Shown here: piece after piece, positions 1 through 64,000 of the stretch
Position numbering within the stretch: position 1 is the stretch's first letter
Layout of the letters: every line of letters begins with the position of its first letter
Assembly: GCF_000687475.1 (NCBI RefSeq)
Contig: NC_057316.1
Coordinates: 868,001-932,000 of the forward strand
Direction of reading: 5' to 3'
From: Ustilaginoidea virens
Lineage: Eukaryota > Ascomycota > Sordariomycetes > Hypocreales > Clavicipitaceae
DNA: 64,000 nt
Notes under the pieces: generated by a model
The model's input: only the letters and a program-made list of their open reading frames with translations
Told to the model about the DNA's origin: nothing
The model's database searches: none
Made by a program: the position numbers and the translations under genes

Positions 1-1984
1 TCAAGCGAGGCGCAAATAACTTGGTAAGCTTCTGCGGAATGAACAAACATATTTGTCACCGCCTTTGCGTAACAGTGCCCAATCTGATCTGATCTTTTCT
101 TTTTAATCCAAGGGATTTGTTGCCAATGACGTAGAAACCGAACAAATAGTTTCCGAATCTCTCACCACTTCCTTCCATTCCCCTGGATCGCGCCTTTATT
201 GCAGTCCACAATATACTTCCTACGTCCAACACCGCGGCAGTATTCCGCTGTATTGGACACAGGACAGTACCGGAGTGACACCAAAACCTCCGATAGAACT
301 CAATCTCGTTGACCCATTTTATGGCGCTGCTGCTATGCACTTCAACGACTTATTCCAACGTTACGGCGCTCCGATATACGTCGTCAACTTGATTAAATCC
401 ATGGAGCGCCAGCCGAGAGAATCAAAGCTTTTACAAGAGTATACCGATGCCATCGACTACCTGAATCAATTTCTTCCAGCGGGGAAAAGGATGATCCACA
501 AAGCATGGGACATGAGCCGCGCGTCCAAGGTCAGAGGAGGCGATGTGATTGGGAACTTGGAAGTCATTGCGGAATCAGTGGTGACTGCGACTGGCTTTTT
601 CCACAACGGCGATGGCAGAACTAGCCCCATGATGGCTCAAAACGGTGTCGCCCGCACAAACTGCATTGACTGCTTAGATAGGACCAATGCTGCTCAGTTT
701 GTCATCGGCAAACGAGCGCTAGGCCATCAGCTACACGCCCTAGGAATTCTCGATGACACCCGCATAGGTTACGACACAGATGCAGTCAACCTCTTTACCC
801 ACATGTGGCATGACCATGGGGACACGGTAGCAGTTCAGTATGGTGGCTCTCAGCTTGTCAATACGATGGAAACCTACCGAAAGATAAACCAGTGGACGAG
901 TCACTCCCGTGACATGATTGAAAGCTTCAAGCGGTACTACAACAACTCCTTTCTCGACAGCCAACGCCAGGAAGCTTACAACCTTTTTCTGGGGAATTAC
1001 GTCTACTCCAAAGGCCAACCTCTGCTGTGGGAGATGACCACAGATTATTATCTACATCACGTTCATCCGAAAGATTTGTGTGCCATGGATTGCAGCAATT
1101 ACATCAACTGGTACACCCCTTCTCATCTGGATCGAAGAGTAATACCACGACTCGCGAGATTGCCAGATGCTGTAGCAAGTCATTCGATCGATGTTGTGGA
1201 TGACTATTGGTTAGAGTATTACCGCCCAGCAACACTCTCATCGTTCCCGAAAATGTTTGCATACAAAATGAACTCAACCATTAAATACATACCTTTGAGG
1301 TCAGCACAAGATGGCCGCTATGACCTCAGTCCCTTCCGGGTCCGCAATGACCTCGATGTTGAGTCCGATAAACGAAAACGGAGAGAGTCTTTGATTAGTG
1401 ACAACAATTTTGAACCTCTCCGAGGCGACCAAGCCGATGATGATGTAACTTCAGTCATGACTACAACAACCGCCACGAAAGGTGCATCTCTGCAACAGTG
1501 GCTTCAACCGGTGCAAGAAACAGCTTCGCTGCGAACCGACGCTTCTAGACTGCATTCGCTTTCCGATGACGAAGGTCCCGCACTCGGCAAATCAAAACCA
1601 ACGGCACTAGAAAAATCAAACGCTGCGCAATGGACTTTCACAAAGGCTGTTCATGATTCCCTCAACCCGTCTGTCAATTCTCAGGAGGCGGAGGATTACG
1701 GTCGATATATTCATCACCCTCAAAATCTTCCGCTCGTTGTCTCCAGTGACGCCCCGGCCAACGTGGATTCCTCTGAATATCGGGAATATATTAATGGAAC
1801 CATACGGGAGCAAGGGATAATGATTATACCGTTGGACGAAGACAAAGACGTGTATCGTGAACTCTTAAAAGTTAACGAAAACCCACTTACTGTGACAGAA
1901 GAGGATGCGACGAAAAAACGTTACAAGGCTTACGGGAAATGGCTTCACGGTAAATCGTTCTTCAAGCAACAGCCTCTGGATTGA
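1..1984 (+). CDS. FIG4: Fig4-type SAC-domain polyphosphoinositide phosphatase, 5' partial
   Basis: 3' part of a SAC-family phosphoinositide phosphatase, most like Fig4, which turns PtdIns(3,5)P2 into PtdIns3P on vacuole/endosome membranes together with Vac14 and the kinase Fab1 (family knowledge). Exons read as <1..23 and 113..1984; the 89-nt intron 24-112 (GTAAGC...CCAAG) joins KRGANNL to GFVANDVETEQIV in phase 0. The visible part is about 630 residues. The SAC catalytic signature CX5RT is present as NCIDCLDRTN at about 656-688, preceded by the conserved RGSIPLYWTQ stretch at 233-264. Downstream, YWLEYYRP and LSSFPKMFAYKMNST are typical of the Fig4 C-terminal region; the last 200 residues are low in conservation and charged. 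The first GTG/ATG in the main frame is not the start, because the frame is open and conserved further upstream. Stop TGA at 1982-1984; the next gene ends 73 bp away, tail to tail. Confidence 0.9.
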
Positions 1985-2057
1985 AAGTATAATCACATGG
2001 CTCAATCACCGCTGAAAGATGAATTCCACCAATAATCGAATGCTCATTGCAATCCCA

Positions 2058-3980
2058 TTATAGGAACAGACTACCGAGCCGAGGTTCCCTATCGATAACT
2101 GCCCGGAGTCTCGTGTCGGTTAACGCGCCACTTCCCTTCTTGACTGAACACATCATAGAAGCGGTTTTGATAAGGGAAAGTTCAGCGGCCCGAGAATTAC
2201 TTTCAGAAGAGAAGGATAAGGATTGCCTTGATGTATAGTCCTTCAAGTTCATCCAGCAAATGCACAGCATGCGGATAATCTGTTCCTCTCGAGCAGTCTT
2301 TTTAATCCTTGGCCAGCAATTGAGCAAGAGGGCAGCCAAGGCCTCACTCGCTGACACCAACACCGAGGGGTCCTCCGCAGAGAAGGGGTCGCACATAACA
2401 GTATCCACAACTTCAAGGAAGTCCTACAAGTCAAACTCCTCATCAGCAGGATGAAGTTAAGTTGAAGGACAAACATACCGTGAGGTGCTTGACAGAGAAA
2501 ACGTTTAGACAAACGACCACCTTTGCAGTGTTATCCAGTAGAGCTTTGAGAGTGGAGGTACGCTCCAATGCATGAAGGTGACTAGCCAAGATCCCGTCTC
2601 GCACGACGGTATCGAGAAGGCGCCTTCTAGAACAGCAATGGATATCAGCATTCTTGGTGGCTAGGCTTAAAATTGCCTGATATCCCAGATTTAGAACGAC
2701 TACAGACTCTTCCTCCGGAATCAAGGGCGGGACAAGAAGCAGCATTGGCATTATGACACTCTCTAAAACTCGATCGACTCCAGTAGCGTATATCGTGGTC
2801 GCTGGGCACTTGTTTATGAACAGAATAATGGCCTCAAGACCCATTATTTTGAATGAGCCCCTGCAGTTTCCGGCGAGGGCCACTAATGCTGGTATAAAAA
2901 GATGCCAGTGTCTTGCCACATACGCTTCCTGTACATATCTGTTCGTTAGTGACGGATTGAGAAAGGCAACTAACGTATTCACAGCAATAAAGATACGAGC
3001 CTCGGAATTTTCAATTGCCCACTTTAGAACCGGACCCAATCTATCATGACCCTTGACGATATCCTGGGATTCGGGAGGGGAAGCGTCAATGTCCCTAACC
3101 GGTGGAGGTCCACAGCTATGCAATGATGACAACTGCTTCGGGACGAAATCCCTCAATACCGGGCCCGTGGTGAAGTCTGTAATATCGTTTCGGGATATAT
3201 GACTTGCTAGTATTTTTTGTGCCAGGCCAGCGGCTGAGCCAGTCGTCCACGAGTTCCTTTTATCCGTATAACTTATGATATTGATCAAGTCGTCGTTGCT
3301 CAACAGAGGTACTCGTGACAGCCGTAGCAACAGCAAGAGTGAAGCCAGGCCAGCTTCTGCTATGAGTCCCTCGGTCTGTTGGCCTGAGAGAGCGTGGTTG
3401 TGTGTCAATAGACATTAATACACTTCAAGTGATAACCGGTCTTGAAACAGATAGGGATTGATTCCGTACTCTGCAACGCAACCGACGTGATTGCCTCAAC
3501 AAGACACTGCCGCGCCCCGGATTCGTCGGATTCCAGAAAGCCAGGTAGAGGGCTCCCAATGACTGTTTGTCCAAGTTCAGATTGCATTTCTTGAGATTGC
3601 CGGAGGAGGTCTCCAAGCACTTCTAGAATGGCATCGTGGCGACTCTGCTGGCTGAGGTTAGCAGGACATGGGAACAGCTAGACAAACATGACAGTACAGC
3701 GTTTTCAAGGATGGAATACCTGCTCTGGTGATAGCGTCGCGAGTTTGCTGACCGCCTTCCGTATATCAATCTGTGACTGGATTTCCTCCCGTCCTTGATT
3801 TTTATGCGTTTGAGTGTGTGATACCGGCTCGACAGCGTGTATGTAACCTAAGATCTTCAGTCTCGCCCTATTTTCTTCGCTAAGGCTTAATCCGTCCATC
3901 CTCCCCTTGCTAGTCGACGCATGCGTCGTGAGGCAGGAGGGATAGAGGGAAAACTTGGTTGGTTTAGAGTTGAGCCACAT
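2058..3980 (-). CDS. TTI2: Tti2-like protein (TTT complex, Tel2-interacting protein 2)
   Basis: Read as four exons, complement of 3720..3980, 3437..3677, 2479..3383 and 2058..2423, giving 590 residues. Introns are 42, 53 and 55 nt (3678-3719, 3384-3436, 2424-2478); phases agree at each junction and restore continuous text such as SPEQ|LFPCPANLSQQ and HLT|DFLEVVDTVMCDP. The C-terminal helix with ALAALLLNCWPRIKK, followed by REEQIIRMLCICWMNL, is what I recognise as the Tti2 family signature. The protein is otherwise helical and repeat-like with no catalytic motif. In other fungi Tti2 works with Tel2 and Tti1 as an Hsp90 co-chaperone that stabilises PIKK kinases (TOR, ATM, ATR); that role is inferred. 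ATG at 3980-3978 is the first start and shares a 513-bp promoter region with the divergent RAV1. The 42-nt first intron has an unusual donor (GTATTC) and is near the lower size limit, so this junction is the least certain. Confidence 0.78.
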
Positions 3981-4493
3981 GCATCGTGTGATAGACTCGT
4001 TAACATTAACACTCAGTTAACTTGGTGAGCAGGTCACTGCAGGTGTTTCAGCCCCGCGGAAGTACTATACGGAGCACGGTCTGGTAGAGCAATAGGTCCG
4101 TATACCCACTGTACGTGCAACGTGCAACGGAGTGCTTATCAGCACGTCAACTAAGTAAGGTCAATTAAATAGCTGGCTGGGTTAGTCCAGTCACGCCCAG
4201 TGACCAGTGACCCTCGGGGGCTTGTTCCATTTGCCTACCTACCTAGGTAGGTACTGTATTCCTAAGTTTAACCATGCACGCCCATTCCTATTGTCACAAT
4301 TCTCACGTCGTCCACTGTACCTGGCTGTGGATATTTAAATGACTTTGGTTTCGTTCAGGCCCATGTCCGAGTCAAAATAATCCGTCCACCCATCAGATGC
4401 GCACTGAATTGCCGGAATTAAGCCCCCGCACCAGCCGGGCTTCATTAACTCGTCAACATCTGGTTATGATACCGATCCTTGGAAGCAAGTAGC
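3981..4493. promoter_or_regulatory. Divergent promoter region between TTI2 and RAV1
   Basis: 513 bp between two divergent start codons, so it must hold both promoters. No clear TATA box next to either start. It contains a perfect 18-bp palindrome at 4236-4253 (TACCTACCTAGGTAGGTA). The sequence shows normal CpA/TpG content, i.e. no RIP. No other element that I can name. Confidence 0.6.
4236..4253. repeat. 18-bp perfect palindrome TACCTACCTAGGTAGGTA
   Basis: Each half is a tandem of ACCT/AGGT units meeting at CCTAGG. It lies about 240 bp from RAV1 and 256 bp from TTI2, near the middle of their shared promoter. It may be a symmetric binding site or just a simple-sequence cruciform; no factor is assigned. 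Confidence 0.8.
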
Positions 4494-7400
4494 ATGATTG
4501 TCGTCCTTCCAGGTCAACCCCCATCGAAGCTTCAAGCGGTAACTACTGGCTTTTGGGACGGCCAATACTACAACGCGAGTCAATCCGAAGTTTCTTAACT
4601 GCGTTGATAGAGCTAACAATACCACCTTGTAGGCGTACATAAGTGGCAGCGCCTTCATAATCCTCGACGAGTCACATCACGTGATTCAAACCATTTACGA
4701 CGACGACAACGACCGCCAACTTGATGCCATTGTCATTGATGAAATATCTGGGAAAATCGCCACCTGCTCGGCCGAACAAGTCCGTATCTATCAGCCATTA
4801 ATATTACGGGAAGACAGCGTGAAGGTTCGTGGAAACCTCACAAACTTGTCAAATGTACACAAACCAAATAACTGAGGCTGCTCTAGTGGGCTCAACAGTC
4901 AGTTCTAGATGTCTCGCTCTCGTCTCCCGACGCACCATGCACCTTATCATGGGGCAGCTCCGAAGAACTTCTTATAGCCTCCGACTCATTAGCGCTGTTC
5001 GCGACAGCTGGCCAACCAGCAAAACTGTGGCAAAAGAGGCTACCCAATGCTGCCAAATCAGCCATCCTTGCTCCTGATTCGGCATATGTTGCCTCGATCG
5101 GCCAGCATGATTGTCTGGCCAAAATTTGGCGACGATTAAGTTACGCATCCGATGAGGTCCAGTTCGACGTAACATACCTTCCACATCCCGACATCGTCGT
5201 GTCTATTCGATGGCGAAAGCCTTTCCAGCCAGGCCACACGACGAACAATGTCTTGTATACATCATGCCTGGATGGCTCAATCCGTGTCTGGGTTTCGACC
5301 GAAGCAGTGGAGGGCTGTCAGTGGCAACTCCGTGGCCGAATCGACATGACTGAATCAATGGGAAGACCCATAGGAACACAGGCTCTACTAGTAGTCATTT
5401 TGGATGGTCGCGACCTCACAGCCGCTCTTGAGCGAGCCGTCCGTGACCGTATGGCCGATGATGAGAAAACAGATGATGTCGCTATAAAAAATCTTGTGGC
5501 AATAGCCACGAGGAATCCGGAAATATGTATCAAATTTGATATTGATGGTAACATGCTCGCCTGGGCGCTGGAGAATGTGGGAAGCAGTGACCCCGAATTG
5601 TTTCAAGTTCACAATATCGCACGGGCTAAGCTATCAGAAATCGACGCGCTGAGAGACTTCGTGTGTAACAGATCAATTCCGAGTGGAGGCCACATCGAAA
5701 CCCAAAACTACTGCAACATGGCGACTGGGAAGCTTCATGTTGTTCTGCATTCCTTTGATGGTAAGATTGGAGTGTTTGTATCTGATGTGGCGGATCTGCT
5801 GGACCCCCTTGTGAGTGACCGACGACTTACTCTGCAAACCGTCTGGACCGGACACGCCTCTTCAATCGAGAAGATTGTTCGCAATTTCAGTGGACACGCT
5901 GTTGTATCGCGAACTGGGAGTGGGGAATGCATTCTCTGGAAGTACTCTACACACGACGTGAGGAATGAAGGGCAAGCATTTTCTCGAAACACCGTCATAC
6001 CACCAGTCGTAGGTATACAACGCATCTGTGTATTGCGAAAGGGGCAGTTTGCTGTGTTTCTGTGCCGAAATGCGCTGATGCTGTGGGACTGTCGATCCGA
6101 AACCGCGTCCATGCTTGCCAAATGTTCGTTTGATATTCCCGGATCCCCTCTATGCTTGATGGTGCTTCCACGACCACCATCAGCTGGATATGAAGCTGCA
6201 TACATTGCGACAATAACACCGAGTGGTTTGGGAATAGTATGGGAAGTCATGCTACCAAACAAGACCGACAAGACGCCGAAAACAAGCACGTCGGGATTAT
6301 CCGAATTCTGCCGGTTTCGGCTTGACATCCCGGATGCGCTCAAGTACGTCCTTGCTGTTGACCCGGCTGGTCCGGCTCTGGCGGTGTCAGGATTTCTCGA
6401 CATATTCGCAAGGGATGTGGCGATTTCATATACGAGCACGGGGAGAGTCGAATTTTGGGCGGCTCGCGTCGATTTAGGACAAAGAAAGGTCGATTGGCTG
6501 TCAACGGCTTGCACAGAGACTGGTCTCCTAGAACCTGCACTGGCAAGTGGAAGCATGCTTAAAAAAGCGGCCGTGGTCAACTCTACACGATCGCAGCTGA
6601 CAATTTGGGACATTGGCGGTTCGCGACTTGAATTTGACAAGGACTACAGGACGCATCACATCATCAAGGACCTTGACTGGACCTCGACTCCAGATGCACA
6701 AGCTATACTGGCAGTTGGATTTCAGCATCATGTTGTGTTGCTTTCTCAAATGAGGTTCGACTATCTTAACAAAGGACCTGCTTGGGCCCCTATCCACGAG
6801 ATTAACATTCGCGAGCTGACTTCGCATCCAATCGGAGACTCAGCTTGGCTTTCCGACGGACATTTAGTTATTGGAGCCGGAAACCAGCTTTTGATTCACG
6901 ATCGACACATGGAAATTGGAGAACCTGGCACTGTCATTGGTGCTCACGCTACAAGATGCGAGACACGGGACTTATTTGAAGCAGTTCAACGATACAATGG
7001 TCCTCTATCAGTATTCCACCCTCAGTTTTTGAGCCAGTGCGTCCTGGCTGGGAAGGGAACCCTCGTCCGAGACATATTGCTGGCCTTGCACAAGACCTTG
7101 ACGTATCTCATTCCAGGTGACCCTATCGATGACTATCTAGGACTTCGGATGACCCAGTTTTATGCATCAAATGTAAGTACATAGCACTGCAGGCGTGAAT
7201 GAGCATTCTAACCGTGCAAGCGAAGGGAACTCTTGCAAATGAGATGAGTAGAGCTAAAGGCTCCCTGACTGGGGCCAAAAGCTTTGATGAGGATGAGAAA
7301 TTCAGCGAAGAAACAGCCGCGTCTATCAATGATACTCTGACCAGGATTAGGATCCCGCAGCTTTCTGGGCACGAACAGATACAGCTAGCGGACATTGTTG

Positions 7401-8934
7401 AATGCGTCGCTTTGGTGGAAAGCCATCGAAGATCCATGGACGAGAACGCGGCCCGGTTCATGTTGTTCTTTCGCCAGCATGCACTCCGAAAAGGACGGAC
7501 GAACGAAATGGAGCTTTCTTGGCGAGAGATTAACTGGGCTTTTCACTCCAACAGCCAAGATATTCTGCTAAATTTTGCATCTCGGCAGAATCACGGCGTG
7601 ATGCTGTGGGAACAAGCCCGTGAGTGCGGAGTGTTCATGTGGCTGTCCGACTTAACAGCATTGGTGCGCGAATACATTCACGAGAAAGGACATGACCTGG
7701 ATTCGCTAATGCGACGCAGCGCAATCACTTTGAGGTCATAGCCAGGAATGAGTACACGAAGGGTGAACGTAAAGACCCTGTCAACTGCAGCTTGTTCTAT
7801 CTTGCATTGCGCAAGAAGACTGTACTTCAAGGGCTTTGGCGCATGGCATCATGGAATAAAGAACAGTCGGCAACGCAAAAATTACTCGGGCATAATTTCG
7901 ATGATCCAAAGTGGCGAAGAACGGCCTTGAAGAATGCATACGCGCTACTTAGCAAACGGCGATTCCGTAAGTCCCGTACCTAAGACTTGCAAAAGACAAG
8001 TGATCCGGTAAATTGATATGATGGTAGAATACGCTGCGGCTTTCTTTCTGCTTGCCGGCCAACTCGAAGATGCTGTGGAGGTTTGTTTACGGCAGCTGAA
8101 GGACTTGCAGTTGGCTATCGCGATCAGCCGTGTTTACGAAGGTGACGGAGGGCCAGTACTTCGGAAAATCCTCCAGGATGAAGTCCTTGCGGTAGCGGCA
8201 CAGGAAGGGAACCGCTGGCTTGCGTCATGGGCCTTTTGGATGCTCGGCCGCAAAGACATGGCCGTCAGAGCATTGATTGTGAGTCCTCCCCACCTGAGAA
8301 ACAGTCATGACTTGTGAAAAGTTCTGGGACTCAACTTTCTTGAATAGACACCTGTTTTTGCCTTGCTGGGAACGCCTTGCTCTCCTGACCTGAAATCGCG
8401 CTCGTTTCTGACTGACGACCCGGCACTCGTGGTCTTGTACGCTCAGTTGCGTGAAAAGACTCTGCAGACTCTTCGGGGAGCATCAAAAATAACGCCAAAG
8501 ATCGAGTGGGAATTTGTGCTTCATAGCGCGAAGTTGTACGACCGAATGGGATGCGATCTTTTGGGTCTTGACCTGGGTAAGCGTACATGGAGACTGGTTT
8601 CTGCGATCTGATCCCCGACATGTCACTACTTTGGATTCAAATCTTCCTTGCTCGACTTGTCTTTATTTCATGAAACTGACACTGTGTGCGCGCGCTAGTT
8701 CGCAACTGGGAGTTCCAGCAACCTGCAGCTGTAGGATTCGGCGGAGAAATAAATCCGCTGCGGCTTTTGCGACGGCGAAGTTCTCTCGTCGTGGACGATT
8801 TGTCGGCAACGAGGCGCAGAGTTAGTCTTGAAAAGCTGCAGGAGGGGGTGAGGGTTTCGCAGTCGGGCTTTGCGCCCCCTTCTGTCTTTGTTGAACCTGA
8901 TGCCACGTCATTACTTGACAGCTTTGGCTTGTGA
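4494..8934 (+). CDS. RAV1: Rav1, RAVE complex subunit (regulator of V-ATPase assembly)
   Basis: Eight exons: 4494..4589, 4633..4824, 4887..7172, 7226..7663, 7720..7966, 8028..8278, 8348..8576, 8699..8934; 1324 residues, close to the usual Rav1/DMX-like length in fungi. The N-terminus (VLPGQPPSKLQAVTTGFWDG) and the WD-type beta-propeller segments (YTSCLDGSIRVW, DCLAKIWRR) lead into the Rav1 C-terminal domain: DILLNFASRQNHGVMLWEQA, DPVNCSLFYLALRKK, LWRMASWNKEQSATQKLL, KNAYALLSKRRF|QYAAAFF and IEWEFVLHSAKLYDRMGCDL. The protein ends with EPDATSLLDSFGL, a conserved tail. Introns are 43-122 nt; most have CTAAC/CTAAT/CTGA branch sites. The first intron (donor GTTTCT, 43 nt) and the one at 7664-7719 (donor GTGCGC) are weaker by sequence but needed to keep the frame. 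RAVE binds free V1 and promotes V-ATPase reassembly (family knowledge); the V-ATPase D subunit gene lies 3.4 kb downstream. Confidence 0.92.
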
Positions 8935-9459
8935 TATCCATGATCTGTTTAAGCAGCCGTTGGTTCGAGAAGCTTCCGGCTAGTGGGCCGCAGGAACACG
9001 AGACTTGGGTAGAAAGATTATGAGTCTATATGGATAATGCGCAGCGTTGCGCCGGCAAAGGCGAAGGGACGAGATGAGATTGCATTCGAGGTTTGCAAGT
9101 CTGCGTAAAACCGCCTTGATAACAGTGATTGATCATCTATTATTGGCACATTCTTCGCGCTGGAATGTCTGCAATATTCAGCACAAACTTGTGTGTGAGT
9201 CGTCAAGTCATATAATGTGATTGACTTGGTACAGTTTCCCAGGACTAGCTTCCCAGCTGCAAATCAATAAAGACGTGAGTAGATTCCCATGAGGACAAGA
9301 CGAGCCAACGATAACGACTAGAGCCCATTTCAAAAGGAGACAACACTAAACTCCGCGAGCGCAATCGGGGAGGGGACGATGGCGTCTCCTCTCACATTGA
9401 AGGAATTCGCAGGATCCAAAAATACAAGAGCTAGCTATCCGCCCAACCTTCAGACCTGG
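8935..9459. other. Convergent intergenic region RAV1/SYF1
   Basis: 525 bp between two stop codons facing each other; must hold both 3' ends. AATAAA-like strings occur (for example CAATAAA near 9264). No reading frame with family features, RNA gene or repeat seen. Confidence 0.6.
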
Positions 9460-12006
9460 TCATTGCTCTATATCGATAGCATCTGGGTTTGCTGTCGTAT
9501 CCCCTTGCCGAACTGTCGATGGAAGCGAGTCACTCGCCGCTACGAAACCCGGCATTGCCGCTGCTTGTTTGCCAAGGCCCGGTGCAGTGACCGTATAAGG
9601 CGGAGGCTGCGCCGAGGCCTGTTGACCGCGAGCCAGGGCTTGCGTTGCGATGAAGTTGACGTCGGTGTTGTACTGCGCCTGAACGCTTCGTTTGACGCGC
9701 AACATCTCCTTGAAAGTATCCTCGTTTCCGTGCTGAACCTCAAACTGCTCCCATCGCTCCCAGAAATCCCGATTCGTCCGAGGATCGCAGAATTGCGAGG
9801 CGTGTCCGTAAATGGCGCGCGCTCTGTCGATTTCGCCCAGCCGCTTTTCCATATCCGCAAACTTGAGGCACATCTCCTTGACTTCTGAATCTGAAAGCGC
9901 GGTAATAGCTCTTTCGTAAATGGGACGGGTTGACGATAATCCGAAGTTGGAGGCTGACTTGGTGATGTAGAGGTTGAACATGTCGGCGCGGTCCTCGTCA
10001 CTGACCGCTCTCGTTGCTCTTTCATAGATGCGCATTGCATGTCTTGCCAGCCCTCGCTCCTCTTCCAAGTTTCCGTACATTAGGTAGATAGTCTTCGCGA
10101 ATCTGGGAGGACAGTCCTCTACGGCTTGCTCAAACAGATCCCGCAGCCTTTCGATTCCTATTTTGCGATCTACTGCCTTGGTCAAATATAAATTCCACAG
10201 CTCGAATGCCACGGGGTAACTGAACAAGTCCAGCCCTCTCTCGTAAACCTTGAACGACTCTTCATAGTATCTGTTTTCTTCCAAGACATTCGCGTAGTTG
10301 ACAATGGTTTGTGGGGTTGCGATACGAAGCTCAAGAATACGCTCATAGACCTTCCTAACTTCTGGCAGCGTGGAGACGCTCTCCACAAGGTCCACGTAGA
10401 AACTCCAGAGTTTCCAACTTTTGTGCACCCGCTGTTGTGCTGAGAGTGATTCATCGAAATAGTCGACTGATGATCTCTTCGGGGCTTGGACAGCCTTCGC
10501 CATGATTCTCGCAGCTTCATCGAAATTCTTATTGCGAAGCTCCAGCTCAGCCCATTCGATCCACATATCTGCCAGCTCAGCAACAGATTTAAATGGAACC
10601 CTGACCGCTTTTTCCATGATTATGCGAGCGTTTCGAATGTCTCCCCCTCGTTCATAGAATCGTGCATAGTTAGCCCACAACTTGTGGAATGAGCCAATGG
10701 CATGTTTTGGGTTGATGGCAGCAATGGCCTGTGCGTATGTGCGGATAACCTCCTCGTTGTTGTCGCTCCAGAGCGCAACTCGTTTCTCCCACTCCGACAC
10801 AAGATTTGGATTCTGGCGTAGTAGCACGTCGTTGACTAGAAAGGGACGGCGATCCATTAAGTGCTCGAAACGCATCATACGAACTTCCCACTCAAGTTCC
10901 ACGTCATCATCATCTTCGCTGCCTGTCGCCCGGCTCGAGGCGCTTTCCATGAGCGCTCTGATTACTGACTCTTCGAATTCTGTATATGACTCGAATATAA
11001 GCGCGAAGTCCCTGACTGTCATGACTGTGGTAATTCCCTCCTCGAAGGCGTCCCGGGCCTTCTCGAAACTGCCTCTTCGAATCCAATAGGTAGCGAGTCC
11101 GGCCCAAAGTTTGCCCCTTTGATCAGAAAAGCGGCGTATTCCGCTTTTGATGATGCCTTCGACGTCTATGCCAGTTTCGTAGTTTGATTCAATAGCGGAT
11201 GCATGGGCCACCAGCAGATCGATCATCTCACCCCATAGTTCGTAGTGACCTTTGCCATGTTTGCTTGTGAATCGAACATTGTTCAGGAGATCCATGTAAC
11301 ATAACACCGCGTCGGTGTAGGCGCCATTCTCGACGAGCAGCTCGATGAAGTCCTCCATCTCCTCTGGATGTACCTGCATATAGCGCCTCCAGATCTTGAT
11401 GGAAGTGTTTCCTGCGGCGGCGTTCGCAAACGGCAGATACAGTGTCCAAATTCGATTGTGTTGCGTAATCGGTAAAGCCCTCAAGGCGCGGTCGAAGGCA
11501 CGTCTGATAAAAGTGATTTTAGGTTGCCTGCTCAGAAACTGTAGGTACATCTCCCATATCCGGGGCATTTTATGAAGAAGAATGAGGGCTCTTTCAAACA
11601 ACGCATTGACTTTGGCGTATTCGGAGGCAAAAGTCGCTGGATTCAGCTTCGCCACGTGAGCTGTGCGAAAGGAAAGATACTGTTTCCATTAGTCGAGAGT
11701 CCAGTCGAAGGGCCGAAAACTCTAACCTTTATCCATAGCTTATACGACCGCGGTAATTGGGCGCAGGCCCGCGCCATTACCATGTTTTGCTCCAAAAGTG
11801 AACCATGTCGAGACTTAAAATCGATATAGGTGATCCACGGCTTGATGCTACTGAGATCACGCAACACATCTTGTTCATAAATCAGATCCTCATTTGACTT
11901 GACAGTGCACTGTTAGCATTGGACCAAGAGGTTTTGTTGTTTGTTTCAGGTTGCGGAAACTCACTACTCCTTCGAGAGCTCTTGGTCCCGCAGACAAAAC
12001 AGCCAT
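9460..12006 (-). CDS. SYF1: Syf1 pre-mRNA splicing factor (HAT/TPR-like repeats)
   Basis: Read as complement of 11965..12006, 11727..11897 and 9460..11679, 810 residues. HAT (half-a-TPR) repeats run through the protein: SIKPWITYIDFK, YKLWIK|YLSFRT, PRIWEMYLQFL, NRIWTLYLPFA, ELWNLYLTKAV and others, with the usual W...Y/F spacing. This is the scaffold of the NineTeen/Prp19-associated complex (XAB2 in animals) needed for catalytic activation of the spliceosome (family knowledge). Intron 11680-11726 (47 nt, branch CTAAT) is fixed by the join LWIK|YLSFRTAHVAKLNP. The 14-codon first exon (MAVLSAGPRALEGV) and its 67-nt intron 11898-11964 (GTGAGT...GTCAAG, branch CTAAC) are inferred from splice signals; the N-terminus could differ. 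C-terminal 60 residues are low complexity and end DIEQ. Confidence 0.9.
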
Positions 12007-12376
12007 TTCGTCAGGCCTCTCGATCGTTTCTGTACCGCCCCCCTGTATGCAGTACAAATTCTTCAAAACTGTCGAGGACTCTGCAGCACGTACATGATCC
12101 AAACGCTCTGAGCTCCGAATCAAACTTGGGGTGTTTGCAATGGGTTCAAGCACTCTGGACCAGGGAATCGTGCTACAGTAAGAATATGCATGTACCGAGG
12201 TGGGGCCTGACAAACCCTCCAATGCTAGCCTAGACCTTCATCAACCTCGCGACCCACTGAGCCACCAGTAGTCTCAGTCCCGTACTTGGCTTGATGAAGT
12301 GACGGTTTGATCACAAGGCTTCAAGCTCACGACTTCAGACTGTGCCATAAGTTATACCTGATCCCACGTTCCAGCC
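12007..12376. promoter_or_regulatory. Divergent promoter region between SYF1 and VMA8
   Basis: 370 bp between two divergent start codons. Base composition is like the neighbouring genes. No TATA box or recognised operator; it must hold both promoters and 5' leaders. Confidence 0.5.
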
Positions 12377-13468
12377 ATGTCCGGTGCTACTGTAGTTACC
12401 AATCTTTCTTTGCTTTGGCCTTTCAACCACATTTGGAGTCGCTAACTGCTCAGAAAGGATCGCGAGGCGGTGTTTCCGACCCGCCAATCGCTCGGCATCA
12501 TGAAAGCCAAGCTGAAAGGCGCTGAGACGGGACATAGTCTGCTCAAGCGGAAAAGCGAAGCCTTGACCAAGTAAGAAGACAGCTTCAGCAACCCTTGTAC
12601 GCCAACATTGAAAAACTAATGCAATTGTTGCCAGGCGATTCAGAGGTATCGAAGCTGTGTCCACTCGACTTGCGATTCGGTTAATGCTGACCGCAACCAG
12701 AAATCACAAAACGTATAGACGAGGCAAAACGGAAGATGGGACGCGTGATGCAAATTGCAGCTTTTTCCCTTGCGGAGGTTACCTATGCAGTTGGTGGGGA
12801 TATTGGGTATCAAGTTCAGGAGTCGGCCAAATCTGCACGGTTTCGCATCCGCACCAAGCAAGACAATGTTTCTGGTGTACTTCTTCCAGCATTCGAGAGC
12901 TATCTCACCGAAGGCAATAATGATTTCGGCCTGACTGGCCTGGGCAAGGGCGGTCAGCAGGTACAGCGCTGTCGGGAAACATACGCCCGTGCGGTCGAAG
13001 CGCTCGTCGAGCTGGCCAGTCTACAAACAGCCTTTGTCATCCTGGACGAAGTCATCAAGGTTGTGAATAGACGAGGTGAGGTTTTACAGTGACACATGTG
13101 CAATCATCTGGGGCTGACATCGAAATCAGTGAATGCAATTGAGCACGTCATCATCCCTCGTACCGAGAACACCATTAAATACATCAACTCCGAACTCGAC
13201 GAACTTGATCGTGAAGAATTCTATCGATTAAAGAAGGTAAGCTCAGACCCTGCAACTGCACACACGTGATTTAACGTTCAGCTCACACAAATTGGAAAAA
13301 CTACAGGTAGCAAACAAGAAGCAGCGTGACACTGCAGCAGCTGACGCCGAAATGAAAGCGAGACGGGAGGGCAATGATGATCGCGAAATAATAGATAGTA
13401 GCAACGCAGAAATCAATGAACCCGCTGATATGCTTGCTGGTGAAGAGGACGACGACGTTATATTTTAG
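12377..13468 (+). CDS. VMA8: V-type proton ATPase subunit D (Vma8)
   Basis: Six exons: 12377..12391, 12458..12570, 12635..12645, 12701..13075, 13130..13236, 13307..13468; 260 residues (yeast Vma8 is 256). Subunit D is part of the central rotor of V1, linking ATP hydrolysis to proton pumping at the vacuole. Conserved stretches: REAVFPTRQSLGIMKAKLKG, GHSLLKRKSEALTK, MGRVMQIAAFSLAEV, FILDEVIKVVNRR and NAIEHVIIPRTENTIKYI; the acidic tail ends EEDDDVIF. Exon 3 is a micro-exon of only 11 nt (GCGATTCAGAG) flanked by 64- and 55-nt introns; with it the text reads ALTK-RFRE-ITKRIDEAKRK exactly as in the family, and without it the frame breaks. The first exon codes only MSGAT; its donor (GTAGTT, or GTTACC 3 nt later) is uncertain by one codon, and the acceptor used is the second of two close AGs (12456-12457). 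Confidence 0.93.
12635..12645 (+). other. VMA8: 11-nt micro-exon of VMA8
   Basis: Bounded by AG at 12633-12634 and GT at 12646-12647, with branch-like CTAAT and CTGAC before the two acceptors. It completes a Lys codon, codes Arg-Phe-Arg and gives the first base of Glu, restoring the conserved KRFRE text of subunit D. Confidence 0.88.
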
Positions 13469-13581
13469 GCTGTACCGCGTGGGCCACAGTTGGAAGAAGA
13501 CGTGGCACCGTATCGCCACGGTCAAGAAATGTATCACAAGCGAAAGAGGTCCTCGATTCGATGTAGCGCGTGCTGTCGTTG

Positions 13582-14438
13582 TTACTGCCTTTGATATGTG
13601 ACCTTGAGTAAAGCTTCCCCAAGTTTCATACCAGACGTACTCTCCTTTGCGGCAATAGCACCTTGCTCTTCAACGTATTCCACAAAAGCAATACCTCGAC
13701 GACCAGGAACAAATCGTATCTCTCGGAACCCTTCGAATCTGCTGAATATTAGCCCCAATGCCTCTGCATCATACTCATCGGGTATATGTTGCAAGAAGAG
13801 AATCTTGTTTGGTGGTAAATATTCGTCTGGTACGACCTGCGGAATCGCTGGGCCAGTTGACTTGAGTCCAGAGGGCTTGGAGAGCTTGCTGGGCCGAGAG
13901 TCTGCAGTTTGCCCAGAACTTTTTTTGCTCTGACGGTCCCCTTCAGCTGCCAATAGGGCGAGGCGTTTATCTACCAAAATCGGGTCAGAACAAGGACGAG
14001 GCAAAGAAAACTGCTCAGCACAATCGCCAAACCTTTCTCTGCGACTCTATGGATTTTATGAGATTCAAAGTCTTCCAAAGAGCAATTCATTTCAACCGTC
14101 TTGTCGCTTCGTGTTTTAGCTAAAGAAAGCTTCATTGGCTTGTCGAAAAGCGCAAATCCGTCGAGTTCATCGATCGCATCCAAAGCATCTTCAGGACGCT
14201 CAAAAACGATAAAGGCTTGACCTTTCCCCTTAAGATTTTTCTTGGCTATTATATCGACAATATTGCCAAACTGCGAAAATACTGTCATCAACGTCTTTGT
14301 CAATTGCTGCACCTTCACTCTCTCCTCGAGATTTTGAACGTATACACTAATGTTCAGTTAGATTGCGTCTCCGCAAAGCATGTCCAAGTGCAATGACACG
14401 CACGTTGAAATTGGCGGCAATGAGGCCATGACTTCCAT
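13582..14438 (-). CDS. U1A/U2B''-type snRNP protein with two RRMs
   Basis: Three exons, complement of 14404..14438, 14033..14346 and 13582..13970; 245 residues. RRM1 has RNP2 VYVQNL and RNP1 KGQAFIVF; RRM2 has RNP2 ILFLQHI and RNP1 RRGIAFVEY; the linker is basic and Pro/Ser rich. The order RRM-linker-RRM and the C-terminus KVTYQRQ are those of the SNF/U1A/U2B'' family, which binds stem-loops of U1 and/or U2 snRNA in the nucleus; sequence alone does not tell me which. Introns are 57 nt (14347-14403, donor GTGCGT, branch CTAAC) and 62 nt (13971-14032, branch CTGAC). Start could be the ATG at 14438 (MEVMASLPP) or the second at 14429 (MASLPP). It converges with VMA8 (113 bp between stops). Its start lies about 200 bp from the edge of the RIP-degraded block. 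Confidence 0.9.
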
Positions 14439-14639
14439 TTGTTGAGTTTCTTTTCTGCATTGAATCATGCTTGAATTGGATTGGAGTTCGCTATGCGATC
14501 GCAGAGAGATAGTGGGCAATAAATCGCTGCGCTTCTCTGGTGCGTAATAGTGGGTCCCTGAGCCAGTGCTTATATACATAACTTTTTATAAGCCTGTACC
14601 ACTTGCGTGGGTATTAAACACAAATATGGTAAATACGGC
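14439..14639. promoter_or_regulatory. Short 5' flank of the snRNP gene up to the transposon block
   Basis: About 200 bp with normal dinucleotide use, ending near ATACGGCTATT where CpA and TpG become rare. This must contain the promoter of the snRNP gene unless the promoter runs into transposon DNA. A TATAAAAAG-like string occurs on the minus strand around 14580-14590. Confidence 0.5.
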
Positions 14640-14831
14640 TATTTTACTAAATTTAAGCCCGTATCTGTATTTATAGCATTTTTTTTTTTTAATTTTATCT
14701 ATTTAAAAGTACGAAAATGCAATTTTTATACTAAATTAAAAATTAAAGCTAATAAAAAACTTGTTATAATTCTGAGGGTAAATATAAAGTGAAGTAGGTA
14801 TAAAGGCAAGATAAATATAAATAACCAGAAA
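14640..14831 (-). mobile_element. Left piece of a split LTR (family related to the C1 copia LTR)
   Basis: The last 40 bases (AAAGGCAAGATAAATATAAATAACCAG) correspond to the stretch before ACGCAGG in the minus-oriented C1-type LTR, and the LTR resumes after the L1 insertion at 21442. The outer end is not certain: CTATT at 14639-14643 also follows the right end at 22153-22157 and may be the target duplication, but the expected TA/TG terminus is not clean. Confidence 0.5.
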
Positions 14832-14999
14832 AAAAAAACTCTTCGCGATTTCGCCCGCACCTAGGTAGCGGCATAGAACCGCCTCTAAAATCAATTCTAA
14901 TAATCCTAATCGCTTCCTCTTATCTATTTACCCCCCTCGCCTATAGCGCATTGCGTCTAAGGAGTAGACGCGGCAGGCGTAAACGAAGTAATAGATATC

Positions 15000-16150
15000 G
15001 ATAAAGGGAATAAGGGCGGTATTACATATAGCCGCCATAACCCTACTACTACAATCGCGAATAGCATGTAGTATAATTAGACTAAAACTAAGCCTGCCTA
15101 GGAGCGGAAGCGACCTATTACTATTATAATTAAAGAATCGATAAAAGAGCTCTAGGATTATATCCCCTTAGCGGTATTAAGATAAGTGCGAGAAATTATA
15201 GAAACTATAGCTAATGCGGCCTACGGTAAGGCCACCCTAGACCCTATTAGCACCCTTACTAATATAATTTTAAAAACTATCGAAAAAGCTATTAAATCAG
15301 CCCTCTAGGATATCCTAAAATAGGCGCTAGCTATTATTTAGGCAAATATCGCGGCATAAGGATATATTGCTACTACTATACTACCTTAATATATTATCGC
15401 TCCCCTTCTGGTCCTACTATATATTTATAGGGAAATTTTGATTAAAGGCAATAGTATTAGCAAGGTCTTATGCAACTGAATACTAGTCGAAATTATAAAT
15501 ACTATTAATAGAGCTACTACTAGGAATGCTATGGTCGCGGTATATAAACTATGCAGTAGCGATATTATCGTTACCTTTATAGAAGAAGTAGTAAAAAGTC
15601 TTATTACCGATACGACCTAAGTCTGACCCGCCTTTAGGCAGGAGGTAAAACCAAACTAATGCTTATTTAGTTTTATTATTAAGAATTTCTCTATTAGCTA
15701 TATAGTGAATATCGCAACTAAAGAAATCTGCCGAAACCTTACTAAAGTGAATAGAGAAGGCTTTATTAGAGCCTCCCCCTATTACCTATATAGGACCGTT
15801 ACGTATATACCCCTAATTATAGGTGTAAACTCTATTAACCTTACTAATAAGCTTTATAAGTCTAGTATTATTTACTAGGCAGAGATATTTAAAGCTAAAC
15901 TTTATAATAACGCCTTATACCCCAAATAGTGCTATAATTGCTTTAAGTTTGGATATATCGCGGCCTACTGTATAGCGGCCCCGCAGTACAGCCGATATAG
16001 TATGGAAAGGCACCTAAAAGGGGAGTAGGCCTGCCTAATAGTCTCTTATAAATAAAAGAAGTTATACCTTAACTATAAAGGCCTGTATTTAGTATAATCC
16101 CGCCTCTATAGAACCTCGAATAAGTAGTAGGAATTAGCTAGGAATTCTTA
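15000..16150 (+). pseudogene. L1 ORF1 (gag-like, CCHC zinc knuckle) remnant
   Basis: Limits approximate. At 15930-15971 the text reads C-Y-N-C-F-K-F-G-Y-I-A-A-Y-C, a CX2CX4HX4C knuckle in which the His is now Tyr (TAT), the change expected from CpA-to-TpA. A second knuckle probably follows. ORF1 proteins of this type bind element RNA. Numerous in-frame TAG codons. Confidence 0.65.
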
Positions 16151-16399
16151 TGCTAGCCGACCTAGGCTTTTTATAGCGCCTCCTATAATATCTATAAATA
16201 CTACTCTTATTATAAAATAGAACCGATATAGAGTAGCTAGTACCTTACCCCTAAAGGAACTAATTAAGCGTATTATCTTAAAAGGATCCTCCTTATATAA
16301 ATATAGCTGCCGCTTTAGCTAAAGGGGCTCTATCTCTAGAGGAATATTTAATACTAGACTAAACCATACCTTTACCGCATTTTTATAACCGGTCTTAAT

Positions 16400-19300
16400 A
16401 CTAAAATAGATTAAGACCCTATTAGCCCTAGAGCCTATACCTACTTTAGCCCTAACCTCTGCTTTTATTATAATTATTAATATATTGCTACTACCGACCC
16501 CTATATACCTATCTGTATAATATTAGTCCTCTATTAGAATATATAGAAGAAAACCTCCTTTATATAAATAGTACTTTACTACTAAAGCGAACCTAATATT
16601 ATAGTAATTTAAGAACCTATTATGCCTAGCCATACTTTACCGAGCCTAAGCCTTAGTAAATATATATTAGTAGCCTATAGCAGATAAGTAGCGATATATA
16701 TCTATAAGCAGTACGGTCCTAGTATATAGACCACTAAGAAAAGACCTAATTAGTATAAAATCTGCCTCTTTAAAACTAATATTTACTCTATCTACTCCCT
16801 AGGCTATAAATATAACTAGACTACCCCCTTTATAGACCTTATAAGGCTCCCGCCCTAACCCTAAAGTATATTTATTAGGGACTTTAATATATACTATTTT
16901 TTATAGGATAGCCTAGATAAAACCTTACTTAATATTAATACCCTCTTTGACTTTATAATACAATAGAGATTTAGCCTAGCGACCCCCTACGGCAAAATCA
17001 TATAGTAAGCGCTAAATAAAAGAAATAGTACTATAGACTATACCTAGGTTATATAAGACCTTACTATTAAGTACCTTAGCAATATAGACCTCGCTAGGTC
17101 CGACTATATCCTATAGCTTATCTATATTAATATTAGCAACCTATAAGCCGCTAAAGCCTATTTAAAAAATAGCTAGAAATCCCTCGACCGATACCTTATT
17201 TAGGCAAAAGCTAAAAACTACCTTATGCCTGCTACTACTGCGGCCCCGCTTAGCTCTCCTAAAGAAATAGATATATATACCGAATAGCTTACTTACTAAC
17301 TTTAAGAAATTATAAATATCGCGGCCCTAAAGAAAACCCCTAGAGCCCCTACTATAGAACTATAATAGAATAACTATATAAAAATAGCCGCTATCGCCGC
17401 AAAGAAAGCATATTAGAAGTAGGTAGTACGCTATACCCCTAAAAACTATAGGGCCGCCTAAGACGTAGGAGCTACTTAAACCTAGGTTGTATAAAAAGAG
17501 CGATAATACTCTTAAAGAGAGGCATTAAAGAAAGCTATAGTATAAAATATAGACCTTTAGTCCCTAGAATAATAGGCCAGACTATATAGTAGCCTCCCCC
17601 CCGAGTCTAAGGAGATCCTACCACTTAAATATATTAGCCTTAGCCACCCCTTAGCAACTATATATAGTAAAAAAGCATAAGTCCTCGCTTAATATTTCTT
17701 CCCCTAATCCTATATAACATTTAAAGATATATTAAACCTAACTTTTCCCTAACTTGCTAACGTAAAGTTCCTACTATATAAGAGATTTACATATAAAAAG
17801 GTCTATACCGCCCTTTACTATATAGCTAGCTAGAAGGCCCCTAGACTAGATAGGCTACCTATAGGATTCCTTAAGGTATATAGCCCCCCTTTAATTATAG
17901 CTCTTACCTACCTTCTCAATAAGTCCTATTATATTAGGTACTACCCGGCTTAGTTCTAAGAGGCCTATATAATTATACTAAAAAAGCTAGGAAAGAAACT
18001 AAAGGAATACTCTAAAGTAAAAGGCTAAAGACTAATATCCTTACTTAATTTAACTAGTAAAGTCCTAAAAGCTATAATAGTATGCCGGCTTACTACCGCC
18101 GTTAAGGAGGGCAATTTATTCCTAAACCTTTAGATAGGAAATAAAGCTAATCATTCTATAAATATAGCCTTTAGTACTCTTATAAAAATAATTCGTATAA
18201 TATAGCACTATAGTAGGATCGCCTCACTCTTCTAACTTAATATATCTATAGCCTTTAATATAGTAAATTATATTCGATTTACCTACCTATTCTTAGAAAA
18301 GGGATTATTATTATAAATTATAGTATGGGTGTATAGCTTTACTAACTCTCGTATAATGTAAATTCACTTTAAGGGTAAATTAACCGATAACCTACCTATT
18401 ACTACTAGGGTCCTATAAGGGTCCCTTTTTTCCCTTATCCTTTTCTTAGTTTATATTATACTACTTTATAAGAGGCTTAAAAAAGTAGCCTTTATTATCA
18501 CCCTAAAGTTCGCAAATAATACTAATATTATAATATATAGGAAAAGTATAAAGGAGACCTAAATCCTACTCGAAAAGGTATAAATAATCTATAAAGAGTA
18601 GTCTAAATAAGCTAGGCTTAATTTTAACCTAAGGAAGAGTAAGCTTATCTATTTTATACGCGCCTATAAGGCAGATAAGACACTAGTCCAACTTAAGACT
18701 GCAATAATTCAGCTAAAGCAGTATGCCTATTTCCTAAAGGTTAAAATCTACCGAAAACTTTAGTAGTATAAATACCGTATAAAAATAGCTAAAAAGCTTG
18801 AGTAATAGCGACTCGCCCTTATAGTAATAGCGGCCTCTATATAGGGATATTAATATAGGGAGGCCCGATTAGTCTATATATAGGTTATTTGCATTACTAT
18901 TGCCTTTAGCGCGGGAGTTTAATATACCCCTACCGCCCCTAGTAGGGTAGTAAAAGGTATTATAAAATTACTAATTATAGAATAATTATCTTACCTTCGA
19001 ATTATTATTAAGGCCTTTAAGGCTATACTAATAGATATCCTTAAGACTAAGGCAGCTATACCACCTATTAACTTATACCTAAACTATATCTGCTAGTAAT
19101 TCTTAAAAAAGATAGCAAAAACTAGAATAATTAAGCGAATTAACTATACCTCTGCTATAGTAGTAGTAATACTCTAATACTATCGGTAGAGCGATTATAA
19201 AGGACCCTAGATATATATCCTATTTTTAGAACTTAACCTATAGTAGCTAATAGCCGAGGAATGCCTAATAAAAGAGTAGCTTATTAAATAGTCTAAATAC

Positions 19301-19800
19301 TAAGCCACTATAAGAGCGAGATAGCGGCGGTATAGGCCTATAGCGGCAGAAAGGGCCCTAGACTTCTAATCTATAGCTATAATAATTTAGCTCTATAATA
19401 GCCTCTTTAAATATAAATTAGCTGTATTTACCTAATTTTATATAGAAAAGATCGGATTAAACTCCTTCCTCTATTAGTACTAAATCCCTACTATGCCTTT
19501 GCCTTTCTGCCGATATAAGGAGGCCCCTAAAGACTATTATTACCTAATCCTCTTTTGCCTAAAATATAAATAATAGCGCTAATAACTATATAGGACCGGC
19601 CTAAGCCTCTTCCGAGACCGCTAAAGGATCTCTATTACCCTTAATAAGCTAAGCCTTATCTACTGATTTATACGCTAGATCTTTAGCCTTAACCGCCTTA
19701 ATTAGTTCTAGCTTATTTAGTCGCTTTAGCGATCCGCCCCTATAGAGGCATTAGGCCGACCCTAACCGCTTAATACTACCCCTAATATCTAATAATAATA
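16400..19800 (+). pseudogene. L1 ORF2 (endonuclease, reverse transcriptase, RNase H) remnant
   Basis: Limits approximate. Endonuclease end near 17260-17470 (IDIYTEQLTYQLQ region, then ALKKTPRAPTIEL). RT starts about 17800 (LISLLNLTSKVLKAI near 18035-18075), and the catalytic F-A-D-D box appears as F-A-N-N at 18509-18520, two Asp codons having become Asn. C-terminal Cys/His-type and RNase H-like text runs to about 19780. Domain order is that of APE-type LINEs. Non-functional because of dozens of stops. Confidence 0.7.
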
Positions 19801-19879
19801 TCCTGATGCAAGAGAGAGGAGATATAGTAGGCAGATAAATACAATCAATTCTTAGCTATTTTAAAGCTATAATATTAAT

Positions 19880-20760
19880 ATTAAAGCCCCCCTCCCCCCC
19901 CCCCTCCCCTTCCCCTACTAGCCCCTATAATAGCCCCCCTTTTCTCTCTCCCTTCTCCCCCTCCCCTTTTATTACCCTCTTTTACCCCTAAGAGATAAGC
20001 AGCTCTAATATAGCCTAAATGCCCTCTAATACTTCTACTTTATACTCTTTAAGGTCTAATACCTCTTAGGTCACCCTAAAAGCAATACTCCCCCTTACTA
20101 CTACTACTACTGCTATTACCTTCCCCTTACTATAGGCAGTCGATACCTACCGCGCCCTTAACTAAAAGGTATAATAATTATCGATCTATCTATATTAGCA
20201 CCTATCCTATATAATCCCCGTACCTTATATATACCTCCCCCCCTGCGGCTAATACCTCTTAAGCACTTAGGAGGGTATAAATAGACTCCTGGTTTTTGGG
20301 AGTCTATTTAAAAGGTCGGCAGGTCTTCCCTACCGCAATATATATAAAATACGCCGCCCTAAGCCCTTTATGGTATTATACTATATTACTATTATTTGAA
20401 TGCTAGTCGGATTAAAGTTCGGTTAGTTAGGTTTTACTTTATTAAGAGTAGTAACGATATTTAGGGTCTTTAGCTTATATTAGGTAAGGGTCGTAAGGCC
20501 AGCCTTATAGCTCGCCAGGCTAATAATAATAGGTTAATAATACTAGCATAATAGGAGCAGATAGTACCCACCCCCTTATCTAAAAATGCCGACTTTTTCG
20601 GCATACTACTATTATTATTATTATTGCTATTACTATAGCTATTGCTACTGCTGCTATTACTGCTGCTAATGCTATTGCTACCGCTATTGCTAATACTAAT
20701 ACTACTGCTATTATTACCGCCCTACCGTATAGGTTAGTATTATCCCTATAGCGCTAGAGA
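19880..20760 (+). repeat. Low-complexity 3' region of L1
   Basis: A C/T tract at 19888-19960 and a degenerate trinucleotide array (TATTATTAT, GCTATTGCTACTGC and similar) at about 20605-20730. The same two features in the same order recur in L3 (about 26575-26650 and 27300-27400), so they belong to the LINE 3' region. Confidence 0.7.
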
Positions 20761-21441
20761 ACAGGGCTTAAGGGGATTATATATAGAAAAATAATAGCTA
20801 TATAGAAAGGAAGAAAAAGGGATTAAAAAGTCGGGGGGCACCCGTACCTTTATATTTTCACCTAATTAGAGGCCCTTATGCCCTCTCTTTATATTCGGCT
20901 TACCCTAACCCCCGACCCGATACTATTTACTTTCTACTAAGTACCCCCCCTATAGCCGATTCGCCGCCGATATGGCCCTAATAATAGAAAATTCCCTTAC
21001 TCTTACTCCGATGCCCCCGCGCAATATATATGCTATACAGCCGGCGTATATACCGTATAGCTAGCGCTACCCCGCTCGTATAACCCCTACTTTACTTTCG
21101 ATTTATAGTATACCGACCTAAGGCCACCTCTCCCTTATAGATACTAGACCTACCTTTTTCTAGACCTACTTTCTCTAGATCGCTCTTACACTTTTCCTAG
21201 TACTACTGCTAGGTACGATCCTAAGCGATAGCGTACCCACCTTTCCTATATGCTGGAAACCCATCGGCCCCCCTAGGGGCCCGACTCCCCAGTCGTTATA
21301 ATTATATTAGCAGGAAGGGTTTTCCCTCTAGACCTCGGGTTTTTCCCTTCTGGATTATTTGCCGGAATACTAGATAGGCAATTCTAGCTTAGAATAGCCC
21401 CCTAGAGTAATTTAATAATAATAATAATAAATAACCAGAAA

Positions 21442-22152
21442 CGCAGGAAAGGTGAAAAGAGTTAAGAGGCATATAGTGCATTAACAAGTTTGATTATACT
21501 ACCCTTCTACTATCTAGAAAGAAAGGGAAAAGCTATCCTAAGTATATCTAAGAGAGAGGGTATGCCTAGGTATCTAATATAGCTAGTAAGAGAGCTCCTT
21601 ATAATACCTATTATACCACGTTATATCCAGCCTTACTATATATTTAAAAATAAGGTCTGATACGTCATATCAAGCCTTACCAAATATTTTAAATAATGCC
21701 CAGTATGTCATATAATATCCGGCCGTATTAAATATCTTTTAAATAAAGCCCAGTGTGCCCACGTAATATCCGGCCGTATTAAATATTTTAAAATAAGGCC
21801 CGGTGTGCCCACGTAATATCCGGCCGTATTAATTATTTTTAAATAAGGCCCGGTGTGCCTACGTAATATCCGGCCTTACCAAATATCTTTTAAATCAGAC
21901 CCGGTACGTCATATGCCGTCTCACTATATATTTTAAAAATAAGGCCCGATACGTCATATCAAGCCTTACCAAAAATAAGGCCCGATAAAGGCCTACTTTA
22001 TTTAGTATACAGTACTAATCCACTGAAAATCCGGAAGATAAACGGTAAAGGCCTAAGGTTGGTAAGACCACCGTATATCTAGTGGGACAGTCATAAGTCC
22101 AACAGATGGTAGAAGGGCCAGCAGTCTAGTAGACTACCATAAGATTTTAACA
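21442..22152 (-). mobile_element. Right piece of the split LTR
   Basis: On the minus strand it starts TGTTAAAATC at 22152, as do the C1-type LTRs, and shares with them the stretch around CTACTATCTAGAAAGAAAGGG and the AGAGGCATATAGTGCATTAACA segment. Instead of the 20-bp CTAGCGTGGTGG units it carries about 50-bp tandem units (21628-21990). It borders minus-strand LINE L2 at 22153. Confidence 0.7.
21628..21990. repeat. Tandem repeat of about 50 bp inside an LTR
   Basis: Units such as AATATCCGGCCGTATTAAAT recur with starts near 21721, 21772, 21822 and 21872 (about 50 bp apart), with more diverged units on both sides carrying ATACGTCATATCAAGCC. About seven units in all. Confidence 0.8.
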
Positions 22153-22563
22153 CTATTTTATTCTAATAGGAGGATCTCTCTTAATTCAGGCGAGAGGTTA
22201 TTATATAGGCAGGCCTATTTCTTTAAGGACTATAGGTCGGTATTTTAGGCAGTTACTTTATTAAGGGCTTTTCGCTATAATTAGCGCTATTCCTCCTATA
22301 TAATATAAGATTAAGTCGCTCCCGCTTCTTAAGCGGCACTAAGGTTCTCTAGGGTATAGTATACTACCCATTTTCAGTAGGCCTTTTTTACTACTATTTA
22401 GGTCATCTTAGCGCAAAAGTTTCACTAAGGCTCTATACCGGGAGCTTTAGGTGCCCTCTTTAGTGCTATAATATCTGTAATACTCTAGAGTTAGCTAGTA
22501 AGCTATTCAGCGTATATATTTATTTTAGCAGGGAAGTAAAGTAAAGCCCTAGTATAATAGGTA
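22153..22563 (-). mobile_element. LINE L2 fragment (endonuclease to RT linker)
   Basis: On the minus strand it reads INIYAEQLTSQLQSI then ALKRAPKAPGIEP, the same segment as L1 at 17260-17400. It is interrupted by the mini-element at 22569 and resumes after it. Confidence 0.65.
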
Positions 22564-22568
22564 ATAAG

Positions 22569-22787
22569 TGTAACGAAGTGGCCCAATTGGGCCCTAAGCG
22601 GGTGTCTGCGCACATCGCCAGGTAAAAACCTATTCTTCTGCCTGACCATTAGACCAGACAAAAGAGTACGTATTATACTAAGTTACCATACTTGGTACAA
22701 TTGACACCTATATCCCCTTGGCACTATGCTGCGCGCACTTAAGCTTGCCCCCTTAGTATGATACGGGCGTAGCCCGAATCCTTAACA
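22569..22787 (-). repeat. Mini-element 3' LTR (minus orientation)
   Basis: 219 bp, starts TGTAACGAAG and ends CCTTAACA on the plus strand. Contains the palindromes GGCCCAATTGGGCC and CGGGCGTAGCCCG, the latter also found at the same distance from the terminus in the gypsy LTRs. Confidence 0.8.
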
Positions 22788-22929
22788 TAGCTTCCCTCTC
22801 CGCAGCCGGCCGTATGATACCATACACCCCCTAGAGGCTAGTCCCATCCTCTATAAGCCCAGATGAAGAGCCCGCTGTACGCGCCATATACGGAATTCGA
22901 ACCTGTGACCTTGGGTAACTTGGTATAAA

Positions 22930-23148
22930 TGTAACGAAGTGGCCCAATTGGGCCCTAAGCGGGTGTCTGCGCACATCGCCAGGTAAAAACCTACTCTTCT
23001 GCCTGACCATTAGACCAGACAAAAGAGTACGTATTATACTAAGTTACCATACTTGGTACAATTGACACCTATATCCCCTTGGCACTATGCTGCGCGCACT
23101 TAAGCTTGCCCCCTTAGTATGATACGGGCGTAGCCCGAATCCTTAATA
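22930..23148 (-). repeat. Mini-element 5' LTR (minus orientation)
   Basis: 219 bp, ends CCTTAATA, consistent with one RIP-type change of the terminal CA. It contains the self-complementary region TACTAAGT...ACTTGGTA at 23037-23058 and the 15-nt candidate self-primer 23034-23048. Confidence 0.8.
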
Positions 23149-23153
23149 ATAAG

Positions 23154-23338
23154 TCGGTTTTTTACTTTAGCTTAAGTAAGGTATTGGTTAAAGGACTTCT
23201 GGCTATTCTTTAAGGGGGGGGCTTTTACGCAATAATTGCTAATCTTAATATATATAAGCTAGGAGATATAGTCGGACCCGATAAAATTAGTATTTCTAAA
23301 ATATTTGACTATAATATCCTATATAACTTATATATAAT
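23154..23338 (-). mobile_element. LINE L2 fragment, continued
   Basis: Continuation of the minus-strand LINE after the mini-element; RIP-type composition; ends where R1 begins. No motif of its own. Confidence 0.5.
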
Positions 23339-23655
23339 TGTTGAAATCAGCGCCTTTTTAGCTGTATTTTGGTACTGGTCTCGCTACCGTACGACGTCTC
23401 TACGTTGAGATATCGCGGTGGCTATACCAGGCGCTATAGTAGGCCACAGCGCCCCACAACGCCGATTACAGTGGGCCACAGCGCCGGTCACGGCACCGGC
23501 ACAGCGACCTACATCCGGCTACAGCGGCCGGTCACAGTGGGCCACAGGGCCCACAACAGGCGGCGCATTTCTATGGAATTACCAAATGGGCAAATCAGCA
23601 CTTTCGGCCTTCTACATACAGTCACCCGCTGTATCGAGCCTTTACGGCAGACCGG
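23339..23655 (+). repeat. GC-rich dispersed repeat R1
   Basis: About 315 bp starting TGTTGAAATCAGCGCC, homologous to R2 at 28812. Rich in GGGCCACAG/GGTCACGGCACC-type internal repeats. Only lightly RIP-changed. Both copies have minus-strand LINE on their left and unrelated sequence on their right. Element type unknown. Confidence 0.7.
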
Positions 23656-24090
23656 TATAGGGCTTCCGGCCCGTACGGCAGGCTGTTATAGGGCATCCGG
23701 CACACCGCTACAAGCCACTGGGCTTGGTTGGGTAGGCATTGGGTAGGCACTGGGTAGGATATTGGGCACAGATTGGGCACGGTTGGGCAGACCGACTTTT
23801 CGTCGGGTTTTTCGCTATTTTTGCGGTTTTTCATTATTTTCAACCACTTTTCAAGATGGTAGAAATATGCCCAAAATTCCCTCTTTCTAGCTAGAATAGT
23901 TACTAACAATTAGAATCAAATTTCCCTGACATCTTTGCTCTGGTCAACCTCTCGTGCGCTTTAAATCTTTAACCAGCTCTTTGTTTTATTCTGCAACGCC
24001 TTGTACGCTACTGTCGGTACTTAGTATACTTTCCAACAGTGTTCTAAGTCACCATTTTGCAACAATAATCGATAGTGCTATTTCTCTTCT
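23656..24090. other. Low-RIP island next to R1
   Basis: Normal CA/TG content, AT-rich toward the right. Begins with short irregular repeats of TTGGGTAGGCA and TTGGGCAC (about 23724-23790) and GACTTTTCGTCGGG. No reading frame with recognisable features. Possibly the rest of the R1 element or single-copy host DNA. Confidence 0.5.
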
Positions 24091-24640
24091 TAAGAGCCCT
24101 CCTTATTACCTTACTATAAAGAGTAGCTAGCCTAAGCTACTGCTATATTATAAGTTTAAAGAGAGTATTAATACTAGGCAAGATCTAATCTAAACTATCT
24201 TAAAGAAGATAGCATATATTAAAGTCCCTAATAAAGGCACTATAGGGGTAAGGTAGGAGCTTAACGAGTATAATAAAAAGGTTATCTAATTTAGCTTATA
24301 GCCTAAAGAGCAGATAGAATAGATATCGGTATATAATAAAAAAATCCTATACTAGTTAGGTCCCTTATCGCTAGACTATATACCGGGCCTATGCCGCTTA
24401 TAGATGTATATCGCTATTCTCCCGCTATATAATGCTAATGTATATCTTCTGAGGCTAGGGCTTAGCAGGGCCTATCTAGGCGCAATAGGTTCTTAGATCG
24501 CTATAATATCGGGCTCGCGCTAATAGTAAAGTGCCAGTCTTATAAGGATAATTTTCTTCTATATATTCTAGTAGAGGATTATTATTATATAGATAGTTGT
24601 AAGGGGGTTAGTAGTAGCGGTATTTTTAAAATAGCTATAG
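24091..24640. other. RIP-degraded segment of unknown origin
   Basis: Plus-strand frame with TAG/TAA ignored gives a charged protein text (for example KGTIGVRQELNEYNKK near 24230) that I do not recognise. It lies between R1 and the L2 gag segment, so it may be another inserted element or L2 itself. Confidence 0.35.
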
Positions 24641-25889
24641 GTTAGGCATCTAAGGCAGGTGCGGTCGCACTATAGTCTTATATAAGGGCAGCTTAAAGGA
24701 AAATAGTAATACTACTTCTAGCCCTAATGCGGGGGGTCCTATTAATACTTCCGACCGGGCAGCCTTGTTTTTAGGGGGAAGGCTTATATAGGAGAGACCT
24801 ACTAGCTGTATAATAGCGGCCTTAATCTGCAATTAAGATAGTATTAGTATCTAATGCTATATATAAGGCATAGAGCCTTAGTCTATTGCTATAGGAATTT
24901 CTAGCTTTTTCTTATTATTTATTCGCTACCTTATAAAAGCGGGACTACGCCGGGTAGGATCTATAATAATTAAGGCAGGATTCGCATTAGTTTTATATAG
25001 TAGCTAGGCAGCTTTAATTACCATTCGGATAGCATTTAGAGCTATACCAGCCGCAGTAAGCTGCCGCTATATAGTATATAGCAATATAGCCGAATTTAAA
25101 GTAGTTATAGCACTAGCAGGGGTATACAGTATTATTATAAGGTTCGGCTTTAAATATCTCTACTTGATATATAATACCTACCTTATAGAGCTTATTTATA
25201 AGGTCGATAGAGTTAACTCCTATAATCAGGGGCGCTTATATTATAGTCCCTTTAGGGCGGTAAAAGAAAACTCTAATAAAGCCCTCTCTATTAGCTTCAA
25301 TAAGATTTATCTAGATATCCTCTATTATAGTATTCGCAGTATAGTAGGTCTAGAAGCTTTTAATAATAATACTAAATAAGTATTAATTAGGTTCCGCCTT
25401 TTAGCCGAAGGCAAGATATACCTAGATTATATCTATACTATATTTTACTTTTTCTTCTTTAAAGGTAATAATTATATTGCTACTATAGAGCCTATAGGCT
25501 GCCATTGCTACTCCCTTAGCAGTAGCCCTATTAACTATATTAACGATTTTAATTAGGGTATAGTTCTAAAGGAATTTGCTAATAGTATTTCCTTTCATAA
25601 GGACTTTACGGTAGATACAGGGGGGTACCGTAAGGGGAGCTAGGCTATATTAAGGTAATATAGCAGCGGCGAGTTCTTATACAGCAATAAATGCTTATAT
25701 AGCTAGGGCTATAGCGGTCTTTAGGAGGTTCTATATAGTCTTATTAATTGCGGTCTTAATTGTTTATATAAGGGTTCCAATAGGGGTATAAATATTGTCT
25801 AGGTCGGCCTTTTGCCGGGCGGTCTCTACTATAGAGTTTATAGCCTTTCGCATTCTTCTTAGTACCGCTAGAGGAATATAGTCCTATAG
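24641..25889 (-). mobile_element. LINE L2 fragment (ORF1/gag region)
   Basis: Minus strand matches L1 ORF1: the zinc-knuckle region (CYN.FKFGYIA, about 25055-25115) and the stretch PLIIGVNSIDLINKLYK around 25185-25235. The right end, AATATAGTCCTATAG (25875-25889), is the target site duplicated by the L3 insertion. Confidence 0.7.
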
Positions 25890-28731
25890 CCCAGCCTATA
25901 TACCGTTCCCCAATCTCGACCCCAGCTAACTCCCGGCCGAAGAGCGACTAGTAAAAGACTAGTACAACCAATAGTAAAATAATCGGGCAGTAGTAAGGGC
26001 GAGACGCCCCTAGCGTGGGACCCCAGCAGCCAAGAGGGCACTAGATTTCTAATCTATAGCGAAAATAACCCAATTATACAAAGGCCTATAAAAGCATAAA
26101 TTAGCAATACTTACCCAACTCCATATAGAAAAAATCGGCCTTAATTCCTTCCTCTACTTCTAATAAGTACCCTTAATGCCATTACCTCTTTGCCGCTATA
26201 GGGAAGGCCTAAAAGACCTTTATTATATTATCCTCTCCTGCCTAAAGTACTATAGATACAGGCATATACTCCTTAGACCCGGTCCCGGCCCTAGCTTACT
26301 TTGTAACCGATATAGTATATCTATCGCACTTAATAAACTATGCCTCATATAGACGATCGCTTGCTAGATACTTAATATCGACCAATTCGACTAATTCTAG
26401 CTCGCCTAATCCCTCTAATATAGTATAGCTAAAGGAGCCACTAAACTCCCCTATATAGCCCCTATATAATATTCATAGTAATCATATAGTAGGAATGAGG
26501 AGCCCTAGGAATAAGTAAATCTCTTAGGCCCTATAGGCTAAAATTAGTCGATAGGTATTATCTTAGTATTGGGGGTATCCTCCTTCCTTTCCCCCTTTTT
26601 ACTCCTCTTATTGCTCTCCCCCCTTTTATCTTTATTATCCTTAGTTTACTCCCCTTCTAAAGCCCCCTCCCCCCCCTCTTAGGCTAAGAAAACCCGTAAT
26701 AATATAGTAATATTCTTTTAGGCGTGGGCCTATCGTTCTAAGGCGAGGACCTTCCTTTCCTTAAGGTTTAGTATCTCTTAGGTTACCCTAAGAGCGCTAA
26801 GGCCCCCTATTGCCGCTACTGCTACTACCGCTGCCTATCTATACCCCCGAGAGGTAGACGCCTATTTAGCACTCTACTAGAGGGCCTTATAGTTATCTAC
26901 CTAAAGGCAAAGATAGTTAGCTAGTGACCTATACTATATACGAATTGAAAACGCACCTCTATCCCCCTGGTAATAGTCTCCTATATATTTAGGAGTTTTT
27001 ATATTAGGACCCGGTTCCTAGGGGTCCTCTCTAGGGGCATATATATTTTACCCGCTAGGGCATAAGGATAGTAGGCCGCCCTAGTCCCTACCTGTATTAG
27101 CTTCGCTAGAGAGTAGGTACAACCTGGCCTATACCTTATTAATTGCGGTATTAATACTTGGGATCCTCTGAGCGTATTAGATATAGCCCGTATAGCTATA
27201 CGCGTAGTTTTCCGGGCTACTATACGAGGGTTAGAAGCGGTTCCGTAGTACGCTAAACCCATACTCACCCCTTTATTTAATATTGCCGACCGTTTAGGCA
27301 TTTTTGCTTCTGCTGTTGCTATTCTTATTCTTATTGTTATTATTATAGCTATTGCTATTGCTGTTATTGCTGCTACTGCCGATCTGCTAATAGGGTTAGT
27401 ATCGGCCCCGTACCGCAATAGAGGGGTTATTATATGTTAAAATCCTATAGTAGCCTACTAGGCTGCTGGCCTTATGCCCTACTGGCCTACTAACCTTCTG
27501 GCCCTTATACCGCCTCTTGGACTTATGGTAGTATTACCTTAGGCCTTTGCCTTTTACCTTAAGGATTTTCAGTGGATTATTTACTGTATATCAAGTAAGG
27601 TAGGCCTTGTTGAAAAGGTGTGGCATTGCTAAATTAGCGTGGTTGCCTACTAGCGTGGTGGCGGCCTACTAGCGTGGTGTGGCATTGCTAAATTAGCGTG
27701 GTGGCCTACTAGCGTGGTGGCTAGTCCACTAGTGTGGTGGTTAGTCACTAGCGTGGTGGCTAGTTACTAGTGCGGTGACTAATTACTAGTGCGGTAGTTA
27801 GGGTGGTTGGAAAGGTCGGATATAGCGGGGTTGCTGACGTATCATAGCGAGCATTACGGGGAGCCCTCTTACTGGCTTCCCTGGATGCCTGGGCCCACCC
27901 CTCCTTCGTGTATATATAGGATAGCTTTCCCCCTTCTTTCTAGATAGTAGAAGGGTAGCACAATCGAGTCTGTTAATGCACTATATGCCTCTTAACTCCC
28001 ACCTTCCCTGCGTTTCTGGTTATCTTATATTTGCCTTGCCTTTACACTTGCCCTGCTTTATAGCACTTGTATAGTCTTAGGACTTAGTGAAAAATCTAGT
28101 ATTTATACTAAGATTAGTTCACAGGTCGCAGACAGTCTTGTGCCATCTAGCTAGCTAGTAAGGCTCTGCTTTTATAGTGACCTTGAGAATTGCAATATTA
28201 TACACTTTAGAATTAGCGCTATAGAGGAAAAGAAAAAAAAGAAGAAAAGGTATAAAGCTAGGGGGCATTACTAACCTATATACTGATATAGTGCCTAAGG
28301 CTAATCGCTCCTATCTTCAAATTCGGCTCACTTTTGCCTATATACTATAGACTAATATGCTTGAGATATACCTAGGCCCCTAAAGGCATACGCTTAGCGA
28401 GAATACTACTAATCCCACCCCCTTAGCCTTACCTTCCCTTTATTTCGCACCCAATAGTACTCTAACCTAGGCCTAATACTCCTGGAATTTATACTCGCAC
28501 TCTTCCTAAGTAATACCGCTAGATATAATCCTAAGTGGTTGCACACCCTACTCTCTTACGCACTGGATACCTGCCGCCCCTGCTATAGGGCGATATAAAG
28601 TAGAAATTAAAATTGCAGGAAGGGTTTTCCTCCCGGCTGCTAGGTTTTTCCTTTCCGAATCATCTCTATAGAAGTACTAGATAGGTTATTTAGCTTTAAA
28701 TAGCCTCTAGCGTAATTTAATAATAAATAAT
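25890..28731 (+). mobile_element. LINE L3, 5'-truncated copy (about 2.07 kb without its solo LTR)
   Basis: Flanked by the 15-bp duplication AATATAGTCCTATAG (25875-25889, 28732-28746). It matches the end of L1 ORF2 (FLIYSENNPIIQRPIKA region at 26055-26120; CRYREGLKDLYY at about 26200) and the whole LINE 3' region, and ends TAATTTAATAATAAATAA. Truncated 5' ends and long target duplications are typical of target-primed reverse transcription. It inserted in opposite orientation into its own family (L2) and later received a solo LTR at 27435. Confidence 0.8.
27435..28197 (+). mobile_element. Solo LTR of the C1 copia family inside L3
   Basis: 763 bp, TGTTAAAATC...TTGCAATA, target duplication TTATA at 27430-27434 and 28198-28202. 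Contains the 20-bp GTGGTGGCTAGT-type units (about 27640-27800). L3 sequence is continuous across it when compared with L1 near 20770. Confidence 0.88.
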
Positions 28732-28746
28732 AATATAGTCCTATAG

Positions 28747-28811
28747 CTCTTTTATAAAATCTGTAATAATATCGGCTGCTAGTCGCTTCCGCCCCTAGGC
28801 GAGTTTAGTCT
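28747..28811 (-). mobile_element. LINE L2, 5' end fragment
   Basis: Minus strand GCCTAGGGGCGGAAGCGACT...TAAAAGAGCTATAGGA corresponds to L1 at 15096-15160. It is the part of L2 displaced from 25889 by the L3 insertion. Cut off by R2 at 28812. Confidence 0.65.
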
Positions 28812-29122
28812 TATTGAAATCAGCGCCTTTTTAGCTATATTTTGGTACTAGTCTCGCCACCGTACGACGTCTCTACGTTGAGATATCGCGGTGGCTATAA
28901 TAGGCGCTATAGTAGGGCACAGCGCCCTACAACGCCGATTACAGTGGGCCATAGCGCCGGTCACGGCACCAGTATAGCGACCCACATCCGGCCACAGCGG
29001 CCGGTCACAATGGGCCACAGGGCCCACAATAGGCGGCGCATTTCTACGGGATTACTAAATAGGCAAATCTTGCTAATACCAGCACTTTCGGCCTTCTACA
29101 TATAGTCACCCGCTATACCGGG
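28812..29122 (+). repeat. GC-rich dispersed repeat R2
   Basis: Homologous to R1 from TATTGAAATCAGCG to about CCGGGCCTTTAC; the start TG is now TA. It differs from R1 mostly by C/T and G/A changes. Confidence 0.7.
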
Positions 29123-29292
29123 CCTTTACTATCGGAATCGCTATCGCAAGGTGCCCAATTGGGCACCAATTAGGCATATTGCGACGGATGAGCCGCGCAC
29201 ACCCGATGCGTACGATATGGCCACTTTAGCCCCTTTTGCCCCTTTACCCCTAAGCCCGGTAGGGCACGCGGGCAGCCCGGTCCGACTGCGCC
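29123..29292. other. GC-rich low-RIP segment, left target of C1
   Basis: Contains the palindrome GGTGCCCAATTGGGCACC at about 29150-29167. Ends GCGCC, the C1 target duplication; the same segment continues after C1 at 37550 with GATGCACGTGACCACAGCACG. No gene seen. Confidence 0.55.
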
Positions 29293-30069
29293 TGTTAAAA
29301 TCCTATAGTAGCCTACTAGGCTGCTGACCTAATGCCCTACTGGTCTACTAACCTTCTGGCCTTTATACCGCCTCTTGGACTTATGGTAGTCTTACCTTAG
29401 GCCTTTGCCTTTTACCTTAAGGATTTTCAGTGGATTATTTACTGTATATCAAGTAAGGTAGGCCTTGTTAAAAAGGTGTGGTATTGCTAAATTAGCGTGG
29501 TAGCCCATTAGCGTGGTGGCGGCCTACTAGTGTGGTGGCTAGTCCACTAGTGTGGTAGTTAGTTACTAGCGTGGTGGCTAGTCCACTAGTGTGGTGGCTA
29601 GTATACTAGCGTGGTGGTTAGTCTACTAGCGTAATAGCTAGTTACTAGTGCGGTGGTTAGGGTGGTTGGAAAGGCCGGATATAGTGGGTTTGCTGACGTA
29701 TTATATACGTGGCATAGCGAGCATTACGGGGAGCTTTCTTACTAGCTACCTTGGATGCCTGGGCCCACCCCTCCTTCGTGTATATATAGGATAGCTTTCC
29801 CCCTTCTTTCTAGATAGTAAAAGGGCAGCACAATCGAGTCTATTAATACACTATATGCCTCTTAACTTTTTACCTTCCCTGCGTTTTCTGGTTATCTTAT
29901 ATTTGCCTTACCTTTACACTTGCCTTGCTTTATAGCACTTGTATAGTCTTAGGACTTAGTGAAAAATCTAGTATTTATACTAAGATTAGTTCATAGGTCG
30001 CAGATAGTCTTATGCCATCTAGCTAGCTAATAAGGCTCTACTTTTATAGTGACCTTAAGAATTGCAATA
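29293..30069 (+). repeat. C1 5' LTR
   Basis: TGTTAAAATC...TTGCAATA, 777 bp; the terminal A-T-A fits TG...CA after a RIP change. Contains 20-bp units around 29500-29650. Confidence 0.9.
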
Positions 30070-30080
30070 GGTTATGAGCC
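30070..30080 (+). promoter_or_regulatory. C1 primer binding site, initiator tRNA-Met half-molecule type
   Basis: GGTTATGAGCC, immediately after the LTR, is the exact complement of the anticodon-loop segment GGCTCATAACC of initiator tRNA-Met, not of a tRNA 3' end. Drosophila copia primes from such a 5' half-tRNA. Confidence 0.75.
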
Positions 30081-30239
30081 TAGGTTTTACTTTTTTATTT
30101 TAACCCTACCTTTTTGTATTCACCCCTTAGTCTCTTTTGCTTATTAGTACTACTAATATAGCTATCCTTTAGTATCTTCGGCTTACCCTTATTAACTTCA
30201 GCTTACCTATTATCACCTTTAGCTTACCCTTATTACCTA

Positions 30240-30570
30240 TGGTATTACCCTGCGGCAATTAACGGCGTACCTAACGGCAACTTACGGCGTAACTTTACGG
30301 CACTTTTAGCGTAACCTTACATTACTTTCGGCGTAACCTATGGCACCTACGGATTTTATAGTGTGATATCTACCACACTATACCACTGTATAATACTTTT
30401 GCCTCTAGTGTATGATACCTACTGTACTATATGGCACCTGTTATACTCTCCCACTTATAGCACTTTTGGTACGGCATTTACGGCACCTTTCATATTACGA
30501 CACCTATAGCACCCACGGCACCTACGGCACCTACGGTACTTACGGCACCTTTATATTACGGCACTATATA
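30240..30570 (+). repeat. Imprecise ACGGCACCT tandem array in the C1 leader
   Basis: Repeated CGGCGTAACCT and ACGGCACCT units, tightest at about 30475-30560, between the primer site and gag. Spacing of 9-10 bp. Function unknown. Confidence 0.7.
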
Positions 30571-30839
30571 AGCACCTTGAATACCAACGCTATAATACGG
30601 ACTTGCATAATGCATACAGTATCTATGCTTTTATATTGAGACCGGCCGCTATAATCTGCAGCTATTTTTATAATAGGCTACTAGCCACTATATATACTGG
30701 CAATCCGACTAGTTATTCGACTATTTTACTAGCTATTTTACCAGTTATTCGACTATTCTATTAGCTATTTAGCTAGTTATTCCTCTGCTAATTATTCCTC
30801 TGTTATTACAACTATCGGCACCATTTTTCAATAGATTTT

Positions 30840-32000
30840 TAAACCCTTTTTGCCCACTATAGCAGAGTCAGGATCCTATAAGGTCCCTAAATCCAATACT
30901 AAAGTTAATACTAATGCACAGCTATAGCTAGATATAGATGATATGAAATCCTAGATGAATATACTAACTGACCTTATATAGGGCCTAATTAGTAGGCAAA
31001 ATAATGACACCTAGGCTACCTAGGCTACTAATAAGAAGCCTACTAAAGCCACTAAAGCTAGACCTTCTACTAAGACTACCACTAAAGATAATGATAGTAA
31101 AGCTAATATTATGGAAATCGACTAACTTTCTACCCCTATAAAATATAAGGGTAAAGAGCCTATTTATATAACGCTACTAATAACTATCACCAACCAAATT
31201 AGTGATGGGGCTATTAAGGAATTAGCTAAGACTGCTATCCGCTTTAAGGAGTCCTAAAAGCTAAAAAGCCCCTATAATTTCGACTAGTGGAAGCAGGCCC
31301 TTATAATACAATTCAGGGCCTTTAAAATAGCTAATTTTATCAATAACCCCTCTATAGTAAGGCACTTTAATGAGTCTAAGCAGGCACTTTTACTACTAAT
31401 GCTAAAAAATAGCTATAGTGAAGAAGCTATAGAGGCTATAGACTAGTATAATAACCTAAAGGAAGCTTACCTTTTATTAGTAGCCTAGTATTGCCACTTA
31501 CTAGAAGTATAGCGGGTATACTTATATCCTACCTTTATACCCTTATATTTACCGGTTATAAAGGCACTTTAGAGGCTTTTAATAGCGAATTTAATAGCTA
31601 TATTTCTCGCCTTAGAATTCTAGGTTTTAAGATCGACTCTTTTAACTAAATTAACCAGTATCTTTAGGCTATAGAGGGGGTATTTACCCGCTAGACGGAA
31701 CGCTAATGCTCTATGATTAGGGCATATAGCGCCCAGGGTGTTATTAATAGCAGCAAATTTAATCTCTAGTATTTTATGGTTGACCTACTAGAAGAATAGC
31801 ATTCTAAAAGGTCTAATAAGGTAGCTGCTAATAATAACCCTAAATAGCTTAAGGCTTCTAAGGACTCTAAAAATAAAGGGTCTACTAATACCGCTTCTAC
31901 TACTAATAATAGCAAGAATAATTCTACTAATAATAGGAAAAAAAAGCAATAATAGAAGAAGAAACAAGACTCTAATAATAGCAGCAAATAGCAAAATATT
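30840..32000 (+). pseudogene. C1 gag remnant
   Basis: Limits approximate. Reading through TAG/TAA gives a copia-type gag: FDQWKQALIIQFRAFK-like text near 31275, a helical middle, then an Asn/Lys/Ser-rich end (about 31900-31990). Stops occur at former Gln/Trp codons. Confidence 0.6.
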
Positions 32001-32039
32001 GAGGCCTTTATTATAGGCAACTATAATACCTAGGATACT

Positions 32040-35000
32040 AATATATCCTATTCTTCTTCTTCTACTATATCTATTAATATAAGCTATAGTGCTAAATCAG
32101 GCGGTAAGACCCCGAAAGATACCCTCCTTTACGATATAGGTTCTACTTATCATATTGTTAATAATAAGAAGTATTTTACTACTTTTTACTATTTTGAGAA
32201 GAATAATAAGCCTATAATTACTACTGGTGGCGGCCCTATTTCCCCTATTAGTTGGGGCATAATACGATTTACTATGCTATAGGGCATTAATCCTACAAAA
32301 TGGGGTATTATAGAGCTTAAGAATGCCCTATATATTCCTATCTTAGATATTAATATTATTAGCGGTGTAAAGCATTATGCCGCTAAAGGGGTATTAATTA
32401 AAAATCAGCTTTGGTTAGTAAGCTGTAAATGCATCGGCATTTTTAACTTTGAAAAATACGGCTTTTTCTTTCTATAGAAAGGAATAGATATACTACTGCT
32501 ACATTAACTATATAGCCATTGTACTATTAATAGTATAATAGTAGAGGTCCCTAGCCCTATTAACCCTACTGATTATAGTGATCCTAAGGATACTACTATT
32601 ACCCCTATTCCTACTACTGCGACTAGTAAGGAACCTATAGAGGCTACTAGCCCTACTACTAACTCTCCCGCTATTACGATTAGCGAAAAGCCTGCTATTA
32701 CAACTAGCGAAAATCCCGCTATTACGACTAGCAAAAATCCCGTAGTAGCTACTAGCCCTACTCCTGCCCCTATAGCTACTAATACAGAATACCAGAAGCT
32801 ATTATAGTTAGCCGGCATTTGGCATATACGGCTAGGGCATATAGGTATTTAGCTACTTAAAAAGACTTATACTAATACCCCTAGTCTTCCTAACCTTAAT
32901 AAGGTTAAAGATGCTGATTTTCGCTGCCTAGCCTGTATATAGGCTAAGAAGGTTAGAAGACCTTCTAAAGATGCGATACCTAATCTAGCTAAATGCCTAG
33001 ATATTATAGAAGGTGATACTTTTGCTATATCACCTATGCTATATAATAAATAACCTATTGCCCTTATATTAGTGGATAGAAAATCCTGATTCCGCTGGCT
33101 TTACTTGCTGCCTAATAGGGAAGGCACTATTGTATTTAAAGCATTATAGAGCTTTATACAGAGCCTATAGGTCAGATATGGCAAAACGCCTGTTGAATTC
33201 CACTATAATAGTGGAAATGAAATCAATAAAATGCTTAGTAATTAGCTTATTGAATAGGGCATAGCTTTTAATATATTTTGCCCTTATATTCACAAATAAA
33301 ACGGCTTAGCTAAGCGCTCCATTAGGGTTATAGCTGATAGACTACGTGCTACTATAGCCTGGTTAAGGCTACTATCTAACCTCTGGTCTGCTATAATTAC
33401 TAGCGTTGTTATACTAGTAAATATAATAGCTATTACTAACAGACCTTTTAGCCCCTATTAGGAGCTATTAAAGGATTATAACTAGATAATACTAGAGTAC
33501 TACCCTGACCTTATAAACCTTAGGGCTATTGGAGCAGCTATTAAAGTGCTTATACCATACGAAAAGCGTGTAAAAAGTAGAAAATTAGTGCCCTATACCG
33601 AGCCTGGTAGGCTCTTTGCCACTTTAGGTAATAATACTTATTTAGTCTACCTTCTAAAGAAGAAGGTTATTACCAAAACAACTTTTATTACCTTTATTTA
33701 TCAAAATGAAGGTATAGGCCCTATTTCTAATGGCCTAAAAGGAGACTTTTATAGAGGGCAAAATATAGGTTTAGAGGGGGTATCTAGTAGAGAACCTATT
33801 ATTTTACTAGATGACCTAGAAAGTATACCGGATCTTACTAACCTTATTAATATTACTAATACTAATGTTATACCGGATGACCTGGAAAGCATGCCGGACC
33901 CTACTAATTTTACTAGTATTATTAATGCTACCCCTGATGATATTACTAATACTAATGCCACTGTGGATTACCTTCCTAAGTCAGAAGGTACTATACTATA
34001 GTCCCTGGCTACTGTAAAGGATGACCTTATAGATATCCTTACTAGCCTTACTCCTGCCGACCTTACTAGCCCTACTGGCCCTGCTGGCCTTGCTGGCTCT
34101 GCTATACCTGCCAGCCCTACTAACCCTACTAGCCCTACCGACTTATTCCCTAATTATGATTTATATCACCTAATATAGGATTCCTGCTATATAGCTAAGC
34201 GTAAGCTAGCTAAAAAGGCCCCTAATAGTACGCCTAATAGCTAGAAGGATATGCTATAAAGCCCTAAAAAAGACCTTTAGATAAAGATATTATTTAAGGA
34301 ATTTAAGTAGTTATTGGATACTAAAGTCTTCCAATTTATTCCTAAGTCTAGCGTTCCTATTGATAGGAAAATTATATGCAATAGGCTTGTTTTTCGGATT
34401 AAAAAGGATGCTAATAATTAGCCTATAAAATATAAGGCTAGATTGGTTATTAAGGGTTTTATGCAAGTCGAAGGAAAGGACTTTCAGTATACCTATGCTT
34501 CTACCTCTATCCCACCTACCTGGAGGGTTATACTAGCTTTAGCTGCTAGTAATAACTGGGAAATAGAGCAGATCGACTTTATAGGCGCCTTCCTAAATAG
34601 CGAACTTTCTAAGACTATTTATATAGATATTCCTGATGGATTTCTTGAATTTATAGAGAGCTTACTACTAACTAATAGCGATAGTAAGCTTTAGTCTGAT
34701 ATTCAACGGCAACAGCTACTAACTTTACTTAAAAAAGCCGGCTTTAATCCCTCTATTAAGCAAGCTATTTTACTAAAGAAGGCCCTATACGGGCTAAAAT
34801 AAGCACCCTGCGAATGGTAATACCGGCTAAAAGACCTGATTTCTAGTGAAGGCTTTTTACCTTTAGCATCTGATACTGCCGTCTTTTATAATAAGCAAAC
34901 TAGCATTTTTATCGTCATTTATATTAACGATTGCCTATTAGTTGGTCTAAATATAACTTATATTAACCAGCTAAAAAGGATATTGCAATTCTCAAGGTCA

Positions 35001-36645
35001 CTATAAAAGCAGAGCCTTACTAGCTAGCTAGATGGCACGAGACTGTCTGCGACCTGTGAACTAATCTTAGTATAATACTAGATTTTTCACTAAGTCCTAA
35101 AACTATACAAGTGCTATAAAGCAGGGCAAGTGTAAAGGCAAGGCAAATATAAGATAACCAGAAAACGCAGGGAAGGTAAGAAGTTAAGAGGCATATAGTG
35201 CATTAACAGACTCGATTGTGCTGCCCTTCTACTATTTAGAAAGAAGGGGGAAAGCTATCTTATATATACACGAAGGAGAGGTGGGCCCAGGCATCCAGGG
35301 TAGCCAGTAAGAAAGCTCCCCGTAATGCTCGCTATGCCACGTATATGATACGTCAGCAACCCCGCTATATCCAGCCTTTCCAACCACCCCAACCACCGCA
35401 CTAGTAACCAACCACCACGCTAGTGACTAACCACCACGCTAGTGACTAACCACCACACTAGTGGACTAGCCACCACGCTAGTAGGCCGCCACCACGCTAG
35501 TAGGCCGCCACCACGCTAGTAGGCCACCACGCTAATTTAGCAATGCCACACCTTTTTAACAAGGCCTACCTTACTTGATATACAGTAAATAATCCACTGA
35601 AAATCCTTAAGGTAAAAGGCAAAGGCCTAAGGTTGGTAAGACTACCGTAAGTCTAAGAGGCGGTATAAGGTCCAGAAGGTCAGTAAGCCAGTAGGGCATT
35701 AGGCCAGCAGCCTAGTAGGCTACTATAGGATTTTAACAAAGGAAATTTCATAAGGTCTATGCTATAGAAGACCGCGGTCCGGCTTCCTTTTTCTTAGGCG
35801 TATAAATTATACGAAATAGAAAGGAAGGTTTATTATAGCTACACCAAACCTAATTTATAGCAGAGGTTTTAGCTAAATTCGGCTTATAGGATACTAAACC
35901 TCAGTTAATTCCACTTTAACTAGGGATTCTAAATGAATCTAGTGGAAAAGACCTTAGCCCTACTGATTAGAGCCTTTATCAGAGCCTTACTAGCACTATA
36001 ATGTGGCTTATAATGATGATTAGGCCCGACCTAGCATTTCCTACGCAATACCTCTCTCGGTTCATATCTAAGGCAACTAATATGCATCTAAATGCTGCGA
36101 AAGGCAGCTTTAGCTACCTTAAAGGCACTAAGAACCTAGCTATTTGCTTTAGTACTACTAAAAACAACCAATAGCCTATTATAACCGCTTATTCTGATAG
36201 CGATTTTGCTGGCTGTAAAGAAACCTCTAAATCTACTAGAGGCTTTCTTACTACTATTAATAGTGGTCTTATTAGCTGGCGTTCTAAGCGAGCCTCTTTA
36301 GTAGTGCTATCTACTTTAGAAGCTGAATCCGATGCATTACTTAAGACTATCCGTGAGGTCTAGTGGCTTTCTAACCTTTATAAGGAGCTGGAAATCGATA
36401 TTCTACGCCCTATACCGTTATACTGCGATAATTAGGGCTCTATTTCGAATTCTAATGATCCTAATTAGCACGCTTGCACTAAGCATATGCTATTAAAATT
36501 CCGGTATATTAGGGAGCAAGCCTAGCTGGGCTTAGTTAAAATTACCTACTTACCTACTAATAGTATGCCTGCTGATGGTCTTACCAAGCCACTGCCGGGC
36601 CCTAAATTTACTAGGTTCCGCGAGTTACTAGGTCTTAGGGCCTGA
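32040..36645 (+). pseudogene. C1 pol remnant (protease, integrase, RT, RNase H)
   Basis: Protease active site now LYDIGSTYHI at about 32130. Integrase zinc domain HIRLGHIG...CLACIQAK (32820-32950) followed by the core; a 151-codon stretch without stops lies at 33546-34001. RT (ARLVIKGFMQVEGKDF; IDFIGAFLNSEL, 34430-34620) with the YVDD box as Y-I-N-D at 34920-34931. RT is cut at 34980 by the solo LTR and resumes at 35744. RNase H ends with ADGLTKPL at 36571-36594, a copia hallmark. An Ala/Thr/Pro-rich linker with 24-27-nt imperfect repeats sits at 32690-32780. Confidence 0.75.
34981..35738 (-). mobile_element. Solo LTR of the C1 family, antisense inside C1 RT
   Basis: 758 bp, TATTGCAATT...TTTTAACA on the plus strand; target duplication AAGGA at 34976-34980 and 35739-35743. 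It retains many CA/TG dinucleotides, unlike the surrounding element, so it is younger or less RIP-affected. Contains the CCACCACGCTAGT 20-bp units at about 35390-35530. Confidence 0.9.
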
Positions 36646-36767
36646 TAACTTATACTAACTTTTACTAAGGTTTTTCTTATATTTTTCCTTAGCACTTTTA
36701 TTGCATTTTCTTTTCCTATTCTTTATACGATGATTAGCTTGCTATTACAGTAGCTAATCAGAGGGGG

Positions 36768-37544
36768 TGTTAAAATCCTATAGTAGCCTACTAGGCTGCT
36801 GGCCTAATGCCCTACTGGTCTACTAATCTTCTAGCCTTTATACCGTCTCTTGGACTTATGGTAGTCTTACCTTAGGCCTTTGCCTTTTACCTTAAGGATT
36901 TTCAGTAGATTATTTACTATATATCAAGTAAGGTAGGCCTTGTTAAAAAGGTGTGGCATTGCTAAATTAGCATGGTAGCCCATTAGCGTGGTGGCGGCCT
37001 ACTAGTGTGGTGGCTAGTCCACTAGTGTGGTGGTTAGTCACTAGCGTGGTGGCTAGTCCACTAGTGTGGTGGCTAGTATACTAGCGTGGTGGTTAGTCTA
37101 CTAGCGTAATAGCTAGTTACTAGTGCGGTAGTTAGGGTGGTTGGAAAGGCCGGATATAGTGGGTTTACTGACGTATCATATACGTGGCATAGCGAGCATT
37201 ACGGGGAGCTTTCTTACTGGCTACCTTAGATGCCTAGGCCCACCCCTCCTTTATGTATATATAGGATAGCTTTCCCCCTTCTTTCTAGATAATAGAAAGG
37301 CAGCATAATCGAGTCTGTTAATGCACTATATGCCTCTTAACTTCTTACCTTCCCTGCGTTTTCTGGTTATCTTATATTTGCCTTGCTTTTACACTTACCT
37401 TGCTTTATAGCACTTATATAGTCTTAGGACTTGGTGAAAAATCTAGTATTTATACTAAGATTAGTTCACAGGTCGCAGATAGTCTTATGCCATCTAGCTA
37501 GCTAGTAAGGCTCTGCTTTTATAGTGACCTTGAGAATTGCAATA
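36768..37544 (+). repeat. C1 3' LTR
   Basis: 777 bp, same length as the 5' LTR, preceded by the polypurine tract AGAGGGGG (36762-36767 and before) and followed by the target duplication GCGCC. Confidence 0.9.
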
Positions 37545-37549
37545 GCGCC

Positions 37550-38100
37550 GATGCACGTGACCACAGCACGCACAAAAAGGCTATATTGTATAATTACCCT
37601 CTTTTGCTTTCTTTCTTTCCTTTTAGATAGTAAAGTCATTAGTAAAGTTAATAAATCCTTTACTTAATGACCTTACCGTACATAATACTACGCGCGCGAC
37701 CCTATGTACAACTAGGTACCCCGAGTTTATATCAATACTGATCAGTGGTGATAACCACCACTTATAGTATAATTATATCCCGTAAAGAACGGTATATTAT
37801 AGATTAGCAAGATATTAATTTCGAAGAGGCAGTTAAGCTTTCTCGGCTATACTAACTAGAGGGAGAATAATTTATAACCTCTCCTTCCCTTTATCTATTA
37901 CGAGGAAGAAACTTATGCTAAATATTATAATCTTTAAAGATACCCTTAGTATCTAGGAAGAATAATTTATAACCTCTTCCTATTCTTTCTTTCTTTTACT
38001 ACTACAGTAAAAGCCCTCTCGAATCTTATACTCCTTGCAAGAGGGAATCTTATACTCCTTGCAATATATCCCCTCCCCCTTTAAACCCTTATCTTAATAC
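37550..38100. other. Right flank of C1 and start of relic E0
   Basis: First 60 bp keep CA/TG and continue the GC-rich target of C1. RIP-type sequence follows. A 7-bp-stem hairpin AGTGGTG-ATAAC-CACCACT lies at about 37744-37762. No gene seen. Confidence 0.4.
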
Positions 38101-40907
38101 TATAGCCTCATTATCATTAATATTATAATAACCACGAGAGCTACCTAAAAGGATATAATAATTCGCCTCACTCTTTAACGATAATTAGCCTAATACGATA
38201 GAGCCTATCGACCCTAATAATGCTACGAATGTATAGCTATATAACTGTATCGCCTTCCTTATAGATACCTATAAGGAAAATACCTACTTAGATAATAATC
38301 TCTAGGAATAATTCCGTAAGGATTGTAGCGAGTGGAATGAAGCCCTATTCCGCCGTATTAACATTTAGGTTTTACGGCAATTCCGCTCAATATTATAGGA
38401 ACGCGGCGTATATATTAGAATATTAGGTTCCCTAATAATACCAACCCTACTTAAATGCCTTTAACAATAATAGAATCTATAATAGCCTTAAGAGGAAGTA
38501 ACCCGGCAATTTGCTTATAGTGTATTCCTATCCCGGCTTAACCCTACTAGGGAAGCCTTACTATCTATCGGTAATACCAAGCAAGAAATATAAAGGCTTC
38601 AAAATACGCCCTTATATATACGCATAAGGCCCTTATTATTATTATCACGAGCCCCTATAATAGTTAAGCGAATACCCTTACTAAGGCTCGCGATATAACT
38701 CTTATAAGCCCTATTAATGCTAAGGAACTTTATTATACTAATGGAACGATCATAATTATAATAACCTATTGTTCCCCCCTCTATATTAAAAAAGCCTTAT
38801 GCCCCTGCCCTTGCCCCTACTGATGAAGAAAGGAGCCGGTCCTAATAACCTAAAGGGAAGACGCCTATTTACAATAGGCCGCTATTCGAAATAGGGGAGA
38901 GCTCCTATTATTAATAATAATATGCAACGGCCGATAATTACAGCCTATAAGACCGACCCGATCAAATATATCGCTTTAGGGATTATACCCCTAGCCGGAC
39001 TAGCCGAGGCGGCTACCTTAATGCCCCTCGAGGTTATAATATGCCTAATAGAGGTCGGGTCACAGGCCCCGATAATATGCTTCCTTTAATAGAGGACCCT
39101 AATAATAATACCCTTTAAGCCAACGCCGCTAATACCGCCTATAATACCAAATATCGGGCTTAAACGCCTTATCCGATAATGCCAAAAATAGGCACGGCAC
39201 CTAGTCCTTCACATTAATATCGGCCTACTTAGGCCGATAAACGGACGGTTTTAATAGGAGTACTAATAAACCCGGACCGACCCGGGTTATAGGATAACCT
39301 AGCTAGAGATCCCACTAGCCTACCGTAAGGCTACCGATAAGCTATTCCGGAATACCCTCCGGAAAATCATACCCGAAAAGCCTACGTAAAGGCTAGGTTT
39401 AGCTAAGAAGATCATTCCTAAACTAGGTTTAATGATATATTGAAGAAGATATCTAACCTCTTATGCAGCTATTATATAGAGGATAGATATAGCGGCAAAA
39501 TAGATGATTTCCTTATACTAAAGGTTATATCTTTTAAGAGTAAGTGCTGCCTACTAGGATTACCTAATAATATATTCGCTAGAGCCTTCTAAATCATACT
39601 TATTGGCGATGCTAAGACCTATTACTTTAACAATATTAAATATATTCGCGATACCCTCACTTTTAACGATATAGTCCGTAAAGTTAAGAGCTATTTCGAA
39701 AATAAGAGTATAGAGCAATTCTATTTGCACTATTAGAACAGGATAATGCTCTAATCAACTATCGCGAAATATCCTAATAAGTTAAAGCTAGAATGCCTTA
39801 ATATCCTATTAGAAGAACTTCAATGCCTATAATATAGTCTTTATCCGCCCTTTATAGCTAATATAGAGCTTTATCGGCAAATGCTTAATGCTATAAGGGA
39901 TACCCCTAAGTGTAGCCAAGCCTTATATCGTTATGCCCCTATATTTAAAGGCCTCGCCGCTAACCTATAGCGATCCCTTTCTATCTATAAGACTACCTAT
40001 ATGACTCAATAGTATTATTTCCTTCAACAACAGCCTTAATAATACTAAAACGTTAAAGATATTGATGATAATATAGTATTATTCATAGATTGTAAATATA
40101 GTTAATCCTATAACCGGTATTAACGCCCCTAACAATACGGACTACCTTAACGCCGCTTTAAATAATAGAATCGTGCCCTTCTAGCTAGGCCCCATTAAAG
40201 ACGTTACTTTATTTGTAATAAATTAGGATATTAGTCATCCAACCATACTGATAAAAAGCAATAAGAATTAAAAGCATGATAGCTAAAGAACCGTTCTAAC
40301 CGTACTGCCCCTAATAATAAAAAATTCTGTATTTTCCTATAGGAATATAAAGGGCCCGCGCAAGGCCTTAAAGATGCCGATTTTAATAATATCGTTAAAG
40401 ATATTGAAGTCATAATGGCAGGAGATGCATAATAGGATGCAGAGGACACTATCGCACTATAAATTACAGCCACTTAGTATTTCTTAGCCCCTATGCAAAC
40501 AGAACCGTCACCTTCTTCATCTATCGCAATATTGCAAGCCCTATAAGATAAATCATACCGATATGCCTTCTTATAAATTGACCCCTTCCGAATGCCTTTA
40601 CTACTACTACCGGACCGTAATTCTGCCTTTCTAGAAGAAGAACGCTATAGTAACTATACCTTCCGTAGAATCCTACTAGATACCGGCACCTCCGGCCTAT
40701 CTACAGTAGGTATAGGTTAAGCAAGAGCCCTAATGAGATTAATGAAATCTTTAATAATTAAGTCAACGGATAAGTAGTATACCATTAATTTCGGAGTAGG
40801 TTCTACTATATCTTCTGGTATACTAAATATCCTAATAATATTTAGTAATATCCCCTTCTACGTTCTTAATAGCGGTACCCCCTTTCTCTATTCTATTACG
40901 GATATAG
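38100..40907 (+). pseudogene. LTR-retrotransposon relic E0 (gag and aspartic protease)
   Basis: Read through TAG/TAA, this gives a long gag-like text: DDFLILKVISFKSKCC and FARAFQIILIGDAKTYYF (39500-39640), a Gln-rich part near 40020, a Cys/His segment (ICNKLGYQSSNHTD, about 40205-40250) and an aspartic-protease site L-D-T-G-T-S-G at about 40676-40696. No RT follows, because gypsy element G1 begins at 40908; the rest may lie beyond the window's gypsy stack. Type (copia or gypsy) not certain. Confidence 0.55.
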
Positions 40908-41160
40908 TATTACGGGCTCGGGCTACGCCCGCGCCACAATATGGCTAGGACTCGGGCTGCGCCCGTGCCTAGCCTAGGCAGGGTCATATAAATTAGCGGC
41001 ACGGGGTCACAGGACTACGCCAGGACCTCGACCTATGCTAATGTATAGTTAAATAGACTATTAAGAGGCCCCTATTCGGGTTCTCTCTCTTTCCTCTTTA
41101 GTCTATTTAATATATTCATTCGATGCCTATTTGCAGTAGCCCTAAGGCCAGTTCTTTATA
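40908..41160 (+). repeat. G1 5' LTR
   Basis: Starts with two CGGGCTRCGCCCG hairpins, has the R-start candidate AGTCTATTTAA at 41100-41110 and ends CTTTATA. The following 41161-41172 (TTGAAATAGACT) is the primer site, one mismatch from the G3 form. Confidence 0.8.
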
Positions 41161-44100
41161 TTGAAATAGACTCTCTTAGCCTTACTATTATAACCTCATA
41201 TTATGGAGCCAATAATACAGGCTATATAAGATATTGAGATAAATATACCCAGAGAACCAAGTAGAGAGAACCTAAAGCTATAACGCCCCTAATGTAATAT
41301 ATATACCTAAGTAGAGCAACTTACAATAGGGTTATAATAGATAGAAGCGCAGATGTATACTAATGTATAATACCTTACTGCCGTTACTGCCTTGCTGTAG
41401 GCCTTTTTTGCTAGTTAGTTAAATAGCTTTTAAAACGCTACCTAACCGGCCCTAGTCGTATAATATAACACCCCCCTCCCTACTACTTAAGATACCTAGC
41501 TAAAGTATAAGCTGATCCTAATAGGGGACCCTTTTAATAGTAAAAAGGCTATATTTACAGCCTAGCGGACTTTTATATAATATAAGCTTAAGGTCGATAG
41601 GGACTTTATTGGAAATAAAAAGACCTAATAGATATTTATCTTCTAGAACCTATTGTCTATAGTCTAATTATAGGTCGCGGCCTTCTTTAAGAATAGTACA
41701 GCTTATAATTATAATATAATAAAGTTCTTTGAATACCTTTAATATCTCTTTAAGGACCTGTACTAATAGGATCGCGCTATTATTAAGCTTAAGCACTTTT
41801 TATGCTAAGGCCTAAAGGAGCCTTTTACCGCCTTCTTTATATAATTTAAAGAAAAACTTATACTTACTAGTAGCTTTAGTTAGCCTAAAGAGGTCAAACT
41901 AGAATATTTCTAATCGGCACTTAATGCTCGTATAGCTAATAAGATTATTAGTCTTAAGGTCTCCTATTATAATTACTATTCGGCGGTAGACTGCTACCAA
42001 TAAATTGCTATCGATATTGAGATTAGCCTAACTATTAACTATTACCTAGGCTCGGCCTATTCCCGACTAACCTATGCCCAGGATTCTAAAAGCAATATAT
42101 AAATATTGGGCGTTAATAAGCTAGACTCGAAGAATAATCTACCTAAAGCGATATAGGTCTTATAAAATAATATAAAAAATGTAGGAAGAAAGGTCTTTAT
42201 CTCTAATATAGCTTTTCTAAGCATCGGAGGAGGGTATACCACTTACTGCCAGCAATCCGGCTAAATATAGTCTAAATAGCCTTATTAGACTTATAAGTCG
42301 TAAAGGTTAAAAATAGCAATAACGATTAAGGGAAAGAATAGCCTTTAAGCCTAATCTCGCTAAAGGGCTTCAAATGCATATATAAACCCTAGCCTAATTA
42401 TAAAAGGAATTAGATAAAATCGCAAAATAAATAGATAGATACCCTTTTTTAATACTAATTTTATATAAATCCTATACCTTTATTAATACCTTAATCGACT
42501 CGGGATATAACTACTATAGTACTATAAGCGAAAAGATAATATAATAATTAGGCCTCTAACCTATCTGCTTGCTATAATATAGGGAAATCGGAATAGCAAT
42601 AGATATTTAGAGCCGTTTAAAAGAACGCAAAATAATATATTCCTCTATTACTTATATTATCTATATAGTAATTGATATCGATAGATAGCCGTCTATAGTT
42701 ATACTTTATATTATCCTAGGCCTTACCTATAATATTATCCTTAGGATGCCTTAAATAAAGCAATATAATATTATACTATAGGTAAAGCAGTATTAATTAA
42801 AAATCGGATCGATAGGCAGCCTTATCGTTAAGGAATTAATAAGAAGATAATAAAGCCTAATTATAGTAAATATTTTTAGCTTAATCTTTTATAGTATACT
42901 AAAGTAAGCGAAATACTCTAAAGATCGGTCGACTTCTTTTATTGCAATAAACTTATAGGAGATAATATATATCTTCTGTATTATACTGCCATTTTTTTAA
43001 AACTCTGCTTTATAATCGTAAGAGCCGTAAGTACTCCTAATAAAATTATAAGAATTTACCGACCTCTTTAATAAAAAGAAGGCTTTTAATCTCCCTTTAT
43101 ACTAGGATATATTAGACTATTATATCTAGCTTAAAAAGACTATAGATAGGAGCTAGCCAGACTTACCTTAGGGCCTATTATATAATATACTATAAGACTA
43201 ATTACTTAAGGTTCGGAGATAAGTAATTAACCTAATAGATAAAAGATAGATCTATATAAGCTCTTTATCGGTAGTAGTATTAGTCCTATTAACTAGAAAG
43301 GGGAATAGTAGGTAGCATTTTTATATTAACTACCGGGCCCTTAATAAGGTTATAGTCTAAGACTAATATCCCCTCCCCTTAATTAAAAAAACCTTATAAT
43401 CCCTATCGCAGGCGAAATACTTTACTAAGGTTAATATATACGCAGCATTCCATAAGATATATATTGCAGAGGGCGATAAATACCTAATTATATTCTGTAT
43501 ACGATTTAGACTATTTAAATAGCTTATTATACTATTTAGCCTAACTAAGGTCCTTATAACCTTTTAAATATATATTAATAAGGCCTTAGGGAATATACTA
43601 AGAGACTTTATAACTATTTACCTCAATAATATTTTAATCTATACTAGGGGATTAAAGGCAGACTATATAGGGCGTATTAAAGAAGTCCTTTAATAATTAT
43701 AAAAGGCTAGCTTAAATTTAGATCTTAATAAATACGACTTCGCAGTAAAGGAGGTCTAATATCTAGGATATATTATAATAGCTAAAAAGGAAATCTATTT
43801 AAACCCTAAAAAGATTAAGACTATTTAGAACTAAGAAGTACTTACGAAATTAAAAGGCATTTATAGTTTCCTCGGTTTTACTAACTTTTACTATAATTTT
43901 ATCCTAAACTTCTTATACTTTATTAACCCTTTAGTTAGATTAATAAAGAAAAGGGTCCCTTTCTAATAGTTAGACGAAAAAAAGGCAGTATTTTAGGCGC
44001 TTAAATAGTATTTTATATTATCTTTAGTTCTCGCCTAATAGGACCCTAATAAGGAGATAGTCCTTAAGGTAAATAATTCTAATATAGCCTTTGGTAGCTA

Positions 44101-45903
44101 TTTATTATAGGTCGGGGAAGATAATATACTCCACCTAATCGTATACTATTCTATTTACTTATTAGATACGGAATAGAATTATACTATATACAATAAAGAA
44201 CTCTTTATTATTATCTCTTGCCTTAAGGTATAATTAGTAGAACTCTACTTAATAGCCTCCCCCTTTACTATCTTTACCAACCATAAGAACCTAAAGTATT
44301 TCGCTTAACTATACAAAATATCTAAGCAATAAGCCTAATAGGCTAAGACTTTAGCGCTTTTTAACTTCTATCTTTAGTATAGGCTAGGGTTATAAGCCTA
44401 ATACCCTAATATGCTTTCTCGATAAAAATAAAAGGTAGATAGGGTAAAGCTATAAATCAGCTAGATCTTAAAACCACTATCTATTTTAGTACTTAATATA
44501 AAATAAAAGGCATTAGGACCCTAACCTTAGATTTAGAGGTCACCCTACCTTATAGCCTATATATTTTCGCTGATACTTACCTTTAGGCTCTTTAGGACTA
44601 AGCGATATCTAAAAATAATATATACTAGGCATAATAGATAGTAGTAGCAAATAAAGAGTAATAATTCCCTATAGTAGCAGCAATATAGGAACAAATTGCA
44701 GACTATACCCTAAATATATATAGTATGCTACTCTACTAGGGGTAGGTATAGCTCCTATCGTTTAAGCCCCTAACCATAACGGTAATCTAATAGTACTATA
44801 ACTCGCCTACAGTAGGTCACCTAAGGAAGAATACTACCTTCTAATTGCTATAATAGGATTATTATTTCAATAATATATTATCTAAGGTAATAAGGTTTAT
44901 TTAGAATTATCGATACTATAAAGCGTATAAAAGCCGCTAGCTATAATAGGGTCTACTATAGCCTTTACTAATCCTAAACTATTTCTAATCGCAAATATTA
45001 GTAGACTTTATAATAAACCTCCCCGCCTATAATTCTTTTGACCTGTACTTCCTTATAGTAATTACCGACCGCTTATTAAAATATATTTAGCTAAAGGCGA
45101 TATACTTTATAATAGCCAAAGAGTATATAAAGCGATTCTAATAATTTTAGCGCTTCTATAGATTCCCTAATAAAATTATTAGCAATAGAGGCTTAGATTA
45201 GGTAAAATAATTCTAGATAATACTTTATAAGGCAATTAGGACCGAATAACTCCTCTCAATTATATACTACCCCTAAACTAATAGTAATACAGAACGAATA
45301 AACTAAAAGGTCTAAGCCATCCTCTATATTATAGTCTCATTTAACTAATATAATTAGCCTAAGCACCTTACTATATATTAACTCGCCCTAAATAACTAGA
45401 TATTATTAGTAATAAAGTTTAGCCTAAATCGGCTTCTTAATAAGTTTAATATGCTAATTATTACGCTAGCCCTAGAGGTAATACTAAGTTTAAAGATACT
45501 AAAAAGGTAGGTAGCTTTCTTCCTAACTAACCTCTAAAAGGGAGGGGAGTTAGCCTAAATTACTATCGCTTTCGCATAATAACGATAATAAGATGCAATA
45601 AACCGTTTATACCGCCTAGCGGAGTATTTCTAGGTTAAAGACTATATATAGCTTAGCCTAAAGAATATTAAGATAAACCGCCCTTATAAAAAGCTTAATT
45701 AAATCTCTACTAAATATACTATTATTGCTATCCTATCCCTATTTATTATTTAACTTAATATCCCTAAGGGTATCTACTTAGTTTTTTATATCGATTTTAT
45801 TAAATAGGCTACTTCTGATCTACTCTTAATATAGACTATTATTAATACTAGGCTAGGGCCTCTATTTATTCTCCCGTAAGACTCTAATTAGCTATATAAA
45901 AAA

Positions 45904-46060
45904 TATAAGGTTGAGGTAATACTAATAGCGAAAAACGCTTAGGGTCGGGGTAGGAATTATAATATACTAATTAAATAGAAAAGGTATAACTTACCTATAT
46001 AGGAACCCCTAGAAAATTTTAAAAATTTAGTAGTATAAAAAGCATTTAAAGCTAAATGGG
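45904..46060 (+). pseudogene. G1 chromodomain at the integrase C-terminus
   Basis: Text YKVEVILIAKNAQGRGRNY, then ILIKQKRYNLPIQEPLEN has the chromodomain order (Y.VE.IL, Y.VKWKGY, WEP) with Trp codons turned into TAG. Such domains direct chromoviruses to heterochromatin. Confidence 0.75.
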
Positions 46061-46217
46061 GTGATATTTATATATATAATAGGCCCTTTAGGCTATCGAA
46101 ATAAGGTCTACCGGACCTATAAATAACGCCTAAATGCCTACTTATAAAAAAAAAGAACCCTTAAAATATTATAAAAAAAATATATTTAGCTTATCTGCCC
46201 TTCTCTTAGGCTAATAC

Positions 46218-46747
46218 TGTCAGAATGAAATTATTTATTGTTATTTATTTTATTATTTTTTGGATATCTATCGCCGATAATTCTCTACGCATCGCCGCAT
46301 CATTAGATTAAGAAAGGTAATAAGTATTCAGTACTTATATTTATATGGCGGCTGCTAGTAAAGTTGAGTACCCAGTACTTATATATATTCCTTCACGCAC
46401 AAATATATAATGCATTACAAATTGATCATACTACTTTAACGTCGCAAATCTCGATGCATTATAAATGCACATTTTGCCATATATCTATGATATCACAGTA
46501 TGGTCACGATATTCACGTCAGATTGATTTTACTAGGGATGTTCTATATTGGAATATTATATATTTAAATCCTTAGATATTCCTACCCAAATAGTGGGAAG
46601 GAATGGATAGATATATACATGCAAGTAAGTATGCAGAATTAATGCATATTAGATTGTCCCTACGCCTTAGTCTCGTATCTTATCTATGCCGTTACTTTAC
46701 CTTACTGCGATTTTACCATTCTACTGCCTTTATCTTTTGCATACTAT
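46218..46747. other. Low-RIP AT-rich island X between G1 and G2
   Basis: 530 bp with ordinary CA/TG content, starting TGTCAGAATG after AATAC and ending ACTAT just before the G2 LTR. The first 11 bases are the reverse complement of the C2 LTR end (CATTCTGACA). Contains the repeated string AGTACTTATAT. Two open stretches of about 60-67 codons here have no family features. Perhaps the left part of a further, single-copy element. Confidence 0.45.
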
Positions 46748-46991
46748 TGTTACGGGCACGGGCTACGCCCGCGCCACAATGTGGCTAGGACTCGGGCTAC
46801 GCCCGCGTCTAGCCTAAGAAGGACAATAGACGGAGTCACGGGACTATACTAGGACTCCGATATGTGTTATGATCGGGATATAAATAGACTAGATAGAAGG
46901 TTCCTATTTGGATCCTTTTCTTTCCTCTTTAGTCTATTTAATATATATTATTGACGCCTATTTGCAGTCGCCTTAGGGCTAGTCCTTTATA
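46748..46991 (+). repeat. G2 5' LTR
   Basis: TGTTACGGGC...CCTTTATA. R-start candidate AGTCTATTTAA at 46931-46941, TATA-like GATATAAATAGAC upstream; matching primer site TTTAAATAGACT directly after the LTR (46992-47003). Confidence 0.85.
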
Positions 46992-49195
46992 TTTAAATAG
47001 ACTCTCTCAGCCTTACTATTATAACTCCGTGTTATAGAACTAATAATATAAGCATTATACGATATCGAAATGAGCGCGCCTAATGAGATAGGGGCAGACG
47101 GCACGGGGCAGTAGCGCCCCTAATGTAATATATATACCTAAATGCAGCAACTTTCCGAGGGTATGCAATAGATTTAATCGCAGATAAACTCTTTATAGGC
47201 TTATCTCGTAGAGCAGGCGAGTAAACCCTAACTAGAATACCAACCGGTCCCGGTAATATAATAGGGCGGATTTATCCCCCTTATTACTCTCGATGCGGCT
47301 TATACCTAACCTAAGCGTAAGCCGATCCCGATAGGGGACCCCTTTAACAGCAAAAAGATAATATTTACCGCCTAGCGAACCTTTATATAATATAAGCTTG
47401 AGGTCGATAAGGACTTTATTAGGGACGAAAAGATGTAGTAGATATTTATCTTTTAAAATCTATCTTCTACGGTCTAATTATAAGTCGCAGCCTTTTTTAA
47501 GAATAGTAAGGCCTACGATTATAATATAGTAAAGTTCTTTAAATACCTCTAACGTCTCTTTAAGGACCTATATCGATAGGACCGCGCGATTACTAAACTT
47601 AAGCACTTTTTATGCTAAGGCCCTAAAGAACCTTTTGTTACTTTTTTCGTCCGATTTAAGGAAAAACTAGCACTTATAGGAGGAATTAGTTGGCCTAAGG
47701 AAGTGAAACTTAAATACCTCTATTCCGCGTTAAATATTAGGATGGCCGATAAGATTATTGGACTTAGGGTCTCCCGTAATAACTATTATATAGCAGTCGA
47801 CTGCTATTATTAAATTGCTATTAACCTTAAGACTAGCCTAACTATTAGGTGCTATTCTAGTCCTCCTCGTAATCGATAAAATAATAACTAGGATACAGAA
47901 GGTAATATATAGATAATAGGTATTAACTAACTTACTTTAAAGAGTAAGTAATATATAGCCGAATGGGTCTTATAGGAGGTCCTTAACGAGCGATAGGAGA
48001 AGGACCTTTATCTTTATTATAGTGCTTCTACCTACTATATATAGAAATACCGTTTATAAAGGGCCTATAGACTAGGAATAATTAAAGTAGTTATAATAGA
48101 CTCTTAGGCTGCTAAAGATAATAATAGTAATAACTCTTAGGGAAAAGATTAGCCTTTAAGCCTAGTCTCGCGAGAGGGCTTAAAGTATATACTTAGAACC
48201 CCGATTAATTATAAAAAGGACCCTATATAAAGGAGATAAAAGAGATTATAGAACGTATAAATAGGCACCCTTTTTTAGTACCGATATTATATAAATCTTA
48301 TACTTTTATTAATACCTTAATCGACTTGGGTTATAATTACTATAGTGCTATAAGCGAAAAAATAGTATAACGGTTAGGTCTCTAACCTATCTGCCTACTA
48401 TAATATAGGAAAATCGGAACGGTAGTAGAGATTCGGAGCTATTTAAGGGAATATAAGGAAGCGACTTCCTCTATTATGTATATTATTTATGTAGATATTG
48501 ATATTAATAGCTGGCCTTCTACGGTTATACTTTATGTGATCCTAGGCCTTACCTATGATGTTATCTTAAGTCTCCTTTAGATAGAATACTATAATATTAT
48601 ATTATAAGCGAAACGATATTAGATATAGATCGAAGCGGCAGGCAATCTTATCGTCTAGGAATCAATAGTATAATAGTTTGGCTTTACTGCGGTTAATATT
48701 CTCGGTTTAGTCTTTTATAATATACTCCGGCGGGCGAAGCGTTTTAAAGACTAATTGACCTCTTTTATTACTATAAGCCTGTAAGAGATAATATATATTC
48801 TCTATATTATGCTTCCGCTATATTAAGACCCTATACTATCTCCGCAGAAGCCATAAGGACTATCCCTAGAGTTATAGGAATTTAGCGATTTATTTAATAA
48901 GGAAATGGCCTCCGGCCTTTCTTTATACCGGGGTATATTAGACTATTATATTCGGCTTAAGAAGGCCCTAGATGGAAGCGTATTAGACCTACCTTAGGGC
49001 CTATTATATAATATGCTATAGGACTAGCTTCTTAAGGTTTAGAGATAGGTAACTAACCTTATAGATAAAGGATAGATTTAGGCGAGTTCTTTATTAGCGG
49101 TAGCTTTAGTCCTCCTAATAAGGAAGGGGAATAAAGGGTAGCATTTTTATATAGATTATTAAGCCCTAAATAAGGTTATAGCTTAAGACTAATAC
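46748..49195 (+). mobile_element. Ty3/gypsy chromovirus G2, left part
   Basis: 5' LTR 46748-46991 (244 bp), primer site from 46992, gag about 47100-48200, protease (N-T-L-I-D-L-G-Y-N) at about 48310-48340, start of RT from about 48900. Interrupted by C2 at 49195/49196; resumes at 62356. Same family as G1 and G3. Confidence 0.82.
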
Positions 49196-49391
49196 TGTTG
49201 GAGGGAAATTGGCTTGTCTGTAATGTGGATATCGGTTATATCCGAGGTCGGATGTGCCGAGTTCTCCCTAGATCAGTAAGCCCTTAGGGGTACCCCCTAT
49301 CCTACTATAAATAGCTAGGAACATAAGTCTCTTAGAGAGGACTTGGTTCCTTCAATCAAGCATTATCGCATTTTCCCTATGCATTCTAATA
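49196..49391 (+). repeat. C2 5' LTR
   Basis: TGTTGGAGGG...GCATTCTAATA, 196 bp; the uninterrupted copy shows the junction GGATATC|GGTTATATCC that G3 split in the 3' LTR. TATAAATAGC at about 49310 is a likely TATA box. Confidence 0.88.
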
Positions 49392-49705
49392 TGGTAGCAA
49401 TTGCATAAATATTACAATAAAAACCTTATTTTTATCCCTTACCTTGTAGCCCAGCCTTAAGATCAACTGTTATCTTTATTTTGCTGTAAAAGCCACTATT
49501 TTCTGGATCTTATTTAAGTAAGCTCCGGATTCCCCTTTGAATCCGTCAAAAGTATTGTTGCTGATATACTCGTGTGGCCTTATTAATCAAAAAAGGAGGC
49601 TATTTATTCGGAAAGTCGCGATATTTCCTTTAATCTAATAAATCGATATCTTGACCGCTATTTTCGTCAGATCAATTCGTGCCCTGAATATTATTATTAG
49701 CGAAA

Positions 49706-52700
49706 ATGGGTACTGTTACTAATGATAGCTCTAAACTAGTAGTTAAGCTGATATCCCGATATGACTGGGATATCTGGTATGATAATATTTAAAAGCGTGC
49801 TTTAGATGATGATATTTAGATATTCGTTGATCCTAAGGGCTTAGAAATACTGAATATGCCCCTTCTGCCGGCATAAGAATTAGATGAACCTATCTATTCT
49901 ACGCAGGCATTAGCATCAATACCAATATCTATAGCAATAGCAGATTCATCAATAGAAGCTGCAGATCATGCCCCTTCTATAAATACTAGAGCTGTAACGG
50001 TAGCTAGGGCATTATCGGCAGGACTATTACCCTCGGTAAGAATAAGAATAATCTGGCCGTAGTAAGTCGAGAATGTTGAAGAAAACCACCACTTTAAGCC
50101 GATATAACGCCCTGGTGGTATTACTACTGCAGAATAGATGAAATAAGCCAATATTTAGTATAATATTCAGAACGACTGTTATATGATGTTTAGTCGGAAC
50201 CTTCGAGTATATACGGCATAGTTTGAATTAATACTAAGCCCTAGCTATAAGATATTAGTGGCAGGCGATTGGAATATTTGAGGAAAAATTCAACGCCTAA
50301 TAGAATGTGTGCGACCGGTTTAGCTTATTATCTAGGAATACTTTAAAGAAAAATTTAAGTAGGCTATATGGTGTAACCTTATAAGATATAATATAGAGGA
50401 ATGGTTCAACGAAATCTCTATATTGTATAAGCGATTAATGCGAATAGACTCGATCCTTATTAATAGGAATATGCCTACTAAATGGCTAGCGGAAGCTCTT
50501 CGTTAAAAGTATCCTGCCTTTAAGGAAAAAATCCTTAATCGAATAGTGAAAGCATAGGAATAGAATAAATATCTCGATTTTCTAATAACTATTAAATATA
50601 TTCGGTAGAAATAGGAGCTGGAAGAGAAGGGGAAGGTTAGTAGTAGTTATATAGTATTTATGATTGATGATACTAAACCTTCGTTGTAAGCCGCTTCTAG
50701 CGATACTTTAGCTTTATCTTCAGCAGAAAAAAAGACCTGTAAATATTATGGCAAGCCCTATATAGTAAAGGGGCCTTATTATAAGAATTGTTAGATATTG
50801 ACTCTATCGATGGCTCTGAACCACTTAAAAGATAGGATTAATAAGAAAAGCTAGGAAGCCGTATATAAAAAAATAAAAAAGGAATCTAAAGAGGTATAAG
50901 ATGCATTTAAAGCCTTTCAAGATGAATATAAAGGCAAAGGCAAAGGCAAAAGCAATAATAATAATAATAAGGAAGAAGATAGATTAACGGAAAAAGAAAA
51001 AGAAGATAAGGTATTTACGATATCTATTCTTTCTATAGGAACTTACCTAAATGATTTAGGCCTTTTAAAGTCTCGTATTATGCTCGATAGTAGCGCTTTA
51101 ACGTATATTTTTAATAATATAAAGTGGTTTACTAATATCGATTATAATATCGATGAGCATATCGTTCGTGATACTTATAATAGTATTTCGAAAGTCCTTA
51201 GTATTAGCTCTATTCGAATTATATTATAAAATAGAAGGGCTGTTACCTTTATCGATATTCTATATAATCCGACGATCGTAGCGAATCTTTTTGCTATAAA
51301 AAAGATAAGAAATAAAAGATTATTTTAAAATAATAAAGTCGACGAAATTTACCTACGGAAAAATAGTTAATAAGAAGTAATCTTTTAAGTTTTTTAGGTG
51401 GAAAAAAGGCCCTATATCCTCTACTAAAGTAGTGGAAATAATATGCCTATAGATGAATTTATTACGAGGGCTTAAAATAAAGCCTTAATTGTTAATAAAG
51501 CCTATTTAGCTCGAGGAGATAGCCGCTAGCCTAAAACTTTAATGAAAACGCTTTATATTATCTAGTATATACGTTTTAGGTATCTAGGTTGGGATTCGAT
51601 GGATCGTATCTTTAAGGATATATTATAGATGCCCGAGGAAAAAGAAGCTTTAAATTATAAGGTTTATAGTAGCATGAAAATCGTGAAGTAGATATTACGG
51701 TTATCTTACAAGCTCTTAATGCCTTAGGAACCCTTTAAAGTAGTCTCTTTCGATCTATTTCTATAAGCTACTGCTTTTAATAGTAATAAATATATAGCGT
51801 TATTTACCTGCCGATTTATAGGAATGAAGTGTATTTTTACGATACTTAGAAAGACCGATCTATTTAGATGCTAGCTAATCTTCGAGAATCGAGTTTTATG
51901 CCTATATAATGTGGCGATCGCGATAGTTATCTCTGATAACGAAATAGCGCTTTAGACTAGTAATGGTCGGGAAAAAGCTAAATAGAAAGGCATTATGATT
52001 CGAAATTCGAGCCCTAGTTACTAATATTAGAATAGTTATACTGAATGTTTTAGGGGGGTGTTAAAGATGAAGATAGCCCTTCTCAATATATAAGCAGGCT
52101 TTCTTAAGGAGTTATGGCCTATTATAGCCGAAGTAGTAATATATTTGCTAAATTGAAGCCCTAGGAAGTCAGAAAGACCTTATAATAACTGGAAGTCACC
52201 TCTTTAAATGCTTTAACTTTAGCTCTGTGATAATAAGCCTGCCTAGAAATACCTACCAGCAGATGTTCGTCTATAAATTCACTACCTCTACGCCTATAGA
52301 TGTAAGGCTTTCGTGATGATTTATGATAGGATATTGCAGAAAGGTCTAAAGCTTAATTAAAGAGCTTATATCGGGTATTTGGTAGGCTATATCTCGACCA
52401 CTTAGTACCTAATTTGGGTGCCTTCGTTGAAAAGAAGCTGCTGGTTTAATTCTAGCTATATTACATTCGATAAGACTGTATTCTATTAAGATGAATGTTA
52501 TTTACCGATTTCTGAATAATAGAAAGAGGCCCTAAATAGCCTTATCGGTAATATTGAAGAAATACCTATTGTTAACGATTTTGAACTCGTGTTATCTAGG
52601 AATTCGATTGAAAATATCTTTGCTGATGATCTTATTATTGAATAGGCACTAGAGGCATAAAATGAAGCTATTAATAATGCCCTTTAACTAATAGAAATTG

Positions 52701-54480
52701 ATCTTAAGGTTATAGACTATTCTGAAGAAGCTATTACTTAAGCGATACTACCGTCCCCGCTATTTTCGCCTAAGCTTAATAATAAACTCGAGCTGATTAT
52801 TCCTTTCGATAATATATTCTTTATAAAGCTTAAAGGAAATGCTTATAATATGTTCGCAGCTTCTATCGCAAAGCCTTTAGCTATAATAGAGGCACTATAT
52901 ATCACGAATATGCCTAAAGAGCCGGCGATATAGAGGGAGCTTAGAAAGCACCCTAAGCGTAAGGAATTTATTGCCGCCGCGAAAGAAGAATATTCAAAGG
53001 TTATAAATGGGGAGATTAGGTATATTATTTAACGAAATAATTTATCTATCGACCCTTGGATTAAGCTATTAGACCTGAAGTGGGTGTTTGCCTATAAATA
53101 GGACTAAGATGGGTATCTTACTGGTTATAAGGCATGATTATGCGTTTATAGTGATTAATAACCCTATGATCTTCGTGATACCTAGGTAGCGGCGCTTGCG
53201 GTATATATATTTCGGCTTCTTATGGCGTTAATATACTTTTTTGACTTAGAAACACACTAATATGACTTCGTTATGGCTTTTTTTAATGTACTACTTAACG
53301 AGACTATCTATTGCAAATAACCCGATAGATTCCACGATAGTTTTATATTTATTAGGTTGTTGTGTGCCCTATACAGGCTTTAAAGGTCTCTGCTATTATA
53401 GTTTAAAGAGTTATTACGATTCCTATTGTAATAAGGCTTCAAATAGGTCTATAAGGACCCCTATATCTTTATTAATAGCTTCCTTATTATATTCTTTTAT
53501 ATTGATAACCTAGTCGTACTTTATTATAAGTTATGGATAAAGGTATTCGAATCGTTCTATATGGCATTAATGGCGGCATTTAAGATTAAAGATCTCGGCG
53601 AGCTATAGTGGTTCTTAGCAATTAAGGTTATTCGCAACTATACGGCCGGAAAGTTGTGGCTTATATAGAGGGCTTACTTCGATAAGCTGGCGATAAAATA
53701 TAATCTTACTGCGTTTGACGATACTAAGGACCGCCTTCCGGAAAACCCGCTGTATGCTATAAGACTTAAGGCATTCGATAGGATAGCTGAACCACATAAT
53801 ACGAAGCGATACTAATCGATAGTAGGCTCGTTGGTATATCCGATTATAATTATAAGGCCTAAACTAGGCTATATTGGATCGCAGCTATTAAGATTCCTTT
53901 AAAACCTAAGTCTAGACTATTTATAAGCTATAAGGAAGGCACTCGACTACGGCTACGCGTAGAAGAATACCGCGATAGAGTTTTAGGCTAATATAGCAGA
54001 AATAGAGGCATTTTCTAATGCTTCCTATACCGATGATATTACGATGCAATAAAGCAGTTAGGGCTATATAATTAAGCTCTTTAGCGGCCCGATTGTGTAT
54101 AAATCGGGTTAATAGGATACTATTACAATATTATCAACAGAGGCAAAGCTTCTTGTAATATCTTATACAGTAAAGGAGGTTATTGCCTTTAAGAGATTAT
54201 GCGAGGAAGTTAGGCTTCAATTGTATGCCGATATCCCTATAATTCAATACGATAATATCCAGACCATTCGCTTATTAAAAGAGGAATTCTTCAAGCTCGT
54301 AATACAGCTTTATCATGTAGATATTTATTACTATTAGTTGCGCCAGGAGGTTCAGAAAGGAATGATCGATATTACGTAAGTTCTAACGGGCAATATAGTT
54401 GCTAATGGTTTTATAAAGCCCCTAATAGGCCAGAAATTTAAAATCTTCCGCTAGTAGCTTAGGCTCGTTATTTTGAAGGG
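49706..54480 (+). pseudogene. C2 gag-pol remnant
   Basis: Starts ATG at 49706 (MGTVTNDSSKLVVKL, then RYDWDIWYDNI). Zinc-knuckle-like CKYYGKPY...YYKNC near 50740-50790, protease LDSSALTYIFN at about 51080 (DSGA-type), integrase about 51400-52300, RT from about 52990 with the YVDD box as Y-I-D-N at 53498-53509, RNase H to about 54450. Frame broken by TAG/TAA. Copia domain order. Confidence 0.7.
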
Positions 54481-54824
54481 ATCCTATAACGCTAGACCGC
54501 AGTCTCACGATATTAATTTTGGTGGTGAGGAAGAGCCTCATAAGGATTAAAAGACGCCCTAAAAAATCAGATTGAAAGGGGCTTTTCAATAGCTGTATTT
54601 ATTTCCTATAGAAAATTAGAATCTACAGTTTATTGCTGTTTTCTTACTTTGTATATATGCTATTGGGCCAATTTACCCCTGTATAAGTAGCCTGTTCAAC
54701 AACGGCACCGTCATTTTGCGCATATCGTTTTTGAGTGGATTGATATTTCTACTTATTATCTTGCTTTGCACTAAGTTTAGCTATATGGCAGGATATCCTA
54801 GAGAAAGCATATCTTAAGGGGGTG

Positions 54825-54862
54825 TATTAGAGGGAAATTGGCTTATCTATAATATGGATATC
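54825..54862 (+). repeat. C2 3' LTR, left 38 bp
   Basis: Begins TATTAGAGGG (TGTTGGAGGG in the 5' LTR) after the purine tract and ends with the G3 target duplication ATATC. Confidence 0.85.
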
Positions 54863-55104
54863 TGTAAAGGACTGGCCCTAGGGCTACTGCGAATAGGCGT
54901 CGAATAAATATATTAAATAGACTAAGGAGGAAAGAGAGAGGGCCCGAATAGGGGCCTCTAAGTAGCCTATTTATATCTATATGTAGCACAGGCCGAGTCC
55001 TTAGCGAGCCCTTATAACCCTATGCCGATACTCCTAAGGCTAGTCGCGGGCGCAGCCCGAGTCCTAGCCATATTGTGGCGCGGGTATAGCCCAAGCCCGT
55101 AATA
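54863..55104 (-). repeat. G3 3' LTR
   Basis: 242 bp; on the plus strand TGTAAAGGAC...GCCCGTAATA. Flanked inside by the polypurine tract (plus-strand ACCCCCCTTCTCC, 55106-55118). Confidence 0.88.
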
Positions 55105-55639
55105 TACCCCCCTTCTCCGCCTTAGAGTCGGAAAAATCGCCTTCCATCATCAATTAATCCTCCGCTAGGGACCAATCATATCGCCGATTACTATATCGCA
55201 ATATCCTCAAATCCATATATAGGCCAATTGCCAGGTATAGGAAGGATTCGTCTATAACTATAGCGGATATAGCTATACAATTAATAGGAGTCGTACAGTT
55301 ATTAATTGGGAATAGTATAGTAGAAGCATATAGAAGTTCGTCGTCGCACCGCCAGCTAGAAATTAACTGATGCAGCTGGGAACGTTATAAAAAATTTTTT
55401 GCTAGCTGCCGGTTGGAAATCTCCCTATAGTCTTTATTTTTCCTCATTAGGGCTTTTTTCCTTCTTCCCTTCTTCTTATTAAGGCCATCAATAAGCATTA
55501 AAGGTCCCTATTATTATAAGTTTTATCCCATATTAAGCCCGTATTACATACTAATCGGTTAAAGTATTATTTCTATCCCGCTCACATTAGTATTCCTTAC
55601 CGAATTCTATCTCTATATAACTAGCTGCTAACTCCCTTT

Positions 55640-56880
55640 ATAGCGAGACCTAGTCTAGCCTATCGTAAAGCCTATTAGTAAGTCTTAAGTCCCTACCTCT
55701 ATCGCGAGCGTCTTATGCTGACCCCGTTTAGAGCCCGAATATATCTTTATCTACTACTAGAAGTGCTTTTACTAGGGAGGGATCGAGCCCTACTCATCCC
55801 TAAAAGCCATACCGCACCGTTAGCGATTATCTCCTAAAGAGGGACTCCTCGGATAAAGAGTATCAATATATAAAAGACGAAGAGTTTCCATACGATAGAT
55901 ATACCAAGTATATATAGTCGACCGGAGAGTTGCCTGTATATAAGTATTACAGGAGAGCCAAAGGGTGCAAAAGCTGCGCCAATTCTTATGCATCCTGCGT
56001 ATAGCTTAATCAGCGTCTCGCGGGGAACCCCATACTATAATGCATCTTATGCAGCCAGATTAAAGTAGTAAAGGAGGGGAGGGCTATCGTAGAGCCCGCT
56101 TATCCTAAGATAGATACGCAGAAAGCGTATACCGCTATCCTTACCCCTAAGTTTCAGGCTTTAAATAATTAATAGCATTACGCTTTTACTGCCGAGTAAG
56201 TAGCCCCTAGTGCCTCGCGTTTAGCATTCGGGCTAAAGGATGCTGCCGGTATAGTTTCTACTGTATTTACGGCATTAACGCCCTCGCGGCGCTAGGCTAG
56301 GTCTATTATAGATCTCGCTCCTATTCTAAATATTATAAGGGAGATATAAGTGGAAGCCTAGGAACATTATGCCAGGATGGAGTAGTACTGGGTTAAAGCT
56401 TAATATCCCTAACTACCCCCGCCCCTATCTTAGCCCGCCCTCCCCATATATTACGCAGGGGGGGAACTATTATACGATTAGGGCGGCTAGTATTATATAG
56501 AGGCTCCGCCGCCGCCGGCATAAGGTTATCTAATGCAACCCTTATAGTAGTAGGCAGACCCCGCTCTACAGCCCCTTACGCCCTCGCCGTCTTTATTACG
56601 GCCGCCTCTATAGATACCGCATCATCTGGCCCTATCTTATTAAGGGGTCTTATCGTCTCCTAATATACCCCTGCTGTATTCGCCTTATAGTATCCCGCAG
56701 ACTCTATCACATTATAGATATATAGGGAACTATCCCCGTCTGATATATAGCCTATATACGCGTCCTACCCTATAAGGACCCCCGCTGCTACTAGCCTATA
56801 CGCCGCTATAGGAGCAGGAGGAGGCTTAGAGAGATAGAGAGTAGCCTTAAGAAGGGGCGTATTAAAGTTAAGCCTATATC
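55640..56880 (+). pseudogene. Cys-rich/Pro-rich frame antisense within G3
   Basis: Limits approximate. Plus-strand frame between G3 pol and 3' LTR, opposite to gag-pol. It reads DEEFPYDRYTKYI, then YYRRAKGCKSCANSYASC at 55945-56000, i.e. CX2CX6C, followed by CILC at about 56041, a pattern like the first part of a Zn2Cys6 or related zinc module, though the sixth Cys is not seen. The C-terminal half is Pro/Gln rich (EAPPPPAQGYL; LQPLTPSPSLL). Several TAG codons interrupt it at likely Gln/Trp sites. No function assigned; G1 ends before the matching point and G2 leaves the window, so it cannot be tested here whether the family always has it. Confidence 0.5.
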
Positions 56881-56979
56881 GGCCCCGGTTTAATTTATTA
56901 TATTATATTTTTTTTTTTTTTGCGTATTTTTATTATTTTATATTTTATTTATAGTAGTAGGCATTCGGCGTCGTTTACT

Positions 56980-59900
56980 AGTCTAATAGACCTTATTTCG
57001 GGACCCAGCTAGGCCTATTATAAGTCCTAATATCCCCTTATTTAGCCTCGAATATTTCTTATGCAGTAGTATCCTTAAAGTTTTCTAAGGGTTCTTATAT
57101 CGGTAAATCGTACCCTTTCTACTTTACGAGTATATTATATTTCCATCCTTAGCCTTATGCATTTTTCGCTATAAGTATCTCTTTAACCTTATACTCCTCG
57201 TATAGGTTTATAGAGTCTTAGAGAAGGATAAATAGGGGCCTAAGTCATATATTAGTTATTACCTAATTAGGTAATAGATCGGAAGTAGCTTATTCGACTA
57301 AATTAATATAGAAAACCGGATAGATACCTTATAGGATATTAAGCTAGATATTAAGTAGTAATAAGACGGCAATAATAGTATATTTAGCAGAGACCTAATT
57401 AAGCTTCTTATATAGGCGGTTCGTTTTAATATTCTAGAGGTTTAACTATACCTAATTACTAACCTAAAAGCGCTTAGCCGGGCATTATAAACGGTTAATA
57501 GTATCTTGCTATCGTTATTATATAAAGGCGATAGTAGCCTAGGCTAATTCCTATCCCTTTTTAAGGTTACTAAAAAAGAGAGCCATATACCCCTTCGGGG
57601 TAATTAAGCTTAGGGTTACCTCTAGAGGCAGGGCGACAATCAGAATATTAAACCCATTAAGTAACTAATTCAAGCTAAACCCAGTAATAAATAATATCCG
57701 GTTATTTAACGCGAGTTAATATACCGTAAGATGATATAGCCAATCATACTAATCAAAAGAAACTATAATATAGAGGACCGCCTATACTTCTTAGTTTATT
57801 CGCTTTATACCGCTATTAGTTTAGGGGTAGTATACTATTAATAGAAGTTATTCGGTCCTAACTAATTTATATAGTATAGATTAAAATTAGCCTACTTAAT
57901 CCGAACCTCGATCGCTAATAATCTCCCTAGGGAAGCTATAAAAGCGCTACTAATACTATTAAAAGCATTTTATACAGTCTTCTATTTTTATTAAGTATAT
58001 AGCCTTAAGCTGGATATACTTCGATAAGCGGTTTATAATCACTATAAGGAATCGCGGGTCGGAGGTATTATAGGCAGGAAGGTCGGTTATAAAGTCGACC
58101 GATATTTACGACTAAAAGCAGTCTGTAATTAATAGCGGTTATAATAGGCCCTGGCGCAATTAGCGGCTCTTATATACCCCGCAGTATTAGCAATTCCAAA
58201 CGTATCTCGCTACCTTAGATAACATATTATCGAAGTAATAATCCTATCGCAATAATTAAAAGGTAGTATTTTTCCCTAGGTGGCCCGTAATAGGCGAGTT
58301 ATAATAGCATTAGATCACCGTAGTGGTTAAGGGCTTAAATAATAGGAGCCATACCTATATCCGATAAAGGAGTATACTATATGCATTTAGGGTATAATTA
58401 GCAATTTATTCTTATATTGCTGCTTCTACTAGAAATCGTTGTTCTTTATTCGCAACTATTATCTATTAGGCCTAATATATACTATCTTTAGATATCGCTT
58501 AGTCCTAGATAGCTTAAAGGTGGGAGTTAGTAAAGATATATAGGCCGCGAGGTAGGGTGGTCTATAGGGCCAAGGTCGGTATTATCCCGCCCTCTATCTT
58601 ATCTATATTAAGTACTAAAATAGATAGCGGTTTTAAGATCTAGCCGATTTATAGCTCTGCCCTGCCTGCCTCTTATTCCTATCGAGAAAGCGTATTAGGG
58701 CGTTAGGCTTATAACCCTAGCCTATACTAAAGATAGAAGTTAAAGAGTGCTAGAGTCTTAGCCTATTAGGCTTATCGCTTGGATATTTTTTATAGTCGGG
58801 CGAAATACTCTAGGTTCTTATAGTCGGTAAGGATAGTAAAAGGGGAGGCTACTAAATAGAGTTCTACTAACTACGCCTTAAGGCAAAAAATAATAGTAAG
58901 GAGTTCCTTATCGTATATAGTATAATTCCATTCTACATCTAATAAGCAAGCGGAATAGTATACAATAGGGTAGAATATACTATCTTCCCCGACTTACGAT
59001 AGATAGCCACTAAGGGCCATATTAAAACTATCTGCCTTAAGAACCATCTCTTTATTAAGGTGCTATTAGGCGAGAACTAGAGACGATATAAAACACTACT
59101 TAAGCGCTTAAAATACCGCCTTTTCTTCGTCTAATTATTAGAATAGGACCCCTTTCTTTATTAACCTAACTAAAAGGTCGATAAAGCGGGAGAAATCTAA
59201 GATAAAGTTATAGTAGAAGTTAGTAAAACCAAGGAAACTATAAACGCCTTTTAATTTCGTAGGTGCTTCCTAGTTCTAAATAGCTTTAATCTTTTTAGGG
59301 TTTAGGTGGATTTCCTTTCCGGCCGTTACGATATATTTTAGGTACTAAACCTCCTTTACTGCGAAGTCGCACTTATTAAGATCTAAATTTAGGCCGGCTT
59401 TTTGCAGTTATTAAAGGATTTCTTTAACGCGCCCTATATAGTCCGCCTTTATTCCCCCGGTATAGATTAAGACGTTATTAAGGTAGGCAGTTATAAAGTC
59501 TCTTAGCGTATTCCCTAAGGCCCTATTAATATATCTTTAGAAAGTCGTAGGGGCCCTAATTAGGCTAAATAATATAATAAGCCATTTAAATAGTCCGAAT
59601 TATATGCGGAATACAATTAAGTATTTATCGCCCTTTATAATATATATCTTATGGAATGCTATGCGTATATCAACCTTAGTAAACTATTTCGCTTAGGATA
59701 AGGATTGTAAGGTCTCCTTAATTAAAAGGAGGGGGTATTGGTCTTAGACTATAACCTTATTAAGGGCCCGATAGTCGATACAAAAACGCTACCTGCTATT
59801 CCCTTTTCTAGCTAGTAGGACTAATGCCGCTACCGATAAAGAGCTTACGCAGATTTATCTTTTATCTATTAGGTTAGTTACTTATCTTTGAACCTTAAGT

Positions 59901-61908
59901 AACTAGTCTTATGGCATATTATATAATAGGCCCTAAGGTAAGTCTGGCTGGCTCTTATCTATAGTCTTTTTGAGCCGGATATAGTAGTCTAATATACCTT
60001 AATATAGAGGGAGACCGGAAGCCTTCTTTTTATTAAAAAGGTCGGCGAATTCCTATAATTCTATTAGGAATACCTATAGCTCCTGCAATTATAGGGCAGA
60101 GTCTTAATAAGGTAGTAGTATAACATAAAGGATGTATATTATCTCTTATAAGTTTATCGTAATAAAGGAAGTCGACTGGTCCCTAGAGTATTTCGCCTGC
60201 TTTAATATACTATAGAAGACCGAGCTAAAGATATTTACTATAGTCGGACCCTATTGCCTTCTTATCGATTCCTTAACGATAAGGCTACCTATCGATTTAA
60301 TCTTCAATTAGCGTTACTTTGCCTACAGTATAATATTATAGTGCTCCATCTAAGGCATCCTAAAGATAATATCGTAGGTAAGGCCTGGGATAATATAAAG
60401 CATAACTATAGATGGCCATCCATCAATATTAATTGCCATATAGACGATATAGGTAATAGAAGAACGCATTACCTTGCGTTCTCCTAAACGGCTCTAAATA
60501 TCTACTACTATTCCGATTTCCCTACATTATAGCAGGCGGATAGGTTGGAGGCCTAACTATTATACTATCCTTTCGCTTATAGCGCTATAGTAGTTATATC
60601 CTAAGTCGATTAAAGTATTAATAAAGGTATAGGATTTATATAAGATTAGTACTAAAAAGGGGTATCTATCTATTTATTCTGCGATCTCCTTTAATTCCTT
60701 TTATAATTAGGCTAGGGTTTATATGCGTATTTTACGCCCTCTAATAAGACTAGGTTTAAGGGCTATTCTTTTTCCTGATCTTTATTGCTATTTTCGATCT
60801 CTACGACTTATAAGTTAAGCGAGGCCACTTTAGCTATATTGGGTTGGATTACCGGCAATAAGTGGCATATAAACGTCTAATAATTAGGAGAGCTATACTA
60901 AAGATAAAGACCTTTCTTCTTATAATTTTTATACTATTCTTTAGAGACCTATATCGCCTTAGGTATGCACTAATTACCCTTTGAGTCTAGCTTATTAATA
61001 CCCGATATTTATATATCGCCCTCGGAATCCTAGGCGTATATCGATCGGGAATAGGTCGAACCTATATAGTAATTAATAGTCAAGCTAGTCTTAATATCGA
61101 TAGCAATTTATTAGTAACGGTCTACCGCCGAATAATAATTGTAATGGGAGACCCTAAGGCTAATAATCTTATCAGCTATACGAGCGTTAAGCGCCGATCG
61201 GAGGTATTTAAGCTTAACTTCCTTAGGCCAACCGAGACCACTAGTAAGCATAAGTTTTTCCTTAAATTGCATAAAGAAGGCAGCAAAAGGTTCCTTAGGG
61301 CCTTAGCGTAAAGAGTGCTTAAGCTTAATAATAGTGCGATCCTATTAGTGCGGGTCCTTAAAGAGACGTTAGAGGTATTTAAAGAACTTTATTATATTAT
61401 AATCGTAAGCTATACTATTCTCGAAAAAGGCTGCGACCTATAATTAGACTATAGACGAAAGGTTTTAGAAGATAAATATCCATTAAGTCTTCTCGTCCCT
61501 AATAAATTCCTTATTGACCTCAAGCTTATATTGCATAAAGGTCCGCCAGGCTATAAATATAGCCTTTTTGCTATTAAAGGGGTCCCCCATTAGGATCGGC
61601 TTGCGTTTTAGCTAGGTATCCTAAGCCGTAGGGAGGGGGGCGTTCTATTATACGACTAGGGCCGGTTAAGTGGCATTTTAGGAGCTATTTAACTGGTTCG
61701 CAAGGAGGGTCTACAGCAAGGCGGCAATAGCAGCAAGGTATTGCATATTAGTCTGCATCTGCGCCTCTATCTATTGTAACCCTAATGCGAGCTGCTCTAC
61801 TCGGGTATATATATTACGTCGGGAGTATCGTAGTCTTAGGTTGTCTATACCCGTTTCTCCAGGTATACTCATCTCGATATCTTATATAGCCTGCATTATC
61901 GGCTCCAT
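56980..61908 (-). pseudogene. G3 gag-pol remnant
   Basis: Collinear with G1 in reverse. Gag has WPKEVKLKYLRSALNARI-like text (about 61170-61230); RT region near 59480-59560; integrase and chromodomain at the end (LENFKDTTA-like text, 57060-57110). Every domain carries TAG/TAA at Gln/Trp codons. Confidence 0.7.
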
Positions 61909-61938
61909 AATGTGAGGTTATAATAGCAAGGCTGAGAG

Positions 61939-61949
61939 AGTCTATTTAA
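61939..61949 (-). promoter_or_regulatory. G3 self-complementary primer site
   Basis: On the minus strand TTAAATAGACT, one base after the 5' LTR. Its exact complement AGTCTATTTAA lies inside the LTR (62001-62011), 52 nt downstream of a TATAAATA box. Confidence 0.75.
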
Positions 61950-61950
61950 A

Positions 61951-62192
61951 TATAAAGGACTGGCCCTAGGGCTACTGCAAATAGGCATCGAATGAATATA
62001 TTAAATAGACTAAGGAGGAAAGAAAGAGGGCCCGAATAGGGGCCTCTAAGTAGCCTATTTATATCCATATGTAGCACGGGCCGAGTCCTTAGCGAGCCCT
62101 CGTGACCCCGTGCCGATACTCCTGAGGCTAGTCGCGGGCGCAGCCCGAGTCCTAGCCACATTGTGGCGCGGGCGTAGCCCGAGCCCGTGACA
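61951..62192 (-). repeat. G3 5' LTR
   Basis: 242 bp, TGTCACGGGC...CCTTTATA on the minus strand, with GC-rich hairpins at its start, TATAAATAGG and R-start candidate AGTCTATTTAA. Confidence 0.88.
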
Positions 62193-62197
62193 ATATC

Positions 62198-62355
62198 GGT
62201 TATATCCGAGGTCGGATATACCGAGTTCTCCCTGGATCAGTAAGCCCTTAGGGGTACCCCCTATCCCACTATAAATAGCTGGGAACATAAGTCTCTTAGA
62301 GAGGACTTAGTTCCTTCAATTAAGTATTATCGCATTTTCCCTGTGCATTCTGACA
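62198..62355 (+). repeat. C2 3' LTR, right 158 bp
   Basis: Continues GGTTATATCCGAGG... after the G3 target duplication and ends GCATTCTGACA. With the left 38 bp it has exactly the length of the 5' LTR. Confidence 0.88.
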
Positions 62356-64000
62356 AATACCCCCTCCCGCTTATTAAGGAGACCTTACGATCTTTATCCT
62401 AGGCGAAGTAATTTACTAAAGTCGATATATATATAGCATTCTATAAAATCTATATTGCAGAAGGCGATAAATACCTTACTATATTCTGTATGCGATTCGG
62501 CCTCTTTAAGTGGCTTATTATACCTTTTAGCCTTACTAGAGCCCCTATAACGTTCTAACGATATATTAATAGGGCCTTAGGAAATACACTTAGGGATTTT
62601 GCAATTATATACCTTAATGACGTCCTTATTTATACCTTAGGATTAAGGGAGGATTATATGGGATGCATTAAGGATATACTCTAACGACTTTAAGATGCTA
62701 GTCTTAATTTAGACTTAGAGAAATATAATTTTGCTATAATAGAGGTCTAGTATCTAGGTTATATTATAATAGCAGGAAAAGAGATCCGCTTAGACCCCGA
62801 AAAGATTAAGGCTATTTAGAACTAAGAAGCCCCTATAAAACTAAAGGGGGTCTAAAGCTTCTTTAGCTTTATAAATTTTTATTGCGATTTTATCCCTAAT
62901 TTCTTCTAACTCGCCGAACCTTTGGTTAAGTTAATAAAAAAGGGGGTTCCCTTCTAATAGTTAGATAAGGAAGAGGAGGTATTTTAGGCGCTTAAGTATT
63001 GCTTTATTTTATACCTGGTTTTTACTTAATAGGACCTTAATAAGGAGATAATTCTTAAAGTAAATAGCTTTAATACTGCTTTTAGTAGCTATCTCTTTTA
63101 AATTAGGGAGGATAGAGTCTTCTACCTTATTATATACTATTCTATATGCCTAATGGATGCCGAATGGAACTATATAATTCACGATAAGGAGCTTCTTACT
63201 ATTATCTTTTATCTTAAGGTATGGTTAGCTGAACTTTAATTAGTGGCCTCCCTATTTACTATTCTTATAGACTATAAGAATCTAGAGTATTTTACTCGAC
63301 CCTATAAGATATTAGAATAGTAGGCTAGATAGGCTGAAATACTAGCACTCTTTAATTTCTATCTCCAGTATAGGCTAGGGTCGTAGGCTTAATGCCTTAA
63401 TATGCTATCTCGATAGGAATAGGAAGTTAGCGGCGCGATACTAAGGATTAGCTAGATCTTAAAACTACTATTAATCTTAGTACTCTACTTAGACTTAACT
63501 ACCGAATTGGTTCCTGCAATTATACCTTTGGGATTTAGCTTACCTAATAGCTTGCGTATTTTCGCCGACTCCTACCTTTAGGCACTTTAGGATTATACTA
63601 TAGCTAAGGATGAAATATATAGGGTATGTTGGGTAATAGTAGTAAAAGGCGAGAGATGCTTTCCGACCGAGGCTTTAATAAGGGAATAAATTATAGATTA
63701 TACCCTAAATGCCTATAGTGTGCTTCTCTACCGGGGGCGGATATAGCTCCCTTCTTTTAAACCCCTAACTACTATAGTTATATAGTGATACTATAAATCA
63801 CCTACTGCGGGCTATCTAGGGAAGAATACTATATTCTAGTTGTTATATCGAGACTATTACTTCGATAATATATCTTTAGCGGTAGCGAGATATATTTAGA
63901 ATTGCTGATGCCGCGGGGCATATAAGAGCCGATAATTGCGCTAAGGCCTACTGCAGCCGTTATCTATCTTAGACCGATTTTAGTCGTAGATTTCTATTAA
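62356..64000 (+). mobile_element. Ty3/gypsy chromovirus G2, right part, runs off the window
   Basis: Starts with the AATAC duplication, then RT text YPLPLIKETLRSLSQAK; RT box Y-L-N-D at 62610-62621; RNase H (DKELLTIIFYLKVW at about 63185-63230); integrase zinc domain from about 63790. 3' end outside the window. Confidence 0.82.

Follow-up and report, generated by a model that had tools for sequence, protein, structure and literature searches.

The window, a 64,000-nucleotide stretch of the Ustilaginoidea virens genome, comprises an AT-rich repeat island (14000–64000) that adjoins a gene-rich stretch of ~49% GC. A syf1 gene is found at 9460–11655, and its closest counterparts among named relatives are those of Epichloe and Metarhizium, a placement in Clavicipitaceae-like Hypocreales. 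The island contains a three-copy repeat at 27435–30069 and 36768–37544, with an inverted fourth copy near 34980–35738. A Copia-like reading of the open reading frame at 33486–34001 was rejected, as it gave no Pfam match. The subject of this work is a 580-bp element located at 22569–23148.

The element is composed of two 219-bp long terminal repeats (LTRs) around a 142-bp inner part (22788–22929), and its sense strand is the minus strand of the window. In this orientation the 5′ LTR is at 22930–23148 and the 3′ LTR, its direct repeat, at 22569–22787. Positions 2 and 155 are the sole differences between the two LTRs. In this copy the 5′ LTR starts with TA for TG, a RIP-type change; a repeat comparison within the window returned the pair as direct repeats 22564–22785 and 22925–23146 at 99% identity. 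The element is flanked by an exact 5-bp target-site duplication, ATAAG, at 22564–22568 and 23149–23153, and a polypurine tract, GGAGAGGGAAG, followed by CTA (22788–22801), precedes the 3′ LTR. No ATG-started open reading frame longer than 59 amino acids overlaps 22569–23148, and Rfam returned no match for the element. The LTR pair with two differences, the 142-bp inner part, the lack of an open reading frame, the ATAAG duplication and the purine tract beside the other LTR had all been described in an earlier, sequence-only reading of this DNA, and each of them is found as it was described.

The whole genome (37.16 Mb in eight contigs) was searched for related sequences. At least 44 matches to the element, fragments included, were obtained when the best 40 of 92 candidates were scored. 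The LTR terminus is present at 113 sites with up to two mismatches (none for the reversed control), and the pattern of the primer-binding site (PBS) at 54 places with up to two mismatches; eight further places with three mismatches were set aside, the reversed control giving three. From the fetched loci, at least 54 inner regions were catalogued. Exact 5-bp duplications flank 31 of the 40 loci first examined, compared with 9 of 1560 cross-paired controls, and when the count on these loci was repeated at eleven shifted positions, a single duplication appeared at one of them and none at the other ten. Among the 37 simple complete copies, with LTRs of 206–225 bp and inner parts of 139–173 bp, 32 carry exact duplications, as do 16 of 20 near-full solo LTRs. 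The family thus consists of dispersed, noncoding elements of less than 1 kb with two short LTRs, target duplications, and a PBS and a polypurine tract flanking the inner part. These dispersed copies, together with the duplications that also surround solo LTRs, identify the window element as one copy of an ascomycete family of TRIMs (miniature non-autonomous LTR retrotransposons). A genome search for the repeat and a score of its 5-bp duplications were among the checks proposed with the sequence-only reading, and their outcome excludes both a single-copy sequence and a family whose copies lack target duplications.

The copies carry the imprint of RIP. Comparison within LTR pairs gives 282 transitions, against 11 transversions and 9 gap columns, and CA/TA or TG/TA contexts, the mark of RIP, account for 215 of the transitions. 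Neither a transversion nor a gap separates the two LTRs in 27 of the 37 elements, the median divergence over all LTRs being 15%. By transversions and gaps the nearest LTR is the element’s own mate in 64 of 74 cases, but by all differences in only 44 of 74, which we attribute to RIP. Two subfamilies can be told apart by the LTR terminus, CCCGTATC versus CCCGTCTC, and a hairpin in R (see below) also largely differs between them. LTRs and inner parts also form tandem arrays at four loci, whose outer duplications are exact at L038 and L080 and deviate by one base at L022 and L081. At a further locus, L083, an LTR–TA–LTR junction without an inner part is found, where the outer duplication agrees at 3/5 bases.

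A single base, T (22929), separates the 5′ LTR from the PBS, TTATACCAAGTTACC (22928–22914), which pairs at 14 of 15 positions with GGTAACTTAGTATAA (23048–23034), a site inside the LTR that would represent the 5′ end of the RNA and the start of R. In 3000 dinucleotide shuffles of the window LTR, the best complement to the PBS reached 12/15. Both the 14/15 complementarity and its position one base past the 5′ LTR had been pointed out from the letters alone, together with the likeness of this spacing to that of gypsy elements, and the 1-nt spacer is indeed the same in the gypsy elements of the window. The complementarity extends to the family: in 51 of the 54 inner regions the PBS is complementary to a single LTR site at 11–15 of 15 positions. 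The best complement in the element’s own 5′ LTR reaches 15/15 in nine cases, 14 in 19, 13 in 12, 12 in eight, 11 in three and 9 in three; the three exceptions (the first unit of the L022 array, L041 and L079) have no intact primer site upstream. The maximum over 1080 shuffled LTRs was 12 pairs, reached in six of them. In the 51 regions the 3′ end of the primer site is located 94–105 nt upstream of the LTR end.

Since RIP turns C and G into T and A, conservation was scored by purine/pyrimidine changes and gaps alone. By this RIP-independent measure the primer site (0.0031) and the PBS (0.0023) vary little, compared with LTR stretches 25–72 in U3 (0.053), 82–101 (0.019), 116–131 (0.026) and 143–170 (0.053), or with inner positions 49–100 (0.017). 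Also conserved are the LTR terminus (0.0014) and LTR positions 171–206 (0.0053). The mismatches between primer and PBS are mostly C/T or G/A, the kind that RIP produces, and no clean covariation emerged; the 15th pair in one subfamily, and likewise L081, depart from this pattern.

Folds were calculated for the segment that starts with the primer site and ends at inner position 45. A primer/PBS stem of at least 10 bp was present in the minimum-energy structure of 36 of the 37 copies. In four copies, the R–U5–PBS segment is far more structured than its shuffles (z −5.8 to −7.6), in contrast to U3 and the inner part beyond a B box described below (z −0.9 to 0.8), a difference that fits an RNA starting at the primer site. 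The antisense of R–U5–PBS likewise gives strong structure, with z values of −5.3 to −6.3, which inverted repeats would lead one to expect, so that folding by itself leaves the strand unfixed. Downstream of the primer site, a conserved hairpin in R (22992–23029) is found in 37/37 copies, with two main stem lengths of 16 and 12 bp, four bases apart on each side; these lengths were taken from the first 40 of 75 distinct segments, and some copies have lost pairs. The U5 palindrome GGGCCCAATTGGGCC (22941–22955) adjoins the LTR end as a U5-IR-like hairpin, inside the loop closed by primer and PBS. Taken together, the sequence comparisons and the predicted folds show a conserved RNA structure that spans the primer site, the PBS and the sequence between them; its primer/PBS stem would close a loop containing further hairpins. 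Self-priming of the family is well supported by these comparisons, and the proposal that the window element is a self-primed, non-autonomous, TRIM-like retrotransposon is upheld by the LTR complementarity, the folds and the target duplications.

Regarding the proteins needed for such an element to move, the LTR terminus (23125–23148) points to a Ty3/gypsy family. The 24-nt terminus of the 3′ LTR, TGTTAAGGATTCGGGCTACGCCCG, agrees at 20/24 bases with the gypsy LTR at 46748, exactly as had been noticed before, and the commoner TRIM and gypsy forms agree at 21/24, the corresponding value for one other LTR family being 8/24. Positions 12–24 of this shared terminus read CGGGCTACGCCCG. The form TGTNANGGNNNCGGGCTACGCCCG is found with at most one mismatch at 430 genome sites, TRIM sites included, and its reversed pattern at none. 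Of 28 non-TRIM sites inspected, 27 are LTRs of 241–253 bp and one has no recognisable LTR end. An 11-nt self-PBS with 10 or 11 pairs lies one base past the LTR in 20 of the 27, and in the remaining seven the LTR is followed by different sequence, which is what solo or 3′ LTRs should show. Matches to the integrase zinc-binding domain PF17921 are located 3.7–4.6 kb inside 14 of 57 gypsy LTRs, so that a gypsy-type integrase (H2C2 domain) lies between LTRs with the common terminus at these 14 sites; three more matches lie at other distances, and the controls gave 0/43 for TRIM-type LTRs and 1/57 on the wrong strand.

The window itself contains, outside the TRIM, a decayed candidate helper of this kind on the minus strand (54863–62192), with LTRs at 62192–61951 and 55104–54863, the duplication GATAT, a self-PBS at 61949–61939, an integrase zinc-binding match at 58163–58333 and a purine tract, GGAGAAGGGGGG, of the TRIM type. 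No homology between TRIM and gypsy elements was found past the ~24 terminal bases; what they otherwise have in common is how the priming sites are laid out and the kind of purine tract. The last 12 LTR bases agree with the TRIM in 7/12 in a RIP-changed gypsy copy, and the gypsy TATA-like site, where found, is ~54 nt before the primer, compared with ~26 nt in the TRIM. On account of the terminus, the self-PBS, the integrase matches, the 5-bp duplication and the purine tract, the gypsy family is the best helper candidate, and a self-primed Ty3/gypsy family with the same LTR terminus is a plausible helper. The sequence-only reading had named a self-primed chromovirus as the driving element; the self-primed gypsy part of that proposal stands as plausible, and the chromovirus label is unsupported, because no chromodomain was found near the gypsy elements (the seven genome hits are all elsewhere), though decay could hide one.

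Three observations concern the gypsy elements and the TRIM U3. Two copies of the CGGGCTACGCCCG hairpin, 34 bases apart, are present in the gypsy LTR, one of them often reading CGGGCTGCGCCCG; in the window the doubled hairpins are at 40919–40965, 46759–46805 and 62135–62181. The TRIM U3 contains a second PBS-like stretch, TTGTACCAAGT (LTR positions 88–98), which is the inverted-repeat partner of the primer (23061–23034, minus strand), and gypsy LTRs such as L063 and L070 similarly have TAAATAGACT upstream of the primer AGTCTATTTAA. Finally, the integrase zinc-binding match at G000:C1:5996389–5996541 lies in a 604-codon stop-free frame, most others being decayed.

The inner part and R also contain tRNA-like boxes, which were scored with A- and B-box weight matrices built from the host’s own tRNAs. 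A B box is found at inner position 27 in 54/54 inner regions, 49 of which score within the tRNA range. In the window copy it is GGTTCGAATTC (22893–22903; GGTTCGAATCC in most copies) and scores 12.1, slightly under that range (12.5); only one other window site, at 55780, reaches a score of 12, and no second site within the copy exceeds 2.7. Inner positions 1–37, which include the PBS, a spacer and the B box, have no gap and almost zero RIP-independent change in the 54 copies. In the L080 array, BLAST aligned just inner positions 1–43 and 1–49, and short islands beyond them are common by eye. The survival of the B box under RIP is no proof alone, because the box lacks RIP-prone dinucleotides. 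The best A-box site is 83–89 nt upstream of the LTR end in 47 of 54 cases; in the window it is TGGTCTAATGG (23007–23017), enclosed by the R hairpin, with a score of 12.6 where the host’s own tRNAs score from 10.3 up. Among the 54 LTRs, damaged ones included, 28 A-box scores are in the tRNA range (≥10.3), 14 are at 7.3–10.25 and 12 are lower. Two forms present in many copies, TGGTCTAACGG and TGGCCTAATGG, are identical to the A boxes of the host’s own tRNA-Gln and tRNA-Arg. In 35 of 37 copies each LTR contains a single run of five or six T, and the 37 inner parts contain none, an absence that carries no weight because runs of five A are equally absent there. The T5 run in R (22985–22989) is a weak candidate for a Pol III terminator; it is also present in the 5′ LTR, and both it and the A-box stretch lie within hairpins.

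The A box in the LTR and the B box behind the PBS are perhaps the two halves of an RNA polymerase III promoter split over the border between LTR and inner part. With the boxes so divided, the promoter would be complete just where the 5′ LTR joins the inner part. The most probable account of the family, to which we assign a probability of roughly 0.78 as a whole, is that of a self-primed TRIM whose RNA starts at the primer site and which is mobilised by gypsy-supplied enzymes. The RNA would begin at the primer site, around LTR position 102; the gypsy reverse transcriptase and RNase H would cut off its first 14–15 nt as a primer, in the manner of Tf1; the cDNA would be completed via strand transfer through R; and the gypsy integrase would insert it, recognising the LTR ends common to both elements. 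Less surely, the transcript would be made by RNA polymerase III from the split tRNA-type promoter. That the family is the first self-primed TRIM, and that it has a Pol III promoter divided across the LTR boundary, its A box in R and its B box behind the PBS, is a tentative proposal that we regard as possible but doubtful. Beyond the sequence-only reading, the analysis adds the tRNA-like boxes and the structured R–U5, as well as the division into two subfamilies, tandem arrays and solo LTRs.

The same self-primed TRIM might instead be transcribed by RNA polymerase II from a TATA-like site in U3, the boxes being tRNA-derived leftovers or part of the R hairpin, and to this we give a chance only a little short of even. 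The site, GATATAG (23069–23075), lies at the presumed end of U3, ~26 nt before the primer site, a distance that suits a Pol II start there, although its conservation is not strong (0.047). The A-box stretch is itself variable (0.037, with 30% gaps), falls under the tRNA range in 26 of 54 cases and sits within a long hairpin with two main stem lengths, which could be a sufficient explanation for it. Moreover, a tRNA-like start is expected 12–20 nt upstream of the A box and would therefore fall downstream of the primer, which speaks against Pol III. What Pol II transcription does not account for is the B box, fixed in 54/54 within a block that shows almost no RIP-independent change, and still aligned in the L080 array, in which BLAST left the rest of the inner part unaligned.

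The other explanations differ in what the element is or in how it is primed. Under one of them, a tRNA would pair with TTGTACCAAGTTACC, the complementarity to the LTR would be accidental, and the family would be a tRNA-primed TRIM of the Helenus type moved by a Copia helper. Fungal Helenus elements are described as tRNA-primed and linked to Copia (PMC10886601), and the 5-bp target duplication is common to them and to the present family. Yet the PBS–LTR match exceeds that of shuffled sequences and is conserved, and the best fit of a tRNA to the PBS is 10/14 among 45 tRNA genes of incomplete isotype range: 45 of 63 tRNA matches were fetched, and ARAGORN recognised 45/45, naming no Leu, Phe, Pro, Trp, Tyr or Glu. 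The exact 13-nt complement of the PBS, AACTTGGTACAAA, occurs 25 times in the genome (three times for the reversed control); 24 of these are PBSs of the TRIM, the remaining one, at C1:1989101, is in no tRNA gene, and so no tRNA gene of the whole genome contains it. A tRNA-primed PBS was rejected on these grounds, and the Copia-moved alternative is accordingly very improbable. An origin by deletion from an autonomous element that shared these LTRs and is either extinct or unseen is unlikely, though less so: stops are found in most integrase matches and the genome search scored the best 40 of 92 candidates, but all 54 inner regions carry the B box at the same place and no integrase match lies in the 9 kb downstream of any of the 43 TRIM-type termini examined. 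No autonomous partner with the same PBS was found among the 54 places with up to two mismatches. There is next to no chance that the sequence is a SINE or a tandem duplication of host DNA and not an LTR element. The four arrays and the tRNA-like boxes, which are also seen in SINEs, might suggest it, but target duplications, TG…CA ends, solo LTRs and a purine tract are features of the family, and LTR pairs are closer to each other than LTRs are between copies; a tandem host duplication, one of the outcomes that the sequence-only reading had named as fatal to its proposal, is excluded by the dispersed copies with their target duplications and by the solo LTRs.

The self-primed family resembles known TRIMs in its size of less than 1 kb, LTRs of 100–250 bp, PBS, purine tract and lack of an open reading frame, and also in its target duplications, solo LTRs and tandem arrays, and it differs from the usual ones in that the PBS is complementary to its own LTR and not to a tRNA. 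A tRNA-type PBS is usual for TRIMs without being defining, as bivalve elements without a clear PBS are still filed among them (PMC6934838); in the part of that paper devoted to PBS-less elements, the only context in which they appear there, self-primed elements are mentioned with no mechanism proposed. Helenus and Ajax, as described by Kojima in 2024, are TRIMs whose LTRs carry promoters of the Pol III type (PMC10886601). According to that description, Helenus uses a tRNA primer, its tRNA-like sequence was not found to be complementary to the PBS, and it is reported from Pucciniales and Agaricomycetes, with a link to Copia in fungi (PMC10886601). Like Helenus/TRIMp3, the present family is a TRIM with tRNA-like A and B boxes and the 5-bp duplication of the fungal elements; unlike Helenus, which has both boxes in the LTR, a tRNA primer and a link to Copia in fungi (PMC10886601), it has its B box behind the PBS, outside the LTR, as well as LTR priming, a Ty3/gypsy candidate helper and an ascomycete host. 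Because only the A box is in the LTR and the B box is in the inner part, the family was not filed as Helenus. Cassandra is likewise a TRIM that has taken a promoter of the Pol III type, a candidate here, from a small RNA gene, but it is a plant element whose promoter is 5S-derived and contained within the LTR (PMC10853983).

The closest parallel for the priming is provided by Tf1, in which RNase H cuts off the first 11 bases of the RNA, paired to the PBS, and which needs a U5 stem-loop (PMC7175516, PMC4600332). As in Tf1/Tj1, the PBS of the TRIM is complementary to the putative 5′ end of the RNA, and the RNA is predicted to be structured, with a U5 stem-loop near the PBS; in contrast, Tf1 uses 11 nt and encodes its own proteins, whereas the TRIM pairs 14–15 nt and encodes nothing (PMC7175516, PMC4600332). 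Searches of the open-access literature turned up neither a self-primed TRIM nor one with a split promoter, closed literature and Repbase being outside their scope.

TRIMs have been described as tRNA-primed, and a self-primed one would imply that priming of the Tf1 type works in trans on a noncoding RNA of ~400 nt. Such an element would be a minimal natural substrate with which the needs of a self-priming reverse transcriptase could be tested. If the split promoter is true, a block of ~40 nt would serve as primer-binding site and promoter at once, and transcription would take place from complete 5′ ends alone, leaving solo and 3′ LTRs silent; the Pol III RNA would bear its own primer at its 5′ end, and the gypsy elements, with another promoter, would give the proteins. 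A promoter split between R and the inner part would then be a new way for a short LTR element to keep its 5′ end transcribed.

One locus, L076, had the first 86 nt in common with the family and was considered as an autonomous partner; it was rejected, as it proved to be a TRIM LTR interrupted by another, abundant LTR retrotransposon of ~7 kb (C1:695412–702719). The LTR of this retrotransposon starts with TGTCGGAATCGC, and at least about 40 more LTR-like matches to it are spread over the genome.
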